Assembly (NCBI RefSeq): GCF_002160985.1
Contig: NZ_NFLQ01000004.1
Coordinates: 186,001-250,000, forward strand
Direction: 5' to 3'
Source: Lachnoclostridium sp. An118
GTDB lineage: Bacteria > Bacillota > Clostridia > Lachnospirales > Lachnospiraceae
DNA: 64,000 bases
The translations under genes and the position numbers were made by a program. This document shows positions 1 through 64,000 of this stretch, one piece after another (the first letter of the stretch is position 1; each line of letters begins with the position of its first letter). A model generated the notes under the pieces. It had not been told where the DNA came from, ran no database searches, and worked only from the letters and a program-made list of their open reading frames with translations.

Positions 1-617
1 GGACGAAATATTTCGATGTGGACCTGATGGACGCGGAGGGACCGGACGTGGTGTGGCCCATCCCGAACGGAAAGATCCTGAAGGAGAACAAGCTGGGAAA
101 GAACATTGAAAGCTATGACTCCATGCTGGTGCTGGCCCACTTCAAGGGACACCCCATGGGAGGCTACGGCGGGGCCCTCAAGCAGCTGGCTATCGGCTGC
201 GCGTCACGGGCGGGCAAGGCGCTGATCCACTCTGCCGGGAAGACAGACGACCGGTTTGAGACATGGAAGCAGCACGCATCCAATGTTGTCTTTCCGGAGG
301 CCATGGCGGATGCGGCCTCCAGCGTGGTGGAGCATTTCGCCGGAAAGATCGCGTTCATCAACGTCATGAAGAACCTTTCCGTGGACTGCGACTGCTGCGT
401 TGTGGCGGAGGACCCCTGCATGGAGGACATCGGCATCCTTGCCTCCACAGACCCGGTGGCCATCGACCAGGCCTGCATCGACCTGGTCATGAACTCCGAT
501 GACCCAGGACGGGAGCACTTTATGGAGCGGGTGAACAGCCGCAACGGTATCCACACCATCGAGGCGGCGGAGGACCTGGGAGTTGGTTCCAGGGAGTATG
601 AGCTGATCGAGCTCTAA
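1..617 (+). CDS. DUF362 domain Fe-S type protein, 3' part only
   Basis: The reading frame is already open at the left edge (first full codon at position 3), so the 5' end lies outside the window. About 204 residues are visible. The segment VLAHFKGHPMGGYGG followed by IGCAS, and a C-terminal DPVAIDQACIDLV stretch, are typical of the DUF362 family, proteins often fused to ferredoxin-like domains. Several cysteines (SVDCDCC) could bind metal or an Fe-S cluster. No function is established for most members. The frame ends in TAA and a broken gene follows directly. Family call is firm, substrate unknown. Confidence 0.75.
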   Translation, partial: TKYFDVDLMDAEGPDVVWPIPNGKILKENKLGKNIESYDSMLVLAHFKGHPMGGYGGALKQLAIGCASRAGKALIHSAGKTDDRFETWKQHASNVVFPEAMADAASSVVEHFAGKIAFINVMKNLSVDCDCCVVAEDPCMEDIGILASTDPVAIDQACIDLVMNSDDPGREHFMERVNSRNGIHTIEAAEDLGVGSREYELIEL

Positions 618-870
618 CATTTCAGACAGGATTTATGCCGGGGAGAGCCTTCTCACCCTGGAGACTGTGGAGTGAAGGACAGACGACTTTGCCTACTCCT
701 CCTTCCGGCGACAGATCGAGGCCATGGAGGCTGCGGACGGAGGCGTTTTCCGCCCTGCGGACAATGAGGCGGAGGGCAATATCTGGTTCCTGGTGAGGGA
801 GGGCGGCATCCACAGCGGAGAGTACGCGCTGCAGTACTTTTACAACGGTATGTGCTGGATCTGGAAATAG
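618..870 (+). pseudogene. gene remnant with in-frame stop
   Basis: One frame reads like protein across this stretch but has no start codon and is interrupted by TGA at 673-675. Before the stop it reads NISDRIYAGESLLTLETVE; after it comes RTDDFAYSSFRRQIEAMEAA, then a segment ending GMCWIWK and TAG at 868-870. The aromatic-rich, charge-patterned C-terminus looks coding. I do not recognise the family. A 5'-truncated, stop-interrupted gene is the simplest reading; a chance open frame is possible. Confidence 0.35.
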
Positions 871-883
871 AAAATTTTTTCTC

Positions 884-917
884 CTTTAATCTTCCTTTAA
901 TTTTTCACTGGTATATT
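884..917 (+). promoter_or_regulatory. CTTTA direct repeat before a -10 element
   Basis: CTTTA at 884-888 and again at 895-899, exactly 11 bp apart, lie just upstream of a TATATT -10-like element at 912-917. Direct repeats with one-turn spacing in the -35 region are the usual layout of OmpR-family response-regulator sites. The same CTTTA-N6-CTTTA pattern occurs at 20654-20669 before an ABC transporter operon. Function is inferred. Confidence 0.35.
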
Positions 918-961
918 TATCTCACTGACAAGATAAGTGAAAGAGATGGAGGATGAAGAAC

Positions 962-1258
962 ATGAAAAACATATCGAAGAAAACAGCAGGAATTGTGGCA
1001 GCAGTCATTGTAGTGGTCATCGCGGCGGCTCTCGTCGCCGTCAACGTGATGAAAGTCAGCCCTGTGGAGGCGGAGCAGATTGCCCTGAACCAGGCGGGCG
1101 GAGGCGAGATCGTGGAGAGCGAGATAAGCAATGAGGGACTCTGGAACGAGTACAGCTACACGGTAGTCAACGGCGACTCCTGGTACAAGGTGGACATCAC
1201 GGGATTTGGAAATATAGAGGAGATGGAGAGCGGAAGCGGAGACTCCTGGAGATATTAG
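962..1258 (+). CDS. small membrane-anchored PepSY-like protein
   Basis: A protein of about 98 residues with one N-terminal hydrophobic segment (roughly residues 8-30, rich in V, I and A) that acts as signal anchor, followed by a short exported domain. The pattern VEAEQIALNQAGG, a central SYTVVNGDSWYKVDI strand pair and a short tail resembles one PepSY unit, a domain often found in small exported proteins. ATG 962 is chosen over ATG 953 because GGAGG (948-952) abuts the earlier ATG but sits 9 bases from 962. Upstream CTTTA repeats suggest two-component control. PepSY is a resemblance only. Confidence 0.6.
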   Translation: MKNISKKTAGIVAAVIVVVIAAALVAVNVMKVSPVEAEQIALNQAGGGEIVESEISNEGLWNEYSYTVVNGDSWYKVDITGFGNIEEMESGSGDSWRY

Positions 1259-1311
1259 AGAGAAGAATAAGAATGTACAGACAATAGAAAAGCGAAAGGA
1301 ACATGAAAAGA

Positions 1312-1336
1312 CCGGGCAACTCTGCCCGGCCTTTTT
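1312..1336. terminator. bidirectional terminator
   Basis: CCGGGC, loop AACTCT, GCCCGG, then CCTTTTT on the plus strand; on the minus strand the same stem is followed by TCTTTTC. It sits between the convergent ends of the small PepSY-like gene and hppA and can serve both. Confidence 0.85.
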
Positions 1337-1345
1337 CCGTCTCTG

Positions 1346-3445
1346 TCAGAATATGTGATAGTTCACGACAAGCGCCGCAAAGACAATGGAGACCATGGAC
1401 AGCAGCTTGATGAGGATGTTGATGGAGGGTCCCGATGTATCCTTGAAGGGGTCTCCCACTGTATCGCCCACGACAGCGGCCTTGTGCTGCTCGCTCCCCT
1501 TGCCGCCGTGCTTTCCGCTCTCGATGTATTTCTTGGCATTGTCCCAGGCGCCGCCTGCGTTTGCCATGAAGATGGCCATCAGGAAGCCGGTGGCCGTGGA
1601 GCCGGTGAGAAGGCCGATGACACCGTTGTAACCCAGGATGAGACCCGTCACCACAGGGGTCACGATGGCCAGCAGGGTGGGAAGGATCATCTCGTGGAGG
1701 CTGGCCCTTGTGCAGATGTCCACGCACCGCTCATAGTCCGCCTCGGCCTTCCCCTCCATCAGGCCCCGTATCTCCTTAAACTGGCGGCGTACCTCAACGA
1801 CGATGCTCTGTGCCGCACGGCCCACAGAGGACATAGTGAGAGCCGCGAAGACGAAGGGCAGGCAGGCGCCGATGAAGATGCCCACAAGGACAGCGGGGTT
1901 CATGACGCTCATGTCCAGCACCACGCCGCTGCCGCCCACCTCCTGCACCTTCTCCACATAGGAGGCGATGAGGGCCAGGGCGGTGAGTGCCGCGCTTCCG
2001 ATGGCAAATCCCTTCCCTGTGGCAGCAGTCGTGTTGCCCAGGGAGTCCAGGGCATCCGTGCGCTCCCGCACATTCTCCTCAAGCCCGGCCATTTCCGCAA
2101 TGCCTCCCGCATTGTCGGCGATGGGACCGTAGGCGTCTGTAGCCAGAGTGATGCCCAGCGTGGAGAGCATGCCAACTGCCGCCAGGGCGATGCCGTAGAG
2201 GCCTCTTGTGGACTCTGCAAAGCCGCCGGAGAAGGCGTAGGCAGCCATGACGCACACGGCGATGATGACGATGGGAACTGCGGTGGACAGCATGCCCAGG
2301 CTCAGGCCCCCGATGATGATGGTGGCGGAGCCGGTCTCGGATTTGTCCGCCAGGTCCTGGGTGGGTTTGTATGTGTCAGATGTAAAGTACTCGGTGAAAA
2401 AGCCGATCAGCACGCCTGCCAGCAGTCCGCCCAGGATGGCGAAGTACACGCCGATAAAGTCCCTTCCCAGGATAAACCACACGAGCGGGAAGGCGATGAC
2501 CGCTATGATCAGAGCGCTTGTGTTGGTCCCACGGCGGAGAGCTTTGAGAAGGGTGCTCTGGTCTGTGCTCTCCCCTGTCTTTACCAGGAGGGAGCCGATG
2601 ATGGATGCCAGCACGCCCACGGCGGCCAGGACCATGGGGATCACCACGGCGTTGACGCTGTCCACGGAGGCCACCTTGTCAAAGGCGATGACGCCCAAGG
2701 AGCAGGCGGAGAGGATGGAGCCCACGTAGGACTCGTAGAGGTCAGCGCCCATGCCGGCCACGTCCCCCACATTGTCCCCCACGTTGTCCGCGATGACTGC
2801 CGGGTTCCTCGGATCGTCCTCCGGGATGCCTGCCTCCACCTTTCCTACCAGGTCAGCCCCCACGTCGGCTGCCTTGGTGTAGATGCCGCCGCCCACGCGG
2901 GCGAACAGAGCCATGGAAGAGGCTCCCATCCCGAAGGTGAGCATGGTGCTGGTGAGGTCCTCCAGCGAAAGCTGAAAGACAAGCCGCAGAAGGAGATACC
3001 AGATGGAGATATCCAGAAGACCCAGTCCCACTACGGTGAAGCCCATGACAGAGCCGGCTGAGAATGCCACGTTCAGCCCTCTGTTCAGGCTGGTCTGGCA
3101 GGCGGCCGCCGTACGGGCATTGGCCCTTGTGGCGATCTGCATGCCCACAAAGCCGGAGAGGCCGGAAAAAAATCCTCCTGTCACAAAGGCGAAGGGAACA
3201 AACCATGTCAGGAGTCCCAGGGCCGCCATGACAAAGAGGATGACAAACATGACTGCAAAGAAGCACACCAGTATTTTGTACTGGCGCCTCAGATAAGCCA
3301 TGGCCCCGTTGTGGATGGATGCGGAGATTTTTTTCATCTGGTCATTGCCCTCAGGAAAACTGAGGACCTTTTTGGCCCGGCTTGCCACAAAAAGAAGTGC
3401 AATGACCGAGCCGCAGAGTGTCAGTAATGCCAATTGATTGTCCAT
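1346..3445 (-). CDS. hppA: membrane-bound ion-pumping pyrophosphatase
   Basis: Hydrolyses PPi and pumps H+ and/or Na+ across the membrane. The 699-residue length and about 16 hydrophobic segments are normal. The catalytic block at residues 194-228 contains [17 protein letters not shown] and DNVGDNVGD, which bind Mg-PPi. [10 protein letters not shown] has Ala where K+-independent enzymes have Lys, so this is the K+-dependent class. DLYESY carries the Glu found at this position in Na+-pumping members; Na+ transport is therefore plausible but not shown. The start is supported by GGAGGAAGG just upstream. A TATAAT on the minus strand at 3494-3499 is a likely -10. It ends at a shared terminator. 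Confidence 0.97.
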
Positions 3446-3493
3446 TTGATCCTTCCTCCATTCCTATGTTGAAAAATTAACGATTTGAGACCT

Positions 3494-3499
3494 ATTATA
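3494..3499 (-). promoter_or_regulatory. probable -10 of hppA
   Basis: On the minus strand this reads TATAAT, about 50 bases before the hppA start. No good -35 hexamer is seen 17 bases upstream. Confidence 0.4.
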
Positions 3500-3571
3500 G
3501 CACTTTTGTTGTGAAAAACTACTATTTTTCAGTGAATAAATTGTAAACATTTTGAATGGTCTGTTCATAAT

Positions 3572-3600
3572 AAAAAATGCCCGGAAAAACCGGGCATTTT
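3572..3600 (-). terminator. terminator of the HAD gene
   Basis: The stem ATGCCCGG / CCGGGCAT with a 5-base loop (3577-3597) is followed on the minus strand by a run of six T. It lies directly after the HAD stop codon and insulates hppA. Confidence 0.85.
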
Positions 3601-3601
3601 G

Positions 3602-4318
3602 TCACCTGTTCAGTTTTTCTATAAAGGAAAGCAGGTCCTCGAAGCCTCCCCGGGGATAGCAGGACAGGTCCCTGCCCTCTTTGTTGATGAGGCAGTCTGT
3701 GAGGAGAAAGACCTTCATCCCCAGTGACTCCGTGACCATATCCTCTGACACATCGTTCCCCACCATCAGGCACTCCTGGGGGCGCAGGCCGCAGTGGGAG
3801 AGGACGTCCCGGTAGTAGTCGGGATTAGGCTTGCAGTGGACGGAATTTTCGTAGGTAGTATAGTACTCGAAGTCCTCCGGCGAGACGCCGGCCCACCGCA
3901 TCCGGCTCTCGGTGGCAATGGAGGGAAAGAGGGGGTTGGTGGCAAGGACCCTGCGCAGCCCCAGCTCCCGGCACAGTTCCACGGAGCGGGCTGCCAGGGG
4001 AGTGTAGCCGCACACCTGCCTGGCCTCCTGGAATTCCACCTGGTAAAATTCCTGGAAGACGGGGATATCCTTCAGCGACTCCTCCCCGTAGATACCGCTG
4101 AAAAATTTCCAGAATACCTTCTCGTTGGTGGCTCTGCCGTCATTCTGCACCATGGCGGCGGTGCCGCCCCACACGGCCTTGATGAGCTTTTCCGGGTCGT
4201 AGCCTATGGGTGCCATTTTCTCCGCAAGCCTTTTGAAATAGGATTTTATAAACAGGTCCTGGTCCATGGGGAGCAGGGTCCCGTCCAGGTCAAATAAAAC
4301 AGTTGTGATCTTTTCCAT
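3602..4318 (-). CDS. HAD-superfamily hydrolase
   Basis: A soluble haloacid-dehalogenase-fold phosphatase of about 238 residues. Motif I is FDLDGTLLP near the N-terminus (nucleophile Asp and acid Asp), motif II is the TN in LATNPLF, the motif III region includes CKPNPDYY, and motif IV is VGNDVSEDM. A cap domain between motifs I and II fits phosphoglycolate-phosphatase-like enzymes. The start at 4318 (MEKITT) is preferred over an upstream in-frame ATG because GGAGAGGA precedes it and the longer N-terminus is low-complexity. The substrate cannot be predicted. It is divergent from xpt. Confidence 0.85.
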   Translation of the reverse strand: MEKITTVLFDLDGTLLPMDQDLFIKSYFKRLAEKMAPIGYDPEKLIKAVWGGTAAMVQNDGRATNEKVFWKFFSGIYGEESLKDIPVFQEFYQVEFQEARQVCGYTPLAARSVELCRELGLRRVLATNPLFPSIATESRMRWAGVSPEDFEYYTTYENSVHCKPNPDYYRDVLSHCGLRPQECLMVGNDVSEDMVTESLGMKVFLLTDCLINKEGRDLSCYPRGGFEDLLSFIEKLNR

Positions 4319-4435
4319 ATGTATCCTCTCCTGTCCAGATAGGTAGTGCAGGGGAGAGGGCGGTGCAGCTCTCTGGGGAGATGCCCGCACCCGGCCCTGC
4401 GGCGACAGATAAAGTATAGAATGAAAAAACAATGA

Positions 4436-4464
4436 TTGTCAACTATGCTGTTTTCTCCTATAAT
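4436..4464 (+). promoter_or_regulatory. sigma-A promoter of xpt
   Basis: TTGTCA at 4436-4441, 17 bp spacer, TATAAT at 4459-4464. Transcription would start near 4471, leaving a leader of about 30 bases, too short for a purine riboswitch. Confidence 0.8.
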
Positions 4465-4499
4465 AGATAGTAAAATCAAAAACAAAAGAGGAATTTGGT

Positions 4500-5090
4500 A
4501 TGAATTTTTTAGAGGAACGCATCGTAAAGGATGGAATCATCACAGAAGGAAACGTGCTGAAGGTGGACAGCTTCTTGAATCATCAGATGGACATTGAGCT
4601 GTTTGACCAGATCGGGGCGGAGTTCAAGAGGAGATTTGAGGGAAAGCCCATCAACAAGATACTCACTATCGAGGCCTCCGGCATCGGCATCGCCTGTGTG
4701 GCGGCCCAGCACTTCAGGGTGCCGGTGGTGTTTGCAAAGAAGACCCAGAGCATCAACCTGGAGGGGGAAATGTATGTGGCGGAGGTGGAGTCCTTCACCC
4801 ATCGCTGCAGGAACCAGGTCATCGTGTCCCAGAAATTCCTGGGCGAGGAGGACCATGTGCTCATCATCGATGATTTCCTGGCAAACGGCTGCGCGCTCCA
4901 GGGGCTGATCCAGATCGTCCAGGCGGCGGGAGCCACCGTGGAGGGCATCGGCATCGTCATCGAGAAGGGATTCCAGGCCGGCGGCAGCATCATTAGAAAT
5001 CTGGGATACCAGCTGGAGTCACTGGCCATTGTGGACTCCATGGACGAGAAGACCGGAACCTTTGTGTTCCGGGAGCAGAAAGAAAAATAG
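4500..5090 (+). CDS. xpt: xanthine phosphoribosyltransferase
   Basis: Converts xanthine and PRPP to XMP in purine salvage. The 196-residue length matches the type I PRTase family. The PRPP loop is [14 protein letters not shown] at about residues 121-134; EASGIG near residue 60 and FAKKTQS near 81 are also family features. GAGG lies 8 bases before ATG 4500. The next gene begins 24 bases after the stop, so the two are probably cotranscribed. In many Firmicutes xpt carries a purine riboswitch; none is seen here. Confidence 0.95.
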
Positions 5091-5114
5091 ACGAAAAGGA
5101 GCAAGGACAGGATC

Positions 5115-6836
5115 ATGAACACAGCAGTGCAGCTGGAACAGCAGCTTATGAGCATACACAGGAAGAGCTACCCGGCTTACAAGAGCCTGGCCGGGAGCTG
5201 GCAGTTTCCCGGCTTTATCCTCCACATCGACCATGTGCAGGGGGACCCCTTTGCCGCCCCCTCCAAGGTGAGCGTGGAGGTGTCCCAGAAGACGGCGGCC
5301 TTCCCGGAGGAGCTCTTTGACAGGAAGGACAAGAGGATCGCCCTGCAGGACCATCTCACCCGGGAGTTCTCGCGGCAGGTCGGGGAGTACATGTTCCAGG
5401 CAAAGGGCTCCGGCAAGAGCGGCCTCATCAGCATCAGCCGATGCGGCCAGGAGGTGCTGGAGCGGACGGCCCTGGAGATGAACGGAAAGCGGATACTGGT
5501 GCGGTTTGAGGTGGGATTTCCGGCAAACGGGCGGACTATCAACGCGCCGGAGCTGAAGAAGATATTGTTTGACTATGTGCCCCAGTGCGTGAAGAGGGCC
5601 CTGTACTACAAAAATCTGAACCCGAAGGTGCTCCGGGAGGTGGCGGACCTGGCGGAGGACCAGACCTTTATCCGGGAGGAACTAAAGAAGAGAAATCTGG
5701 CGGCCTTTGTGGCCAACGGCGCTGTCCTGCCCCGGCAGAGCGGCGTCTCGGACAAGCCCATGAAGGGGGCTGTGGTGTTTGAGAGCCCAAGGAGCATGGA
5801 GGTGGAGCTTTCCCTTCCCCATAAAGGGGCGCTGAAGGGGATGGCGGTCCCCAGGGGCATCACCCTCATCGTGGGAGGCGGCTACCACGGCAAATCCACC
5901 CTTCTGAAAGCCCTGGAGCTGGGCGTGTACAACCACATCAAGGGGGACGGGAGAGAGTATGTCATCACCGATGACACAGCCATGAAGATACGGGCGGAGG
6001 ATGGAAGGGCTGTGGCCCATGTGGACATCTCCCCCTTTATCAACCATCTGCCAAATGGAAAGGACACGGTGGACTTCTCCACGGAGGACGCCAGCGGCTC
6101 CACCTCCCAGGCGGCCAACGTGGTGGAGGCTGTGGAGGCGGGGGCAGGCGCGCTCCTCATAGACGAGGACACCTCCGCCACCAACTTCATGGTGCGGGAC
6201 GCCCTCATGCAGTCTGTCATCGCCAGGGAGCAGGAGCCTATCACCCCCTTTATCGAGCAGGCCAGGAAGCTTTACGAGGAGAAGGGCGTCTCGGTCATCC
6301 TGGTGGCGGGCAGCTCGGGAGCCTACTTCTACATCGCGGACAAGATCATCCAGATGGACACCTACCGGGCCTGCGATATCACGGACCATGTGAAGGATAT
6401 CTGCAGCCGGAACAAGGAGGAGATGGAGTTTGTGGCAGCCCACCGGAGGGAATCCGAGGGGATTGCCGGATGGGGGGCCATGTCCCGGCACCCGCGCCTT
6501 GGGAAGATTGACAAAAAGCACGGTCAGATCAAGGTCAAGCAGTATGGAAAGGACAGCTTTTCCATCGGGAAGGACACGGTGGAGCTCAAGTATGTGGAGC
6601 AGATAACGGACAGCGAGCAGACCACCACGCTCAGCTATGTGCTGAAAAATGTCATCGAGGAGATGGAGACAAAAAAGAACGTCAGCCTTGAGGAGCTGGC
6701 GGAGAAAATCTGGAGAGAGATAGAGGGCAGGGGACTTTCCTGCCTGGTGAAGGGGACATACATCCCCTCCTCCCTTGCTATGACGAGGAAGCAGGAGATA
6801 TATGCGTGTCTGAACCGTTACAGAGGGTTCCGCTAG
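5115..6836 (+). CDS. ABC-class ATPase, non-transporter type
   Basis: A soluble protein of 573 residues of the family usually called predicted ATPase of the ABC class. Walker A is GGGYHGKSTLL at about residues 254-264 and the Walker B-like LLIDEDTSATNFM is near residues 348-360. No membrane segments or partner permease are present. Its biochemical role is not known. It probably shares the xpt promoter. Its last 59 bases overlap the 3' end of the convergent pyridoxamine kinase gene, so both C-termini are encoded in the same DNA. Confidence 0.85.
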   Translation: MNTAVQLEQQLMSIHRKSYPAYKSLAGSWQFPGFILHIDHVQGDPFAAPSKVSVEVSQKTAAFPEELFDRKDKRIALQDHLTREFSRQVGEYMFQAKGSGKSGLISISRCGQEVLERTALEMNGKRILVRFEVGFPANGRTINAPELKKILFDYVPQCVKRALYYKNLNPKVLREVADLAEDQTFIREELKKRNLAAFVANGAVLPRQSGVSDKPMKGAVVFESPRSMEVELSLPHKGALKGMAVPRGITLIVGGGYHGKSTLLKALELGVYNHIKGDGREYVITDDTAMKIRAEDGRAVAHVDISPFINHLPNGKDTVDFSTEDASGSTSQAANVVEAVEAGAGALLIDEDTSATNFMVRDALMQSVIAREQEPITPFIEQARKLYEEKGVSVILVAGSSGAYFYIADKIIQMDTYRACDITDHVKDICSRNKEEMEFVAAHRRESEGIAGWGAMSRHPRLGKIDKKHGQIKVKQYGKDSFSIGKDTVELKYVEQITDSEQTTTLSYVLKNVIEEMETKKNVSLEELAEKIWREIEGRGLSCLVKGTYIPSSLAMTRKQEIYACLNRYRGFR

Positions 6837-7683
6837 GGGCCAGCATGGACAGGTACTTTTCGTAATTGACGCCGTCATTGCGAGGTACCTGTTCTTTTAT
6901 GGAGTCAGAGAGGGCCAGGCTGATAAATTTCCCGGCCAGCCGGACCGTGTCCGTCACCGTGTCCCCTCTGGCCATGCCGGCCGCAATGCAGGCGGCGAAC
7001 AGGTCCCCGGTGCCGGAGTAGCTGCCCCCGATGCAGGGGAAGGGTATCAGATCATGTCCGCCGGCGGTCACATCCAGGTTGCCCATCATGGGAACGCCGT
7101 CCCCGTCCGTGTAGCAGATGCCGGTGACGAGCACCTCCCGGAGCCTTCCGTGGAGGAGGGAGCGGGCCAGCTCGCTGAGCACCTCCATGAGGAGGGAAAT
7201 ATTTTTGATGGAGCCCAGCTCCCCGTAGTCTGCTCCCGTGAGGAGGCAGAGCTCTGTCAGGTTGGGGGTGATGATGTCCGCTTTCTGGCAAAGCTCCCTC
7301 ATTTTTTCCAGGAGGCCCTCCGTGAAGAGGCCGTGGGGTTTGCCGTCCCCGCCCAGGACCGGGTCCACCAGGAGAAAGGTGTCCTCAGTCAGGAAGCTGT
7401 CCAGGAACATCTGGATCTGCTTTACCTGCCTTTCATCTGCCAGGAAACCGGTGCAGATGCCGTCAAAGCGCACTCCCATCTTCTCCCACTCGGTGCGGAT
7501 GAGAGGCATTTTATCTGTATAGCTGTCACAGTAGTAGTGAGGGTATCCGGTCTGCCCGCTCAAGATGGCTGTGGGCAGGGGGCAGGGCTGCACTCCCATG
7601 ACAGAGATGACGGATATGGCGGCTGTGAGAGAGCAGCGTCCAAATCCGGAGAGGTCGTTGATAACGGCTATTTTTTTTGTCAT
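6778..7683 (-). CDS. pdxY: pyridoxamine / pyridoxal kinase
   Basis: Phosphorylates B6 vitamers in salvage of pyridoxal phosphate. It is a ribokinase-fold protein of 301 residues. INDLSGFGRCSL at the N-terminus, ILSGQTGY, VDPVLGGDG and the anion-hole motif SGTGDLFAA near residue 225 are diagnostic. The C-terminal 19 codons overlap the convergent ATPase gene. AAAGGA precedes the start, and a TTGACT/TACAAT promoter lies about 55 bases upstream. Whether the preferred substrate is pyridoxamine, pyridoxal or a related pyrimidine cannot be settled from sequence. Confidence 0.88.
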   Translation of the reverse strand: MTKKIAVINDLSGFGRCSLTAAISVISVMGVQPCPLPTAILSGQTGYPHYYCDSYTDKMPLIRTEWEKMGVRFDGICTGFLADERQVKQIQMFLDSFLTEDTFLLVDPVLGGDGKPHGLFTEGLLEKMRELCQKADIITPNLTELCLLTGADYGELGSIKNISLLMEVLSELARSLLHGRLREVLVTGICYTDGDGVPMMGNLDVTAGGHDLIPFPCIGGSYSGTGDLFAACIAAGMARGDTVTDTVRLAGKFISLALSDSIKEQVPRNDGVNYEKYLSMLAPSGTLCNGSDTHISPASSS

Positions 7684-7736
7684 TTTTTTCAGTCCTTTAC
7701 ATTTGATGTGGAATGACCTTTGTGTCGATCCACTCT

Positions 7737-7766
7737 ATTGTATACCCGGGGATGCGGGCAAGTCAA
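7737..7766 (-). promoter_or_regulatory. promoter of pyridoxamine kinase gene
   Basis: On the minus strand: TTGACT (7761-7766), 18 bp spacer, TACAAT (7737-7742). Confidence 0.65.
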
Positions 7767-7779
7767 ACAAAAGGGGCAT

Positions 7780-7806
7780 AAAAAGACCAGAGTGAAAACA
7801 CTCTGG
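7780..7806 (-). terminator. minus-strand terminator upstream of pdxY
   Basis: CCAGAGTG, loop AAAA, CACTCTGG (7787-7806) followed on the minus strand by TCTTTTT. It insulates pdxY from transcription coming from the tRNA side. On the plus strand a strong GGAGGGGG and a six-codon frame (7821-7841, MKKKIE) follow the stem; I see no gene there. Confidence 0.6.
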
Positions 7807-7976
7807 CCGGAGGGGGAAATTATGAAAAAGAAAATTGAATAAAGGTTTTGTTCCTTTGTTCGATTATTACTATACCGGGAAAATGTGATAAAAATGTGAC
7901 TGTGTTATTAAATAAATGTGAAATGAAAATGAAGGTTTTCTGACGGCCCGCCGGATACCGGGATACAACGGAATAC

Positions 7977-8003
7977 AAAAAAACAGGTCCCTCTCAGGGA
8001 CCC
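7977..8003 (-). terminator. terminator of tRNA-Arg
   Basis: Minus strand GGGTCCCT, loop GAG, AGGGACC, then TGTTTTTTT directly downstream of the tRNA. Confidence 0.9.
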
Positions 8004-8013
8004 GTCATGGCAG

Positions 8014-8087
8014 CGTGGGCAAGAGGATTCGAACCCCCGACCTTCTGGTCCGTAGCCAGACGCTCTATCCAGCTGAGCTATGCCCAC
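8014..8087 (-). tRNA. tRNA-Arg(ACG)
   Basis: Seventy-four bases fold as a complete cloverleaf on the minus strand: acceptor stem GTGGGCA/TGCCCAC, D arm GCTCAGCTGGATAGAGC, anticodon stem TCTGG/CCAGA with loop CTACGGA giving anticodon ACG, and T arm with GGTTCGAATC. The discriminator base is G and CCA is not encoded. It has its own consensus promoter and terminator. Confidence 0.97.
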
Positions 8088-8116
8088 ATCACTGTGTATC
8101 TCTCACAGCAAAAATT

Positions 8117-8145
8117 ATTATATTACAGAATGTCAGACCTGTCAA
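8117..8145 (-). promoter_or_regulatory. consensus promoter of tRNA-Arg
   Basis: Minus strand TTGACA (8140-8145), 17 bp spacer, TATAAT (8117-8122): a full sigma-A consensus, fitting a stable-RNA gene. Confidence 0.85.
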
Positions 8146-8221
8146 GAAAAAAATGAAAAATCCTGACAGGCCGACGTAAGATCCTGACGGGTCGATTTGG
8201 TGAAGGACAGAATGGAACAGC

Positions 8222-9991
8222 CTAGCTGTCCGCCGCGAACTGGCTGTAGTACAGATTTGCGTAAAAGCCCTGCCTCGCCAGAAGCTCCTGGTGTGTCCCC
8301 TGCTCGATGATGTGCCCCTTGTCCATGACAAGGATCACGTCCGCCGTCTGGATGGTGGAGAGGCGGTGGGCCACCACAAAGCTGGTGCGCCCTTTCATCA
8401 GCGTCTCAAAGGCCCGCTGGATGCGGATTTCCGTCATGGTGTCGATGGATGAGGTGGCCTCGTCCAGGATGAGCATGGGAGGCAGGCAGAGCATGATCCT
8501 GGCAATGCAAAGGAGCTGCTTCTGTCCCTGGGACAGGTTGCCGCCGCCCTCGGAGATGATGGTGTCATATCCCTCCGGCATGCGCATGATAAAGCTGTGG
8601 GCGTGGGCCTTTTTGGCCGCCTCTATGATCTCCTCCTCTGTGGCGTCAGGGCGGCCGTAGGCGATGTTATCCCGGATGGAGGCGGATTTCAGCCAGGTCT
8701 CCTGGAGGACCATGCCGTAGCTGGTGCGCAGGGAGTGGCGGGTGATCTGGCGTATGTCGTGGCCGTCCACCTGGATGGAGCCCTTCTGCACATCGTAGAA
8801 CCGCATGAGCAGGTTGATGAGGGTGGTCTTGCCGCAGCCCGTGGGGCCCACGATGGCGATCCGCTGTCCCGGCTCTACGGACAGAGAAAGCCCCTGGATG
8901 AGAGGCGTCTGGGGCGTGTAGGAGAAGTCCACATCCTGCAGGAGGATGCGGCCCTCCGGCTCTGTCAGCACCACCGCGTCGGCGGGCTCCGCCGGCGCGG
9001 ACGGCTCGTCTATGAGCTCAAAGACCCGGGCGGCGGAGGCGATGGAATTCTGGAACTCGGTCAGCACGCTGGTGATGTCGTTGAAGGGCTTGGTGTACTG
9101 GTTTGTGTAGCTCAGGAAGCTGGAGAGCTGTCCCACAGTCAGCATGCCGCCCATGACAGAGAAGCATCCCGCGATGGCCACACCCGCGTAGATGGCCGAG
9201 TACATGAAGCGGGTGGCGGGGTTGGTGATGGAGGAGAAGAAGGTGGCTTTCAGGGAGTACTCGGAGAGCCTTTTGTTTATCTCGTCAAACTCCTCGTTTG
9301 CCTCGTCCTGGTAGCCAAAGGCCTGGACCACCTTGATGCCCCCCAGCATCTCGTTCGTGAAGCCTGTCAGCTCACCCCTGGTCTCGGACTGCTTTTTGAA
9401 CATGGTGAAGGATTTCTTGGATATGAAATCCGCCACCAGGAAGGACAGGGGGCTTAAGACTACCACGATCAATGTGATCCAGGGATTGATGCCCAGCATG
9501 AAGATGATGGTCCCCACAATGGTGGCCACCCCTGTAAAGAGCTGGGTGAAGCCCAGGAGCAGCCCGTCGGAGAACTGGTCGATATCTGTGATGACACGGC
9601 TTAACAGGTCCCCCGAGGAGTGGCGGTCCACATAGGACAGGGGCAGCTCCTGGAGATGGTCAAAGGCCTGGACCCGAAGGTCCCGGACAATGCGGTAGGT
9701 GACCTTGTTGTTGATGTGGTTCATGACCCACTGGGCCACTGCGGTGACGGCGATGGAGATGAGTATCCCCGCGATCACAGCCATGAGCCCTGTGAAATCC
9801 ACCTGCCCCTCTCCCACGATATAGTCAACGCCCCGCCCGGTCAGGATGGGGATGTAGAGGGTCAGCCCCACGGTCAGCGCCGAGAGCAGGAGGGAGAGGA
9901 TGACGAGCGCTGTGTAGGGGCGGATATAGTGGAGGATCCGCCGCAGCGTCTTTTTGTTGTTCACTTTCTTGTCTGATGTCTCGTTATGCAT
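8222..9991 (-). CDS. ABC exporter half-transporter, catalytic Walker B subunit
   Basis: 589 residues: an N-terminal six-helix exporter domain (about residues 20-320) and an ATPase domain. Walker A is GPTGCGKTTL, the signature is LSQGQKQ and Walker B is MLILDEATSSID with the catalytic Glu intact. The altered signature (LSQGQ) and the degenerate Walker B of the neighbouring subunit fit a heterodimeric exporter of the BmrCD/TM287-288 type. The start at 9991 (MHNETS) has GGAGG upstream and overlaps the previous stop by 8 bases, implying translational coupling. Substrate unknown; drugs or lipids are typical of the family. Confidence 0.92.
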   Translation of the reverse strand: MHNETSDKKVNNKKTLRRILHYIRPYTALVILSLLLSALTVGLTLYIPILTGRGVDYIVGEGQVDFTGLMAVIAGILISIAVTAVAQWVMNHINNKVTYRIVRDLRVQAFDHLQELPLSYVDRHSSGDLLSRVITDIDQFSDGLLLGFTQLFTGVATIVGTIIFMLGINPWITLIVVVLSPLSFLVADFISKKSFTMFKKQSETRGELTGFTNEMLGGIKVVQAFGYQDEANEEFDEINKRLSEYSLKATFFSSITNPATRFMYSAIYAGVAIAGCFSVMGGMLTVGQLSSFLSYTNQYTKPFNDITSVLTEFQNSIASAARVFELIDEPSAPAEPADAVVLTEPEGRILLQDVDFSYTPQTPLIQGLSLSVEPGQRIAIVGPTGCGKTTLINLLMRFYDVQKGSIQVDGHDIRQITRHSLRTSYGMVLQETWLKSASIRDNIAYGRPDATEEEIIEAAKKAHAHSFIMRMPEGYDTIISEGGGNLSQGQKQLLCIARIMLCLPPMLILDEATSSIDTMTEIRIQRAFETLMKGRTSFVVAHRLSTIQTADVILVMDKGHIIEQGTHQELLARQGFYANLYYSQFAADS

Positions 9992-11756
9992 TTGCAGATG
10001 CCTCCTTTCCGGCAGACTGGGACGCGCAGATTTCCTGGTATACGTGGTTGGAGGAGAGCAGCTCCTCGTGGGTGCCGTACCCGGCGGGCCGCCCGTCGTC
10101 CATGACAAGGATGTGGTCCGCGCTGCGGATGGCGGATACCCGCTGGGAGATGATGAACACAGTCATATTTCCCGTGCTCTCCTTGATGGCCTTCCGAAGC
10201 CTTGCGTCCGTGGCGAAATCAAGGGCTGAGGCGCTGTCGTCCAGGATGAGGATGTCAGGCTGCCCTGCAAGGGCCCGGGCGATGGTGAGCCGCTGCTTCT
10301 GTCCGCCGGACAGGTTGCTGCCGCCCTGCTGGAGCATCAGGTCCAGCCCCCTGCCCTTGCTGTCTACAAACTCTCTTGCCTGGGCGATGTCCAGCGCCCG
10401 GTAAATCTCCTCGTCGGTGGCGTCCCGCTTGCCCCATTGCATGTTTTTCCTGAGAGAGCCGGAGAAGACCGTGGCCTTCTGGGGCACGATGCTCACCCGT
10501 TTCCGGATGGCGGATGGCTTGAGAGACCGCACATCCTGCCCGAAAAGCCGGATGGTGCCGGAGGTGCAGTCGTAGAACCGGGGGATGAGATTTGCCAGGG
10601 TGGATTTTCCGGAGCCGGTCCCGCCAATGATGCCGATGGTCTCTCCTGGCATGGCGGAGAAGCTGATGCCGTGGAGGGTCTCCTCCCTGGACCCGGCGTA
10701 GGTGAAGCCTACATTTTCAAAGGAGACAGCCGGCTGTCCGGCCTCCCTGCCCGGGATGGCGGAAGTGTTCCCTTCGCCCGGGACAGCAGGAACATCCCCC
10801 TCGTCGGGGATGGAGGGCTCCACATCGAAGATGGCGTCTACCCGGGCAAGGCTTGCCAGGGACCTTGAGAGGAGGATGATCAGGTTGGCCAGCTTCACCA
10901 GCTCTGTCAGGATCTGGGACATGTAGTTGATGAGGGCGATGACCTGTCCCTGGGTCAGGTCCCCGGCGTCCACCTGGCGTCCGCCGGACCAGAGGACCGC
11001 GATGATGCCCAGGTTGATGATGACGTAGGTGAGGGGATTTAAGAGGGCGGATATCTTTCCCACGAAAATCTGTTTCCGGTACAGCCCGTCCGTCTCCCGG
11101 CCGAACCGCTCCTTCTCCTCCTCCTGTCTTGCGAAGGCCCGGACCACCCGGATGCCCAGGAGATTTTCCCGGGTCACAAGGAGCACCCGGTCAAGCTGTC
11201 TCTGGACCTTTTTGTAGAGGGGCATGCTGACAAGAAGGATGGCAAAGACGACCACAAGGAGCACGGGGATGGTGACGGCAAAGGGAAGGGCCGCCCTGGC
11301 GTCCACTGTGAAGGCCATGACCATGGCGCCCAGGACCACAAAGGGGGAGCGCAGGAACAGGCGGAGGAACATGTTGACTCCGTTCTGCACCTGGTTCACG
11401 TCGTTGGTCATCCGGTTGATGAGGGTGGAGGTGCCGATGGTGTCGATCTCCTGGTAGGAGAAGGTGCCTATGTGGGCAAACAGGTCGCTGCGCATGGCCA
11501 TGCCGGCGCTGACAGCGGATTTGGCCGCAAAGTACTGGGCGGTCAGGGAAAAAGAAAAGCCCACGATGCCCAGGAGGATGAGGAGAGCCCCCATCTTCCA
11601 GAGATAGGGGCCATCGTTCCCGGCAATCCCCACGTCGATCATCTGCGCTACCACCAGGGGGACAAAGAGTTCAAAGGTGGCCTCCAGCATCTTGAAGAGA
11701 GGAGCCATGACCGTGATGAAGGGGTGGGGCTTTAAGTAGCTTAGTAATCGTTTCAT
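9984..11756 (-). CDS. ABC exporter half-transporter, degenerate-site subunit
   Basis: 590 residues with an N-terminal exporter membrane domain and a C-terminal ATPase domain. Walker A is GGTGSGKSTL and the signature LSGGQKQ is canonical, but Walker B reads ILILDDSASALD, with Asp where the catalytic Glu should be. This is the hallmark of the non-catalytic half of heterodimeric exporters. Between the two domains is a low-complexity linker with repeated VPGE/IPGR-like units. It starts 31 bases after panE ends, so panE and both transporter genes are likely one transcript. Confidence 0.92.
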   Translation of the reverse strand: MKRLLSYLKPHPFITVMAPLFKMLEATFELFVPLVVAQMIDVGIAGNDGPYLWKMGALLILLGIVGFSFSLTAQYFAAKSAVSAGMAMRSDLFAHIGTFSYQEIDTIGTSTLINRMTNDVNQVQNGVNMFLRLFLRSPFVVLGAMVMAFTVDARAALPFAVTIPVLLVVVFAILLVSMPLYKKVQRQLDRVLLVTRENLLGIRVVRAFARQEEEKERFGRETDGLYRKQIFVGKISALLNPLTYVIINLGIIAVLWSGGRQVDAGDLTQGQVIALINYMSQILTELVKLANLIILLSRSLASLARVDAIFDVEPSIPDEGDVPAVPGEGNTSAIPGREAGQPAVSFENVGFTYAGSREETLHGISFSAMPGETIGIIGGTGSGKSTLANLIPRFYDCTSGTIRLFGQDVRSLKPSAIRKRVSIVPQKATVFSGSLRKNMQWGKRDATDEEIYRALDIAQAREFVDSKGRGLDLMLQQGGSNLSGGQKQRLTIARALAGQPDILILDDSASALDFATDARLRKAIKESTGNMTVFIISQRVSAIRSADHILVMDDGRPAGYGTHEELLSSNHVYQEICASQSAGKEASANA

Positions 11757-11787
11757 TGCATGTTCGTCCTTTCTGTTTGCCTGGAGC

Positions 11788-12732
11788 CTATGCCTGGCAT
11801 TTTTCCTTCAGCTTCGTGTACATTTCCCCGGATACCGGCGCGGCCACGCCCAGGCGCTGAGCCTCCCGGACGATATAGCCGCTGAAGGTCTCAAGCTCTG
11901 TGGGGCGTCCGGCGTTCACATCCCGCTGAAGAGAGCTGGTGGCATCGTACTGGAGTTTGTGGTAGAAGCGGTAGATGATGGAGTCCCGGTCCGCCTGCGT
12001 CACGTGGATGCCCTTTGCCAGGGCCACCTGCCAGGCTTCGTCCACGAGGGCCTCGTAGATGGCGGCCTTCTCCAGGTCCTCCCGGAGCTGTCCGATGCAG
12101 TTGTCGTAGAGGGCTGTCTCCACATTGTAAGCGCAGTTCAGTATATACTTTTTCCAGATTTCCGCCTGGATATCCCGGGAGGCGGTGCAGTCCACCCCGG
12201 CCCCATTGAGGAGATCCGTCACATCGCAGCATTTCTTCCAGTCGTCAGGAGAGGCGTCCTGGATGCCCACGTAGAGGTTGGCAAATCTGTCCTGCTGGGT
12301 GACGGAGAAGTCGGCGTTGGCGAAGGCCACGATATAGATGAGGGAGTCGATGACCGTGCCGCCTGGCAGATACTCCCGGGCCCGGTCTCCGGGGTCCGCT
12401 CCGTTCATGACAGGGACGATGACCGTATCCTCAGACACGCAGCCTGTGAGGGAGCGGCAGGCCTCCTCCAGGGAATAATTCTTGACGCAGATGAAAATGT
12501 AGTCCTGTATCTCCAGGCCCTCTGCTGTCTCCACTACTCTCTCCGGGCGCACGGTGCGCTCTCCCCGGTAGTCGCTGTGGAGGACAAGGCCGTTCTCCCG
12601 AATAGATTTTCCCCGTTCTCCCCTGGCCACAAAGGTGACGTGGGGGTAGGCGTCCGCCAGCAGGGCTCCCACGTAGCCGCCTACGCCGCCCAGCCCCAGG
12701 ACTGTGATCTTCTTGTCGTCTGATGCTCTCAT
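11788..12732 (-). CDS. panE: ketopantoate reductase family protein
   Basis: NADPH-dependent 2-dehydropantoate 2-reductase fold, about 314 residues. The nucleotide-binding motif GLGGVGGYVG lies near residue 13, CVKNYSLEEA carries the expected Lys, and the helical C-terminal domain has AEIWKKYILNCAYN. The start at 12732 (MRASDD) is chosen because upstream in-frame sequence is not family-like. Many clostridial genomes carry several paralogues and some act on other 2-keto acids, so the pantoate role is probable, not certain. Location ahead of the ABC exporter does not clarify its substrate. Confidence 0.8.
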   Translation of the reverse strand: MRASDDKKITVLGLGGVGGYVGALLADAYPHVTFVARGERGKSIRENGLVLHSDYRGERTVRPERVVETAEGLEIQDYIFICVKNYSLEEACRSLTGCVSEDTVIVPVMNGADPGDRAREYLPGGTVIDSLIYIVAFANADFSVTQQDRFANLYVGIQDASPDDWKKCCDVTDLLNGAGVDCTASRDIQAEIWKKYILNCAYNVETALYDNCIGQLREDLEKAAIYEALVDEAWQVALAKGIHVTQADRDSIIYRFYHKLQYDATSSLQRDVNAGRPTELETFSGYIVREAQRLGVAAPVSGEMYTKLKEKCQA

Positions 12733-13085
12733 AGGTACATGCCTTCTTTCCCGTTTTTTCTTTATTAAAATGAAAGTCCGAAAGCGCCGCCGCGCCTTCT
12801 GCCTGCATTTACATACGCATGAATTATAACACAGGCAGGGGCCGGCGGGGAATATTTTTTGGAAGGGGGAAAAGAGCGCTTGCAATTCCGGGCGGCTTGC
12901 CATATACTATATGTAATCCTTTCGGGCCATTCCGGCCTGGAAAAGCATTCTGTATGAAATCTGATCGTATCTGACTGTCAGAAACATCTTTCAGAAATCC
13001 AAAAGAAACCAGGTCAACCAATTAAAAAGAGAAACGCTCCCTGGCAGTTGGCAGAAGGCGGGAGATACAGGGGATAAAAACTGTC
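12733..13085. other. intergenic region between panE and the Rpn gene
   Basis: No gene is seen here. It contains the panE -10, a plus-strand TTGCAA/TATACT promoter-like pair (12880-12908, 17 bp spacer) and a few short inverted repeats such as TCTGAC-T-GTCAGA near 12972. What the plus-strand promoter would transcribe, other than a long leader for the Rpn gene, is not apparent. Confidence 0.4.
12823..12828 (-). promoter_or_regulatory. probable -10 upstream of panE operon
   Basis: TATAAT on the minus strand about 90 bases before the panE start; no convincing -35 element. Confidence 0.35.
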
Positions 13086-13114
13086 TTGTTTTTCCTGAGT
13101 TATGTTGATACAAT
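13086..13114 (+). promoter_or_regulatory. promoter of the Rpn-family gene
   Basis: TTGTTT (13086-13091), 17 bp spacer, TACAAT (13109-13114). Confidence 0.6.
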
Positions 13115-13187
13115 GGCACTGTAGATATGTCCCGGAATGTGCTCCCGGCAACCCTGCCTGTCAGGAGAAGCTGTGAAAGGAGGAGCA

Positions 13188-14217
13188 ATGGGGGGACGCA
13201 AACAACAGAATACGGAACACGAAGCCAAAAGACAGCAGTGCAAAGCTGATCTTTGACGACCATGTCCTGTGTGCACAGTTCCTGCAGGACTATGTAGACG
13301 TGGGGATACTAAGAAATGTGGAGCCGGAGGATATTGAGGACATCTCGGAAAGATTTCTGTGGATGTGGCAGGAGAACAGAGACTCTGACTCTGTAAAGAA
13401 AATCCGGATAAAAGATGTTCCCGGTATGGAGGAAGTGTATGTGATCGCCATGATCGAGCATCAGTCAAAGGTGGACTACGACATGTCGTTCCGGACACTG
13501 CGCTATTCTGTCCAGATCTGGACGGATTACGCCCAGGAGCAGGAGGCGAAGAGGAAAGGTGCGACAAAGCTGAAAGATTTCCGCTATCCACCTATTCTCC
13601 CGGTAGTCTTTTATGATGGCTCCGGTGGATGGACGGCGTCCGCTGATTTTAAGGAGAGAGTGTATCTGGGTGATGTGCTTGGAGAATATATCCCGTCATT
13701 TCGCTATATGGTGGTGCGCCTGTCGGGATACTCGAACCAGGAACTGCTGGACAAGAGAAATGAGCTGTCGCTGATCATGCTGGTGGACAAGCTGCGGAGC
13801 GCAGCGGATTTCCAGACTCTCAAAGATATCCCGGAGGAATACTTTGAGGATATCAGCCAGAAAGCGCCTGAGACTGTCTTAAAACTGATCGGGAAGATCA
13901 TTTCTGTCCTTTTGCTGCGGCTGAATGTTCCAAAAGGAGAGGTGGAGGAATTCACCGATCGTATTGAGCGGAGGGAGTTTCATATGCTATTTGAAAATTT
14001 TGAGGCATACGATGTGCAGGAGACCCGGAGAGTCAGCAAGGCAGAGGGAAAAGCAGAGGATGTGCTAGAGCTTCTGGAAGAGCTCGGTCCTGTGCCGGAA
14101 AAGGTCAGGGAGCAGATCATGAAAGAACAGGATCTGCCGACTCTCAGCAAATGGCACAAAGCAGCGGCAAAAGCCGGCAGCGTGGAGTGCTTTTTGGAGG
14201 AGATGGGGCTGGAGTGA
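13188..14217 (+). pseudogene. Rpn/PD-(D/E)XK nuclease family gene with start-codon frameshift
   Basis: Rpn-family proteins are PD-(D/E)XK endonucleases linked to recombination and mobile DNA. Residues matching the family are NTKPKDSSAKLIFDDH near the N-terminus and AMIEHQSKVDYDMS (catalytic E-x-Q-type motif). The long frame is open from about 13200 to TGA 14217, but the only good start, ATG 13188 after AAAGGAGGAG, is one base out of register: it is followed by a run of six G (13190-13195) where five would give MGDANNRIRNTKPKD and an intact protein of about 342 residues. Either the gene is inactive, the G run is phase-variable, or it is a sequencing error. Confidence 0.8.
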
Positions 14218-14297
14218 TCCACTCTTTTGATCCCGGCGCTGTGGAAGCGGGATAGACCAGGCGGGAAAACTGCCAGATAGACAAAGAGAGATGCCAA

Positions 14298-14330
14298 ATG
14301 GACAGTCTGCATTGACGGCTGTCCATTTTT
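14298..14330 (+). terminator. terminator of the Rpn gene
   Basis: ATGGACAG (14298-14305) pairs with CTGTCCAT (14319-14326), followed by TTTTTCTTTTATTTT. Confidence 0.85.
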
Positions 14331-14347
14331 CTTTTATTTTATGCAGA

Positions 14348-14434
14348 CAGATGCCGGGACTCAAGCGCTGCAAGGAGACATATCACCCCCTCTGGGAATC
14401 AGTTCTCTTTGCAGACAGCTTCTCCCGGCATCTG
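14348..14434 (+). repeat. nested inverted repeat in leader of M16C gene
   Basis: CAGATGCCGGGA (14348-14359) is perfectly complementary to TCCCGGCATCTG (14423-14434). Inside, GCAAGGAGA can pair with TCTCTTTGC (one G-U). This could be a structured 5' leader or a palindromic insertion. No terminator follows it. Confidence 0.45.
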
Positions 14435-14486
14435 GACAATGGAGAGAAGTTTGAAAGAAATAATGACACAGTAAGGAGAAAAAAGG

Positions 14487-17402
14487 ATGGACTTGAAAAG
14501 ACAGAAGACAGAGCAGGCGGCTGCGGCCCACGGCTTTGTCATAGATACAAGGAGAGAGCTGCCGCAGACAGGGGCTGTTCTCTGGCAGATGCACTTTGCG
14601 AAAAACGGCGCCCGGCTTCTGTGGCTGGAGCGAGGGGAGGAGAACAAGACGTTTGCGGCGGCATTCAAGACGCTGCCGTCGGACGATACGGGGGTCTTCC
14701 ACATATTGGAGCACTCGCTTTTGTGCGGATCCCGGAAATACCCGGTGAGCAAGCCCTTTGTGGAGATGATCAAAAGCTCCCTGCAGACCTTTATGAACGC
14801 CTTTACCTTCCCGGACAAGACCATGTATCCGGTAAGCAGCCGCAACCAGAAGGATTTCCTCAATCTGGTGGACGTGTACCTGGACGCTGTGCTGCATCCG
14901 CTCTGCCTGGAGAAGGAGGAGATCTTCCGCCAGGAGGGCTGGCACTACGAGCTGGACAGCCAGGAGGGAGAGCTCTCCTGCAACGGCGTGGTGTACAACG
15001 AGATGAAGGGGATGTACGCGTCGCCGGACACGCTGATCGACAGCGCCTTGAACCGGGCCCTCTTCCCGGATAACTGCTACCAGTTCCAGTCCGGCGGGGA
15101 CCCTGCCTGCATCCCGGCGCTCACCTACGAGGAGTACAAGGCGCAGTACCGGGAATACTATCACCCGTCAGGCGCATGGTTCCTCTTGGACGGGGAGATG
15201 GAGATCGGGCCGGTGCTGGAGAAGATCGGGCAGGCGCTGTCCGGCTTTGAGCCGCAGCAAGAGGATCATCCCATCCCCCTTCAGAGCCCGGTACACCCAG
15301 ATGAGACGCGGCTTCCCTATGAGACCGGGGAGGAGGATATCGCAAAGAAGACGATCCTGGCCAAGGGGTGGGTCTACGGGCGCTATGACGAGCCGGAGAA
15401 GGACCTGGCCTGCCAGGCTCTCTGCGAGATGCTCTGCGGCTCCAACGAGGCGCCTCTTAAGAAGGCGCTGCTGGAGAGAGGGCTGGCTGAGAACGTGGAA
15501 TTTTCCAAGGTGGACGGCGTCCAGCAGCCCTTTGCCGTCCTGGTGGTGAGAAATGCTGCCGGAGACCAGGAGCAGGAGATCTGGGATACCGTGCGCACAG
15601 TGCTGGAGCAGCTGGCCGCCCAGGGGCTGGACCACAGAAGGCTGGAGGCGGTCATCAGCCGGATGGAGTTCCGCTATCGGGAGAAGGAGACAGGAGGTTT
15701 CCCACAGGGGCTTGTCAACTGCATGAAAATGCTGGAGAGCTGCCTCTACGGCGGGGACCCGGCCCAGAATCTCTGCCTGGGGGACGCCTTCCTGCGCCTG
15801 CGGGAAGGGATAGAAGGAGGTTATTTTGAGCAGTTTATCCGGGAGAATTTCCTGGAGAACCCACACTGTGCCCAGGTGGTGCTTTTCCCCTCCAGGGAGC
15901 TGGGAGAGAGGAAGAGAAAGGAGGAGGCAGAGCGTTTCCGCAGGATAAAAGAGAGCTGGAGCAGCCAGGAGAGGGAGCAGGTCATCCAGAAGCTGGCAGC
16001 CCTTAGGGCCTTCCAGAATAGGCCGGACCGCCCCCAGGACCTGGCCGCGCTTCCGGTGCTGTCCCTTGCGGATATAGAGGAAGAGACGCCGGACATCCCC
16101 CAGCAGGTGACAGAGGAGGCGGGGGTCAGGGTCCTTTGTCATCCTCTGGAGACAGAAGGCATCGCCCATCTTGTCTGGTACTTCCTGGCCGGGGACCTGA
16201 CAGAGGAGGAGCTGCACCTTCTCTCCTTCCTGCAGACCCTGCTGGGGCAGACCAGGACGGCGCGTTTTTCCGTCCTGGAGCTTGCGGCGTCTCTGGAAGG
16301 AGAGCTGGGGCGTTTTCAGACCAGTGTGGAGGTGTTCGCGCCAAGAGGGGAGACGGCAACGTGTAAGCCCTGCTTTGCCGTCCATGTGTCAGCCCTGGAG
16401 GAAAAGCTGGAGGAGGCAAAGGAACTGACAAGGGAAGTGCTGCTGGACACGGATTTTGGTGATCTTGCCTACCTAAGAGGCCGTCTGCGCCAGCTCAGGC
16501 TGTCTCTGGAACAGCACGTCCTCATGCACGGTGACAGCTATGCCTCCCTGCGCATCGCCGCCGGGTGCTCGGCGAAAGGCGGGGCCAGGGAGGCGCTGCG
16601 GGGCGTCAGTATGCTGGACTGGCTGCGGGAGATGGACAGCCAGTTTGAGGAGAGAGGCGCGGAGCTGGCAGGCAGGCTGAAAGAACTGTGCAGACGGCTC
16701 TTCGTGAGAAGGCGCGCCGTCCTTTCTGTCACAGGACAGATCCCGGGAGAAAAGATCGCAGGGCTGGCCTCCAGCCTGCCTGAGGGGGAGGCCCCGGCGG
16801 AGGCGGCCTCCTGGTTCAGGAGAAGGCAGGTGAGGGAGGGCATCCTTGTCCCGGCCCCGGTGGGCTTTGCCGGCAAGGGAGGACATCTGGCCCAGTGCGG
16901 GGCCAGGTACAGCGGAGCTATGGCAGTGGCAGCCCGCATCCTGTCCTACGGGTATCTGTGGAACACCGTCCGGGTCAAAGGGGGAGCCTACGGCACCCGG
17001 CTTGCCATCACGCCTGGCGGGGACGTGGCCTTTACCAGTTTCCGCGATCCTTCTGCCGCCGCCTCCCTGGCCGCCTTTGACAAGGCCGGGGCCTCCCTTC
17101 GGGAACTGTGCGCCAGCGGGCAGGAGCTGACCTCCTATATCATCAGCACCATTGCAGCCACAGAGCCACTTCTTACAGCAAGGCAGAAAGGGATGCAGGC
17201 AGCGGAAGATTACATGGAGCAGGTGACAGGGCAGATGCGCCAAAGGGACCGCAGGCAGATCCTTTGTACGACCAAAGAGGATTTAGAGAAGGTCAGCCGT
17301 ATCCTGGATGAGATCTGTGAAAAAGGAGGCTCGTGCATCGTAGGCGGCCAGGAGATCCTGGAGGCGGCAGACGGGGCCTTATCCTGCAGAAGGGACCTGT
17401 AA
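14487..17402 (+). CDS. M16C zinc metallopeptidase (presequence protease type)
   Basis: A 971-residue pitrilysin-family peptidase that degrades oligopeptides in a closed chamber. The inverted zinc motif HILEH lies near residue 74; the distal Glu is in the NGVVYNEMKGMYAS segment. TFPDKTMYPVSS and the four-domain length match the PreP/M16C subfamily, in which both catalytic and inactive halves are in one chain. No signal peptide is seen, so it should be cytoplasmic. AAGGAGAAAAAAGG precedes the ATG. The gene is monocistronic or leads into the thioredoxin-like gene 143 bases downstream. Confidence 0.92.
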   Translation: MDLKRQKTEQAAAAHGFVIDTRRELPQTGAVLWQMHFAKNGARLLWLERGEENKTFAAAFKTLPSDDTGVFHILEHSLLCGSRKYPVSKPFVEMIKSSLQTFMNAFTFPDKTMYPVSSRNQKDFLNLVDVYLDAVLHPLCLEKEEIFRQEGWHYELDSQEGELSCNGVVYNEMKGMYASPDTLIDSALNRALFPDNCYQFQSGGDPACIPALTYEEYKAQYREYYHPSGAWFLLDGEMEIGPVLEKIGQALSGFEPQQEDHPIPLQSPVHPDETRLPYETGEEDIAKKTILAKGWVYGRYDEPEKDLACQALCEMLCGSNEAPLKKALLERGLAENVEFSKVDGVQQPFAVLVVRNAAGDQEQEIWDTVRTVLEQLAAQGLDHRRLEAVISRMEFRYREKETGGFPQGLVNCMKMLESCLYGGDPAQNLCLGDAFLRLREGIEGGYFEQFIRENFLENPHCAQVVLFPSRELGERKRKEEAERFRRIKESWSSQEREQVIQKLAALRAFQNRPDRPQDLAALPVLSLADIEEETPDIPQQVTEEAGVRVLCHPLETEGIAHLVWYFLAGDLTEEELHLLSFLQTLLGQTRTARFSVLELAASLEGELGRFQTSVEVFAPRGETATCKPCFAVHVSALEEKLEEAKELTREVLLDTDFGDLAYLRGRLRQLRLSLEQHVLMHGDSYASLRIAAGCSAKGGAREALRGVSMLDWLREMDSQFEERGAELAGRLKELCRRLFVRRRAVLSVTGQIPGEKIAGLASSLPEGEAPAEAASWFRRRQVREGILVPAPVGFAGKGGHLAQCGARYSGAMAVAARILSYGYLWNTVRVKGGAYGTRLAITPGGDVAFTSFRDPSAAASLAAFDKAGASLRELCASGQELTSYIISTIAATEPLLTARQKGMQAAEDYMEQVTGQMRQRDRRQILCTTKEDLEKVSRILDEICEKGGSCIVGGQEILEAADGALSCRRDL

Positions 17403-17545
17403 AACTGCCGAACAGACAACAAAAACATCCGAATAGACATGTCGTGTTGTGCGGAAAAATGGAGACGTGTTAAGATTGTTAAAATTATTTCAGAAGGAAT
17501 ATGAGCAACACGCAAGATACAGTTGTCTAAGGAGAGTGGCAGAAG

Positions 17546-17884
17546 ATGGCAGTGATAGAAGCGACAGAGGAAAATTTTGACCAGCTGGTACAAGGCGCAG
17601 AGTACGTGATGGTGGATTTCTACGGGGACAACTGCGGGGCCTGCGTCGGCACGGCTCCCTACTACCGGGAGGTGGCGGACGATATGGCGTTCATCCGCTT
17701 CATCCAGGTGAACACGTCTGTGTACCGGAAACTGGCCAGGAGATACAAGATCATGGGCATCCCGGCCTTCCGCTATTTCCACAACGGGCAGGTGGTCCAC
17801 CAGTCCGTAGGCGGCATGGACACAGAGAGGATCCACAGGGAGCTGGCAGAGCTTTTGTACCATGATGAAACGATTGAAAAGTAG
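17546..17884 (+). CDS. thioredoxin-like protein with CGAC active site
   Basis: A 112-residue single thioredoxin domain. VMVDFYGDNCGACVGTAP holds a CxxC motif reading CGAC instead of the usual CGPC, and the cis-Pro is in KIMGIPAFRYF. The changed middle residues should shift redox potential. No signal peptide. It may serve as a general dithiol reductant or a specialised partner; the flanking genes do not tell. The start has AAGGAG upstream. Confidence 0.88.
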   Translation: MAVIEATEENFDQLVQGAEYVMVDFYGDNCGACVGTAPYYREVADDMAFIRFIQVNTSVYRKLARRYKIMGIPAFRYFHNGQVVHQSVGGMDTERIHRELAELLYHDETIEK

Positions 17885-17946
17885 CAGAGGGGATGCTATA
17901 CTAAAACAGATTTAAGACAACGATCACAAACGAAGGAGGAGGTACC

Positions 17947-19215
17947 ATGCTGATCGCCGATTATGCACTTCTTGGACTGGGCGGGGCCGTGTCATGCTTT
18001 GCGGCCCTGCGCTGGGAGAGGGAGAGAGCAGGGCGCAGCCTGGTACTTTCTTTTATAGGCGGAGCCGTCTGCGGGCTGGCCTGGTGCCTGGACGCAGGGA
18101 TACGGCTAGGCAGCGTGGCCTGCCTTCTCTTTCTGGCCTCCTACATGGCGGTGCTGCTGCGCCATGGGGCGGAGCAGGAGAAATCCCTGGTCGATATCCT
18201 GGCCGCTGTCTCCCTCTCCTGCGGCTGCTTTGGCATGCTGCGGGTGGTGGCGGAGGCGCTCCTTGGGATTTCCTACCTCTCCCCCTTCTTCCGGGTGATG
18301 CTGGCGCTGATGGCCTTTTTGGGGGTCTGCGCAGGCCTGGCCTATTTGTCCCGGGAGTTCCCGGAGGAAGGCTGGCAGCAGTACTTCTGCAAGGAGGGGA
18401 CGCAGGATGGGGACAGGCCGGGGAGAAGAGCGCTGCTCTTTGTGGCCTTTGGCCTGTGCCTGTCGTTCCCTGTCCTGGGGAGGAACTCCCTGCCCACGGC
18501 AGCCCTCGCCCTTTTTGCCTTCTTCGGAGGACTGCGGCTTTTCTGCCTGGTGGCGGCAGCCTGCAAGGAAAGAGAATCCCTGCGCACGGAAAAGCAGTAC
18601 CGGGATGACATGCAGACCTACATGAGCGTGGTCCGCTCTCAGAGACACGACTACAATTTCCACGTGCAGACCCTCCACGGCCTGCTCCTCAGGAAGGACT
18701 ACGAGGCCTGCGAGAAGTATCTGGAGGAGCTTTTGCAGGATTCAGTGGCCATGAACCGGCTGCTGCCCCTAAAAGACGCCGCGGTCAGCGCCCTCATCCT
18801 CTCCTTCCAGAGCCGGGCCCAGCAGGAGGGCATCCGCCTGGAGATCACGGTGGAGAACGACCTGTCCCAGATCGCCACCAATGTCTATGAGACAAACAAG
18901 ATCATCGGAAACCTTCTGCAGAATGCCCTGGACGAGACGGAGCGGCTGCCGGACCGGTCATTTGGCATCCATCTGACGATCCTAAAAAGAGGCGAGTTCT
19001 GCATCATCAATGTGGCCAATGAGGCGCGGCAGGGAGACCCCATGGCCTCCTACCAGGCAGGCGCCTCCTCCAAGAGCGGGCACGAGGGCATCGGCATCGC
19101 CTCCATCCAGGCCCTGGCGGCCAGGTACGGGGGCGTGGTGTACTCCCGCATGGAGGGCCAGGTCATCCATTTTGTGGCAAAGATCCCGCTTAGACTAGTG
19201 AAGGAGGCATCGTGA
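17947..19215 (+). CDS. GHKL sensor histidine kinase (AgrC-like)
   Basis: 422 residues: six or so hydrophobic segments in the first 200 residues form a membrane sensor, followed by a GHKL catalytic region. The phospho-acceptor is in RSQRHDYNFH near residue 233, the N-box is NLLQNALDE near residue 320 and a G-box GHEGIGIASIQ is near 380. This layout is that of peptide-sensing AgrC-type kinases. AAGGAGGAGG precedes the ATG. Its stop overlaps the start of the LytTR regulator gene, which should be its partner. No signal-peptide precursor gene was found nearby. Confidence 0.9.
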   Translation: MLIADYALLGLGGAVSCFAALRWERERAGRSLVLSFIGGAVCGLAWCLDAGIRLGSVACLLFLASYMAVLLRHGAEQEKSLVDILAAVSLSCGCFGMLRVVAEALLGISYLSPFFRVMLALMAFLGVCAGLAYLSREFPEEGWQQYFCKEGTQDGDRPGRRALLFVAFGLCLSFPVLGRNSLPTAALALFAFFGGLRLFCLVAAACKERESLRTEKQYRDDMQTYMSVVRSQRHDYNFHVQTLHGLLLRKDYEACEKYLEELLQDSVAMNRLLPLKDAAVSALILSFQSRAQQEGIRLEITVENDLSQIATNVYETNKIIGNLLQNALDETERLPDRSFGIHLTILKRGEFCIINVANEARQGDPMASYQAGASSKSGHEGIGIASIQALAARYGGVVYSRMEGQVIHFVAKIPLRLVKEAS

Positions 19216-20000
19216 TGTTTGAGGGAAAGATACTTCTGGTGGACGACCAGCCTGTGGCGGCGCAGGACTCCATCGCCGCCTTAGAGCATTTTGCAAAGCC
19301 TTCCCAGATCCTCTTTGCCGGGGACGCCAAGGCGGCCAGGCAGATCCTGGATACAGAGCCGGTCCGGCTGGCCTTTCTGGATATAGAGATGCCTGGCGGG
19401 GACGGCTTTTCCCTGGCGGCCTACATGGAAGAGAGGCATCCGGGGCTGCCCTATGTGTTCCTCACCGGGCACGCGGATTTTGCCCTGGAGAGCTACGAGT
19501 ATGAGCCGGTGGATTTCCTCACTAAGCCAGTGGATATCCGGCGGATGGAGCGGACCTTTGAGAAGGTGCGGAAAAAGGCGGGCGCGCCGAGAAAAGAGAA
19601 GATCGCTGTCAGGAGCGGGGCAGACTACCTGTTCCTGGAGCCAGATCAGATCCTCTACATCTGTAAGGAGAAGAGAAAAGTGCAGATCCACAGGAAGGAC
19701 GGGGAAATCTGCCAGACCTCCCACACCCTGGAGGAGCTGGAGCGGATCTTCCTGGACTACCATTTCTTCCGCTGCCATCAGTCCTTCCTGGTGCCTCTTG
19801 CCAATATACAGGCAGTAGGCGCCAGCCGTTTCGGCCAGACCTACGAGGCCAAGTTGGAGGGAGGGACATCCGTCCCGGTCAGCAGGAGCCGGTACGGAAA
19901 GCTTAGGGAAGAGATGGAAAAACTGGGCATCTCCTTCCTAAAAGGAACAGGAAGAAAAGGAGAGACAGGGCAAGATGGACCACATACTGATCATAGATGA
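19212..20000 (+). CDS. LytTR-family response regulator
   Basis: 262 residues: a receiver domain (VDDQ acid pocket, phospho-Asp in FLDIEMPGGDG near residue 57, Lys in FLTKPVD) followed by a LytTR DNA-binding domain (about residues 128-240, including FFRCHQSFLVPLANI). It overlaps the kinase gene by 4 bases. Translation may start at GTG 19212 or ATG 19215; AAGGAGG lies upstream of both. Its 3' end overlaps the next regulator by 26 bases, so two different regulator types are coupled in one transcript. Confidence 0.9.
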   Translation: MMFEGKILLVDDQPVAAQDSIAALEHFAKPSQILFAGDAKAARQILDTEPVRLAFLDIEMPGGDGFSLAAYMEERHPGLPYVFLTGHADFALESYEYEPVDFLTKPVDIRRMERTFEKVRKKAGAPRKEKIAVRSGADYLFLEPDQILYICKEKRKVQIHRKDGEICQTSHTLEELERIFLDYHFFRCHQSFLVPLANIQAVGASRFGQTYEAKLEGGTSVPVSRSRYGKLREEMEKLGISFLKGTGRKGETGQDGPHTDHR

Positions 20001-20652
20001 CGATGCGAATATCAACGGACTTTTAAAGGAGGCGCTGGAGAGAGCCGGCTACTCCTGCAGCCAGGCATACTCCGGGACCGAGGCTCTTTTGCGCCTCGAC
20101 ATGGAGGAGTGTGACCTGGCCCTTCTCGACCTTATGCTGCCTGGCATGCCGGGGGAGAAGGTGTTGGAAGAGATACGCAGAAAGAGGGATATCCCGGTCA
20201 TCGTGCTGACTGCGAAGGACCGGCTGGACGACAAGGTGGACCTCTTAAAGAGCGGGGCGGACGACTATGTGACAAAGCCCTTTGAGATACGGGAGGTGCT
20301 GGCAAGGATCGAGGTGCAGCTGCGCAGGCGGGGGACAGCCGAGGCTGCCGGGAACACTCTGAGCCACAGGGAGATGACCCTGGACAAGGAGACCTTTAAG
20401 GTCTTTGTGAGGGGAAGAGAGCTGCCCCGGTTTACACGCCAGGAGTTTGCCATCCTGGAACTCCTCCTGTCCCACCCGGGGCGGGTCTACAGCAAGGAGG
20501 AGATTTTTGAGTACGCCTGGGAGGAGCCCTACATGGGGGAGACCAAGACACTGGACGTGCACATCAGCAATATCCGCAGGAAGATAAAGAGGGAGACGCA
20601 GGAGGAGTACATTGAGACTATATGGGGTATCGGCTACCGTATGCCCCGGTAA
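19975..20652 (+). CDS. OmpR-family response regulator
   Basis: 225 residues: receiver domain with IDDD pocket, phospho-Asp in LALLDLMLPG near residue 52 and Lys in VTKPFE, then a winged-helix domain ending VHISNIRRKI and TIWGIGYRM. It begins inside the end of the LytTR gene. Its cognate kinase is most likely the one at 22572, with the ABC pair between them; this arrangement is typical of clostridial peptide-antibiotic-response modules. A CTTTA-N6-CTTTA repeat just after its stop is a candidate target site. Confidence 0.92.
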   Translation: MDHILIIDDDANINGLLKEALERAGYSCSQAYSGTEALLRLDMEECDLALLDLMLPGMPGEKVLEEIRRKRDIPVIVLTAKDRLDDKVDLLKSGADDYVTKPFEIREVLARIEVQLRRRGTAEAAGNTLSHREMTLDKETFKVFVRGRELPRFTRQEFAILELLLSHPGRVYSKEEIFEYAWEEPYMGETKTLDVHISNIRRKIKRETQEEYIETIWGIGYRMPR

Positions 20653-20653
20653 G

Positions 20654-20718
20654 CTTTACCTTTTCTTTAGATTTTATTTGCGAAGGATTAAGGAAAGGTC
20701 CTTAGAATGTAAGACAGA
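20654..20718 (+). promoter_or_regulatory. CTTTA repeat and short palindrome before ABC operon
   Basis: CTTTA at 20654-20658 and 20665-20669 (11 bp apart), then TAAGGA-AAGG-TCCTTA near 20689-20704. Likely operator/leader region for the ABC transporter genes; the same CTTTA spacing occurs at 884-899. Confidence 0.35.
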
Positions 20719-20741
20719 TCGAGAGAAAAGGAGTGAGAAAT

Positions 20742-21659
20742 ATGAGTGAGATGCTGCTGCAGACAAGAGCATTGACAAAACAGTACGGCAGGCACAGGGC
20801 AGTAGACCAGGTGAGCATGCATATAAAGAAGGGGGCGATATACGGTTTTATCGGCAGGAACGGAGCGGGCAAGACCACTACCCTGCGGATGATCAGCGGT
20901 CTGGCCTCCCCCACGGCGGGAGAGATCGAGCTGTTCGGGTGCAGGGGCCGCGATCTGAGCCGGGTACGCTCCAGGGTAGGCTGCCTCATCGAGGGGCCGG
21001 GCCTCTACGGAAGCATGTCTGCCAGAGACAACCTGAAAATGAAGAGCATGCTCCTTGGCGTGTACAAGAGGGGATACGAGGAGGAGCTTCTGGATATCGT
21101 GGGCCTTGGGGGCGTGGGCAAGAAGCCGGTGAAGAGGTACTCCCTGGGCATGAAGCAGAGGCTGGGCATCGCCCTGGCCCTGGTGGGAGAGCCGGACCTG
21201 CTGGTCCTCGACGAGCCCATCAACGGCCTGGACCCACAGGGGATCGCGGAGGTGCGGGATACGGTGCTGAAGCTGAACAGGGAAAGGAATATGACGATCC
21301 TCATTTCCAGCCATATCCTGGAGGAGCTCTCCAAGATAGCCACAGACTACGGGATCATCCACAACGGGACTCTTCTCCAGGAGTTGACGAACGAAGAGCT
21401 GATGGAAAAATGCAGCGAGAGGCTGGAGGTCACACTGGATGACCCGGAGCGGGCTGTTCCGGTGATGGACCGCCTGGGAATAAAACGATACCAGGTGGCA
21501 GACAGGGAGCACATCTACATTTTTGAGAGGCTGGAGGAGAGCGCGGCGCTCAACATGGCCTTCGCAAAGGCAGGAATCCCTGTGCGGGGCATCTCTGTCA
21601 CAAACGGGGAGCTGGAGACCTATTTCTTAAAACTGACAGGAGGCGGCGCAGATGCTTAA
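20742..21659 (+). CDS. ABC transporter ATP-binding protein (BcrA type)
   Basis: About 305 residues. Walker A GRNGAGKTTTL near residue 38, signature YSLGMKQRLGIA (a variant typical of BcrA-like proteins), Walker B LLVLDEPINGLD. A C-terminal extension follows, as in bacitracin/lantibiotic self-protection ATPases. ATG 20742 is preferred over GTG 20733 because AAGGAG (20728-20733) is correctly spaced. It overlaps the permease gene by 8 bases. Probable role: ATPase of an exporter or membrane-protection transporter against cationic peptides; the substrate is inferred only from architecture. Confidence 0.92.
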   Translation: MSEMLLQTRALTKQYGRHRAVDQVSMHIKKGAIYGFIGRNGAGKTTTLRMISGLASPTAGEIELFGCRGRDLSRVRSRVGCLIEGPGLYGSMSARDNLKMKSMLLGVYKRGYEEELLDIVGLGGVGKKPVKRYSLGMKQRLGIALALVGEPDLLVLDEPINGLDPQGIAEVRDTVLKLNRERNMTILISSHILEELSKIATDYGIIHNGTLLQELTNEELMEKCSERLEVTLDDPERAVPVMDRLGIKRYQVADREHIYIFERLEESAALNMAFAKAGIPVRGISVTNGELETYFLKLTGGGADA

Positions 21660-22521
21660 TATGATAAAAATGGAAATATATCGGATGCTCCACACAAGGA
21701 GCGCCTATGTGATCCTCATCGTGCTGACGGGGTGCGTGCTTTTTACTAATATCATGAGCCGGGATGAGTATCGGGCAGACACAAGGAAGGCGGCCGAGGC
21801 ATCGGTGGATATGGTGCAGGTGAGTCCCTCCTCGCCGGATGAGAGCGGGGAGGAGACGCCCAACCTGGGTATGACTGTCACTCTCCCCACCACACCTGGA
21901 GAGCAGGTGACTGTGTTTGACCTGTTTGCGGCAAATATACAGGGGCGATTTATAGCTCTTTTTATTGCTATATTCACGATTTTGTTTTCCGGGGCGGACA
22001 TGAGCAGCGGCTATGTGAAGAACACAGCGGGGCAGGTGAGGAGCCGGGCGGCCCTTGTGGCGGCCAAGGCGGTGGCTGTGATGGTGTACACAGTGTTTAC
22101 CATCCTCTTTTTCGTGGCCATTGAGGCGATTTCTGATGCCTTGCTTTTTGGAACCCTGGCCTGGGGTGACCCGGGAGAGTTCCTCCCTTATCTGGGAGCG
22201 CAGACAGCACTGCACTGTGCCTTTATGGTGGTCCTGTGTGCCCTTACAGTGATCATACGGAGCAGTGTGCTGAGCATGGTGCTGGGGGTGCTGCTCTGCC
22301 AGAACCTGGCTATCATCCTGTACGGTGGGGCGGAGACACTGCTGCGCAGGATGGGGGCTGGAGATGTTGACATTATCTCCCACACCATCACGGGAAAGAT
22401 TGCCATGCTCCCCCTGGCGCCCTCCGCGTCAGACGTGACAGGAGCGCTGCTGACAGCGGCCCTGTTCCTTGTCCTGTCGGCAGGCCTGGGGGCTCTCGTG
22501 TTCCAGAAGAGGGATGTGTAG
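21652..22521 (+). CDS. ABC-2 type permease
   Basis: 289 residues with about six transmembrane segments: one at residues 20-37, a long extracytoplasmic loop (residues 40-95, rich in Ser, Pro and acidic residues), then five clustered helices, ending KRDV. This is the BcrB/ABC-2 layout. It partners the preceding ATPase. Only one permease gene is present, so a homodimer is expected. Confidence 0.88.
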   Translation: MLNMIKMEIYRMLHTRSAYVILIVLTGCVLFTNIMSRDEYRADTRKAAEASVDMVQVSPSSPDESGEETPNLGMTVTLPTTPGEQVTVFDLFAANIQGRFIALFIAIFTILFSGADMSSGYVKNTAGQVRSRAALVAAKAVAVMVYTVFTILFFVAIEAISDALLFGTLAWGDPGEFLPYLGAQTALHCAFMVVLCALTVIIRSSVLSMVLGVLLCQNLAIILYGGAETLLRRMGAGDVDIISHTITGKIAMLPLAPSASDVTGALLTAALFLVLSAGLGALVFQKRDV

Positions 22522-22571
22522 GGGACAGGAGAAGTCAACAGGAGGAGCATTTACAGAAGGAGAGAGACAGG

Positions 22572-23495
22572 ATGTTGACTATTATCCTTATAACAGGTAT
22601 CGTGATCCTGGCGGTAGTGCTGTGGAAATACCAGCGGCAGATGAAGGACATCTGCCGCCAGATTGCGTTCCTGCGGGAGCACGACAGCAATATGCTCATC
22701 ACGACCCAGATCCGGGCCGGCGGGGTGGGCGAGCTGGCAGAAGAGCTCAATGAACTATTGCTGGAGATGAAAAGTGAACACAGAGAGTACATGGAAAAGG
22801 AGGGAGAGATTGCCCGCATCTACACGGACCTGTCCCACGATATCCGCACGCCTCTCACCTCCCTGGACGGGTATTTTCAGCTCCTCCGGGAGACCAGAGA
22901 CCCGGAGGAGCAGGAACGGTATATCCGCATCATCCAGGAGAGGATTGGCAGTCTGAAGGAGATGCTGGAGGAGCTGTTCACTTACACGAAACTCCAGGGC
23001 GGGCGCTATGAAATAGAGAGGACAGCCTGCCGGCTGAACCGGATCCTGAAGGAGACGCTGTTTTCCTACTACGAGGAATGGCTGGCGCTTGGGATCAGAC
23101 CGGAGTTTTCCATTCCTGAGGAGGAAATCTGTGTGGAGGCAGACCCCCGTGCCCTCAGGCGGGTCATCCAGAATCTCATTAAGAACGGGATGGACCACGG
23201 CGAGAAGAAGATCCGCATTGCGCTCAAGAGGCAGGGGGACAGGGCTGTCATGACCTTTGCCAACCAGGTGTCCTGTCCGGACAAGATTGATACAGAGCAT
23301 GTGTTTGACAGGTTCTACAAGGCAGATGAGGCAAGGAGCCGGACCTCCACGGGCCTGGGCCTCTCCATTGCCAGAGAGCTGGCCCGCAGGATGGAGGGAG
23401 ATATCGCCGCTCGCATGGAGGAAGACTGGTTTGTGGCTGAGGTGCAGCTTGCGGCGCTGCCATGTGGAGCAAAGGGGTATACAGAGGACGTGTGA
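22572..23495 (+). CDS. sensor histidine kinase with one membrane helix
   Basis: 307 residues: a single N-terminal hydrophobic helix (residues 2-18), a linker, then the H-box DLSHDIRTPLTSL near residue 91, N-box NLIKNGMDHG, and STGLGLSIA. There is no extracellular sensor domain, so it probably senses within the membrane or through the ABC transporter encoded next to it. It lies 50 bases after the permease gene and should phosphorylate the OmpR regulator at 19975. Confidence 0.9.
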   Translation: MLTIILITGIVILAVVLWKYQRQMKDICRQIAFLREHDSNMLITTQIRAGGVGELAEELNELLLEMKSEHREYMEKEGEIARIYTDLSHDIRTPLTSLDGYFQLLRETRDPEEQERYIRIIQERIGSLKEMLEELFTYTKLQGGRYEIERTACRLNRILKETLFSYYEEWLALGIRPEFSIPEEEICVEADPRALRRVIQNLIKNGMDHGEKKIRIALKRQGDRAVMTFANQVSCPDKIDTEHVFDRFYKADEARSRTSTGLGLSIARELARRMEGDIAARMEEDWFVAEVQLAALPCGAKGYTEDV

Positions 23496-23514
23496 AAAGA
23501 AAATAAAAAAGGGC

Positions 23515-23542
23515 TTGACTTTTCTGCGTATCTCTGTATAAT
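23515..23542 (+). promoter_or_regulatory. promoter of ABC lipoprotein gene
   Basis: TTGACT (23515-23520), 16 bp spacer, TATAAT (23537-23542), about 70 bases before the ATG. Confidence 0.75.
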
Positions 23543-23613
23543 TTATTTCATAAATACTTTAGTGCTATAAAGTGTAGAAGTTTTAAGCGATAAAGCGACA
23601 GGAGGAAAAGGAC

Positions 23614-24642
23614 ATGAAGTTAAAAAAGGTAACAGCAATCTTACTGACAGCAGTCATGACAGCCGCACTTGCAGCCTGCGGAAGCAGCTCAGGAGACAGC
23701 TCTGGAAGCAGCTCAGGAGACAGCTCTGGAAGCAGCGGAGATGACGCAGGCGGAAGCGGTACATATACTATAGGAATCTGCCAGCAGATGGAGCATGCGG
23801 CTCTGGATGCGGCCACGGAAGGGTTTCAGGATGCCTGCCGGGAGCTGTTTGGCGAGGACAATGTAGAGTTTGACGTGCAGAACGCACAGGGAGAGCAGAC
23901 TATGTGCTCCACTATCGTCAATAATTTTGTTTCTTCTGATGTAGATTTAATTCTTGCCAACGCTACCCTGCCTCTCCAGACAGCAGCCCAGGCGACGTCA
24001 GACATCCCGATCCTGGGAACTTCCGTTACTGATTATGGCAGCGCGCTGGGAATAGATGACTGGACAGGAGCCACGGGAGTGAACATTTCAGGGACAAGCG
24101 ACCTGGCGCCCATCGAAGAGCAGGAGGATATGCTGCTGGAGCTTGTGCCGGAGGCGCAGACAGTGGGGATCCTTTACTGCTCCGCAGAGTCCAACTCCAA
24201 GTACCAGGCAGAGCTTTTTGAGGCAGAGCTGGAGGCGGACGGCATTTCCTACAAAGAGTACACAGCTGCCGACTCCAACGAGATACAGTCTGTGACTCAA
24301 AACGCGGTGGAGGAGTGCGATGCCATCTACATCCCCACGGACAACACCATGGCGTCCAACACCCAGATCATCAACAATATCTGCCTTCCCGCCAAGGTCC
24401 CGGTGATCGCGGGAGAGGAGGGCATCTGCAGCGGCTGCGGCGTGGCCACGCTCTCCATCAGCTACTACGACCTGGGATACCAGACCGGCGAGATGGCATA
24501 CAAGATACTGGCAGAGGGAGAAGACATTGCATCCATGGAGGTGGAGACAGCGGCCCAGGTGACGAAAAAGTACAATCCCGCTATCTGTGAGGAGCTGGGC
24601 ATCACCATCCCGGAGGGATATGAGGCCATAGAAGCCGAGTAG
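23614..24642 (+). CDS. ABC substrate-binding lipoprotein (TrpX/YtsQ type), orphan
   Basis: 342 residues with a lipoprotein signal peptide ending LAACG (lipid-modified Cys near residue 21). A Ser/Gly/Asp linker encoded by a tandem 24-bp DNA repeat follows, then a periplasmic-binding domain: YTIGICQQMEHAALDAATEGF, VDLILANATLPLQTA, PIYIP-like and STSYYDLG-like segments of the ABC_sub_bind family, which includes tryptophan/tyrosine binders. No permease or ATPase gene is adjacent. It has its own promoter; the next operon also has its own. Substrate is not predictable from sequence alone. Confidence 0.88.
   Translation: MKLKKVTAILLTAVMTAALAACGSSSGDSSGSSSGDSSGSSGDDAGGSGTYTIGICQQMEHAALDAATEGFQDACRELFGEDNVEFDVQNAQGEQTMCSTIVNNFVSSDVDLILANATLPLQTAAQATSDIPILGTSVTDYGSALGIDDWTGATGVNISGTSDLAPIEEQEDMLLELVPEAQTVGILYCSAESNSKYQAELFEAELEADGISYKEYTAADSNEIQSVTQNAVEECDAIYIPTDNTMASNTQIINNICLPAKVPVIAGEEGICSGCGVATLSISYYDLGYQTGEMAYKILAEGEDIASMEVETAAQVTKKYNPAICEELGITIPEGYEAIEAE
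23680..23727 (+). repeat. 24-bp tandem repeat, two copies, in lipoprotein linker
   Basis: Two perfect copies of a 24-base unit starting GGAAGCAGCTCAGG (23680-23703 and 23704-23727), with the start of a third copy, encode the repeat GSSSGDSS. Copy number could vary by slippage without changing the frame. Confidence 0.8.
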
Positions 24643-24653
24643 AGGAAAAGCTA

Positions 24654-24682
24654 TTGACTTTTCCTGGCAAAGTGGGTATATT
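24654..24682 (+). promoter_or_regulatory. promoter of the thi operon
   Basis: TTGACT (24654-24659), 17 bp spacer, TATATT (24677-24682); the start near 24689 falls just before the TPP aptamer. Confidence 0.75.
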
Positions 24683-24697
24683 GGAACATGTAAATTG

Positions 24698-24836
24698 CAT
24701 AGGGGGAGCTTGTAGACAGGCTGAGAGGAAGTTGGGAACTTCGACCCGGGAACCTGATTTGGATAATGCCAACGTAGGGAAATAGATGAGAGACTGCGGG
24801 AAATGGCATGATGCCATTTCCCTTTTCTTATTTTGC
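24698..24836 (+). promoter_or_regulatory. TPP riboswitch with terminator
   Basis: The conserved THI-box cores are present: GGGGGAGC, AGGCTGAGA, GACCCGGGAACCTGAT and GGATAATGCCAACGTAGGGA (aptamer about 24698-24790). The expression platform is a strong terminator: GGGAAATGG (24798-24806) pairs with CCATTTCCC (24814-24822), followed by TTTTCTTATTTT. TPP binding should stop transcription before the thi genes. Confidence 0.95.
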
Positions 24837-24908
24837 GGGCAGGTCAGGAAATTTACAGACAACAGAACAGGGCAGGACCATGTGAGTGAACAGTGAATGG
24901 ATAAGGAC

Positions 24909-24960
24909 GGTTCACGAAGGGGTGCACCACCGCGGGTGTATTCTTTCGTGAACCTTTTTT
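24909..24960 (+). terminator. second terminator/attenuator in the thi leader
   Basis: GGTTCACGAA (24909-24918) pairs perfectly with TTCGTGAACC (24945-24954), followed by six T. The internal part contains ACCGCGGGTG, which resembles the conserved 3' part of T-box antiterminators. An upstream GTGAAC (24886-24891) could pair with GTTCAC (24910-24915) and prevent the terminator. It lies between the riboswitch terminator and thiS, so reading into the operon must pass both. Confidence 0.7.
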
Positions 24961-25049
24961 ATGGGAAATGAGGGGGAGCCTGCCGCGGGCAGGCAGTCCC
25001 GCACCTGTCACGCACAGGGGGCCTGCGGAGAGGAAAGGAGGGGACCATT

Positions 25050-25253
25050 TTGATCACAGTGCGCATAAACGGGCAGGAGGAGAGCTTTACTGCCGCACTT
25101 TCTGTCAGTGCGTTCCTGGAGGCGAAGGGCTACAGGACGGACCGGGTGGCGGTGGAAAAGAACGGAGCCATCGTGCCCAGGAGGGAATATGAAAGCTGCC
25201 TTATCAACGACAGGGATACACTGGAGGTCGTAAGCTTTGTGGGAGGAGGCTAG
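25050..25253 (+). CDS. thiS: sulfur carrier protein ThiS
   Basis: A 67-residue beta-grasp protein ending FVGGG; the C-terminal Gly-Gly is adenylated and converted to thiocarboxylate to donate sulfur to the thiazole ring. Translation starts at TTG 25050, placed by AAGGAGGGG 6-12 bases upstream and by the family N-terminus (ITVRINGQ). It is first in thiS-thiF-thiG-thiH-thiE. Confidence 0.92.
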
Positions 25254-25258
25254 AGAGA

Positions 25259-25897
25259 ATGGGGGATATCAGGATAACAGAAGAGGAGATGCGTCAGGCC
25301 CTCAATGGCCGCCACACGGAGGGAGTCCAGTCCCGCATCAGCGCTGCCCGGGTGGCGGTGGCAGGCCTTGGCGGTCTTGGGTCCAACATAGCAGTCAGCC
25401 TTGCCAGGATCGGGGTGGGACGTCTTCATCTCATTGATTTTGACCGCGTGGATGTGACTAACCTGAACAGACAGCAATATTTTGCTGACCAGGTGGGGAT
25501 GTACAAGACAGAGGCGCTCCGGGAAAACCTGCTGCGCATCAATCCGTGGCTTGAGCTGCGGACGGACTGCCTGCGCGTGACAGAGGAGAACGCGGCAGCG
25601 CTGCTGCGGGATGACATGTACATATGTGAGGCCTTTGACGATGCCGGGAACAAGGCAATGCTTGTCCGGGAGGTGCTGGAAAAGCTGCCGGGGACATATC
25701 TGGTGGCAGCCAGCGGCATGGCCGGATACGGGGACGGCAATGCGATCCACACAAGGAGGGTTTCCTCCCGCTTTTACCTGTGCGGGGATGAGACTACCGA
25801 GGCGGCCGCCGGACGGGGGCTCATGGCACCCAGGGTGGCCCTGTGTGCAGCACACCAGGCCAACATGGTGCTGCGGCTCATACTGGGTGAGCGGTAA
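25259..25897 (+). CDS. thiF: ThiS adenylyltransferase ThiF
   Basis: 212 residues, the short clostridial ThiF form of the E1/MoeB/ThiF fold. The nucleotide-binding motif GLGGLGSN lies near residue 36, followed by [17 protein letters not shown], the classic E1 signature. It activates the ThiS C-terminus. It begins 5 bases after thiS ends. The usual zinc-binding CxxC pairs of longer ThiF proteins are not evident, as expected for the short subgroup. Confidence 0.93.
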
Positions 25898-25974
25898 GGG
25901 GCTGTATGGTTTGTGCCGGAAGAGACAAAGAGGAAGGCGCCGGCCTCCTGAAGGGCGGCGGGAAAGGAGAAAAA

Positions 25975-26763
25975 ATGGAGATACATACAGATAGTAAAAC
26001 GGATACATGGAAGTTGGGAGACCACACATTTACGTCCAGGTTTATCCTGGGGTCGGGGAAATATTCCCTGGAGCTGATCCGGGCGGCGGTGGAGCACGCC
26101 GGGGCCCAGATCGTCACCATGGCCCTGCGCCGGGCCAACGAGGGAGGACTGGCCAACATCCTGGACTACATACCGGATGGCGTGTCCATCCTGCCCAACA
26201 CCTCGGGGGCCAGGAACGCCCAGGAGGCAGTGCGCATTGCCCGCCTGGCAAGGGAGGTCTGCGGCAGTGACCTCATCAAGATCGAGATCATGCGGGACAC
26301 CAAATACCTGCTCCCGGATAACTATGAGACGGTCAAGGCCACGGAAATCCTGGCCAGGGAAGGGTTTACCGTCATGCCCTACATGTACCCGGACCTGAAC
26401 ATGGCCAGGGATATGGCAGATGCGGGGGCAGCCTGTATCATGCCTCTGGGGGCTCCCATCGGGTCCAACAAAGGGCTGTGCACAAAGGAATTTATCCAGA
26501 TCCTCATCGATGAGATAGACCTTCCCATCATCGTGGATGCCGGGATAGGGAGACCCTCCCAGGCCTGCGAGGCCATGGAGATGGGGGCCGCCGCCGTCAT
26601 GGCCAACACGGCCATTGCTACATCCGGGGATATCGCGGCCATGGCCGGCGCCATGAAGCTGGCTGTGGAGGCGGGACGGGCCGCCCACCTTGCAGGGATG
26701 GGAGGTGTCCGGGCAAAGGGAGGGAGCGCTTCATCGCCTCTCACCGGATATCTGAGAGATTAA
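25975..26763 (+). CDS. thiG: thiazole synthase ThiG
   Basis: About 262 residues, TIM-barrel fold. It forms the thiazole phosphate ring from deoxyxylulose phosphate, dehydroglycine and ThiS thiocarboxylate. The Schiff-base Lys is in [21 protein letters not shown] and [11 protein letters not shown] form the phosphate site. ATG 25975 follows AAAGGAG; an upstream in-frame ATG is not supported by the family start. Confidence 0.96.
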
Positions 26764-26791
26764 CAGCTGACACAGAAGGAGGCATGCGGAA

Positions 26792-28009
26792 ATGAGTGCA
26801 GAAAACCATGTAAATGAAAGCATTTTAAGTGATGAGATACGGGAGCACCAGAGGGAGAACCGGATCGACCATATGACCTACCTGCCGGATATGGAGGATA
26901 TCGGCTCAGAGGTGATGGACAGGGTCATCTCCGAGATGGAGCTCTATGACTATGACAGCTACACAGAGGCCGACGTGCGCAGAGCCCTCGGAAGGGACAG
27001 CCGGTCCCTGGAGGACTTCAAGGCCCTCCTCTCCCCGGCGGCTATGCCGCTCCTGGAGGAGATAGCCCAGGCCGCACAGGCGGAGACCAGGAAGCATTTC
27101 GGCAATTCCATCGCCATGTTCACGCCGGTGTACATCGCAAATTATTGTGAAAATTACTGCATTTACTGCGGATTCAACTGCCACAACAAGATAAAGAGGG
27201 CCCAGCTTGACGAGGCGGAGATGGAGAGAGAGTTTGCGGCTGTCGCAAAGACCGGACTTCAGGAAATCCTGCTCCTGACCGGGGAGAGCAGGAAAAAGTC
27301 CACAGTGGAGTATATCGGAAGGGCCTGCCAGATTGCCAGGAAATATTTCCGGGTCATCGGCCTGGAGGTCTATCCCATGAACTCGGACGAGTATGCCTAC
27401 CTGCAAACATGCGGGGCGGACTATGTGACAGTCTTCCAGGAGACCTATGATTCAGATAAGTATGAGACCCTCCATCTGGCGGGGCACAAGAGGATTTTTC
27501 CCTACCGGTTTAACGCCCAGGAGCGAGCGCTCCTGGGAGGCATGAGAGGGGTGGGATTTGCCGCTCTCCTGGGACTGGATGACTTCCGGAAGGACGCGTT
27601 TGCCACGGGCATGCACGCCTGGCTCCTGCAGAAGAAATATCCCCACGGGGAGATCGCCTTCTCCTGCCCCAGGCTTCGGCCCATCATCAACAATGACAGG
27701 ATCAATCCCATGGATGTCCACGAGGCACAGCTCCTGCAGGTGGTGTGCGCCTACCGGCTCTTCATGCCCTTTGCCAGCATCACCATTTCCAGCCGGGAAT
27801 GTGCCAGAGTCCGGGATAACCTGGTGCAGATCGCTGCCACAAAGATTTCGGCGGGAGTCAGCACCGGTATCGGGGAGCACGGAGAGGAGGTCGCGGACAA
27901 GGGGGACGAGCAGTTTGAAATCTCAGACGGCCGGTCCGTGGATGAGGTCTACCGGGCTCTGGAGGCCAACCATCTGCAGCCCGTCATGGCGGAGTACATC
28001 TATGTGTAG
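26792..28009 (+). CDS. thiH: 2-iminoacetate synthase ThiH (radical SAM)
   Basis: 405 residues. Cleaves tyrosine to dehydroglycine and p-cresol using a radical SAM cluster. The CxxxCxxC motif is CENYCIYC near residues 113-120. Family features include MFTPVYIANYC and the C-terminal GIGEHGEEVADKGDEQFEI. Need for tyrosine links this thi operon to amino-acid supply. The start has AAGGAGG upstream. The stop overlaps a possible ATG for thiE. Confidence 0.96.
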   Translation: MSAENHVNESILSDEIREHQRENRIDHMTYLPDMEDIGSEVMDRVISEMELYDYDSYTEADVRRALGRDSRSLEDFKALLSPAAMPLLEEIAQAAQAETRKHFGNSIAMFTPVYIANYCENYCIYCGFNCHNKIKRAQLDEAEMEREFAAVAKTGLQEILLLTGESRKKSTVEYIGRACQIARKYFRVIGLEVYPMNSDEYAYLQTCGADYVTVFQETYDSDKYETLHLAGHKRIFPYRFNAQERALLGGMRGVGFAALLGLDDFRKDAFATGMHAWLLQKKYPHGEIAFSCPRLRPIINNDRINPMDVHEAQLLQVVCAYRLFMPFASITISSRECARVRDNLVQIAATKISAGVSTGIGEHGEEVADKGDEQFEISDGRSVDEVYRALEANHLQPVMAEYIYV

Positions 28010-28016
28010 GAAAGAA

Positions 28017-28616
28017 ATGGCAAAGAGAGGCCTTCCGGATGAGGACGTCCTGTCCCGGGTGGCGGTGGTGACAAACCGCCATCTGGCCGCACGGCCCTAC
28101 CTGGAGCAGATCCGCCGGGTCTGCCAGTTACATCCGACGGCTGTGATCGTGCGGGAGAAGGATCTGGAAGAGGAGGATTACGCCCGCCTGGCCGGACAGG
28201 TGCTTGCGGTCTGCCGGGAGTACCAGGTGCCCTGCGTATATCATACATACCCGGAAACCGCGCTGTATGCGGGGGTGGATGCCATCCACCTGCCGCTGGC
28301 GCTTCTGAAAAGATACAGGGAAGAAGGAATTTTAAAGGAATTCACCCATGTGGGAACATCAGTCCATTCTGTGCGGGAGGCTGAGGAAGCGCTGCGGCTG
28401 GGCGCCACCTGCCTGACTGCGGGGCATATTTATCTTACGGACTGTAAAAAAGGGCTGCTTCCCCGGGGAACCGCCTTTCTGCAGGAAATCTGCGCTCTGG
28501 TGGATGTGCCGGTGTGGGCCATCGGCGGTATACATATGGGCACGGGTCAGATGGAGGAAATCTTGTCCTGCGGGGCGACGGGCGGCTGCATCATGTCGGA
28601 GATGATGCGGATATAA
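28017..28616 (+). CDS. thiE: thiamine phosphate synthase family protein (ThiE/TenI)
   Basis: About 199 residues, a ThiE/TenI-type TIM barrel. VREKDL near residue 41, HLPLALLKRY, VGTSVHSVREAEEA and VPVWAIGGI are family motifs. It should join thiazole phosphate and hydroxymethylpyrimidine pyrophosphate, or act as a TenI-like aromatase; the pyrophosphate-binding residues are not complete enough to decide. ATG 28017 follows TAGGAAAG; an alternative ATG at 28002 overlaps the thiH stop. Confidence 0.82.
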   Translation: MAKRGLPDEDVLSRVAVVTNRHLAARPYLEQIRRVCQLHPTAVIVREKDLEEEDYARLAGQVLAVCREYQVPCVYHTYPETALYAGVDAIHLPLALLKRYREEGILKEFTHVGTSVHSVREAEEALRLGATCLTAGHIYLTDCKKGLLPRGTAFLQEICALVDVPVWAIGGIHMGTGQMEEILSCGATGGCIMSEMMRI

Positions 28617-28626
28617 CTGGAAGGAC

Positions 28627-28655
28627 TTGTCAGCCTGTGGAAAAAGAATTAGAAT
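28627..28655 (+). promoter_or_regulatory. promoter of acylphosphatase gene
   Basis: TTGTCA (28627-28632), 17 bp spacer, TAGAAT (28650-28655). Confidence 0.65.
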
Positions 28656-28694
28656 AAAAATAATACCTCAGATGAAAGAGAACAGGAGGAATAT

Positions 28695-28970
28695 ATGGCT
28701 GGAGTCAGAAAGAAATTGAATTTCCGCGGGAGAGTGCAGGGAGTGGGCTTCCGTTATAAAGCTAAATACCTGGCCCAATCCCTGGGGCTCACAGGCTGGG
28801 TGAGAAATGAGATGGACGGGACCGTGACGCTGGAGATCCAGGGGAGGCCCCAGCTTGTGGACAAGCTCCTGTACAGCCTGAACCATGACAGCTTTATCGA
28901 GATTGACTGGATCGACGGGAAAGACCTCCCGCTGGAGGAAGATGAGAAGAGCTTTAAGGTCCTGCTGTAA
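28695..28970 (+). CDS. acyP: acylphosphatase
   Basis: A 91-residue enzyme that hydrolyses acyl phosphates. The phosphate loop GRVQGVGFRYKA (catalytic Arg) lies at residues 12-23 and the catalytic Asn is in GWVRNEMDGTV. Length and both motifs are standard. AGGAGG lies upstream of the ATG. It may be cotranscribed with the Fe-S protein gene 50 bases downstream. Confidence 0.95.
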   Translation: MAGVRKKLNFRGRVQGVGFRYKAKYLAQSLGLTGWVRNEMDGTVTLEIQGRPQLVDKLLYSLNHDSFIEIDWIDGKDLPLEEDEKSFKVLL

Positions 28971-29020
28971 TGTGAATACTTTTAAGTACTGCAATTCTGT
29001 AAGGTGAGGAGGGACAGGGC

Positions 29021-29743
29021 ATGGAGGATACACTCTGGAAAGAACTGAAATCTGTGCTGGAGGATGAGGGGGCGGCGCTGGCAGGGTGCGGGGATCTGAC
29101 CGGAATCATGTCCCGGCAGGAGCATACCCCGCCATATCCTGTGGGCGTGGCTGTGGCTGTCCCGGTTCCGGAAAAGATCGTCCGGCAGATCCAGGACGGC
29201 CCCACGCTGGAATACTATGAGACCTACCATTCCCTAAATCAGAAACTGAACAGGATCGTGCTGGCCGGAGAGGATTTCCTGAAAAGCCGGGGATTCAAAG
29301 CCTGGGCCCAGACTACGGACAGAGTCTGCCAGGATGAAAACTGGATCACGCCTCTTCCCCACAAAACAGTGGCCACGAGAGCGGGGCTCGGATGGATAGG
29401 GAAAAGCTGTATCCTTGTGACGGAAGCGTTCGGGTCAGCCATCCGCCTTTCGTCGCTTCTCACAGACGCTCCTCTTCCCTGCGGACAGCCGGTCACAAGT
29501 TCCCGCTGCGGCGCCTGCAGGGCCTGTGTGGATAACTGTCCTGCACATGCCTTGAAAGGGACACTGTGGAGTGCAGGCATGGACCGGGAGACATTGCTCG
29601 ACAAGGATACCTGCTATAAGAAACAGGTGGAACTTATGCGGCAGCGCACCGGGATCGAGGCGGACTTGTGCGGAAAATGCTTTGTCGTGTGCCCTTATAC
29701 CCGCCGCTATCTGGCAAGGGAAGACGCAGAAGCAGGCAGATAA
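29021..29743 (+). CDS. QueG-related 4Fe-4S double-cluster protein
   Basis: 240 residues. The C-terminal half has the pattern CGACRACVDNCP and CGKCFVVCPYTRRYL, two 4Fe-4S ferredoxin-type clusters, and the preceding GLGWIGKSCILVTEAFGS segment is shared with epoxyqueuosine reductase QueG. The N-terminal region is shorter than in true QueG, so it is best called a QueG-like reductase. AGGTGAGGAGGG precedes the start. Substrate unknown. Confidence 0.82.
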   Translation: MEDTLWKELKSVLEDEGAALAGCGDLTGIMSRQEHTPPYPVGVAVAVPVPEKIVRQIQDGPTLEYYETYHSLNQKLNRIVLAGEDFLKSRGFKAWAQTTDRVCQDENWITPLPHKTVATRAGLGWIGKSCILVTEAFGSAIRLSSLLTDAPLPCGQPVTSSRCGACRACVDNCPAHALKGTLWSAGMDRETLLDKDTCYKKQVELMRQRTGIEADLCGKCFVVCPYTRRYLAREDAEAGR

Positions 29744-29808
29744 TTCAATAGGATAACAGACAATAAGGAAAGTATTCAGAGGTAAATACAAAATAACATA
29801 CCAATTAC

Positions 29809-29857
29809 TGCAATTCCGGACGTAATACTTTTAAAAAGTATTACGTCCGGAATTGCA
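29809..29857 (+). repeat. 49-base perfect palindrome before glpK
   Basis: Two 24-base arms, the left starting TGCAATTCCGGACG, are perfectly complementary around a single central A. The element ends 2-3 bases before the glpK AAGGAGG. No T run follows on either strand, so it is not a standard terminator. Its role is unknown: operator, mRNA-stabilising hairpin or insertion. Confidence 0.85.
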
Positions 29858-29872
29858 AAAAGGAGGACAATT

Positions 29873-31369
29873 ATGAAACAATTTGTGATGGCGCTGGACG
29901 CAGGGACGACCAGCAACCGCTGCATTTTATTTGACCGTCAGGGGAATATCCGCAGCGTGGCGCAGAAGGAGTTTACGCAGTATTTCCCGAAGCCGGGCTG
30001 GGTGGAGCACGATGCGGATGAGATCTGGTCGACCCAGCTTGGTGTGGCAGTGGAAGCCATGAGCAAGATAGGGGCCGAGGCGGCGGACATTGCCGCGATC
30101 GGGATCACCAACCAGCGGGAGACTGCCATTGTGTGGGACAAAAAGACAGGGGAGCCCGTCTGCAACGCCATTGTGTGGCAGTGCCGCAGGACGGCCGGCT
30201 TCTGTGATAAACTGATCGCGGACGGTCTGGAGGATATGGTACGGCGGAAGACCGGGCTCAAGATAGACGCCTATTTTTCGGCAACCAAGATAAAATGGAT
30301 ACTGGATCATGTGGAGGGTGCGAGACAGCGGGCTGAAAGGGGAGAACTCCTCTTTGGCACAGTGGAGACCTGGCTGATATGGAAGCTGACAAAGGGCAAG
30401 GTGCATGTGACAGACTACTCCAACGCGTCCCGGACCATGCTCTTTAACATCAACACCCTTCAGTGGGACGAGGATATACTGGAGCTTCTGGATATCCCGG
30501 CATCTATGCTGCCGGAGGTGAAGCCCTCCAGCTGCATTTACGGAGAGAGTGATGCCTCCTACTTCGGCGGTAGCATTCCCATCGGCGGGGCTGCCGGGGA
30601 CCAGCAGTCAGCTCTCTTTGGACAGACCTGCTTCCGGGCCGGCGAGGCCAAGAATACCTACGGAACAGGATGCTTCCTTCTTATGAATACTGGTGAGAAA
30701 CCGGTCTTCTCTGACAATGGGCTGCTCACTACCATTGCCTGGGGGCTGGACGGAAAGATAAATTATGCCCTGGAAGGTTCCATTTTCGTGGCGGGAGCCG
30801 CCATCCAGTGGCTCAGGGATGAGATGCGCCTGATTGATTCTTCCGAGGATTCCGAGTATATGGCCAATAAGGTGCCGGACACAAACGGCTGCTATGTGGT
30901 GCCCGCCTTCACCGGCCTGGGAGCGCCCCACTGGGACCCCTATGCCAGAGGGACCATCGTGGGCATTACGAGAGGAGTCAGCAAATACCATATCATCCGG
31001 GCGACACTGGAGTCCCTGGCCTACCAGGTAAACGATGTGTTGAAGGCCATGGAGGCGGATTCCGGGATTACACTGAGTTCCCTGAAGGTGGACGGAGGCG
31101 CCAGTGCCAATGACTTCCTGATGCAGGCCCAGGCTGACATCAGCAATGCACCTGTGAACCGGCCGAAATGCGTGGAGACTACAGCCATGGGAGCTGCCTA
31201 CCTGGCCGGTCTCGCTGTCGGATACTGGAAGAATAAAGAAGAAGTGCTGCAGAACTGGGCCATTGACCGTATTTTCATGCCCGGCATCCCGGAGGAGGAG
31301 CGGGAGAAGAAAATAAGAGGCTGGAACAGGGCGGTCCGTTATTCCTACCACTGGGCAAAAGAGGAGTAA
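29873..31369 (+). CDS. glpK: glycerol kinase
   Basis: 498 residues. Phosphorylates glycerol to sn-glycerol 3-phosphate. [13 protein letters not shown] near the N-terminus, [34 protein letters not shown] and [11 protein letters not shown] are classic FGGY/glycerol kinase motifs. AAAAAGGAGG sits 6-7 bases before ATG, directly after a long palindrome that may influence translation. No glpF or glpD is adjacent. Confidence 0.97.
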
Positions 31370-31419
31370 TTGTAAAAATAAACAAAAAAGCATTCTTTTT
31401 ATGGACATATATGGCCAAA

Positions 31420-31485
31420 TATACTAAAATAGATATATTAAGAGCCTTGAGGCGGCCATAGGTGATGTCACAGTATACTGTGACA
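31420..31485 (+). promoter_or_regulatory. promoter region and palindromic operator of pfp
   Basis: A TATACT -10-like element (31420-31425, weak -35) is followed by the perfect 20-bp palindrome TGTCACAGTATACTGTGACA at 31466-31485. The position downstream of the likely start suits a roadblock repressor site. The regulator is unknown. Confidence 0.55.
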
Positions 31486-31532
31486 AAAGGGATGTGCTGT
31501 ACCCGGGGCATAGAAGACGGAGGTAGCATAAC

Positions 31533-32771
31533 ATGAAACGAAATGTAATCGTAGGTCAGTCTGGCGGCCCCACGGCTGCCATCAATTCCAGCCTTGCGGG
31601 TGTGTACCGCACAGCAAAGGACCGCGGGGCCAATAAAGTGTACGGCATGCTTCACGGTATACAGGGACTTCTGCAGGAGAGATATCTGGATCTGTCAGAA
31701 TATATCACCACGGAGCTGGATGCGGAGCTCCTGAAAAGGACCCCGGCGGCATTCCTTGGGTCCTGCCGCTTTAAGCTGCCGGAGATCCATGAGGACAAGG
31801 GAGTCTATGAGAAAATCTTTTCTATCCTTGACAAGCTGGATATCGAAGCCTTTATCTACATCGGCGGAAATGACTCTATGGACACGATCAAGAAGCTTTC
31901 CGACTACGCTATCGTGACCGGACATCCGACCCGCTTTATCGGATGCCCGAAGACCATTGACAATGACCTGGCGCTGACGGACCACACCCCAGGCTATGGA
32001 AGCGCTGCCAAATATATCGGAACCTCTGTAAAAGAGATCATCCGGGACAGCTTCTGCCTGGAGTACAGCAAGGGTCTTGTGAGCATTGTGGAGATAATGG
32101 GAAGAAACGCGGGATGGCTGACAGGAGCGGCAGCCCTGGCAAGGGGAGAGGACTGTGAGGGACCGGACCTGATATACCTGCCTGAAATTCCCTTTGACCT
32201 TCATGCCTTCAGCGATAAGGTAAAGGAGCTCCTCTCCAGGAAGCCCTCTGTTGTGGTGGCAGTATCGGAAGGCATCAGGACGGCCGATGGTACCTATGTG
32301 TGCGAGCTGGGAAGCAGTATTGACTTTGTGGATGCATTCGGCCACAAGCAGCTGTCCGGAACCGCCTCCTATCTCGCAAGCTTTATCGCCGGGGAGATCG
32401 GATGCAAGACCCGGGCTATCGAGCTGAGCAGCCTCCAGAGGTCCGCCTCCCATGCGGCCTCCAGAGTGGACATCCTGGAAGCCTACCAGGTAGGCGGTGC
32501 GGCGGTCAAGGCGGCCGATGAAGGGGACTCCGGGAAAATGGTAGTTCTCCAGAGACTGTCCGATGACCCGTACCAGTGCGGTACGGAGGTGAAGGACGTG
32601 CACAAGATCGCCAATGACGAGAAGCTGGTGCCAAGAGAGTGGGTCAACGAGGAGGGAACAGGCGTGACAGACGAATTTGTGGCTTATGTTCGGCCCCTTA
32701 TCCAGGGAGATGTGTCTCCTGTCATGGTGGATGGAATTCCGAGACATCTGTTCAGACCCTACAATCTGTAA
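31533..32771 (+). CDS. pfp: PPi-dependent 6-phosphofructokinase
   Basis: 412 residues. Reversibly phosphorylates fructose 6-phosphate with PPi. GGNDSMDT has Asp where ATP enzymes have Gly, and PKTIDND has Lys where ATP enzymes have Gly: together the PPi signature. MGRNAGWLTGAA binds the sugar phosphate. GGAGG precedes the ATG. A second enzyme of the same class is encoded at 57872-59098, about 40-50% similar by eye. Terminator follows. Confidence 0.93.
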   Translation: MKRNVIVGQSGGPTAAINSSLAGVYRTAKDRGANKVYGMLHGIQGLLQERYLDLSEYITTELDAELLKRTPAAFLGSCRFKLPEIHEDKGVYEKIFSILDKLDIEAFIYIGGNDSMDTIKKLSDYAIVTGHPTRFIGCPKTIDNDLALTDHTPGYGSAAKYIGTSVKEIIRDSFCLEYSKGLVSIVEIMGRNAGWLTGAAALARGEDCEGPDLIYLPEIPFDLHAFSDKVKELLSRKPSVVVAVSEGIRTADGTYVCELGSSIDFVDAFGHKQLSGTASYLASFIAGEIGCKTRAIELSSLQRSASHAASRVDILEAYQVGGAAVKAADEGDSGKMVVLQRLSDDPYQCGTEVKDVHKIANDEKLVPREWVNEEGTGVTDEFVAYVRPLIQGDVSPVMVDGIPRHLFRPYNL

Positions 32772-32812
32772 ATAAAAAACTTTCTTTTGTATTACTTTAA
32801 TGCTTGTTATGA

Positions 32813-32851
32813 AATCCCGCAGATGCTGAAATTTGCATTTGCGGGATTTTT
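32813..32851 (+). terminator. terminator of pfp
   Basis: AATCCCGCAGATGC pairs with GCATTTGCGGGATT (one G-U) around an 8-base loop, followed by TTTTT. Confidence 0.85.
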
Positions 32852-32910
32852 GCAGAAAAGAAAAGAGTCGCTGCGGCAGGATATGCAGGCGTAAAAACAG
32901 TACTGTCGCC

Positions 32911-32939
32911 TTTACACCTTCGTTTTGCCGAGTTATAAT
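32911..32939 (+). promoter_or_regulatory. promoter of SsuA/THI5-type importer operon
   Basis: TTTACA (32911-32916), 17 bp spacer, TATAAT (32934-32939). Confidence 0.75.
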
Positions 32940-32982
32940 ATTTCCTGGACATCATTGAACGACAAAAGGAGGAACATAAATC

Positions 32983-34038
32983 ATGAAAAAGAGAACGAAA
33001 AAGCTTGGCGCTATCCTGCTGGCCTTTGCCATGACCGCATCCATGCTGGCGGGCTGTGGCAGCAGTCCGGCTGACAGCGAGGGAGAAGAGCAGACCCAGA
33101 GTGAAGTGGAAGAGGCGCAGAGCAGTGAGCCTGTGGATGTGAACGTGACAGCCCTCAAGGGGCCTACAGCCATGGGCATGGTCCGGATGATGGACGATGC
33201 GGATAACGGAAAGATTGACAACGAAAATTATCAGTTTACTATTGCGGCTTCTATTGATGAAGTGACACCGGCTATCTCTCAGGGAGAGACGGATATTGCG
33301 GCAGTTCCTGCCAATGTGTCCTCTGTCCTCTATAATAAGCTGGACGGCGGCGTGCAGGTCCTTGCCGTCAACACGCTGGGCGTCCTCTATATTGTGGAGA
33401 ACGGAGATACAGTCCAGTCCGCGGCGGACCTGAAGGGTAAGACGATCTACGCCAGCGGCAAGGGAGCTACACCGGAGTACGCCCTCAACTACATCCTGGA
33501 GGAGAACGGCATTGACCCTGCGGCGGATGTGACGATCGAGTGGAAGAGTGAGCACTCGGAGTGCGTGGCGGCTCTGGCCCAGGATCCCTCCGGTATTGCC
33601 ATGCTCCCTCAGCCCTTTGTGACGACAGCCCAGACAAAGGATCCGGACCTGAGAGTTGCTCTGGACCTGACAGAAGAGTGGGATAAGGTCCAGGAGGATG
33701 CGGAAAATCCGAGCGCTCTCCTCACCGGTGTGGTGATCGCAAGGACAGAGTTTGTCCAGGAGCATCCGGAGGCAGTGTCCGACTTTATGGAGAGATACAA
33801 GTCTTCCGTTGAGTTTGTAAACGAAAACGTGGAAGAGGCAGCCCAGCTTGTCGGAAGTTATGATATCGTCACAGCGGAGGTTGCCCAGAAGGCCATCCCC
33901 GCATGCAACATCGTCTGCATCACAGGGGACGAGATGCAGGAGAAACTGTCCGGATATCTTGCTGTCTTAAATGAGCAGAACCCGGAAGCTGTAGGAGGAC
34001 AGCTGCCAGATGAAGATTTCTACTACACCCAGGAATAA
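32983..34038 (+). CDS. ABC substrate-binding lipoprotein (SsuA/NMT1 type)
   Basis: 351 residues. Signal peptide with lipobox LAGC (Cys near residue 23), an acidic Ser/Glu linker, then a two-lobe binding domain: LKGPTAMGMVRM, QGETDIAAVPANV and LKGKTIYASGKGATPEYAL are family features. Members bind sulfonates, nitrate, pyrimidine precursors and similar small molecules. It overlaps the permease gene by 29 bases. The ligand cannot be assigned; an HMP-type thiamine precursor is possible but no TPP riboswitch is present here. Confidence 0.88.
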   Translation: MKKRTKKLGAILLAFAMTASMLAGCGSSPADSEGEEQTQSEVEEAQSSEPVDVNVTALKGPTAMGMVRMMDDADNGKIDNENYQFTIAASIDEVTPAISQGETDIAAVPANVSSVLYNKLDGGVQVLAVNTLGVLYIVENGDTVQSAADLKGKTIYASGKGATPEYALNYILEENGIDPAADVTIEWKSEHSECVAALAQDPSGIAMLPQPFVTTAQTKDPDLRVALDLTEEWDKVQEDAENPSALLTGVVIARTEFVQEHPEAVSDFMERYKSSVEFVNENVEEAAQLVGSYDIVTAEVAQKAIPACNIVCITGDEMQEKLSGYLAVLNEQNPEAVGGQLPDEDFYYTQE

Positions 34039-34774
34039 GATAAGACTGTGGGCAGTCCTTGTCTGGCTGCTCATCTGGCAGGCGGTCAGTATGTGCATCG
34101 GACAGGAGATACTTCTTGTATCTCCTGTCACTGTTGTCTCTACCCTTTTTGAGCTGGCCGTCACAGGAGAGTTCTGGCTCTCCATTGCCTCCTCCATGCT
34201 GCGGATCGTGGGCGGATTTATGCTGGCTGTGGTCCTGGGGGTGGCTCTTGCGGGGCTCTCGGCGGCATCGGTGCGGCTGAGGGAGCTCCTCCTCCCCTTT
34301 GTGGTGACCATCAAATCCATTCCGGTGGCGTCCTTTGTCATCCTCGTCCTTATCTGGGTCTCCTCCCGGAATCTGTCCGTGCTGATCTCCTTCCTCATGG
34401 TATTCCCGGTAATATACACGAACGTGCTGGACGGCATCAGCCAGATGGACGGGCAGCTCCTGGAGATGGCGCAGGTCTTTGACATCCCGTTTGGAAGGAG
34501 GCTGCGGAGCATTTACGTCTCCCAGGTCCTTCCCTATTTCCGGGCCGGCTGCTCCCTGGCCCTGGGGCTCTGCTGGAAGGCGGGCGTGGCGGCGGAGGTC
34601 ATCGGCATCCCCCAGGATTCCATTGGAGAAAACCTCTACAATGCGAAGATCTATCTGGATACTCCCAGACTTTTTGCCTGGACCCTGGTCATCATCTGCA
34701 TCAGCGTCCTCTTTGAAAAAGGCTTTTTGAAGGCCGTGGATTGTCTTGTCCGGCGTCTGGAGAGGATGGGATAA
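34010..34774 (+). CDS. ABC importer permease (SsuC type)
   Basis: 254 residues with about six membrane helices and the EAA-type loop near GISQMDGQLLEMAQVFDIPFGRRLRSIYV. It starts within the 3' end of the binding-protein gene, indicating coupled translation, and ends 32 bases before the ATPase start. Confidence 0.9.
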   Translation: MKISTTPRNKIRLWAVLVWLLIWQAVSMCIGQEILLVSPVTVVSTLFELAVTGEFWLSIASSMLRIVGGFMLAVVLGVALAGLSAASVRLRELLLPFVVTIKSIPVASFVILVLIWVSSRNLSVLISFLMVFPVIYTNVLDGISQMDGQLLEMAQVFDIPFGRRLRSIYVSQVLPYFRAGCSLALGLCWKAGVAAEVIGIPQDSIGENLYNAKIYLDTPRLFAWTLVIICISVLFEKGFLKAVDCLVRRLERMG

Positions 34775-34806
34775 GCCATGCGGCGGACAAAGAGAAAGGA
34801 GAACAT

Positions 34807-35448
34807 ATGCCTGATATCACAAATATAAGTAAAACCTACGGAGAACACAGGGTGCTGGATCATTTCTCCTTCCGCATGGAAGAAGGAAAGACGACCTGTA
34901 TCATGGGCAGGTCCGGCTGCGGAAAGACTACTCTCCTTCGCATCCTTATGGGGCTGGAGAAGCCGGACGACGATTTTGGCGGGCACAGTGAGCTGGAAGC
35001 CCTGAAAAAGAGCGCTGTTTTCCAGGAGGACAGGCTGTGTGAAAATCTCAGCGTCATGGCCAACATCCGTCTCACCTGTCCGGACAGGACAAAGGCGCAG
35101 GTGCTGGAAGAGATGGGGAGAGTGGGACTGGAGGGATGTGAGAGCCAGCCGGCCCATGAGCTGTCCGGCGGCATGAAGCGCAGAGTCGCCCTGCTCCGGG
35201 CGCTGCTGGCTCCCTGTGACATCCTGTTCCTGGATGAGCCCTTCAAAGGGCTGGACGAGGAGACAAAGAAAAAGAGCATTGTCTATACAGCAGGAGCATG
35301 TCAGGGAAGGACTGTACTATTTGTGACCCACGACGAGAGAGAAGCCCGGCTCATGAGGGCTGCGGCGGTCATTTCCATGGACAAAGAAGCGGCAGACAGC
35401 AGGGTGAGCCTGGCCGGGGAAAATGAAGCCTGCTGTAGGGAAGGATAA
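34807..35448 (+). CDS. ABC importer ATP-binding protein (SsuB type)
   Basis: About 213 residues, rather short for the family. Walker A GRSGCGKTTLL, signature LSGGMKRRVALLRALL, Walker B ILFLDEPFKGLD, switch His in FVTHDE. ATG 34807 follows AAAGGAG. It completes the importer with the two preceding genes. Confidence 0.92.
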   Translation: MPDITNISKTYGEHRVLDHFSFRMEEGKTTCIMGRSGCGKTTLLRILMGLEKPDDDFGGHSELEALKKSAVFQEDRLCENLSVMANIRLTCPDRTKAQVLEEMGRVGLEGCESQPAHELSGGMKRRVALLRALLAPCDILFLDEPFKGLDEETKKKSIVYTAGACQGRTVLFVTHDEREARLMRAAAVISMDKEAADSRVSLAGENEACCREG

Positions 35449-35473
35449 CACAGACAAGGAGAAAAGAGACAGA

Positions 35474-36904
35474 ATGAACAAAACAGTACATACACAGGAA
35501 AATCCGCTGGGATACAAGAGCATACCGGAGCTTTTGCGGAGCTTTGCCATCCCCAGCATCATCGCAATGGTGGTGAGCTCCCTCTACAATATCGTGGACC
35601 AGATCTTCATAGGACAGGGGGTTGGTTATCTGGGAAATGCGGCCACCAATGTGGCCTATCCTCTCACCACGATCTGTCTTGCCATCGCTCTTCTCATCGG
35701 TATCGGCAGCGCCTCTCGTTTCTCCCTCCACCTGGGGGCGGGGGAGAAGGACAAAGCGCGCCGGGTGGTGGGGAACGGCATCAGCATGATGGTGGTCTTC
35801 GGAGTCGTTTATGCGGTGCTGATAGAGCTGTTCCTGCATCCCCTTCTGCTTGCCTTCGGGGCCACGACAGATGTGATGCCCTACGCCGTAGACTATACAA
35901 GGATCACTGCGCTGGGCATGCCCTTCCTCATCGTGACCAACGGCATGAGCAACCTGGCCAGGGCGGACGGCAGCCCCAAATATTCCATGACATGCATGCT
36001 CATAGGGGCCGTGGTCAACACCATCCTGGACCCGCTGTTCATCTTTGCTTTTCACTGGGGCGTGGCGGGCGCTGCCTGGGCCACGGTCATCGGTCAGGTC
36101 TGCTCCTTTGTGGCCGCTGTGCGGTATATAGGGAAATTTAAGAACATTGAACTGAAGAGAGAGGATATACGCCTTATCCCCCGGGAGTGCCTGACAACAG
36201 CCTCTCTGGGTATGAGCAACAGCCTGAACCAGGTGGCTATCACATTTGTGCAGATCGTGCTGAACAATTCCCTGACCTATTACGGAGCCTCCTCCCCCTA
36301 CGGGACGGACATCCCTCTGGCAGCCTGCGGGATCGTCATGAAGACAAACGCCATCCTGCTGGCGTTTATCATAGGGATATCCCAGGGGAGCCAGCCTGTC
36401 ATCGGCTTCAACTACGGGGCAAAAAAGTATGACCGGGTGCGTGGCACCTACAAGCTGGCGATCTGCGTCAACCTGGCTATCTCCGCGGTGGGATTTGTCC
36501 TGTTCCAGTTTTTCCCCAGGCAGATCATCTCCCTCTTTGGGACAGGGGATGAGCTGTATTTTACCTTTGCGGTGCGCTTCATGCGTATTTTCCTGTTCAT
36601 GATCATCGCAAACGGCGTGCAGCTTATCTCTTCCAACTTCTTTGCTGCTATCGGAAAGCCGGTGAAGGGCCTGCTCCTGTCCATGACAAGACAGGTCATC
36701 TTCCTCATCCCCCTGCTCCTGATACTCCCGGTCTTTTTCGGGCTGGACGGCATCATGTTCGCAGGGCCTGTGGCGGATTCCATCGCCTTTGTGACCACGG
36801 TCATCCTTGTGGGGAGGGAACTGGGGCATATGCGCCGGCTCCAGGAGGAGCAGGCAGAGGAGAGAGGACAGAGTGCTGCCTGTCCGCCACGGTCTGAAAA
36901 ATGA
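35474..36904 (+). CDS. MATE family multidrug/metabolite exporter
   Basis: About 476 residues, 12 membrane helices in two halves. The N-terminal SIPELLRSFAIPSIIAM, YNIVDQIFIG, and LARADGSPKYSM segments are MATE features. AAGGAG lies 12 bases before ATG 35474. It follows the importer closely (25 bases) and may be in the same transcript. Substrate unknown. Confidence 0.93.
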   Translation: MNKTVHTQENPLGYKSIPELLRSFAIPSIIAMVVSSLYNIVDQIFIGQGVGYLGNAATNVAYPLTTICLAIALLIGIGSASRFSLHLGAGEKDKARRVVGNGISMMVVFGVVYAVLIELFLHPLLLAFGATTDVMPYAVDYTRITALGMPFLIVTNGMSNLARADGSPKYSMTCMLIGAVVNTILDPLFIFAFHWGVAGAAWATVIGQVCSFVAAVRYIGKFKNIELKREDIRLIPRECLTTASLGMSNSLNQVAITFVQIVLNNSLTYYGASSPYGTDIPLAACGIVMKTNAILLAFIIGISQGSQPVIGFNYGAKKYDRVRGTYKLAICVNLAISAVGFVLFQFFPRQIISLFGTGDELYFTFAVRFMRIFLFMIIANGVQLISSNFFAAIGKPVKGLLLSMTRQVIFLIPLLLILPVFFGLDGIMFAGPVADSIAFVTTVILVGRELGHMRRLQEEQAEERGQSAACPPRSEK

Positions 36905-36970
36905 GACTGAAATTCACATAATTTTGTCTTGCGTTTTCCCCCGGTCTGTGCTACTATCTGTATAAGCTTC

Positions 36971-36989
36971 AAAAAGCGGTCGCTTTTTT
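36971..36989 (+). terminator. terminator after MATE gene
   Basis: AAAAAGC, loop GGTC, GCTTTTTT. A second small stem CGGCG-CTT-CGCCG follows. Confidence 0.6.
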
Positions 36990-37058
36990 ATTCTTCGGCG
37001 CTTCGCCGGACTAATTCCTTTTCAACGCAGAGTTATAGTACAGGCCGGAGGTGTGTAT

Positions 37059-38609
37059 ATGGAACAGCAGACAGAATACGACATTCTGAAACTTGTGGAA
37101 AACCAGGGGCGGTGTTATGTCAGTTCGGACTGCATGCCAGGCGATCTGCTGGCATCCTGTCTGAAATACCGCCCCAGCCTGCCAAGAGAGCAGCTCCTTG
37201 GGTGGATGCTTCAGATCCTTGAGGAGCTGGAGAAATTTCATCGGTGCAGGGGAAATCCCTGTTATCAGTACGTAAATCCCTACAGCATGATAGCAGGGGA
37301 GGACGGGAGGATCCATCTTCTGGACCTGTCCTCACCGGGACAGCAGGAGCTCAGGAAGAAGCTGACGCGGAGGAGCATACGGGAGAGCTTCCTGATGCCG
37401 GACAACCAGTATTGTCAGCGGGAAAGCCTGGCGGACGACATATACGGGATAGGGCGGACCTTTCAGTATATGCTGGCAGCAGTGGAGACAGACCCGCCCA
37501 TCAGGGGGCGGACAAAGCGAAGGCTGCGAAAGATCATTTTCAGGTGCCTCATTCAGACTCCTGGTCAGGAGGAGAGAGGCAGATCCAGGAAACAATATCA
37601 TTCGGTTCAAGAGATATCAGAACAATTTCCAAGAGACAGACAGGAGATAAAAAGGACAAAAAAGGTCATGGTCGTCGCTGCGGCGGCAGTCTCTTTTGCT
37701 GCAGTAATGGTCATGATAGCCAAGGAGAGCCCGGGCAGGAGCCTTCAGGACAGCTCCGGGGAGAGCCTGCGGGGTGAAGGTTCGGAGGACAGCCCGCAGG
37801 AGGACTCCCGGACGGGGGCAGAGGCGGAGAAAGAAGAGGAGACGCAGGCGGAGGATCAGATGAAATTTGACATGGCCATGCTCTATTTTCTGGAGCTTGA
37901 GGACTACCGGGAGAGCCGGAGACTGTTCCGGGAGGCAGCTCCCGGCAATCCTCTGGCAGACGATTACGTGGAGCTGTCCGCCTGCATGCTGGAAGCGGAC
38001 CACATGGATGCGGAAGAGCTGAGAACGCTCCTGCAAGAGATGCAGGAGAAGATACCGGACAGGGAAGACGGCAGATACTATCTCTCCATCCTTCGGGGCT
38101 ACGGTCTTTTGGAGAAGGACGGGGTCAAGGAGGAGGTCATCCGCCTGGGAGAGCAGCTTTTCGCTCTTCAGGACTGGATGGAGACGGACAGGGACCATGA
38201 GAAGGAAAAGGAGGCCAGATGGATGCTGGCCGGAGCCTATGAGTCGGCGGAGGAGCCGGAAAAGGCGGCAGAGCAGTACGAGTACATACTGGAGCTGGAA
38301 GAGGAAGAGGGGGTGCGGGAGCAGATATACAGCAGCCTGGTCTCCCTCTGCACAGAGAGCGGGGATGCTGAGGCGGCCTGGGAATACTGTCAGAGAGGCC
38401 TGGAGGAGCTGACAGGCTCTGCGCTCCTTCGTATCCAGTATATCCGGATGCAGTGCGCCTCGCCGGAGACAGACAGGCAGGTCTGTGCCCAGACGATACA
38501 GAAATTTCTCCGGGAGGTCCCAAAGATAGCGGAAGAGCCGGAGTTTAAGAAGCTGCAGGAAGAATATGAGATCAAAGTGGAGGGTGAGGAAGTATGGGTA
38601 GGAAAATAG
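37059..38609 (+). CDS. pseudokinase-like membrane protein with TPR domain
   Basis: 516 residues. Residues 1-205 resemble the C-lobe of a protein kinase: QLLGWMLQILEELEKFH, then NPYSMIAGEDGRIHLLDLS in place of the catalytic loop and DFG. The catalytic Asp and DFG are not recognisable, so it is likely inactive. A membrane helix (about residues 208-225) is followed by an acidic linker and TPR-like repeats (about 265-500) that should be outside the cell. This order matches EssB of type VII secretion, although no other T7SS gene is visible. GGAGGT precedes the ATG. It overlaps the next gene by 16 bases. Confidence 0.65.
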   Translation: MEQQTEYDILKLVENQGRCYVSSDCMPGDLLASCLKYRPSLPREQLLGWMLQILEELEKFHRCRGNPCYQYVNPYSMIAGEDGRIHLLDLSSPGQQELRKKLTRRSIRESFLMPDNQYCQRESLADDIYGIGRTFQYMLAAVETDPPIRGRTKRRLRKIIFRCLIQTPGQEERGRSRKQYHSVQEISEQFPRDRQEIKRTKKVMVVAAAAVSFAAVMVMIAKESPGRSLQDSSGESLRGEGSEDSPQEDSRTGAEAEKEEETQAEDQMKFDMAMLYFLELEDYRESRRLFREAAPGNPLADDYVELSACMLEADHMDAEELRTLLQEMQEKIPDREDGRYYLSILRGYGLLEKDGVKEEVIRLGEQLFALQDWMETDRDHEKEKEARWMLAGAYESAEEPEKAAEQYEYILELEEEEGVREQIYSSLVSLCTESGDAEAAWEYCQRGLEELTGSALLRIQYIRMQCASPETDRQVCAQTIQKFLREVPKIAEEPEFKKLQEEYEIKVEGEEVWVGK

Positions 38610-40447
38610 CAGTCCGGCTCCTTCTGCTGGTGCTCCTTCTGGCTGCTCTGTACGGGCAGCAGGAGATATTTGCCCGGGAGGACAGTCAGGGAACACATGC
38701 GGAGAGGGAGGATACAGATGACCTTGAGGGAGGCGGAGACGAGGATGAGCAGACGAAGGCAGATACGGACCACTCAGACCAGGAGGGACAGGAGGAGACG
38801 GAGCAGGAGCAGCCCCCGGAGGGGGATGGAGATGACACTCAGGAGAAGCCGCCTCTTCCGTATGAGGTTTCATATGGGGAGCCGGACGGGGAAGAGCAGT
38901 ACTATACAGTGAAACCCCAGGTGACGATCCTCCATCCGGGGGAGACAGGGGAGACGGTCTATATTCTGGAAAATGCCGCCGGAGCTTTGACCGAAGGCCG
39001 CATCAGCCAGCCGGGCGGTCAGGCTGTCATAGAGCCGGAGGCCTTCGGTGAGGGGGAGAACCGGCTCCGGGTCTGGACGGAGTACGCACCGCCGGACGAG
39101 GAGATCCAAACCCTCTATGAGAGGGAGCTCATATTTAAAATAGATACATGCCCGCCCTCCCTGGACATGTGGGTGGAAGGGGGAGAAGGCTGGCATCAGT
39201 ATCAGGCTGATGTCGGATACAAAGTGGAAGAAAACAGTGTGGGAAGCGGGATAAAATACATTGCATACTATGTAAATGGACAGGAGCAGGAGCGGACGGG
39301 ACAGGAGATGGGGACATTCACGATACGTCAGGCATCCAGGGGCGGCCAGGGTATCCCTGTGTCGGCCGTGGCCTGTGACCAGGCCGGAAACCGGACATAT
39401 CGGGATATGCAGGTGTATGTGGACGACACCCCTCCCACTGTGGAAATCAGCGGTGTGCAGGACTATTCGATCACCAGCAGGGATGTCCAGGCGCTTTTCT
39501 CCGCTGCTGATGACAACGGACTGGCCTCCTGCAGCGTGCAGACGACCCGGACTTCCCCGGAGGGGGAGGAGACCGTGCTGGAGGAGGGAGAGTGGAATGA
39601 GGAGACCGGACGGAGACAGGCGAGTCAGGTCTTCAGCCAGGATGGCATTTATCGGCTGTGGGTCAGGGCTGTCGATGGGGCGGGGCTGCAGTCGGAGGCA
39701 AGAGCCCAGGTGATCGTGGATAAGCAGAACCCTGTGATCGCCTATGTGGATGAAATGGACGGTACCTGGGTGAAGGAGTTTTGCTGGGACAGGCCCGTGG
39801 CGGAGATATTTACCGATTTTACCAGCTATACCTACAGACTGACGCTGGACGGTGTTCCTTATCTTCCCGGACAGACAGTGAAAAAGGAGGGCAGGAGACT
39901 CCTGGAGGCTGAGGCGGTGGATGCGGCAGGTAACCGTTCCCGGGCAGCGGCGGCGTTCGTCATCGACCACACGCCGCCGGAAATCCTGTTTGAGGGCGTG
40001 GAAAACGGCGTGGCGTATGAAGAGCGCAGGACCTGCACAGTCCGTCTGGGAAACAGCTCTGACCGGATAAAGGAGATCCGCATCAACGGGGAAAGGCAGG
40101 CGCTGGAGACGGACACAGACGAGTACAGCTGTACATTTGAGGAGCACCAGGTATACAGTATCCGTGTGACAGCTGTGGACAGAGCGGGAAATGAGAAGGA
40201 GGAGGCAGTGATGTTCCAGGTGGTACCAAAGCAGACGCTGGTGGACCGGCTCCTGTCCCCTGCCAGGCAGTCCCTGGGACTGGAGGAGGATGGCTTTAAG
40301 CGGGAAGAGGAGGAGACAAGAGAAGGTGCGACGGGAGAGAGAGCAGGGGACGCTGTGCTCCCGGCCGCGGCAGCTGCCGCTCTGCTGCTCCTTATCCCTC
40401 CCTGCGCTGCCCTGGTCAGACGTATCGCAAAAAAGAGGGGAGTGTGA
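38594..40447 (+). CDS. exported Ig-like repeat protein with C-terminal anchor
   Basis: 617 residues. A signal peptide (residues 1-27, ending EIFA), an Asp/Glu-rich region (30-85), then about four Ig-like domains, with repeated linkers DTCPP, DDTPP, DKQNP and DHTPP at regular spacing, and a C-terminal membrane helix (about 590-610) with a positive tail. It starts inside the pseudokinase-like gene and so should be made together with it. Possible roles are cell-surface binding or envelope assembly; I do not recognise a named family. Confidence 0.7.
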   Translation: MGRKIAVRLLLLVLLLAALYGQQEIFAREDSQGTHAEREDTDDLEGGGDEDEQTKADTDHSDQEGQEETEQEQPPEGDGDDTQEKPPLPYEVSYGEPDGEEQYYTVKPQVTILHPGETGETVYILENAAGALTEGRISQPGGQAVIEPEAFGEGENRLRVWTEYAPPDEEIQTLYERELIFKIDTCPPSLDMWVEGGEGWHQYQADVGYKVEENSVGSGIKYIAYYVNGQEQERTGQEMGTFTIRQASRGGQGIPVSAVACDQAGNRTYRDMQVYVDDTPPTVEISGVQDYSITSRDVQALFSAADDNGLASCSVQTTRTSPEGEETVLEEGEWNEETGRRQASQVFSQDGIYRLWVRAVDGAGLQSEARAQVIVDKQNPVIAYVDEMDGTWVKEFCWDRPVAEIFTDFTSYTYRLTLDGVPYLPGQTVKKEGRRLLEAEAVDAAGNRSRAAAAFVIDHTPPEILFEGVENGVAYEERRTCTVRLGNSSDRIKEIRINGERQALETDTDEYSCTFEEHQVYSIRVTAVDRAGNEKEEAVMFQVVPKQTLVDRLLSPARQSLGLEEDGFKREEEETREGATGERAGDAVLPAAAAAALLLLIPPCAALVRRIAKKRGV

Positions 40448-40481
40448 TAGAATGGACTCAAACAGACAGGGAGGGAGAAAA

Positions 40482-41522
40482 ATGCAGGCAGTCGTATACA
40501 GAGGAGAAGGAGAGATCGGCATGGAGGAGCGGCCTCTTCCGAACATAGAGAAGGAGACAGACGCTATCCTCCGGGTGACCCTGACTACCATATGCACAAG
40601 CGACCTTCATATAAGAAATGGAGCGGTCCCCAGAGCGGTGCCGGGAGTCATCCTGGGGCATGAGTTTGTGGGTATCGTGGAGGAGACAGGGCAGAAGGTG
40701 AGGAATGTTCGTCCCGGGCAGCGCGTGGCGGTCAATGTGGAGACCTTCTGCGGGGAATGCTTTTTCTGCAAAAGAGGATTTGTCAACAACTGTGAGGATG
40801 AAAACGGCGGATGGGCGCTGGGCTGCAGGATAGACGGGGGACAGACGGAGTACGTGCGCATCCCCTTTGCGGACCAGGCCCTGACGCCCATACCGGACCA
40901 GGTGACAGACGAGCAGGCTCTTTTTACCGGGGATCTGCTGTCCACCGGGTACTGGGCGGCAAAGATCGGGGAAATAGAGGCGGGGGACACAGTCCTTGTG
41001 CTGGGCGCCGGACCTGCCGGCCTGTGCGCTATGATGTGCGCAGCCCTTTACAGTCCTGCCAGGGTCGTGGCGGCAGACATAGATGAGAGCAGACTGGAAT
41101 TTGCCCGCAGGCACGGCCTGGCGGACGTCTTCCTGGACCCGTCCAAAGTCTCTGTGCCGGACGCTCTGAGGGAGTGTACGCAGGGCAGAGGAGCGGATGT
41201 GGTCATTGAGGCGGCGGGAGGAAAGGACAGCTTCCGGCTTGCCTGGCAGGCGGCAAGGCCCAACGCTGTGGTAGTCATTGCGGCCATGTACGAGGAGGAC
41301 CAGATCCTTCCCCTGCCCCGGATGTACGGAAAAAATCTGATCTTCAAGACAGGGGGCGTGGATGCCTGCAGCTGCAGGGAGATACTGGAGCTGACAGCTC
41401 AGGGCAGGCTGAAGGGGGACTGTCTCATCACCCACCGGGCACCCCTGTCGGAGGCCATGGAAATGTACCGGCTGTTTGAAAAGAAGGAGGATGGAGTCAT
41501 GAAAGTGGCGCTGACCCCGTAA
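40482..41522 (+). CDS. zinc-dependent alcohol dehydrogenase (MDR family)
   Basis: 346 residues. The catalytic zinc ligands are in CTSDLH and GHEFVG, and the structural zinc site is FCGECFFCKRGFVNNC. The Rossmann motif is VLGAGPAGLCAM. It resembles sorbitol/threonine dehydrogenase-like members. GGGAGGGAG precedes ATG 40482, preferred over an upstream ATG at 40452. Substrate unknown. Confidence 0.9.
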   Translation: MQAVVYRGEGEIGMEERPLPNIEKETDAILRVTLTTICTSDLHIRNGAVPRAVPGVILGHEFVGIVEETGQKVRNVRPGQRVAVNVETFCGECFFCKRGFVNNCEDENGGWALGCRIDGGQTEYVRIPFADQALTPIPDQVTDEQALFTGDLLSTGYWAAKIGEIEAGDTVLVLGAGPAGLCAMMCAALYSPARVVAADIDESRLEFARRHGLADVFLDPSKVSVPDALRECTQGRGADVVIEAAGGKDSFRLAWQAARPNAVVVIAAMYEEDQILPLPRMYGKNLIFKTGGVDACSCREILELTAQGRLKGDCLITHRAPLSEAMEMYRLFEKKEDGVMKVALTP

Positions 41523-41535
41523 GGGGCAGCGCCGT

Positions 41536-41564
41536 AAAAAAGCGGGAGCCGCAGGGGTCCCGCT
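41536..41564 (-). terminator. terminator of LtaS-like gene
   Basis: Minus strand AGCGGGA, 10-base loop, TCCCGCT, followed by TTTTTT. Confidence 0.8.
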
Positions 41565-41592
41565 AAATGGTTCTCTTTTCATATGTTTGGCC

Positions 41593-43425
41593 TTAATCTA
41601 CATAGCCTGTGGCCTGCCCGATCGAATGGGGAACGCCGGTGCTGTCTATCACATAGGCGTCAATGTAGTAGACGCCAAGCTTGAAGCCGTAGTTGGCCAC
41701 ATTGATGTTGGCGCCGTAGCTTCCGTCTTCCCGCGCCTCCAGCTGTATCCACTGCACATCGCTCTGGTCCTCATTGGTCCAGACCGCGATCTGTACGCTC
41801 TGTACTTCGTCCGGCAGGTTGGCCAGGTCTGTCACGGTGACGGGAATGCCCCCGATGTCCCGCAGATAGGGGTCCGCGTAGACAGTGCCTGTGGGAACCC
41901 TTCCCTCCCGCTCCATCAGTGACTGGGAGTCATAGTTGATATTTGCCAGCTCCTCGATGAGCCGGGAATTTTTCTTCAGCTCCGTCTCCTCGTTTTCAAT
42001 GCCGAAGCGCTCGGTCAGAGTGGGCTCAGAGGAGAAAAGATTGGTCCCCAGCCCCAGGCGATTGCCCTCGATCTGTGCGCCCAGAGCGGCCAGAGTGGTA
42101 GGAAACTGGTCAAAGGTGGTGAAATCCCGTCTCGTCTCCGTCTCCTTCCGGGCCGCGGCATTGATGTAGGCGGTGTAGGTCTTCCGGGTGTGATCGCTGT
42201 CGATATCCTCGCAGTAGTCGCTGTCCATGGTGGGATGGTCGCCGCAGAGGACAATGGTGGTATTTTCGTAAAAATCCTGCTGCTGGAGCCACTGGATGAA
42301 GGCGGACACCTGCCGGCTGGAGCAGCGCATGACGTTGGAATACTGGTCATCGCCGTAGAGCTGCGGACAGCTCTCGCACACATACCCGTCCTCAAAGTGG
42401 GTGTCCACGGTCAGCATGGTGAGGTTAAAGGGCTCCGGCTGGGCGGCCAGCTCTGTCACCTTCTGCCTGGCAAACTCAAAGAGTCTTGCATCCTCATAGC
42501 CCCACCATACATAGTAGTCCTCCGGGATGAGACCGTTCTGCACTGCGTATTTGTAGTCCATCATCTCGTAGTTTCCATGTTCGGTGAAGTACAGCTCCCG
42601 GCCTCCGAAAACCGCGTCGGAGCCGATGAGGAGAGTCTGGGAATAGCCCTGGCTTTCCAGGATGTCGCCCAGTGTCACAGCTCCGGCGAAAAAGCTGGTC
42701 TGAGTGTCCATGTTATTTCCGTCAATAGAGACGCTCAAGGGAAGCCCCGAGGTCTGGGCGAACATGGCGCCGATGGTCCAGGTCGTGCCGGGCATGGAGT
42801 ATCCGCCGTTCAGTTCTTCCGTCTCTCCGGAAAAGTCTTCATTTTCCTGGGCAATCCGGGTCAGCTCCGGTATCACATTGCGGGAGAAAGCGCCTCCGCT
42901 TTGGGTATCGGCGTATGTGGTCTCCATGGACTCCAGAAAGATGTAGATGAGATTTCTCTTCTCCTGGGGGAAGGTGATCTCCACGTCCACCGGACTTACA
43001 TAGTTGTCATCGATAAAAGTGGAGTAGGCGCCCCTGTCTGCCACGTAGTTTCCCACATCCAGATCCTGCCAGGCTCCTCTGACCGACAGGGTGCAGACAG
43101 ATACAGACAGGACGATGGCCCCTGCCAGGATGGCATAGTAGCGCTTCTTTTTGCGTGAAGCGGCAAAAAGTACGAGGAGGACAAGGAGGATGATGAGAGC
43201 CGGGACAATACATGTGTCGATATATTCCCTGATCATGGCATCGTTTGTGCCTTCCAGAGGAGACGTCAGATGGTAGATGAGCTCGTCCATCGTCAGGTTG
43301 CTCCATGTGTCGAACATCCAGTTCAGGCTGCAGGTGATGACCGTGGCAAGGACTGCCAGCAGCACGGCCAGTATCGTGAACAGGATCCGAAGGAAGACTT
43401 TTATAAAAACAGACAATTTTCTCAT
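41593..43425 (-). CDS. LtaS-like phosphoglycerol transferase/sulfatase with GBS Bsp-like C-terminus
   Basis: 610 residues. Three to four N-terminal membrane helices, then an extracellular alkaline-phosphatase-fold domain: NLIYIFLESMETTY, catalytic Thr in MPGTTWTIGAMFAQTSG, GSDAVFGGRELYF, VDTHFEDGY and VLCGDHPTM (metal ligands). The last 80 residues (VQSVQIAVWTNEDQSDVQW to the end) look like a GBS_Bsp-like repeat, a surface-binding module. Probable role is polymer or glycan phosphoglycerol modification. A consensus promoter and terminator make it a single-gene unit. Confidence 0.88.
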   Translation of the reverse strand: MRKLSVFIKVFLRILFTILAVLLAVLATVITCSLNWMFDTWSNLTMDELIYHLTSPLEGTNDAMIREYIDTCIVPALIILLVLLVLFAASRKKKRYYAILAGAIVLSVSVCTLSVRGAWQDLDVGNYVADRGAYSTFIDDNYVSPVDVEITFPQEKRNLIYIFLESMETTYADTQSGGAFSRNVIPELTRIAQENEDFSGETEELNGGYSMPGTTWTIGAMFAQTSGLPLSVSIDGNNMDTQTSFFAGAVTLGDILESQGYSQTLLIGSDAVFGGRELYFTEHGNYEMMDYKYAVQNGLIPEDYYVWWGYEDARLFEFARQKVTELAAQPEPFNLTMLTVDTHFEDGYVCESCPQLYGDDQYSNVMRCSSRQVSAFIQWLQQQDFYENTTIVLCGDHPTMDSDYCEDIDSDHTRKTYTAYINAAARKETETRRDFTTFDQFPTTLAALGAQIEGNRLGLGTNLFSSEPTLTERFGIENEETELKKNSRLIEELANINYDSQSLMEREGRVPTGTVYADPYLRDIGGIPVTVTDLANLPDEVQSVQIAVWTNEDQSDVQWIQLEAREDGSYGANINVANYGFKLGVYYIDAYVIDSTGVPHSIGQATGYVD

Positions 43426-43470
43426 TTTTTACACACATTTCTCCTGGATTTTACATTTCTTAACCTACTC

Positions 43471-43499
43471 ATTATAAAAGGTTTGAGGTGGGGCTTCAA
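43471..43499 (-). promoter_or_regulatory. promoter of LtaS-like gene
   Basis: Minus strand TTGAAG (43494-43499), 17 bp spacer, TATAAT (43471-43476). Confidence 0.75.
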
Positions 43500-43541
43500 G
43501 AAAAAATCTCTAAAATATGTGAAAATACAGTGATACCTGGA

Positions 43542-43573
43542 AAGCACAGGGCGGGATACCCCTGTGCTTTTTT
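43542..43573 (+). terminator. plus-strand terminator without obvious gene
   Basis: AAGCACAGGG pairs with CCCTGTGCTT around a short loop, followed by TTTTTTC. No plus-strand gene precedes it, so it either shields the next gene from antisense readthrough or ends a small transcript. Confidence 0.6.
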
Positions 43574-43716
43574 CTGCCCGTGGGACAGATGGAAAAAGAG
43601 CGGATTCTTCGGATTTTTTCACTTTTATAGGCAGGATGACAAAGGATGTCACATGCGTGCAGTAAACTGGAGCTGTGAAGAAAGGAGGAGAGGCGGCATG
43701 CCGGCCTGTGGATATT

Positions 43717-43986
43717 ATGGATGAGAGGATCAGGGAAATATACGAGGCCTGTGTCCGGAATTCAGAAGGAAGAGATACAGTGCGCCGGGTTGTAGACAAA
43801 GAGATTATGGAGCTTTTTGAGGGGAAAAAGGAAGAGGTGGACTGGAGAGAGATTGAGGAGTACCGGGACGAACTCTTCGCAGTCGCAGACATGGCGGAGA
43901 GAGCGGGATTTATCAGAGGCTTTAAGTACGGAGCCGGCCTGATGGCGGAATGCCTTGCCGGAGACAAATCTATCTCAAAACCCTGA
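43717..43986 (+). CDS. small DUF6809-like protein
   Basis: 89 residues, mostly charged helices: RIREIYEACVRNSEG at the start and AERAGFIRGFKYGAGLM at the end match a small Lachnospiraceae family of unknown function. It lacks its own ribosome binding site. A strong GGAGGAGAGG drives an eight-codon upstream frame (43698-43724, MPACGYYG) whose stop overlaps this start, suggesting translation by re-initiation. A GTG at 43675 in the same frame is the alternative. Its 3' end overlaps the convergent XRE gene by 17 bases. Confidence 0.65.
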   Translation: MDERIREIYEACVRNSEGRDTVRRVVDKEIMELFEGKKEEVDWREIEEYRDELFAVADMAERAGFIRGFKYGAGLMAECLAGDKSISKP

Positions 43987-44290
43987 TGATCTGAAGGATC
44001 TGCTCCTTTGTCCTGTCGCTGCAGCCCTGGAGCTCAGATAAGATCTCGTGATCCAGAGCGGAGGAGGCCTCTGTATACTCGTCGGAAAGGACGTAATCGA
44101 CTGTGACGCCGAGGGCGTTGCATATCTGGAGAAGGGTAGAGAGGGATACCTTTACCCGGTTGTTTTCTATATTGCTGATATGGCTGGTGTTCACATCCAC
44201 CATATTGGCAATATATTCCTGGGTAAGACCTTTGGATATACGGATTTTTTTGAGCTTCTGGCCGATTTTTTCAAAGTTGATATCCTTCAT
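43970..44290 (-). CDS. XRE-family transcriptional regulator
   Basis: 106 residues. A helix-turn-helix of the Cro/C1 type covers residues 8-65: LKKIRISKGLTQEYIANMV and HISNIENNRVKVSL are typical. A short helical C-terminus follows. The divergent region upstream contains an AT-rich 14-bp inverted repeat that is a likely operator for autoregulation and for control of the plus-strand genes beyond it. Confidence 0.9.
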   Translation of the reverse strand: MKDINFEKIGQKLKKIRISKGLTQEYIANMVDVNTSHISNIENNRVKVSLSTLLQICNALGVTVDYVLSDEYTEASSALDHEILSELQGCSDRTKEQILQIIRVLR

Positions 44291-44329
44291 TTTGCATCAC
44301 CCCTTTTGTTATATGATTTAATTGTAATT

Positions 44330-44368
44330 ATTTTATAGTTATAGTATAATTAGTTATAACTATAAAAT
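44330..44368. promoter_or_regulatory. inverted repeat, probable XRE operator
   Basis: ATTTTATAGTTATA (44330-44343) is perfectly complementary to TATAACTATAAAAT (44355-44368); further TAGTTA half-sites flank it. It lies 40 bases upstream of the XRE start. Confidence 0.6.
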
Positions 44369-44415
44369 TATTAGTTACAAACAAATAATCGCATGAAATG
44401 TGGACGAAGTCTTAG

Positions 44416-44589
44416 AAAGGGGGATATACATATAGACTATTTATTACCAGAGACATTTTGGGGGATGAGAGTTGGAAATCAACCGACAGTGTATTTGAAA
44501 ATGAGGAAGAAGCGATAGAAGAAAAATTATGTAATATAAATGGAACGGGAGAAAAAAGTGTATTGCAAAAATTGTGGAAAAGAAATTGA
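44416..44589 (+). pseudogene. short remnant frame lacking a start codon
   Basis: A 57-codon frame reads RLFITRDILGDESWKSTDS then FENEEEAIEEKL, a protein-like composition, and has a strong AAAGGGGG upstream, but no ATG/GTG/TTG at the expected place. It runs into the next gene in another frame. Probably a decayed small gene. Confidence 0.3.
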
Positions 44590-45394
44590 GGAAGGTTGGA
44601 AGAATTGTCCGTACTGTGGAATTCAGATTTCAGATGTAGAAGAAGCTGTTGAGCGACCAGCAGATACAGAAGAGGAAACAGAGAAGGATTTATTATTCGT
44701 TAAAGCGCTGTTTAAAGCTCATCCGGTTAGAGCTGTTTTATGTATTCCGATCATTTTGTATGTTATCATACGACTGCTTGGCATTGAAATGGATCACATA
44801 TTTACGGGATTTATTCAGTATTTCTTCGAGGCATCTGTCTGTGTGCTGGCAATATATCTCATATATGGGCCTATTAATTATAAAACAGTAAGTGGAAAAG
44901 TTACGACTTCTAAGATTTTATTTGAGATAATAGCAAGTATTATCTTTTGGTACATTTTGGCTTCTGTATTTGTTCCTGGTGGGGATACTGATGCTGAGCC
45001 AACATCTTCATCAGGAACAGCCGTTGTGGAGGAGCAGAAAGATGATCAGAAGCCTTCTGAGCCTGCCGGTGAGATGACATTGGAAGAATATCTGAATAGT
45101 TGTATCAGCGTAACACAGGAAGAACTGAACAGAAACCCGGACACATATATTGGAAAAAATATATTGCTGGAAGGAGATTTCTCTATAGTGGCGGACAGCA
45201 TTATTATTGGGCTTTGGGATGGTCAGGGAGGAGTTGAAGTAAAGTATGATGGCAAATCTGCCTATAATGCAAACGGAGAACAGGTTGGAAATGTGATTTC
45301 GGGTGACTATGGATATGCGGCAGGGATCTATAGAGGAGAAGATCAGTTTGGAACACCATATATGGATGGGGTTATTATTATTCTGGGTGAATAA
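44558..45394 (+). CDS. zinc-ribbon membrane protein
   Basis: About 278 residues starting at GTG 44558, preceded by GGGAG; an ATG at 44540 has no ribosome binding site, and the neighbouring paralogue begins at the same residue (YCxNCGK). The N-terminal zinc ribbon has CKNCGK and CPYCG. Two to three hydrophobic segments (about residues 55-140) follow, then a Ser/Thr/Glu-rich linker and a C-terminal beta-rich domain (from about 165) with MTLEEYLNSCISVTQEEL. Function unknown. It is AT-rich compared with the flanking kilobases. Confidence 0.65.
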   Translation: MYCKNCGKEIEEGWKNCPYCGIQISDVEEAVERPADTEEETEKDLLFVKALFKAHPVRAVLCIPIILYVIIRLLGIEMDHIFTGFIQYFFEASVCVLAIYLIYGPINYKTVSGKVTTSKILFEIIASIIFWYILASVFVPGGDTDAEPTSSSGTAVVEEQKDDQKPSEPAGEMTLEEYLNSCISVTQEELNRNPDTYIGKNILLEGDFSIVADSIIIGLWDGQGGVEVKYDGKSAYNANGEQVGNVISGDYGYAAGIYRGEDQFGTPYMDGVIIILGE

Positions 45395-45408
45395 AGAAAG
45401 GGATTATT

Positions 45409-47211
45409 ATGTACTGTAGAAATTGTGGAAAAGAACTTAAAGAGGAATGGGAGATATGTCCCTATTGTGGAAAAGCCGTAAACCGGTCAAATGATCCGGA
45501 GAAGAACGGCGAGGCGGTCTCTTCAAAGGAGAGTGTACAGACGGGCGAAGAGAAGGCGGACCTGACGTCTGGAAGCAAAAAGGTAACAGGAAGGCTTCTG
45601 ATAAAGATTTTATCATTGGTGGCTGTCGTATGCTTTTTCTGTCCGCTGTATCTGTTCTCCTGTGCGGGAAGGGAACTGTTTACACTGAGCGGATTGGATA
45701 TTACCTTTGGATTTGAATATATGTCGGAAGAAATGGAAGGCATACTTTCATTTGGCGCTCTTTTGCTCCTTCCGCTTATAGCGTTCCTTTTATCTTTCGG
45801 GAAAAAGAATACGGCAGAGGATAGTAAGAAGAGAAATTTAAAGCATTATATCGGCGCGGCCTGCTCATTTGCTGCCGTACTTCTGGCGCTCTACTTCTCA
45901 GCGACGCTCACAGGCAGTGCGGACGGTACGCCGCTGTCTGTCACAGTCGAGTTTGCAATGATCCTGCTCATTATGGCGAACCTCCTGGCAGCAGCGATCG
46001 CTTTCTATCAGATTTTCCTCTGTTCACCCAGGGAGAAAAACGGGAAACAGCTTTCTAAGGCCAGTGTTGGGATAAGGAGCGCTTTAAAGCTTGCAGGGCT
46101 GAGTATCCTTATTGCTGTTATCTGTCTTATCCCCACGGCAGCGACTCCCAGTGTGGATCCAGGGGAATACCTGGAGGAAACGGAGCCTGAGGAGGAGCCT
46201 GCAAACCTGGCAGATGTAGACATGGAGGACATGATCGGGGCTACGATGGAAGAGATGGAGGCATATGGATTTGATGATACAGGAATACTTGAAGATAGTC
46301 CTGTATCAATCGTATACGATGATAACGGAAAGGTCAGTGAGGTCATAATAGAAGGAGATGCAGACGAGGCTCCGTCTTTCCATGGCGTTACAATGGATAT
46401 GGAAAAGGAGGAGGCGGATACTCTTCTTTCAGATACATATGATATATTACAGGACAGCGGAGATGTAGGATTTTCCAGGGTAAAATCTGAGACAAGAGAG
46501 TGCGTTACATGCGCATTGGAAGAAGGACTGGTAAAGCTGATAGAATACCGGACACTGACAGAGGAAGAGTATGCAGAAATGCAGGACGAGATCAATGCCT
46601 CCCTCTACATCTTTCCGGACAGCGATAAGCGCTATCTGACAGAAGACGAGGTGAGAGCCCTTGACGCCCACCAGCTTCTGCTTGGAAGAAACGAGATATT
46701 TGCCAGACACGGAAGAATGTTCGATATGCAGGAGCTTGCGGATTACTTTAACAGCCAGCCCTGGTATAACGGAACAATCCCTGCGGATCAGTTTGACTCG
46801 TCTGTCCTCAATGATCACGAACGCGCCAATGCAGACCTCATTAAGAGGATTGAGGATGAGAAAAACGGGACAGGCAGTGCTGCATTCGCAGGAAAGATGG
46901 GTGTGTACTGCAGCACAACTCAGCCGGGAGGAATAGAAACTGGAAGAGTGGAGGTGACAGATCTTGGAAATGGGTCTGTCCAGGTTGACCTGGGATGGCT
47001 GGGCGGAGCTGTCCTGCTGTCAGAGACAGCGCAGGTCCTTGACAGCAGCACCGCGGAATTTACGACATATGGAATTACTGTAACTTTGATATGGTCAGGA
47101 GATAGTAACCTGACTATGATTAGAAACGGCGGAAGCCTTGGCGACTCTTATCTTGACGAGATAACGGGTGGACTGAATTTTGTATGGGCGGCAGAATTTA
47201 ATCAGAGATGA
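45409..47211 (+). CDS. zinc-ribbon membrane protein with YARHG domain
   Basis: 600 residues. Zinc ribbon CRNCGK/CPYCGK at the start, then four or five membrane helices (residues 65-240), an acidic region, and a YARHG domain near residues 404-480 with ALDAHQLLLGRNEIFARHG and FNSQPWYNGTI. YARHG domains are extracellular modules common in gut Firmicutes. It lies 14 bases after the paralogous zinc-ribbon gene and is probably cotranscribed. Role unknown; both may form one envelope complex. Confidence 0.8.
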   Translation: MYCRNCGKELKEEWEICPYCGKAVNRSNDPEKNGEAVSSKESVQTGEEKADLTSGSKKVTGRLLIKILSLVAVVCFFCPLYLFSCAGRELFTLSGLDITFGFEYMSEEMEGILSFGALLLLPLIAFLLSFGKKNTAEDSKKRNLKHYIGAACSFAAVLLALYFSATLTGSADGTPLSVTVEFAMILLIMANLLAAAIAFYQIFLCSPREKNGKQLSKASVGIRSALKLAGLSILIAVICLIPTAATPSVDPGEYLEETEPEEEPANLADVDMEDMIGATMEEMEAYGFDDTGILEDSPVSIVYDDNGKVSEVIIEGDADEAPSFHGVTMDMEKEEADTLLSDTYDILQDSGDVGFSRVKSETRECVTCALEEGLVKLIEYRTLTEEEYAEMQDEINASLYIFPDSDKRYLTEDEVRALDAHQLLLGRNEIFARHGRMFDMQELADYFNSQPWYNGTIPADQFDSSVLNDHERANADLIKRIEDEKNGTGSAAFAGKMGVYCSTTQPGGIETGRVEVTDLGNGSVQVDLGWLGGAVLLSETAQVLDSSTAEFTTYGITVTLIWSGDSNLTMIRNGGSLGDSYLDEITGGLNFVWAAEFNQR

Positions 47212-47315
47212 CGGATGATGGTATAGCGGCGCAGGAAAAAGGATGGTAAAATAGCAGAAAACGAAGTATAATGATTAAAACAGAGTAGTTCCAGCATCAT
47301 AAAGAAGGTGATAGC

Positions 47316-47651
47316 ATGACGGAGAAAAAGATCAGAGAAGTTCTGGATAAATTTGCAGAGGAAGCAAAAAAGATATATGGGACAAAACTGGAAAGTCTTA
47401 TATTATATGGCTCATGTGCACGAGGTGATTTTGAAAATGACAGTGATATAGATATTTTGATCCTGTTGAATGTTCCCTTAGAGAGTATCAATTCTGAAAG
47501 AAAACGTATTCTGGATATATCTGATAAACTTGACCTGGAGTATGATGTTGTATTAGCTCCTGTGGTCCAGAATTATGAACTGTATCAAAAATATATTTCA
47601 GTATCGGTATTCTATCAAAATGTGGAAAGAGAGGGTGTGAAGATTGCCTGA
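47316..47651 (+). CDS. MNT-type nucleotidyltransferase, putative antitoxin
   Basis: 111 residues. The minimal nucleotidyltransferase motif is GSCARGDFENDSDIDIL near residues 36-52, with a third acidic residue in LEYDVVLA. It overlaps the HEPN gene by 8 bases. In characterised HEPN/MNT pairs the MNT protein neutralises the HEPN toxin by adding nucleotides to it. That role here is inferred from pairing. Confidence 0.88.
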   Translation: MTEKKIREVLDKFAEEAKKIYGTKLESLILYGSCARGDFENDSDIDILILLNVPLESINSERKRILDISDKLDLEYDVVLAPVVQNYELYQKYISVSVFYQNVEREGVKIA

Positions 47652-48051
47652 TCACAATTCTTTACAGAAGGATTATGCAAAATATCGAATAGAGCGCGCA
47701 AGAGAAGATCTGGAGGCGGCTCATTTGCTTTATGATGCAGGCAATTACAGGATTGCAAATAACCGCGCCTATTATGCTATATTTCATGCTATGAGAGCAG
47801 TTCTTGTCTTTGATAATTTTGACTCCAGCAAGCACAGTGGGGTGATCGCGGAATTTAGACGAAGGTATATCAAAGAAGGCATATTTCCTATTGAGATATC
47901 AAAGATGATAGGTTCCGCATTTACAATCCGTAATGCTTCGGATTACGATGATATGTTTATTGCAAGTAAAAGTGAAACGGAAGAGCAGATAAACAACGCG
48001 GAATATGTATACAGAATTCTGTCAGAATATATCAGCCGTCAAACCATCTAG
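47644..48051 (+). CDS. HEPN-domain protein, putative toxin partner
   Basis: 135 residues, all helical. ARNRAYYAIFHA-like segment (NRAYYAIFHAMRAVL) and RNASDYDDMF match the HEPN fold. The R-x4-H RNase motif of HepT toxins is not clear, since the equivalent position reads RNASDY, so RNase activity is doubtful. Start is TTG 47644 after AGAGGGTG, inside the MNT gene end. A terminator follows. Confidence 0.85.
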   Translation: MPDHNSLQKDYAKYRIERAREDLEAAHLLYDAGNYRIANNRAYYAIFHAMRAVLVFDNFDSSKHSGVIAEFRRRYIKEGIFPIEISKMIGSAFTIRNASDYDDMFIASKSETEEQINNAEYVYRILSEYISRQTI

Positions 48052-48070
48052 AAAAATATATTGAATAATG

Positions 48071-48100
48071 GCACAGGGAAGGAACTCTCTGTGCTTTTTT
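48071..48100 (+). terminator. terminator of MNT/HEPN operon
   Basis: GCACAGGGA pairs with TCTCTGTGC (one G-U), followed by TTTTTT. A further hairpin ATGCCGGG/CCCGGCAT lies at 48157-48189. Confidence 0.8.
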
Positions 48101-48403
48101 AGTGTGATCTGCTGAAAAAATACAGATACACCAGAAAAACCCCCTAAAACGGGAGGATGCCGGGTGACCGATTTCTCAGTCCCCGGCATGTATTATGAAA
48201 AAGTTTATTCCAATAGTATTTCTACTACGAAGCGTCTTGATTTATTTGATGGTTTTAGTATAAGGCAGAGCTGTGAAGAAATGGTGTTCAAGAAATGAAA
48301 CTTTTTTAAATGATAAATGAACAAATTATGAACGAAGGAAATTTTACGTAGATTTTACAAGACCTTGATCTTGAGAAAAGGAAAGAACGATATACTGTAG
48401 GTA
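48101..48403. other. intergenic region before structured RNA
   Basis: About 300 AT-rich bases with no convincing gene. Contents: the ATGCCGGG/CCCGGCAT hairpin (48157-48189) and a TATACT -10-like element at 48391-48396 placed to start transcription at about 48403. Confidence 0.4.
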
Positions 48404-48601
48404 AAGCAATGTTGGGGCAAAAGCCCCCGGCTACGATGCCTGCGGATTGTTCCGTGCTGCGCACTCTCACAATCCTACCCGATATTCGCATATCGTGGGA
48501 TATACATCCCACTTTTATGCTCATATCGGGGCGGGTCCCAAGGTCTTTCACCCACTTATGAGCAAGCTCATGTGGGCTTAGACCTTTTGCCCCTGGCATC
48601 G
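48404..48601 (+). ncRNA. candidate structured RNA of unknown class
   Basis: About 200 bases with many perfect complementarities. Closing stem: GGGGCAAAAG (48414-48423) with CTTTTGCCCC (48584-48593). Inside: GGATTGT/ACAATCC (48444-48450, 48469-48475) enclosing GTGC/GCAC; CCCGATAT/ATATCGGG (48478-48485, 48523-48530) enclosing GTGGGAT/ATCCCAC; AAGGTCT/AGACCTT (48540-48546, 48580-48586) enclosing CCCAC/GTGGG and ATGAGC/GCTCAT. CGATGCC (48434-48440) can pair with GGCATCG (48595-48601), crossing the closing stem as a pseudoknot. I know no named family with this layout. It ends 29 bases before the PhoH gene. Strand is inferred from a -10 element. It could instead be a dispersed palindromic repeat. 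Confidence 0.6.
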
Positions 48602-48630
48602 ATAAATATGATCCGGAAAGGGGATACTCT

Positions 48631-50004
48631 ATGGTAAAGATCTATGTGCTTGATACGAATGTCCTGATCCAGGCGCCCTATGCAGCCGAGTGCTTTGAGG
48701 ACAACCAGGTGGTGCTGCCCATGGCTGTGCTGGAGGAGCTTGACCATCTGAAGAAAGCGGAGGGGGAGAGAGGCGTGAGCGCCAGGCGGGCTATCCGGTT
48801 CCTGGAGCAGCTCCGCCACAGGGGAGACCTGCTCGCCGGTGTACCGCTTCCCGGAGGGGGAAGCTGCCGGGTGGAGAGGAACTATGTGGATGTGAAGCTT
48901 CCGCCTGAGCTGTCCGAGGAGGTCATGGACAACCGGATACTGAAGGTATGCTTGGGCCTTAAGAACACCCGCGAGGAGCAGGTGGTACTTGTGACCAAGG
49001 ACATCCTTCTTCGCATTAAGGCGCAGATCCTTGGGATATCCGCCGAGGACTTTACGACGGAGCAGGTGTTTGACAACGAAAACCAGTACAAGGGCAGGAT
49101 CGAGGTGTACGTGCCTGAGGAGATCTTCAAGGATTTTAAGAAAAAGGGCATCCCGGCCCAGTGCGTGTACGTGACGGACGGGGAGGGAAACCGGTTTGCG
49201 CCGGAGCTCACAGAAAACCAGTTTGTCATACTGCGGGCGGACCAGTCCGTGAAAAAGACACATCTGGGAAGAGTGGAAAGCGGAGTCATCCGGAAGCTGG
49301 AGTACAAAAAGAGCGCACCCTACGGCATCCATCCGAGGAACGCGGGGCAGTATTTTCTCCAGGAGGCCCTCATGCAGCCGGCAAAGACGGCGCCTCTTGT
49401 CATCGTCAAGGGCATGGCGGGCACCAGCAAGACCTTCTACTCCCTGGCAGTGGGGCTTGAGAAGGTGCTGAACAATCCCACAGGGGAGTACAGGCGGATA
49501 CTGGTGTGCAGGCCCAATGCGCAGTTCGACTCGGATATCGGCTTTCTGCCGGGGGATGAGCAGGAGAAGATTTCACCGCTGATGCGGCCCATCATCGACA
49601 ACCTGGAGCAGCTGATCGACTCCAACGAGGAGGAGCGGTACGCGGATGAGGATGAGCTGAAGGGGAAGATAGAGGAAATCTTTGCCAGAGGTCTGATACA
49701 GACAGAGGCCATGAATTATATCAGAGGCCGGTCCATCATCAAGACCTACCTTATCATAGATGAGGCCCAGAACATGACGCCCAACCAGATAAAGGGCATC
49801 ATCACCAGGGCGGGGAAGGATACCAAGATCATCCTCCTGGGCGACCCGGACCAGATAGACCGGCCCTTCCTGGACGAGAGGACCAACGGTCTCAGCTACG
49901 CCTCGGAGCACATGAAGGGCAGTCCCTTGTGCTGGCAGGTGACCATGACGGCGGAGGAGTGCGAGAGGTCCGAGCTGGCCATGGACGCCATCCGGCGATT
50001 GTAA
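48631..50004 (+). CDS. PIN-PhoH family ATPase/ribonuclease
   Basis: 457 residues: an N-terminal PIN RNase domain (YVLDTNVLIQAP, EELDHLK; residues 1-150) and a C-terminal PhoH ATPase domain with Walker A GMAGTSKTFYS near residue 262 and Walker B YLIIDEAQNMTP near 372, then LLGDPDQID. This YlaK-type fusion is thought to unwind and cut RNA. GGAAAGGGG precedes the ATG. The structured RNA lies directly upstream and may be part of the leader. Confidence 0.93.
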   Translation: MVKIYVLDTNVLIQAPYAAECFEDNQVVLPMAVLEELDHLKKAEGERGVSARRAIRFLEQLRHRGDLLAGVPLPGGGSCRVERNYVDVKLPPELSEEVMDNRILKVCLGLKNTREEQVVLVTKDILLRIKAQILGISAEDFTTEQVFDNENQYKGRIEVYVPEEIFKDFKKKGIPAQCVYVTDGEGNRFAPELTENQFVILRADQSVKKTHLGRVESGVIRKLEYKKSAPYGIHPRNAGQYFLQEALMQPAKTAPLVIVKGMAGTSKTFYSLAVGLEKVLNNPTGEYRRILVCRPNAQFDSDIGFLPGDEQEKISPLMRPIIDNLEQLIDSNEEERYADEDELKGKIEEIFARGLIQTEAMNYIRGRSIIKTYLIIDEAQNMTPNQIKGIITRAGKDTKIILLGDPDQIDRPFLDERTNGLSYASEHMKGSPLCWQVTMTAEECERSELAMDAIRRL

Positions 50005-50033
50005 GATACATAGAAATATTGGAGGAAAAGAGT

Positions 50034-50696
50034 TTGTCAGTCACATATAAACAGATCAGGAGTGATGAGGAGATAGGTCTCCTGATAGAGCAGGGAAACG
50101 GGATACTCAATGAGCTGGGATACACGGAGCATTCCAGGAAACACGCCGCTAAGGTGGCGGACACGGCGGGAAAGATATTAAAGGAGCTGGGCTATGGGAA
50201 GCACAAGATCGAGCTTGGCCGCATCGCGGGATATATGCACGACATCGGAAACAGCGTGAACCGGCATGACCATCCCCACAGCGGGGCGGTGCTTGCCTAC
50301 CAGATATTAAAGGAAAGACAGATGCCCCTGGGGGACGCCATGACTGTGATGACAGCCATCGGCCACCACGATGAGGACACGGGGGCAGCGGTGGACGAGG
50401 TATCCGCGGCCCTGATCCTGGCGGACAAGACAGATGTGCGGAGGAATCGGGTGCAGAACCCGGTTCCCGCAAATTTTGACATTCACGACAGAGTGAACTA
50501 TGCGGCTCTGTCTTCCGCACTGACGATAGATAAGGAAAAGAGAGTGATACGCATGGAGATCGAGCTGGACGATACCATGTGCACGGTGATGGATTACTTT
50601 GAGATATTTCTCCAGCGGATGATCATGTGCAGGAGGGCGGCGGAGCGGCTGGGATGCAAGTTCAAGCTGGTGGCCAACGGGAGCAAGCTGTGCTGA
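50034..50696 (+). CDS. HD-domain phosphohydrolase
   Basis: About 220 residues. The HD-fold metal ligands appear as EHSRKHAAKVA, GYMHDIGN, HPHSGAVLAY and IGHHDED. The start is TTG 50034, fixed by GGAGGA 8 bases upstream, with no ATG available. Function could be nucleotide or phosphate-ester hydrolysis. It follows the PhoH gene by 29 bases and is probably in the same transcript. Confidence 0.85.
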   Translation: MSVTYKQIRSDEEIGLLIEQGNGILNELGYTEHSRKHAAKVADTAGKILKELGYGKHKIELGRIAGYMHDIGNSVNRHDHPHSGAVLAYQILKERQMPLGDAMTVMTAIGHHDEDTGAAVDEVSAALILADKTDVRRNRVQNPVPANFDIHDRVNYAALSSALTIDKEKRVIRMEIELDDTMCTVMDYFEIFLQRMIMCRRAAERLGCKFKLVANGSKLC

Positions 50697-50793
50697 TTGT
50701 ATTTTTTTTCGTACAATCCGAAGATTGAGAAAAATATAACAAAAGGCGGACGGAGGGGCGGCATCCGGCGAGCCGGAAAAGGGAAGTAAAATC

Positions 50794-50806
50794 GTAGAGT
50801 TTCTAC
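50794..50806. promoter_or_regulatory. palindrome GTAGA-GTT-TCTAC, probable RpiR operator
   Basis: A 13-bp palindrome 19 bases upstream of the rpiR-type gene. The same half-sites with another 3-base centre recur at 51700-51712 before the phosphonate genes. Confidence 0.6.
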
Positions 50807-50824
50807 AGAGAGGAAAAAAGAAAA

Positions 50825-51703
50825 ATGATGAGACAGAAGATACAGAACATCTATGCTGCTCTGCGGCCGTCAGAGCGCAAGGTGGCCGACTATATCCTAT
50901 CCTATCAGGGAAAGGCGGGGGAGCTCCTCATCGAGGAGCTGGCGCGGGAGGCAAAGGTCAGCCAGCCCACGGTGGTGCGCTTTGCCAAGGCCGTGGGCTA
51001 CAAGAGCTTCAGGGAGTTCAAATACGCCATGATGCAGGAGGAGATGCGGGAGAGGACAGAGGGAAGAGAGGAGGAGCTTGGGCTGTACGGCTTCCGCCTT
51101 TCAAGCAAGGACAGGCTGGAGGAGATACCGGGCAAGATCGTCACCACCTCCATCCAGATGCTGGAGGAGACGCTCAAGAGCATCCGCAAAAAGGAGTTTG
51201 AGCGGGCGGTTGACGCCATCCTGGCAGCGGACAACATTGTGATATACGGTGTGGAGAACTCCCTGTGCACAGTCAACGACCTGCTCACCAAGCTCACCTA
51301 CCTGGGGCTGAACTGCAGGACCTACACGGATTACTATCTGCAGAATGTGAGCGCGGGCAATCTGACCAAGAAGGACCTGGCTATCGGGGTCTCCTACTCC
51401 GGATATTCCAGGAACACGGTGGAGGTGATGCGGGCGGCAAAGAAGGCGGGAGCCAGGACGCTGGTGCTGACCAATTTCGAGAACGCCCTTATCGCCAAGT
51501 ATGCGGACATCCTGCTCTGTGCCAGCCACAGACAGTTCTTCTACGGGGATACGATCTTCTCCCGGATATCCCAGCTGGCGCTGGTGGATATGCTCTATGC
51601 GGGAGCGCTGAACCGGAACTATCCGGTCCTTTCCAAAAAGCTGAAAAAGACAAACGAGATCGTGACCCGGAGGGCGTACAGTGAAGAGGAAGAGGATTTG
51701 TAG
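50825..51703 (+). CDS. RpiR/MurR-family transcriptional regulator
   Basis: 292 residues: an N-terminal HTH_6 domain (LRPSERKVADYIL, KVSQPTVVRFAKAVGY; residues 10-75) and a C-terminal SIS sugar-phosphate-binding domain (residues 125-260, with GVSYSGYSRNTVEVM). Such regulators sense phosphosugars or other phosphorylated metabolites. Given its place next to 2-aminoethylphosphonate genes and the two matching palindromes, it likely controls that operon and itself. Confidence 0.9.
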   Translation: MMRQKIQNIYAALRPSERKVADYILSYQGKAGELLIEELAREAKVSQPTVVRFAKAVGYKSFREFKYAMMQEEMRERTEGREEELGLYGFRLSSKDRLEEIPGKIVTTSIQMLEETLKSIRKKEFERAVDAILAADNIVIYGVENSLCTVNDLLTKLTYLGLNCRTYTDYYLQNVSAGNLTKKDLAIGVSYSGYSRNTVEVMRAAKKAGARTLVLTNFENALIAKYADILLCASHRQFFYGDTIFSRISQLALVDMLYAGALNRNYPVLSKKLKKTNEIVTRRAYSEEEEDL

Positions 51704-51726
51704 AAAATCTACAAGCCTCTTTTTTG
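51698..51726 (+). promoter_or_regulatory. second GTAGA-N3-TCTAC palindrome, operator and possible terminator
   Basis: TTGTAGAAAATCTACAA (51698-51714) overlaps the regulator stop codon and is followed by GCCTCTTTTTT, so it may both bind the RpiR protein and terminate its mRNA. The phosphonate operon promoter lies about 50 bases downstream. Confidence 0.55.
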
Positions 51727-51765
51727 GTTTTACATTCCCTTAACAAAGAGTTCACTCTGATTTGA

Positions 51766-51795
51766 TTGAAGGTGAAAAATGGGAGAACATATAAT
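51766..51795 (+). promoter_or_regulatory. promoter of phosphonate operon
   Basis: TTGAAG (51766-51771), 18 bp spacer, TATAAT (51790-51795). A TTCAC/GTGAA repeat overlaps the -35 region. Confidence 0.65.
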
Positions 51796-51875
51796 ATGGG
51801 CGTGACATGAACGAAACCAGAGGACACCGGCACGAAAGAACAGGCGCCGCGGGAGAAGAAAGGAGTTTCAAGATC

Positions 51876-52631
51876 ATGCTGGAACTGAAGAACATTAAGA
51901 AGTCATTTGACGGAAAGACCATACTGAACGACATCAGCCTGGATGTGCAGGACGGAGAGATCATTTCTATATTAGGGCCCTCCGGAAGCGGAAAGACTAC
52001 CCTTCTGAACCTGATACTGGGCATCACGGAGGTGGATGGCGGAAAGCTCATCTACAACGGGGAGGATATGACAAATGTTCCTATGGAGCAGAGAGGATTT
52101 AACATCGTGTTCCAGGACTACGCCCTGTTCCCCAACCTGAACGCCTATCAGAATATTACATACGGACTGAAGAACAAGCCGGGGATCTCCACTCAGGAAG
52201 AGGTGGATGACCTGATCGAGCTCCTCGGACTGAAGGAGCATCTGGACAAGAAGATAGAACAGCTCTCCGGAGGACAGAAACAGAGGGTGGCTCTGGCCCG
52301 TACGATGGTCATGAAGCCGAAGATCCTCCTCTTGGATGAGCCCTTAAGCGCCCTGGACGGCGTGATCAAGGAGTCCATCAAGGACAGGATCAAGACCATC
52401 GCAAGAGAGTATCATCTGACGACCATCATCGTGACCCATGACCCCGAGGAGGCCCTGACTCTGTCTGACCGTGTCCTCATTATAAATGAAGGAAAGATTT
52501 CCCAGTACGGAAAGCCGGAGGAGATCATCAACAGGCCCAGCAATCCGTTTATAAAGGAATTTATCTTAAATCAGCTCGAGATCAAGAGAACCAACATCTT
52601 CACCCTGTTCCAGTGTGAAGCGACAGCATAG
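51876..52631 (+). CDS. 2-aminoethylphosphonate ABC importer ATPase
   Basis: About 251 residues. Walker A GPSGSGKTTLL, signature LSGGQKQRVALARTMV, Walker B ILLLDEPLSALD, switch His in VTHDPEEA: the Fbp/Pot-type importer ATPase. ATG 51876 follows AGGAG. Its assignment to 2-aminoethylphosphonate rests on the downstream phnW and phnX. Confidence 0.88.
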   Translation: MLELKNIKKSFDGKTILNDISLDVQDGEIISILGPSGSGKTTLLNLILGITEVDGGKLIYNGEDMTNVPMEQRGFNIVFQDYALFPNLNAYQNITYGLKNKPGISTQEEVDDLIELLGLKEHLDKKIEQLSGGQKQRVALARTMVMKPKILLLDEPLSALDGVIKESIKDRIKTIAREYHLTTIIVTHDPEEALTLSDRVLIINEGKISQYGKPEEIINRPSNPFIKEFILNQLEIKRTNIFTLFQCEATA

Positions 52632-52642
52632 AGGGCGGACAG

Positions 52643-55318
52643 ATGAAGAAAAAGATTGAGAGACTGATAAAATCCCAGATAGAGATAAAGATCATTTTCA
52701 TAGCTGTGGCAGTCCTGTTCATCTGGTTCCTGGCAGCGCCCATCATCCTGCTGCTCTTAAAATCCTTCCAGAGCACGGGAGGGGATTTCTGGGTCCACTA
52801 CGTGGACGTGTTCACGGAGAACGGCTTCTGGACCGCGGTGGGGAACAGCTTTAAATCGGCGGGATTGAGTGCTGTCGTCACCACGGTGCTTGCCTTTGTG
52901 CTTGCCTACACCGTACACTATACCAACCTTCCGAAGCCTCTGAAAAAGCTGATACACGGCGGTGCGGTGCTGCCCATGCTGCTGCCCACCATCACCTACG
53001 GCTTTGCCATCATCTACTCCTTCGGGAAGCAGGGGCTCATCACCCGGCTCCTGGGGCACCAGCTCTTTGACATCTACGGATTTGCAGGACTGCTGCTGGG
53101 CTATGTGATCTATACACTGCCCGTATCCTTCCTGCTGATACACAACACCATGGGATACATTGACAAGAAGTTCATGGTGGTCTCCCGCATCATGGGGGAC
53201 AGGGGGACCAAGACCTTCTGGATCACCATCATACGGCCTCTGCTGGGAACCCTGGCAGCCTCCTTCGTACAGTGCTTTTTCCTGGCATTCACGGATTTCG
53301 GTATCCCGGCCTCCGTGGGCGGACAGTATGAGGTGGTGGCCTCCGTGCTTTACGACGAGATGCTGGGAAGCCTGCCCAACTTCAACAACGGTGCCGTGGT
53401 GGCTATGGTCATGCTGGTACCCTCCGTGGTAAGTATCCTCCTTCTCCACTATCTGGAGAGGTACAATGTCAGATACAACAAGATTTCTATCGTAGAGAAC
53501 TTCAGGAACAGGGCCAGAGATATTGCCTGTGCCGTTTGCTGCGGCATCGTCCTGCTCATGATCGTCATCATCTTTGCTGTGGTGTTTATCGTGCCTTTTG
53601 TCAGCGAATGGCCCTACCAGATGACGTTTACAATGGACCATGTGCGGGATGTGTTCAGTGACAATGTGCTGGCCAGCGTGTTCAGGAACTCCCTTCTGGT
53701 GGCGGTGCTGACGGCTGTGATCGGTTCCATTGTGGCCTACGGCTCGGCGCTTGTGACTGCCAGGAGCAAGATCTCGCCCAAATGCAAGGGGATCATCGAG
53801 AGCATTGCCCTTGTGACCAACACCATCCCCGGTATGGTCATAGGTATCGCATTCCTCCTGATGTTCTCCGGGACATCCCTGCAGAACACCTTTGCGCTCA
53901 TCATCATCTGTAACGTGGTGCACTATTTCTCCACCCCGTATCTGATGATGAAGAACTCACTGGAGAAGATGAATGCATCCTGGGAGACGACAGCCATGCT
54001 CATGGGTGATAACTGGATGAAGACGATCTTCCGCATCGTGACACCAAATGCGCTCCCGACGATCCTGGAGGTGTTCAGCTACTACTTCGTGAACGCTATG
54101 GTGACAGTCAGCGCAGTCATCTTCATTGCCGGAGCCAGGACCATGGTCATCACGACGAAGATCAAGGAGCTGCAGCATTTTGCGAAATTTAACGAGATTT
54201 TCGTGCTGTCCCTTTGCATCCTCTTCACAAACATAGTGGCAAAGCTCATTTTCCAGACAGTAGCTGCCTACAGAAGGAGCGCGGCAAAGAGAGCAAGTAC
54301 ACCCAAAAAGCCTGCCGGGAAGCTGGCGAGAGCGGCGGCTGTCTGCGTGGCCCTGGTCCTGGTGGCCGGCACCGGGTATGTGGTGGCCGGCTCCGGCAAG
54401 GACGGCTCCAACCATACGGACCAGGTAGTCATCTACTCCAACGCAGATGACGAGGCGGTGGCTGCCATGAAGAGTGCCCTGGACGGGAACGGATATGAGG
54501 GACAATATATATTTCAGACCTTCGGGACCTCTGAGCTGGGAGGAAAGCTCCTGGCAGAGGGGGCAGATATAGAGGCGGACCTTGTGACTATGAGCTCCTT
54601 TTACCTGGACAGCGCCCAGGAGGCAAATGAGATGTTCCAGGAGATCACATTTGATGGCCCCACGCTGGAGGAGACTCCTTCCTTCTACAGGCCCATCACA
54701 TCCCAGGAGGGGGCTGTCATTTACAATACGCAGGCCCTTGAGGACGCGGGGCTGCCTGTTCCGGACAGCATCGCAGACCTGGCGGACCCTGTCTATAAGG
54801 ACCAGATTTCCGTGACGGATATCAAGAGCTCTTCCACAGCCTGGCTCCTGATACAGGCAGTGGTCAGTGAGTACGGAGAGGACGGGGCGGCAGAGGTGCT
54901 CTCCGGTATCTACGAGAACGCAGGCCCCCACATTGAGGATTCCGGGTCCGGCCCCATCAAGAAGGTGCGATCCGGGGAGGTGGCCCTGGGATTTGGCCTG
55001 AGACACCAGGCAGTGGCGGACAAGAACGAGGGCATGCCTATTGACTATGTGGATCCGACAGAGGGCAATTTCTCCCTCACGGAGTCGGTGGCTGCTGTGG
55101 ATAAAGGGGAAAACTCCAATGACCTTGCCATGGAGATGGCGGAGTGCATCATAAAGAACGGCCGGGAGGAGCTGCAGAAGACCTATCCCAACGCCCTCTA
55201 CGAGGGGGAGACGACGGACGAGGCAAACCAGTCCGCCTATCCGAAGAAGTTCCCTGAGCCGCTGACCGCCCAGCTCCTTGAGGAGCACCAGAAGCTCTCC
55301 GAGAGCTGTATGCCGTAA
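52643..55318 (+). CDS. fused permease-permease-binding protein of 2-AEP importer
   Basis: 891 residues in one frame. Residues 1-545 form two tandem six-helix permease domains (each with an EAA-type loop, e.g. MVVSRIMGDRGTKTF and MNASWETTAMLMGDNW). A further hydrophobic helix at about 563-580 (AAVCVALVLVAGTGYVVAG) is followed by a complete extracellular solute-binding domain of the Fe(III)/2-AEP type, from VVIYSNADDEAVAAM to the end. Such transporters normally use a separate binding protein, so this chain carries both pore halves and tethered receptors. No signal peptide or frameshift is seen at the joint. It starts 11 bases after the ATPase gene. Confidence 0.9.
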   Translation: MKKKIERLIKSQIEIKIIFIAVAVLFIWFLAAPIILLLLKSFQSTGGDFWVHYVDVFTENGFWTAVGNSFKSAGLSAVVTTVLAFVLAYTVHYTNLPKPLKKLIHGGAVLPMLLPTITYGFAIIYSFGKQGLITRLLGHQLFDIYGFAGLLLGYVIYTLPVSFLLIHNTMGYIDKKFMVVSRIMGDRGTKTFWITIIRPLLGTLAASFVQCFFLAFTDFGIPASVGGQYEVVASVLYDEMLGSLPNFNNGAVVAMVMLVPSVVSILLLHYLERYNVRYNKISIVENFRNRARDIACAVCCGIVLLMIVIIFAVVFIVPFVSEWPYQMTFTMDHVRDVFSDNVLASVFRNSLLVAVLTAVIGSIVAYGSALVTARSKISPKCKGIIESIALVTNTIPGMVIGIAFLLMFSGTSLQNTFALIIICNVVHYFSTPYLMMKNSLEKMNASWETTAMLMGDNWMKTIFRIVTPNALPTILEVFSYYFVNAMVTVSAVIFIAGARTMVITTKIKELQHFAKFNEIFVLSLCILFTNIVAKLIFQTVAAYRRSAAKRASTPKKPAGKLARAAAVCVALVLVAGTGYVVAGSGKDGSNHTDQVVIYSNADDEAVAAMKSALDGNGYEGQYIFQTFGTSELGGKLLAEGADIEADLVTMSSFYLDSAQEANEMFQEITFDGPTLEETPSFYRPITSQEGAVIYNTQALEDAGLPVPDSIADLADPVYKDQISVTDIKSSSTAWLLIQAVVSEYGEDGAAEVLSGIYENAGPHIEDSGSGPIKKVRSGEVALGFGLRHQAVADKNEGMPIDYVDPTEGNFSLTESVAAVDKGENSNDLAMEMAECIIKNGREELQKTYPNALYEGETTDEANQSAYPKKFPEPLTAQLLEEHQKLSESCMP

Positions 55319-55361
55319 GGCACTAAACTTATAAAAAACTATGCGAGAGAGGTAATAAGAA

Positions 55362-56471
55362 ATGGTAAACTATAAACTGCTCACACCGGGACCGCTTACG
55401 ACAACGGACACTGTAAAGAGAGAGATGCTGGCAGACCACTGCACATGGGACGACGACTACAAGCAGATCACACAGAAGATACGCAGGGAGCTCCTTGAGC
55501 TTGCCCACGTGTCTGAGAAGGATTACACGGTCGTGCTCATGCAGGGCAGCGGCAGCTTTGGCGTGGAGTCCGTCATCACCAGCGTGGTGGGGGACGATGA
55601 GAAGCTCCTGATCGTGGCCAACGGCGCCTACGGGGAGAGGATGGTGGATATCGCAGAGCACGCCCGGATCAGCTACGCCCTCTACGAGGAGGAGTACGAT
55701 AAGATACCTTCGGCGGAGAGGGTAGAGAAGCTGTTGGAGGAGGACCCGGCCATCACCCACGTGGCCATGGTCCACTCAGAGACCACCTCCGGCATCCTCA
55801 ACGATATTGCCTCCGTGGCAGAGGTGGTGAAGGCGGCCGGAAAGACCATGATCGTGGATGCCATGTCCAGCTTTGGGGGCGTGGATATTGAGGTCGGGAA
55901 GCTGGGTATTGACTTTATCATCAGCAGCGCCAACAAGTGCATCCAGGGAGTGCCCGGATTTTCCTTTATCATCTGCAACAGGCAGAAGCTGATGGAGAGC
56001 GCGGGAAAGGCCAGAAGCCTGTCTCTTGACCTCTATGACCAGTGGAAGACGATGGAAAAGGATGGAAAGTGGAGATTTACCTCTCCTACGCACACAGTGC
56101 TTGCCTTTGCGAAGGCCATGGAGGAGCTGAAGGAGGAGGGCGGGATCCCCGCCAGGTCAAAGAGGTACTATGACAACAATCGTCTGCTGATACGCAAGAT
56201 GAAGGAGATGGGCATTCAGGCCTACATCGGAGAGGAGCACCAGGGCCCTATCATCACCACCTTCTTCTATCCGGAGCACCACAATTTCTCCTTCCAGGAG
56301 ATGTACGAGTTCATCAAGGAGAGAGGCTACGCCATCTACCCCGGCAAGGTGACAGACGCGGACACCTTCCGCATCGGCAATATCGGGGAGATATACGAGG
56401 AGGACATTTTGAAGCTGTGTGACATCTTTGAGGAGTTCTTTGCCCGGATGAAGGAAAAGAAAGCAAGCTAA
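55362..56471 (+). CDS. phnW: 2-aminoethylphosphonate-pyruvate transaminase
   Basis: 369 residues, class V PLP aminotransferase. Moves the amino group of 2-aminoethylphosphonate to pyruvate, giving phosphonoacetaldehyde and alanine. The PLP Lys is in SSANKCIQGVPG near residue 190; LLTPGPLTTTDTVK at the N-terminus and VDAMSSFGG are hallmark segments. AGAGGT precedes the ATG. Confidence 0.96.
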   Translation: MVNYKLLTPGPLTTTDTVKREMLADHCTWDDDYKQITQKIRRELLELAHVSEKDYTVVLMQGSGSFGVESVITSVVGDDEKLLIVANGAYGERMVDIAEHARISYALYEEEYDKIPSAERVEKLLEEDPAITHVAMVHSETTSGILNDIASVAEVVKAAGKTMIVDAMSSFGGVDIEVGKLGIDFIISSANKCIQGVPGFSFIICNRQKLMESAGKARSLSLDLYDQWKTMEKDGKWRFTSPTHTVLAFAKAMEELKEEGGIPARSKRYYDNNRLLIRKMKEMGIQAYIGEEHQGPIITTFFYPEHHNFSFQEMYEFIKERGYAIYPGKVTDADTFRIGNIGEIYEEDILKLCDIFEEFFARMKEKKAS

Positions 56472-56528
56472 AAGAAGAAAAAGAAATAAAAAAATATACA
56501 AAGTCAGGTAATGCGGAGGAGAACGCAA

Positions 56529-57296
56529 ATGAGCAGGATAGAAGCGGTGATCTTTGACTGGGCGGGCACGACTGTCGATTACGGGTGCTTTGCCCCGGTC
56601 CAGGTCTTTACAGAGGTGTTTAAAAACGCGGGCGTGGAGCCCACCATGGAGGAGGTGCGGGAGCCCATGGGCATGCTGAAGTGGGACCACATAAGGACCA
56701 TGCTGGAGATGCCCAGGATCAGATCGGCCTGGAAGGAGCTGTACGGGAGGGAGCCCGAGGACGAGGACGCGGACAAGCTGTACGAGAGCTATGAGCCCTC
56801 TCTTCTGAAGATACTGGACCAGTACTCGGACCCCAAACCCTATGTGCTGGAGACAGTGCAGGCCTTGAGGGATAAGGGGATCAAGATTGGGTCCACCACA
56901 GGCTACACGGATGTGATGATGGGCATTGTGGTCCCCAGAGCAAGGGAGCTGGGATATGAGCCGGACTGCTGGTTCAGCCCCGACTCCACCGGCGGCATGG
57001 GCCGCCCTCATCCCTACATGATATTCAGGAACATGGAGGAGCTGAAGGTGAGTGCTGTGGACAGGGTAATAAAGGCGGGAGATACCATCTCTGACATCAG
57101 GGAGGGAAAGAACGCCGGCGTCTTTACCATCGGTATCCTGGAGGGAAGCTCCCTCCTGGGACTGTCCAGGGAGGAGTATGAGTCTCTCCCTGAGGCGGAG
57201 AAGGAGAAGCTCCTGAAGGAGGGAGAGGAAAAGTACAGGGCCGCGGGGGCGGACGCCGTGGTGAGAGATATCCGGGGCATCCTGGAGTACATATGA
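56529..57296 (+). CDS. phnX: phosphonoacetaldehyde hydrolase
   Basis: About 255 residues, HAD fold. Cleaves phosphonoacetaldehyde to acetaldehyde and phosphate. FDWAGTTVDYGCFAP carries the nucleophile Asp; the Schiff-base Lys is in MGMLKWDHI. KAGDTISDIREGKNAG is motif IV. ATG 56529 follows GCGGAGGAG. A decarboxylase remnant continues in the same frame directly after the TGA. Confidence 0.95.
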   Translation: MSRIEAVIFDWAGTTVDYGCFAPVQVFTEVFKNAGVEPTMEEVREPMGMLKWDHIRTMLEMPRIRSAWKELYGREPEDEDADKLYESYEPSLLKILDQYSDPKPYVLETVQALRDKGIKIGSTTGYTDVMMGIVVPRARELGYEPDCWFSPDSTGGMGRPHPYMIFRNMEELKVSAVDRVIKAGDTISDIREGKNAGVFTIGILEGSSLLGLSREEYESLPEAEKEKLLKEGEEKYRAAGADAVVRDIRGILEYI

Positions 57297-57806
57297 TGCC
57301 AGGGTCAAAAGGTTATCATATATGATAAAAAGGCGGGCAGAGGTTTTATCCTGCCTGCCTGGGATCTGGGACCGGAGCTGACGCGGCCGGCCAGGGGCCT
57401 GAAGCTGTGGCTCACGCTCCAGACTATGGGGACAGAGGAGATGGGGCGTGTGGTGGACCACGGCTGCGAGCTGGCAGAGCTGGCGGCGGGGCTCATCAGG
57501 AATGCGCCGGAGTGGGAGCTTCTGTCCGGTCCCTGGCTGGGGATCGTGAACTTCCGCTACAGGGCGGACGGCTCCCTGACTGAGGCGGAACTGGACGAGA
57601 CCAACCAGGAGATATCCGTGGAGATGACCGGTAGCGGCTTCGCCCAGGTCTTTACGACAGAGCTGACAGGGAAGAAGGTGCTGCGCATGTGCATCGTTAA
57701 CCCGGAGACGACAGAGGAGGATGTACGCCGGACCATTGGGAAGATGATGAAAGCAGAGGCCGTCTTGGAGCGGGACAGAGCCAGAAAGAAAAGCAGGACA
57801 GCGTAG
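57297..57806 (+). pseudogene. 3' remnant of a PLP group II amino-acid decarboxylase
   Basis: The frame after the phnX stop reads IIYDKKAGRGFILPAWDLG, then ELTRPARGLKLWLTLQTMG and continues to TAG 57806. This matches the C-terminal third of aromatic amino acid/glutamate-type decarboxylases, but everything before, including the PLP Lys, is missing and no upstream start exists. An internal ATG at 57426 could give at most 126 residues without an active site. A deletion fusing phnX to this tail is the simplest explanation. Confidence 0.8.
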
Positions 57807-57836
57807 CCGTAAAGCTATGCTGTCCTGCTTTTCTTT
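57785..57836. terminator. strong bidirectional terminator
   Basis: An 18-bp perfect stem (arms 57785-57802 and 57819-57836, core AGCAGGACAGC/GCTGTCCTGCT) is extended by GTAGC/GCTAT. T-rich tails exist on the plus strand and an A-rich flank gives T on the minus. It includes the decarboxylase stop codon. Confidence 0.85.
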
Positions 57837-57871
57837 CATACATGTCTTCGGTTCCTTCTTTTGTTCCCTGT

Positions 57872-59098
57872 CTACGCCTTGCGGTAGGCGAAGAGCGGGA
57901 TGCCGTTCTTTGTGGGAAGCTCCACATGGCCCTGGGTCAGGGGCCGTACATAGTCGACGAAGGCGTCGCTGATGTCGGAGCCGTCATTAATGATCCATTC
58001 GAGAGGGACACATTTTTCTTTATTGCAGATGATATTCACGTCTGCCGTGCTGTAAGAGAGCTCGTAGGGCACACTTTTGTTTCTTATGAAAGTGATCATT
58101 TTCCCGCTCTCCCCGGCGAGGGCGGCCTGCACGGCGTATACGCCCGCATTGACAGCCTCGTCCAGGTCCACCCGGGACAGATGTGAGCAGGAGCACCTCT
58201 GGCAGACGTTCAGTTCTACCGAGCGGACTTTGACGCCCAGCCGCTCCTTTACCAGGTTCTCCAGATACTTTCCGGAGCCGGTGAGCATCTTGTGACCGAA
58301 GGTGTCCGTCCCCACCTCGCTGGCGTACTCGCAGATGAAGGTGCCCTTTCCGTCGTTGATGCCCTCGGAGATGCAGACAACCAGATTGGGGGTCGTCTCC
58401 AGGGAGGTCCGCACCTTCTCTATGAAGGCGTCCTGGTCAAAGGCAACCTCCGGCAGGTAGATGAGCACCGGATTGTCCCCCTTGAATTTTCTGGCCAGCA
58501 TGCTGGCGGCTGTCAGCCATCCGGCATGGCGGCCCATGATCTCCACGATGGTGACTGACTGTTTGTTGTCATACACGGAAGCGTCGATGGCTATCTCGCG
58601 GACAGTGGTGGCCACATACTTGGCAGCGCTCCCGTATCCCGGCGTGTGGTCGGTCTCCACCAGGTCGTTGTCAATGGTCTTGGGAACGCCGATAAAGCGG
58701 ATGGTGCTGTTCATGAATCCGGCATACCGGGACAGCTTGCTCACTGTATCCATGGAGTCGTTCCCCCCGATGTAGAAAAAGTAGCCGATATCCAGCTCCT
58801 CAAAGCGGCGGAACAGCTCCGGGTACACCGGGTCGTGCAGGTCCTCCGGCAGCTTGTAGCGGCAGGAGCCGAGGTAGGCGCCCGGCGTGGTGCGCACAAG
58901 CTCCAGCTCGTTGGTCTTGTCCAGGGCGCCAAGGTCCATGTAGTGCCCCTGGAGAAATCCTTCTATCCCGTTGACCATGCCGTACACAGTGCCTATCTGT
59001 GCTGTCTTTTTTACTCCCTCGGACACAACGCCGTAGAGGCTCCCGTTGATGACTGCGGTGGGACCTCCGGACTGTCCCACGATGATATTTTTCTTCAT
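57872..59098 (-). CDS. pfp: PPi-dependent 6-phosphofructokinase, second copy
   Basis: About 408 residues. GGNDSMDTVSKL and PKTIDNDLVETDHTPGYG carry the PPi-type Asp and Lys; MGRHAGWLTAAS follows. It is a paralogue of the enzyme at 31533, not a close duplicate. ATG 59098 follows TTGGAGGAGAG; an earlier in-frame ATG at 59161 lacks support. Having two PPi enzymes suggests different expression or cofactor states. Confidence 0.92.
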   Translation of the reverse strand: MKKNIIVGQSGGPTAVINGSLYGVVSEGVKKTAQIGTVYGMVNGIEGFLQGHYMDLGALDKTNELELVRTTPGAYLGSCRYKLPEDLHDPVYPELFRRFEELDIGYFFYIGGNDSMDTVSKLSRYAGFMNSTIRFIGVPKTIDNDLVETDHTPGYGSAAKYVATTVREIAIDASVYDNKQSVTIVEIMGRHAGWLTAASMLARKFKGDNPVLIYLPEVAFDQDAFIEKVRTSLETTPNLVVCISEGINDGKGTFICEYASEVGTDTFGHKMLTGSGKYLENLVKERLGVKVRSVELNVCQRCSCSHLSRVDLDEAVNAGVYAVQAALAGESGKMITFIRNKSVPYELSYSTADVNIICNKEKCVPLEWIINDGSDISDAFVDYVRPLTQGHVELPTKNGIPLFAYRKA

Positions 59099-59231
59099 GT
59101 TCTCTCCTCCAAGCTTTTGTTCAGCGGACGGGGCTCTCCAGAGATTGGCGGCCCGCCGCACTTATATACATAACTATACCGGAAAACCTTTCCTTTTACA
59201 ATTGTGTGATGAAGATTTTGCAAAGTTTAAG

Positions 59232-59260
59232 TTGGAAAAAAGGGAGGAATACTATATACT
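59232..59260 (+). promoter_or_regulatory. promoter of glycosyltransferase gene
   Basis: TTGGAA (59232-59237), 17 bp spacer, TATACT (59255-59260); leader of about 18 bases. Confidence 0.6.
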
Positions 59261-59284
59261 ATAATGGTCAGGAGGAAGAAAATC

Positions 59285-60301
59285 ATGAAGTACATTTCGT
59301 TTGCGATCCCGTGCTATAATTCTCAGGATTACATGGCGCATGCGATCGAGAGCATCCTCCCGGGAGGGGAGGACGTGGAGATCATCATTGTAAATGACGG
59401 ATCCAGCGATGACACATCAAAGATAGGACATGAGTACGCAGAGAAATATCCGGATATTGTCAAGGTGGTCGACAAAGAAAACGGCGGACACGGAGACGCG
59501 GTAAACTGCGGCCTTGCCAACGCGACAGGAAAATATTTTAAGGTCGTGGACAGCGACGACTGGGTGAAGGAGGAGTCCCTCCACAATATCCTGCAGGTCC
59601 TCAGAAGATTTGAGGACGAGGGGGAGGAGGTGGATATGCTCATCGCCAACTACGTGTACGAGAAGGAGGGGGTGGACAACAAAAAGTGCATCCACTACAG
59701 AAATGTGCTGCCCCAGGATGAGATATTCCACTGGACGGATATCGGCCATTTCCATCTGGACCAGTATATCCTCATGCACTCCGTGATCTACCGGACAGAG
59801 CTCCTGCTCCTGTGCCAGCTCAGGCTGCCGAAGCACACTTTCTATGTGGATAATATTTATGTATATTATCCTCTGCCCCATGTGAGAAAGCTCTACTATA
59901 TGGATGAGGATTTCTACCGTTACTATATCGGGCGTGAGGACCAGTCGGTCAACGAGAAGGTGATGATACGGCGGCTGGACCAGCAGATCTTTGTGACGAA
60001 GAAGATGATCGACATGTACCAGATGAAGGAGATAACCAACAAGAAGCTTAAGAGATACATGGTCAACTACCTGGCCATTATGATGACGGTCTCCTCTATC
60101 CTGTGTATCCGGTCCAAGGAGAAGGAGAATCTGGATAAGAAAAAAGAGCTCTGGCTGTATCTGAGGAAGAAGGACGCCAGGACCTACCTGAAGATCCGCT
60201 ACGGCATACTGGGACAGACCATGAACCTGCCGGGGAGGTCCGGCAGGAAGATATCTTCCCTGGCCTATCTGGTGGCCAGAAGGCTGATCGGCTTCCAGTA
60301 G
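59285..60301 (+). CDS. family 2 glycosyltransferase
   Basis: 338 residues. GT-A fold: SFAIPCYNSQDYM at the start, IIIVNDGSSDDTSKI near residue 33, and DSDDWV (DxD-type) near 85. The C-terminal part is helical and basic, without clear membrane helices. Start at 59285 follows AGGAGGA. No polysaccharide operon surrounds it, so acceptor is unknown. Confidence 0.9.
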   Translation: MKYISFAIPCYNSQDYMAHAIESILPGGEDVEIIIVNDGSSDDTSKIGHEYAEKYPDIVKVVDKENGGHGDAVNCGLANATGKYFKVVDSDDWVKEESLHNILQVLRRFEDEGEEVDMLIANYVYEKEGVDNKKCIHYRNVLPQDEIFHWTDIGHFHLDQYILMHSVIYRTELLLLCQLRLPKHTFYVDNIYVYYPLPHVRKLYYMDEDFYRYYIGREDQSVNEKVMIRRLDQQIFVTKKMIDMYQMKEITNKKLKRYMVNYLAIMMTVSSILCIRSKEKENLDKKKELWLYLRKKDARTYLKIRYGILGQTMNLPGRSGRKISSLAYLVARRLIGFQ

Positions 60302-60343
60302 GGACAGCCGGGCCGGAGAAGCGTGGGATACCAGGTATAAAAT

Positions 60344-60400
60344 AACTGCCATGGTACATACTCTATGTAAAAAGATAAAGGAGTATGTATCATGGCAGTT
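60344..60400 (+). promoter_or_regulatory. 20-bp hairpin covering rubrerythrin start codon
   Basis: AACTGCCATGGTACATACTC (60344-60363) pairs along its whole length with GAGTATGTATCATGGCAGTT (60381-60400), with one G-U pair in RNA. The right arm contains the last bases of the AAAGGAG ribosome binding site (60377-60383) and the ATG (60392-60394). The 17-base loop holds the rest of the Shine-Dalgarno. Such a fold should repress translation unless melted. Confidence 0.7.
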
Positions 60401-61006
60401 GATTTTTGCAAGAGCAGGACAAAGGAAAATCTGATGAAGGCGTTTGCGGGGGAGAGCCAGGCAAGGAACAGGTACACCATCGCGGCGGAGATGGCCATGG
60501 AGCACCACATGTACTCGGTGGGACAGATCTTTCTCTTCACCGCGGACCAGGAGAGGGCTCATGCCCAGCGCTACTATGAGCTGCTGAAGGAGGCCGCGGG
60601 GGAGACCATAGAAATCTGCGGCGGGTTTCCCGCGGATACTTTTGACTCCCTGACAGACCTCCTGCGGGCGGCGGAGCACAACGAGACGGAGGAGTATAAA
60701 GACGTGTACCGCTCCTTCGGCGACCAGGCGAAGGAGGAGGGCTTTCTGGAGGCGGCCTCTGCCTTTTACCAGATCGCCGAGGTGGAGAAGACCCATGCGA
60801 AGCGTTTCGGGAAAATGCGGGAGCTGATGGAGACGAACACCTACTTTGAGCTGGCGAAGGAGGGGGCCTGGATGTGCCTCAACTGCGGCCACATCCACCG
60901 CGGGACAAAGGCGCCGGAGGTGTGTCCTCTGTGCAGGCACGAGAAGGGCTTCTTCGTACCCCTGTCGCTGGCTCCCTACACGGATGGCAGTATCGAGTCC
61001 ATGTAA
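60392..61006 (+). CDS. rubrerythrin
   Basis: 204 residues: a ferritin-like di-iron domain (GESQARNRYT, ADQERAHAQRYYELL, EVEKTHAKRF supply the Glu/His ligands) and a C-terminal rubredoxin-like domain (CLNCGHIHRG and CPLC). It reduces peroxide in anaerobes. Order and length are standard. The start codon and part of the ribosome binding site lie inside a long hairpin, hinting at control of translation. Confidence 0.95.
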   Translation: MAVDFCKSRTKENLMKAFAGESQARNRYTIAAEMAMEHHMYSVGQIFLFTADQERAHAQRYYELLKEAAGETIEICGGFPADTFDSLTDLLRAAEHNETEEYKDVYRSFGDQAKEEGFLEAASAFYQIAEVEKTHAKRFGKMRELMETNTYFELAKEGAWMCLNCGHIHRGTKAPEVCPLCRHEKGFFVPLSLAPYTDGSIESM

Positions 61007-61077
61007 ACAGGCGGCATGATGCTGACGCGCGGGACAGGGATCGAGGAAAAGAAATCAGTGGAAGGAAGTGAGAGCAG

Positions 61078-61932
61078 ATGGCGGGACAGAAGATAGAAAA
61101 TCTTTTGAATCTGGCCCTGGACACCACGCAGGAGGAGAGGGAAAAGTCCCTGGAGCTGGACGTTGGGTACGATCCCATCGAGAGGGAGTGGGATGTGATC
61201 GTAAAATATTCCGGCAGCCTGGACAATATAAGAGCGCTGGCATCCGGAGTGACGGAGCTCCTCAATGAGTATGCCATTGTTACCGTGACGGAGTCCCGGC
61301 TGGCCGGCCTGGCTGCGCTGACAGAGGTGGAATACATCGAAAAGCCAAAGCGGCTGTTCTTTCAGACTGCCGACGCAAGGCGCGTGTCCTGTATAGATAC
61401 GGTGCAGGACACGCGCCTCTCTCTTTTTGGACAGGGGATACTGGTGGCTGTCATAGACTCCGGGATCGACTATATGCTGCCGGATTTCCGGGATGAGGAG
61501 GGACGGACCCGCATCCTCTCCCTGTGGGACCAGTCGGCGGCGCCCCGGCAGGACCGGGGGGAGGGCCCCCCGCCGGGGTATGCCCTGGGAACAGAGTATG
61601 CCCGGGAGCAGATCAACGAGGCCATAGCTGCTCCCGGGGAGGAGGAGAGAAGAGCTATCGTTCCCAGCATGGACACCTCCGGGCACGGCACCTCCGTGGC
61701 CGCTATCGCAGCGGGAAACGGGGGTGGGGAGAGCCGCTACAGGGGCGTGGCACCCCGCAGCAGCCTGCTTGTCGTAAAGCTGGGCGTATCCAGAGAGGAG
61801 GGGTTTCCCAGGACAACAGAGCTGATGGCGGGCATAGACTACGTGGTGAGGAGGTCTCTGGAATACCGGATGCCCCTGGCCGTAAATGTCAGCTTTGGGA
61901 ACACATACGGGGCCCATGAACCTTATAATTAA
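61078..61932 (+). pseudogene. truncated S8 (subtilisin-like) peptidase
   Basis: 284 residues. The catalytic Asp is in VAVIDSGIDYM near residue 128 and His in TSGHGTSVAAIAAG near 204, with N-terminal sequence like clostridial Csp-type S8 proteins, which are about 570 residues. The frame stops soon after NVSFGNTYG, before the catalytic Ser segment. The sequence beyond about 61918 changes to AT-rich unrelated DNA. So the 3' half was lost by insertion or deletion, and no protease activity is expected. Confidence 0.85.
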
Positions 61933-61945
61933 GGGAAGAATAAAG

Positions 61946-61989
61946 AAAACACTGATATTTCCTGCGTTTGTAGGCTGTATCAGTGTTTT
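61946..61989 (-). terminator. terminator of ribbon-helix-helix gene
   Basis: AAAACACTGATA pairs with TATCAGTGTTTT; on the minus strand it is followed by CTTTATT. Confidence 0.7.
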
Positions 61990-62158
61990 ACTTTTCCCGG
62001 TTATGAGAAGATGTTCTGGCTTTATAATACTCAGTGAGGATCATGTTGATCTGTTGAGATCGTGTGCGGTAATTTTCTTTCGCATCTTTGTCAATCTCAG
62101 CAGCAAGCTCTCTGGATAGAGTGGTATAAACCTGGATGTTATTGGAACTGATAGCCAT
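61988..62158 (-). CDS. small ribbon-helix-helix type DNA-binding protein
   Basis: 56 residues, missing from simple length-filtered gene calls. It reads MAISSNNIQVYTTLSRELA, then AEIDKDAKENYRTRSQQIN and ends NREK. The strand-helix-helix pattern resembles CopG/Arc repressors common on mobile elements. GGAGG lies 8 bases before the ATG. It has its own promoter, a small palindrome upstream and a terminator. It lies just past the break in the S8 gene, so may mark acquired DNA. Confidence 0.65.
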   Translation of the reverse strand: MAISSNNIQVYTTLSRELAAEIDKDAKENYRTRSQQINMILTEYYKARTSSHNREK

Positions 62159-62172
62159 ATGTATACCTCCAT

Positions 62173-62219
62173 ATTTGTTTTTACAAATCTATTCTATAAA
62201 GTTTATGATGTTGGAACAA
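62173..62219 (-). promoter_or_regulatory. promoter and small palindrome of RHH gene
   Basis: Minus strand TTGTTC (62214-62219), 17 bp spacer, TAGAAT (62191-62196); ATTTGT-TTTT-ACAAAT (62173-62188) downstream is a possible autoregulatory site. Confidence 0.5.
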
Positions 62220-62418
62220 CGCAATCTAAGTGTATTGGATCGTAAAAATTTATTCTTTATGAAAAGCAGTTTATCACAGAAATGCGAAGGTTTCAACTTA
62301 CTAAAATTTGAGCACCGATTGTTACGAGTCGGCGAATGTCTACTGTTATGTTGCCTTTTATTCAAATCATTATCGGAAAAACAAAATCAAGGCGCCACAA
62401 TTCCGTAATGATTGATGC
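62220..62418. other. AT-rich stretch without a gene
   Basis: No coding region is convincing here; plus-strand frames read protein-like only in short pieces and lack a ribosome binding site. Probably the decayed interior of an inserted element. Confidence 0.4.
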
Positions 62419-62447
62419 TTGACAGTCTCCTGAAAGAACGCTATAAT
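62419..62447 (+). promoter_or_regulatory. perfect consensus promoter before nitroreductase
   Basis: TTGACA (62419-62424), 17 bp spacer, TATAAT (62442-62447). Confidence 0.9.
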
Positions 62448-62496
62448 AATGAGCGTAAAATTTGAGTGGACTTTTCCGGATTCGGTCATCTTTTTG

Positions 62497-62533
62497 CCAC
62501 ACAGCTATCTTATGATAGTTATGTGGTTTTTTT
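62497..62533 (+). terminator. leader terminator upstream of nitroreductase
   Basis: CCACACAGCTATC, loop TTAT, GATAGTTATGTGG, then eight T, about 45-80 bases after the consensus promoter. It implies attenuation or an independent short RNA. Confidence 0.65.
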
Positions 62534-62581
62534 TGATGCCTACATTCCGGAAATGTTGACAGAATGGAGGATGATTTTTGT

Positions 62582-63103
62582 ATGGAAAACAATTTCTTGT
62601 CTCTGATCAAGACGCGCCGCAGCGTAAGGGCCTATAAAGCGGAACCGGTCCCTCCCGAGGCGTTGGACGCTGTACTGGAAGCGGGAACTTACGCGCCTAC
62701 CGGTGGCGGACGTCAATCCCCCACCATTATCGCCATTACAGACCCCAAATATAGACAGGAGATCGCAAAGTTAAACGCCGAAGTGATGGGGAGCAGCACA
62801 GACCCCTACTATGGCGCGCCTGTCGTGGTTTTGGTTTTGGCAGATGGCGGTGCAAGCACCTTTGTGGAGGACGGAAGCTGCGTCCTTGAAAATATGATGC
62901 TGGCCGCCCATGCCCTTGGCCTTGGAACCGTATGGGTACATCGAGAACGTGAGATTTTTGACAGCGAAAAAGGCAAGGCTCTCCTGCGGGAGTGGAAGCT
63001 GCCGGAAACCTTGTGCGGCGTCGGGGCGATTGCATTGGGTTATCCAGCCCAGGAAGCCGGTCAACCCGCAGCACGCAAACAAAACTATATTGTTCGGATT
63101 TAA
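62582..63103 (+). CDS. nitroreductase family protein
   Basis: 173 residues, FMN-dependent oxidoreductase fold. IKTRRSVRAYKAEPVP at the start, GTYAPTGGGRQSPT, and AHALGLGTVWVH are family features. ATG 62582 is used because GGAGG lies 11 bases before it; an ATG at 62564 has none. A hairpin follows and then a MATE gene. Base composition is more even than in the flanking host genes. Confidence 0.9.
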   Translation: MENNFLSLIKTRRSVRAYKAEPVPPEALDAVLEAGTYAPTGGGRQSPTIIAITDPKYRQEIAKLNAEVMGSSTDPYYGAPVVVLVLADGGASTFVEDGSCVLENMMLAAHALGLGTVWVHREREIFDSEKGKALLREWKLPETLCGVGAIALGYPAQEAGQPAARKQNYIVRI

Positions 63104-63113
63104 TGTCCTGCTG

Positions 63114-63138
63114 TCCGGCGCAATGTTTTTGCGCCGGA
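63114..63138 (+). repeat. hairpin between nitroreductase and MATE genes
   Basis: TCCGGCGCAA, loop TGTTT, TTGCGCCGGA, with no T run. Likely an mRNA processing or stability element within an operon. Confidence 0.6.
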
Positions 63139-63162
63139 TACTTTGTGGAGAGGAGGGAAAGT

Positions 63163-64000
63163 ATGCAGACCAATAATAAAATGGCGGTTGCCCCTGTTGG
63201 AAAGCTCATTTGGCAAATGTCGATACCGCCGCTGATCTCCATGTTCCTGCAATATTCCTATAACCTGATAGACAGCGCGTTTGTGGCGCAGTTGAGTGAG
63301 AATGCACTAACGGCTGTTTCTCTGTCGTTTCCCATTACAACACTTATGAATGCGGCTTCTATCTGGATTGGCGTTGGTGTGAATGTGCTGATTGCCGGAT
63401 ATCTGGGAAAGAAGGAACAGGACAATGCGGATACGGTTGTCACGCACGGTTTGCTGCTGGCATTTGGAATCGGTGCGTTACTTAATCTCTTTGCGTTATT
63501 GATTATGAGGCCCTACTTTTGGGCATTTACCAGTAATGAAGAAATCTATCAGTTGAGTATCGCCTATATGAGCGTATGTTCGTTTATGCAAATACCAAAT
63601 ATGGTGCATATCGCAATCCAGAAGATGATACAGGCCACCGGAAATATGGTTGCTCCCATGTGGTTCCAGATTGCAGGAGTCGTTGTTAACTTTGTGCTCA
63701 ACCCCATTCTGATTTTTGGCATTGGCATTTTCCCGGCTATGGGAATCCTTGGCTCTGCAGTGGCTACTGTCGCGGGCTATTTGCTGTCCATGATTTTGGC
63801 GTTGGCTCTGCTGCTGGGGAAAAAGCAGAAGGTGAAGGTAAAGATCGAAGGCTTTCATTTGCAGAAACAGATGATCGGCCATATTTTTGCCTTTGGCCTG
63901 CCATCTTTTATTATGAACGCCCTCAGTTCGTTTATGGTGACCTTCGTCAATCTGTTTCTGGTGGCGTATTCCGATACGGCGATCGCATTCTTCGGTGCAT
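63163..64000 (+). CDS. MATE family exporter, cut by window end
   Basis: The frame opens at ATG 63163 after GGAGGG and runs off the window (279 codons visible). It begins MQTNNKMAVAPVGKLIWQM and continues with MATE-like helices: LQYSYNLIDSAFVAQLS, SIWIGVGVNVLIAGYLG, VNFVLNPILIFG. It is the second MATE gene in the window and probably cotranscribed with the nitroreductase. Function is drug or metabolite export. Confidence 0.9.
   Translation, partial: MQTNNKMAVAPVGKLIWQMSIPPLISMFLQYSYNLIDSAFVAQLSENALTAVSLSFPITTLMNAASIWIGVGVNVLIAGYLGKKEQDNADTVVTHGLLLAFGIGALLNLFALLIMRPYFWAFTSNEEIYQLSIAYMSVCSFMQIPNMVHIAIQKMIQATGNMVAPMWFQIAGVVVNFVLNPILIFGIGIFPAMGILGSAVATVAGYLLSMILALALLLGKKQKVKVKIEGFHLQKQMIGHIFAFGLPSFIMNALSSFMVTFVNLFLVAYSDTAIAFFGA

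Follow-up and report, generated by a model that had tools for sequence, protein, structure and literature searches.

A probable MITE-like copy of the Clostridiales-1 RNA family inserted backwards in the phoH leader of Lachnoclostridium sp. An118

Among the short bacterial repeats that fold extensively, BOX and RUP of Streptococcus pneumoniae are considered, in the accessible part of the paper describing them, probable MITEs with extensive secondary structure (PMC3049150). In these repeats the element that is the subject of this study has its closest counterpart in kind, being likewise short, interspersed and highly base-paired, and it can also be likened to the Correia elements and ERIC, named in the accessible part of the same paper, as structured MITE-like repeats that alter the transcripts they enter. 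On the RNA side, the closest described system is Clostridiales-1 (RF01699), a candidate RNA of unknown function dating from 2010 (Weinberg et al., 2010; PMC2864571), which the corresponding table row of that paper gives as probably RNA, not cis-regulatory and without a switch. Its host group is the same as that of the element found here; the Rfam model and, as far as it is accessible, the main text of PMC2864571 contain neither a 3' end hairpin nor terminal repeats, target-site duplication or mobility. In the titles and abstract openings of the open-licence literature we found no statement that Clostridiales-1 is mobile, and no report in that literature linking the RNA family to a mobile element. 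The family is a known one and the element of an ordinary kind; for the copies that carry both end repeats, here termed two-ended, a link between them is well supported. An Rfam orphan family gains in this way a natural history, in that at least one of its types moves.

The window, that is the whole stretch of 64,000 nucleotides of Lachnoclostridium sp. An118 that was analysed, contains a densely folded interval in front of the gene of a PIN-PhoH protein (phoH). A preliminary description, which read the stems on the plus strand, had proposed for it a new structured RNA, a leader that PhoH controls or a dispersed repeat. In a covariance-model search of the window, the minus strand gave a full-length match to RF01699 covering all 166 model positions with the same three-arm structure (Table 1), and cmscan reported the family on the minus strand only, even at E up to 1. 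Since the 168-base core also folds to a lower energy on this strand (-86.7 vs -78.1 kcal/mol), the stems stand and the strand has to be exchanged. Against shuffled sequences, z was -5.76 for the plus strand of 48390-48640, -9.11 for the minus strand of the 196-base element folded as RNA and -8.44 for the same strand folded as DNA, and in none of the three did any of 200 shuffles do as well; the minimum-energy fold of the minus strand recovers the Rfam closing stem and the three arms with small shifts. The folding at phoH is real, as the preliminary description had seen, but the family is already catalogued and not new, its publication going back to 2010 (PMC2864571).

The pairings for which that description gave coordinates exist: GGGGCAAAAG at 48414-48423 is perfectly complementary to CTTTTGCCCC at 48584-48593, CGATGCC at 48434-48440 pairs with GGCATCG at 48595-48601, and both CGATAT (48480-48485) and ATATCG (48490-48495) are present. 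What changes is their interpretation. The 7-base pairing taken as one side of a pseudoknot is found to be the Rfam closing stem itself, and the long closing pairing crossed by it (48414-48423 with 48584-48593) joins the terminal inverted repeats; the two share one end region, so they are alternatives and no pseudoknot is demonstrated. Similarly, CGATAT had been given two states, local and long-range, and the family structure has the second, with 48480-48485 placed in arm 2 and paired with 48523-48528. The natural unit is also slightly displaced, from 48404-48601 to 48407-48602, with a short duplication on both sides.

Table 1. Parts of the element and of the neighbouring phoH leader (positions in the window).
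Feature	Position	Strand	Basis
Whole mobile element, 196 bp	48407-48602 (boundaries +/- 1 base)	-	absent as one block in G005, G009, G006, G010 and G003; terminal inverted repeats shared with other copies
RF01699 domain, model 1-166	48434-48601	-	146.8 bits vs gathering score 48
Target-site duplication, left copy TAAAG	48402-48406	.	G005 reads GTAGGTAAATATAATCC at the empty site
Target-site duplication, right copy TAAAT	48603-48607	.	G005 empty-site alignment
Terminal inverted repeat, 5' end of family strand, TCGATGCCAGGGGCAAAAG	48584-48602	-	sequence
Terminal inverted repeat, 3' end of family strand, CTTTTGCCCCAACATTG	48407-48423	-	consensus CTTTTGACCCCAACATCA elsewhere; one base shorter here
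Ends of the element, TGATRYYRGGGTCAAAAG			
3' end hairpin GGGGC-TTTT-GCCCC, outside the Rfam model	48414-48427	-	predicted fold; 3' end motif in 23/82 copies
Closing stem, 5' strand	48595-48601	-	Rfam structure and covariation
Closing stem, 3' strand	48434-48440	-	Rfam structure and covariation
Arm 1, CUUG tetraloop	48534-48592	-	Rfam structure, fold; GCUUGC in 25/29 distinct rows of alignment A1
Arm 2	48478-48530	-	Rfam structure, fold, covariation
Arm 3, most conserved	48444-48475	-	two helices, with 99.5 and 99.1% of cells paired
TATACT, -10-like box conserved in the phoH leader	48391-48396	+	kept in G005, G009, G006, G010 and G003
Terminator-like hairpin GTGGGAT-ATAC-ATCCCAC and TTTTATGC, arm 2 as seen from the phoH strand	48495-48512	+	weak T tract
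GGAAAGGGG, likely phoH ribosome-binding site, untouched by the insertion	48615-48623	+	identical in G005 and G009
PIN-PhoH protein, 457 aa	48631-50004	+	Pfam PF02562 and PF13638

The comparison of the locus with its relatives is informative on how this arrangement arose. Counting the genome of the window, 6 of 11 in the genus were found to have a phoH at 84% identity or more, and the element is absent at phoH in all five congeners thus identified (G005, G009, G006, G010 and G003), in whose phoH loci the covariance model built here gave no match at E up to 5. In the first four, the leader sequences to the left and right of the missing element can both be aligned: G005 reads GATATACTGTAGGTAAATATAATCCGG, and in the window GATATACTGTAGGTAAAG is followed by the element and by (A)TAAATATGATCCGG; at the empty site of G003 the sequence is TACTGTAGATAAAATTATCTGATCCGG. 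The duplication in the window, TAAAG/TAAAT, contains one substitution and can equally be written GTAAA/ATAAA, shifted by one. The TATACT box, around which a consensus promoter scan detected no -35/-10 pair, and the ribosome-binding site are intact after the insertion, and the element is reversed relative to the family strand.

A cis-regulatory leader of phoH working on the plus strand through two switchable states would agree with the position of the element between TATACT and the ribosome-binding site, and with a plus strand that folds well too and has a terminator-like hairpin (four terminator-like sites were found in 48040-48640 vs 0.6 expected). We consider this reading very improbable, as phoH lacks the element in the five congeners and, in the named set, sense and antisense copies are almost balanced in co-directional gaps; the proposal of a leader controlled by PhoH finds no support on the same grounds, the other copies lying at many sites and, in that set, in both orientations to the neighbouring genes. 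Instead, the duplications of the two-ended copies described below, the variable copy number and the empty phoH site indicate that the window copy is a non-autonomous, MITE-like mobile element with a covarying three-arm fold, inserted backwards in the phoH 5' leader.

Matches to RF01699 were found in 25 of 61 relatives, in 17 of them over the cut-off and with 0 to 35 copies each; full scans gave 41 copies in G013 and 32 in G012. These many scattered copies bear out the dispersed repeat of the preliminary description. The genome of the window has, in a full scan, three matches, one of which is a 33-base fragment, and 4 of 10 congeners are without any match. The 10 loci related to that of the second own copy (contig C8) gave no covariance-model match up to E = 5, and the flanks of this copy vary too much to show a clean duplication. 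A lone exact copy of the end repeat, TGATGCCAGGGTCAAAAG, lies at 57294-57311 (+) of the window without an RF01699 match and is perhaps a remnant.

In some of 82 copies collected in relatives the sequence goes on beyond the 3' limit of the Rfam model with a hairpin that terminates in CTTTTGACCCCAACATCA, an inverted copy of the 5' end TGATRCCAGGGTCAAAAG. In a two-ended set of 43 de-duplicated copies having both end repeats, the target duplication is exact over 5 bases in 26 and over 6 bases in 4, and the mean identity of the 5-bp flanks is 0.819, compared with 0.563 (sd 0.026) for randomly paired left and right flanks; at lengths of 4, 7 and 8 it is near background. The target of these copies is palindromic and A/T-rich (A-TWWTA-T). 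The two-ended copies carry the marks of MITEs, namely terminal inverted repeats, a target duplication of fixed length, dispersed copies and, at phoH, an empty site in five congeners. The window copy belongs to this type, and it is outside the 43 because its 3' end is one base short of the search motif. Since this 3' end occurs, within 4 edits, in only 23 of the 82 copies, the evidence of mobility regards that type and not every RF01699 match; copies with other closing stems and other ends are common and may be mobile as well.

Several variants of the basic arrangement were observed. L012, L003 and others stop at the closing stem of the Rfam model and lack both the 3' end hairpin and any evident duplication. 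L253:392-462, L254:406-443 and L255:356-393 are miniatures of 38-71 bases, in which the body between the two end repeats is very short or missing, and the first has TTATA on both flanks. Head-to-tail arrays of the fold with a period of 145-152 bases are found at G013:C26:11921-12365, where adjacent placements of the model share 8 bases at the closing stem, and at G057:C1:1032209-1032955. BOX is modular and expandable as well, according to the accessible part of its description (PMC3049150), and the arrays resemble it in this respect.

Insertion into -10 boxes was also considered, in the light of TATAAT-like boxes at -15 to -6, just in front of the 5' end, with 45 hits in 82 left flanks vs 11 in 80 control flanks. 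Such a promoter targeting was rejected, as at 17 bases the -35 is not enriched relative to the control side (mean 2.00 vs 1.94) and the copies have A-TWWTA-T as their target. A search by end motif for an autonomous partner in these draft genomes returned none in 20 regions around end repeats nor in G012, in which 69 end sites within 3 mismatches form zero convergent pairs at 0.7-3 kb; in two longer convergent end pairs elsewhere, the enclosed reading frames were not recognised, by eye, as transposases.

The genes around the copies were assigned by a longest-ORF heuristic, in place of curated genes, and the counts that follow are to be read accordingly. A role as leader was suggested by the 82 copies in relatives, whose downstream gene is on the same strand in 61 cases, on the opposite strand in 15 and undecided in 6. 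By a stricter count, limited to co-directional gaps, the ratio of sense to antisense copies is 25:22 in the named set, to which the window was added, 29:3 in G012 and G013 together and 10:6 in the other relatives, so that the strand bias comes mainly from G012 and G013, is absent in the named set and a general leader role does not follow. Unlike BOX and RUP, which are over-represented between convergent genes in the accessible part of PMC3049150, two-ended copies lie at 16 divergent and 2 convergent sites; for copies with other ends the corresponding numbers are 19 and 16.

The hosts are mostly Lachnospiraceae in the samples searched. In a draw of 291 genomes across the class under strict filters, 9 match, 8 of them over the cut-off; 7 are in the family of the window (own genome included), 1 is in the same order and 1, weak, is elsewhere. 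A pattern scan of public genomes detected at least 120 stretches, and among the matches listed most are from Lachnospiraceae or other Clostridia, one is labelled Bacteroides and one Lactobacillus. The hosts of the Correia elements and of ERIC belong to other phyla. The plasmids searched contained no match to the element; 17 unannotated faecal 'Bacteriophage sp.' records (H1-H17) match it wholly or partly and one IMG/VR contig also matches (L243:12294-12461), due either to phage carriage or to bacterial carry-over.

The fold of the family is old and has accumulated changes on both sides of its helices. In an alignment of 29 distinct copies made from sequence only, in which the reference L129 counts once, 84.5% of cells pair and two-sided changes occur in 52 of 61 pairs; there are 271 such cells vs 97 in shuffles, with 0 of 500 shuffles as high, and slid controls were all far lower. 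The covariance search proposed in the preliminary description has in this way returned both a known family and homologues with compensatory changes, and its structured RNA is upheld. Compensatory changes and the behaviour of a mobile repeat, which it had opposed to each other, are present together in these data. At cells flanked by Watson-Crick (WC) pairs, the ratio of G-U to A-C is 25:4, 41:22 and 43:12 in alignments A1, A2 and A3, respectively, values that are descriptive, the sequences being related and partly shared among the alignments and A2 and A3 being fitted to the model. A small control on the TPP riboswitch from relatives of the genome of the window (30 sequences, with 16 pairs taken from a predicted consensus fold) gave 19:0, and a G-U share of the standard WC-flanked pairs about 5 times that of A2 and A3 (12% vs about 2.3%).

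These data bear in different ways on a free-standing, trans-acting non-coding RNA gene that is merely often duplicated, as the Rfam label 'Gene; sRNA' implies. The CUUG tetraloop is stable in RNA, and its conservation in arm 1, the strong covariation and the excess of G-U over A-C in the three alignments all speak for such a gene; nevertheless, two-ended copies start right at the target duplication with only the A/T-rich target in front, so that no promoter travels upstream with them, congeners without any match exist, and the TPP control is much richer in G-U. We regard it, all considered, as improbable.

The age of the changes adds a further indication. Between nearest-neighbour copies about 95% alike, 124 pairs have changed, comprising 42 WC-GU, 22 A-C, 32 other WC-mismatch, 10 two-sided and 18 other changes, and the two-sided ones are 10 of 1748 pairs overall. 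Between neighbours about 75% alike two-sided changes become the largest class, 198 of 451, vs 74 GU, 33 A-C, 124 other mismatch and 22 other. For this test the comparisons available in the TPP control are too few. We read the one-sided changes at about 95% and the two-sided ones at about 75% as single copies that decay and lineages that keep the fold, and this fits selection on the element.

The same pattern could, on the other hand, originate in DNA, if template switching corrected imperfect palindromes and selection acted on hairpin DNA in transposition rather than on RNA. Template switching can create and maintain hairpins, as reported in the accessible part of PMC8794818, and the low G-U share relative to the TPP control and A-C mismatches that are, per type, about as frequent as other mismatches point in this direction. 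Correction events should, however, be visible precisely at 95% identity, where two-sided changes are few; moreover, G-U still exceeds A-C on one strand and the loop letters, which are conserved among copies, are left unexplained, so that we hold this origin to be rather unlikely.

Taken together, the interval is very probably one copy of a non-autonomous MITE-like element whose body is the Clostridiales-1 fold, which would be moved in trans and in which the fold would be kept for the element itself. In this model, an element of about 200 bp ending in inverted repeats would be mobilised by a transposase of the cut-and-paste type supplied in trans, producing 5-base target duplications at A-TWWTA-T sites. 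The fold would serve the element's own propagation, as RNA within a transcript or as single-stranded DNA, rather than a need of each host gene. In the window, the element would have jumped in reverse orientation between the promoter and the ribosome-binding site of phoH, making the short leader of this gene about 200 bases longer; a cis-regulatory role for phoH is unlikely, and any effect on the gene, for instance a weak attenuation due to the hairpin at 48495-48512, would be incidental. Only tentatively, and with more doubt than confidence, can the model be extended to Clostridiales-1 as a whole, which would then be a selfish, gene-less structured element requiring a folded RNA or single strand for spreading and retaining a three-arm fold of RNA grade throughout a bacterial family, with conserved loops recognised by a transposase or a host protein. 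Mobility changes how the covariation, the copy number and the 'sRNA' label of the family are to be read, and it raises a general question that can be tested, namely how often RNA-like covariation marks mobile DNA repeats and not host regulatory RNAs.

Other features were noticed in the vicinity of the element. A candidate small RNA, for which Rfam gave no match up to E = 1, lies at 48130-48272 on the minus strand, and in the window it is followed by a terminator-like site. The region 48125-48400 has matches, some of them short, in 18 of 61 genomes of 8 genera, and 12 of these were aligned. TATACTA is found in 10 of the 12 and TATAATA in the other 2, the stem of a GC hairpin varies in a compensatory manner (GCCGGG/CCCGGC, GCCCAGC/GCTGGGC, GCCAAGC/GCTTGGC), and all 12 have CCUCCC, which could pair with Shine-Dalgarno sequences. 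Upstream of about 48115 the sequence differs in the aligned congeners, and the pair of nucleotidyltransferase (PF01909) and HEPN (PF05168) genes located there (47316-48051, +), resembling a known toxin-antitoxin type, may be a separate insertion. A TPP riboswitch (24692-24797, +) and a tRNA gene (8014-8087, -), both ordinary, are found elsewhere in the window.
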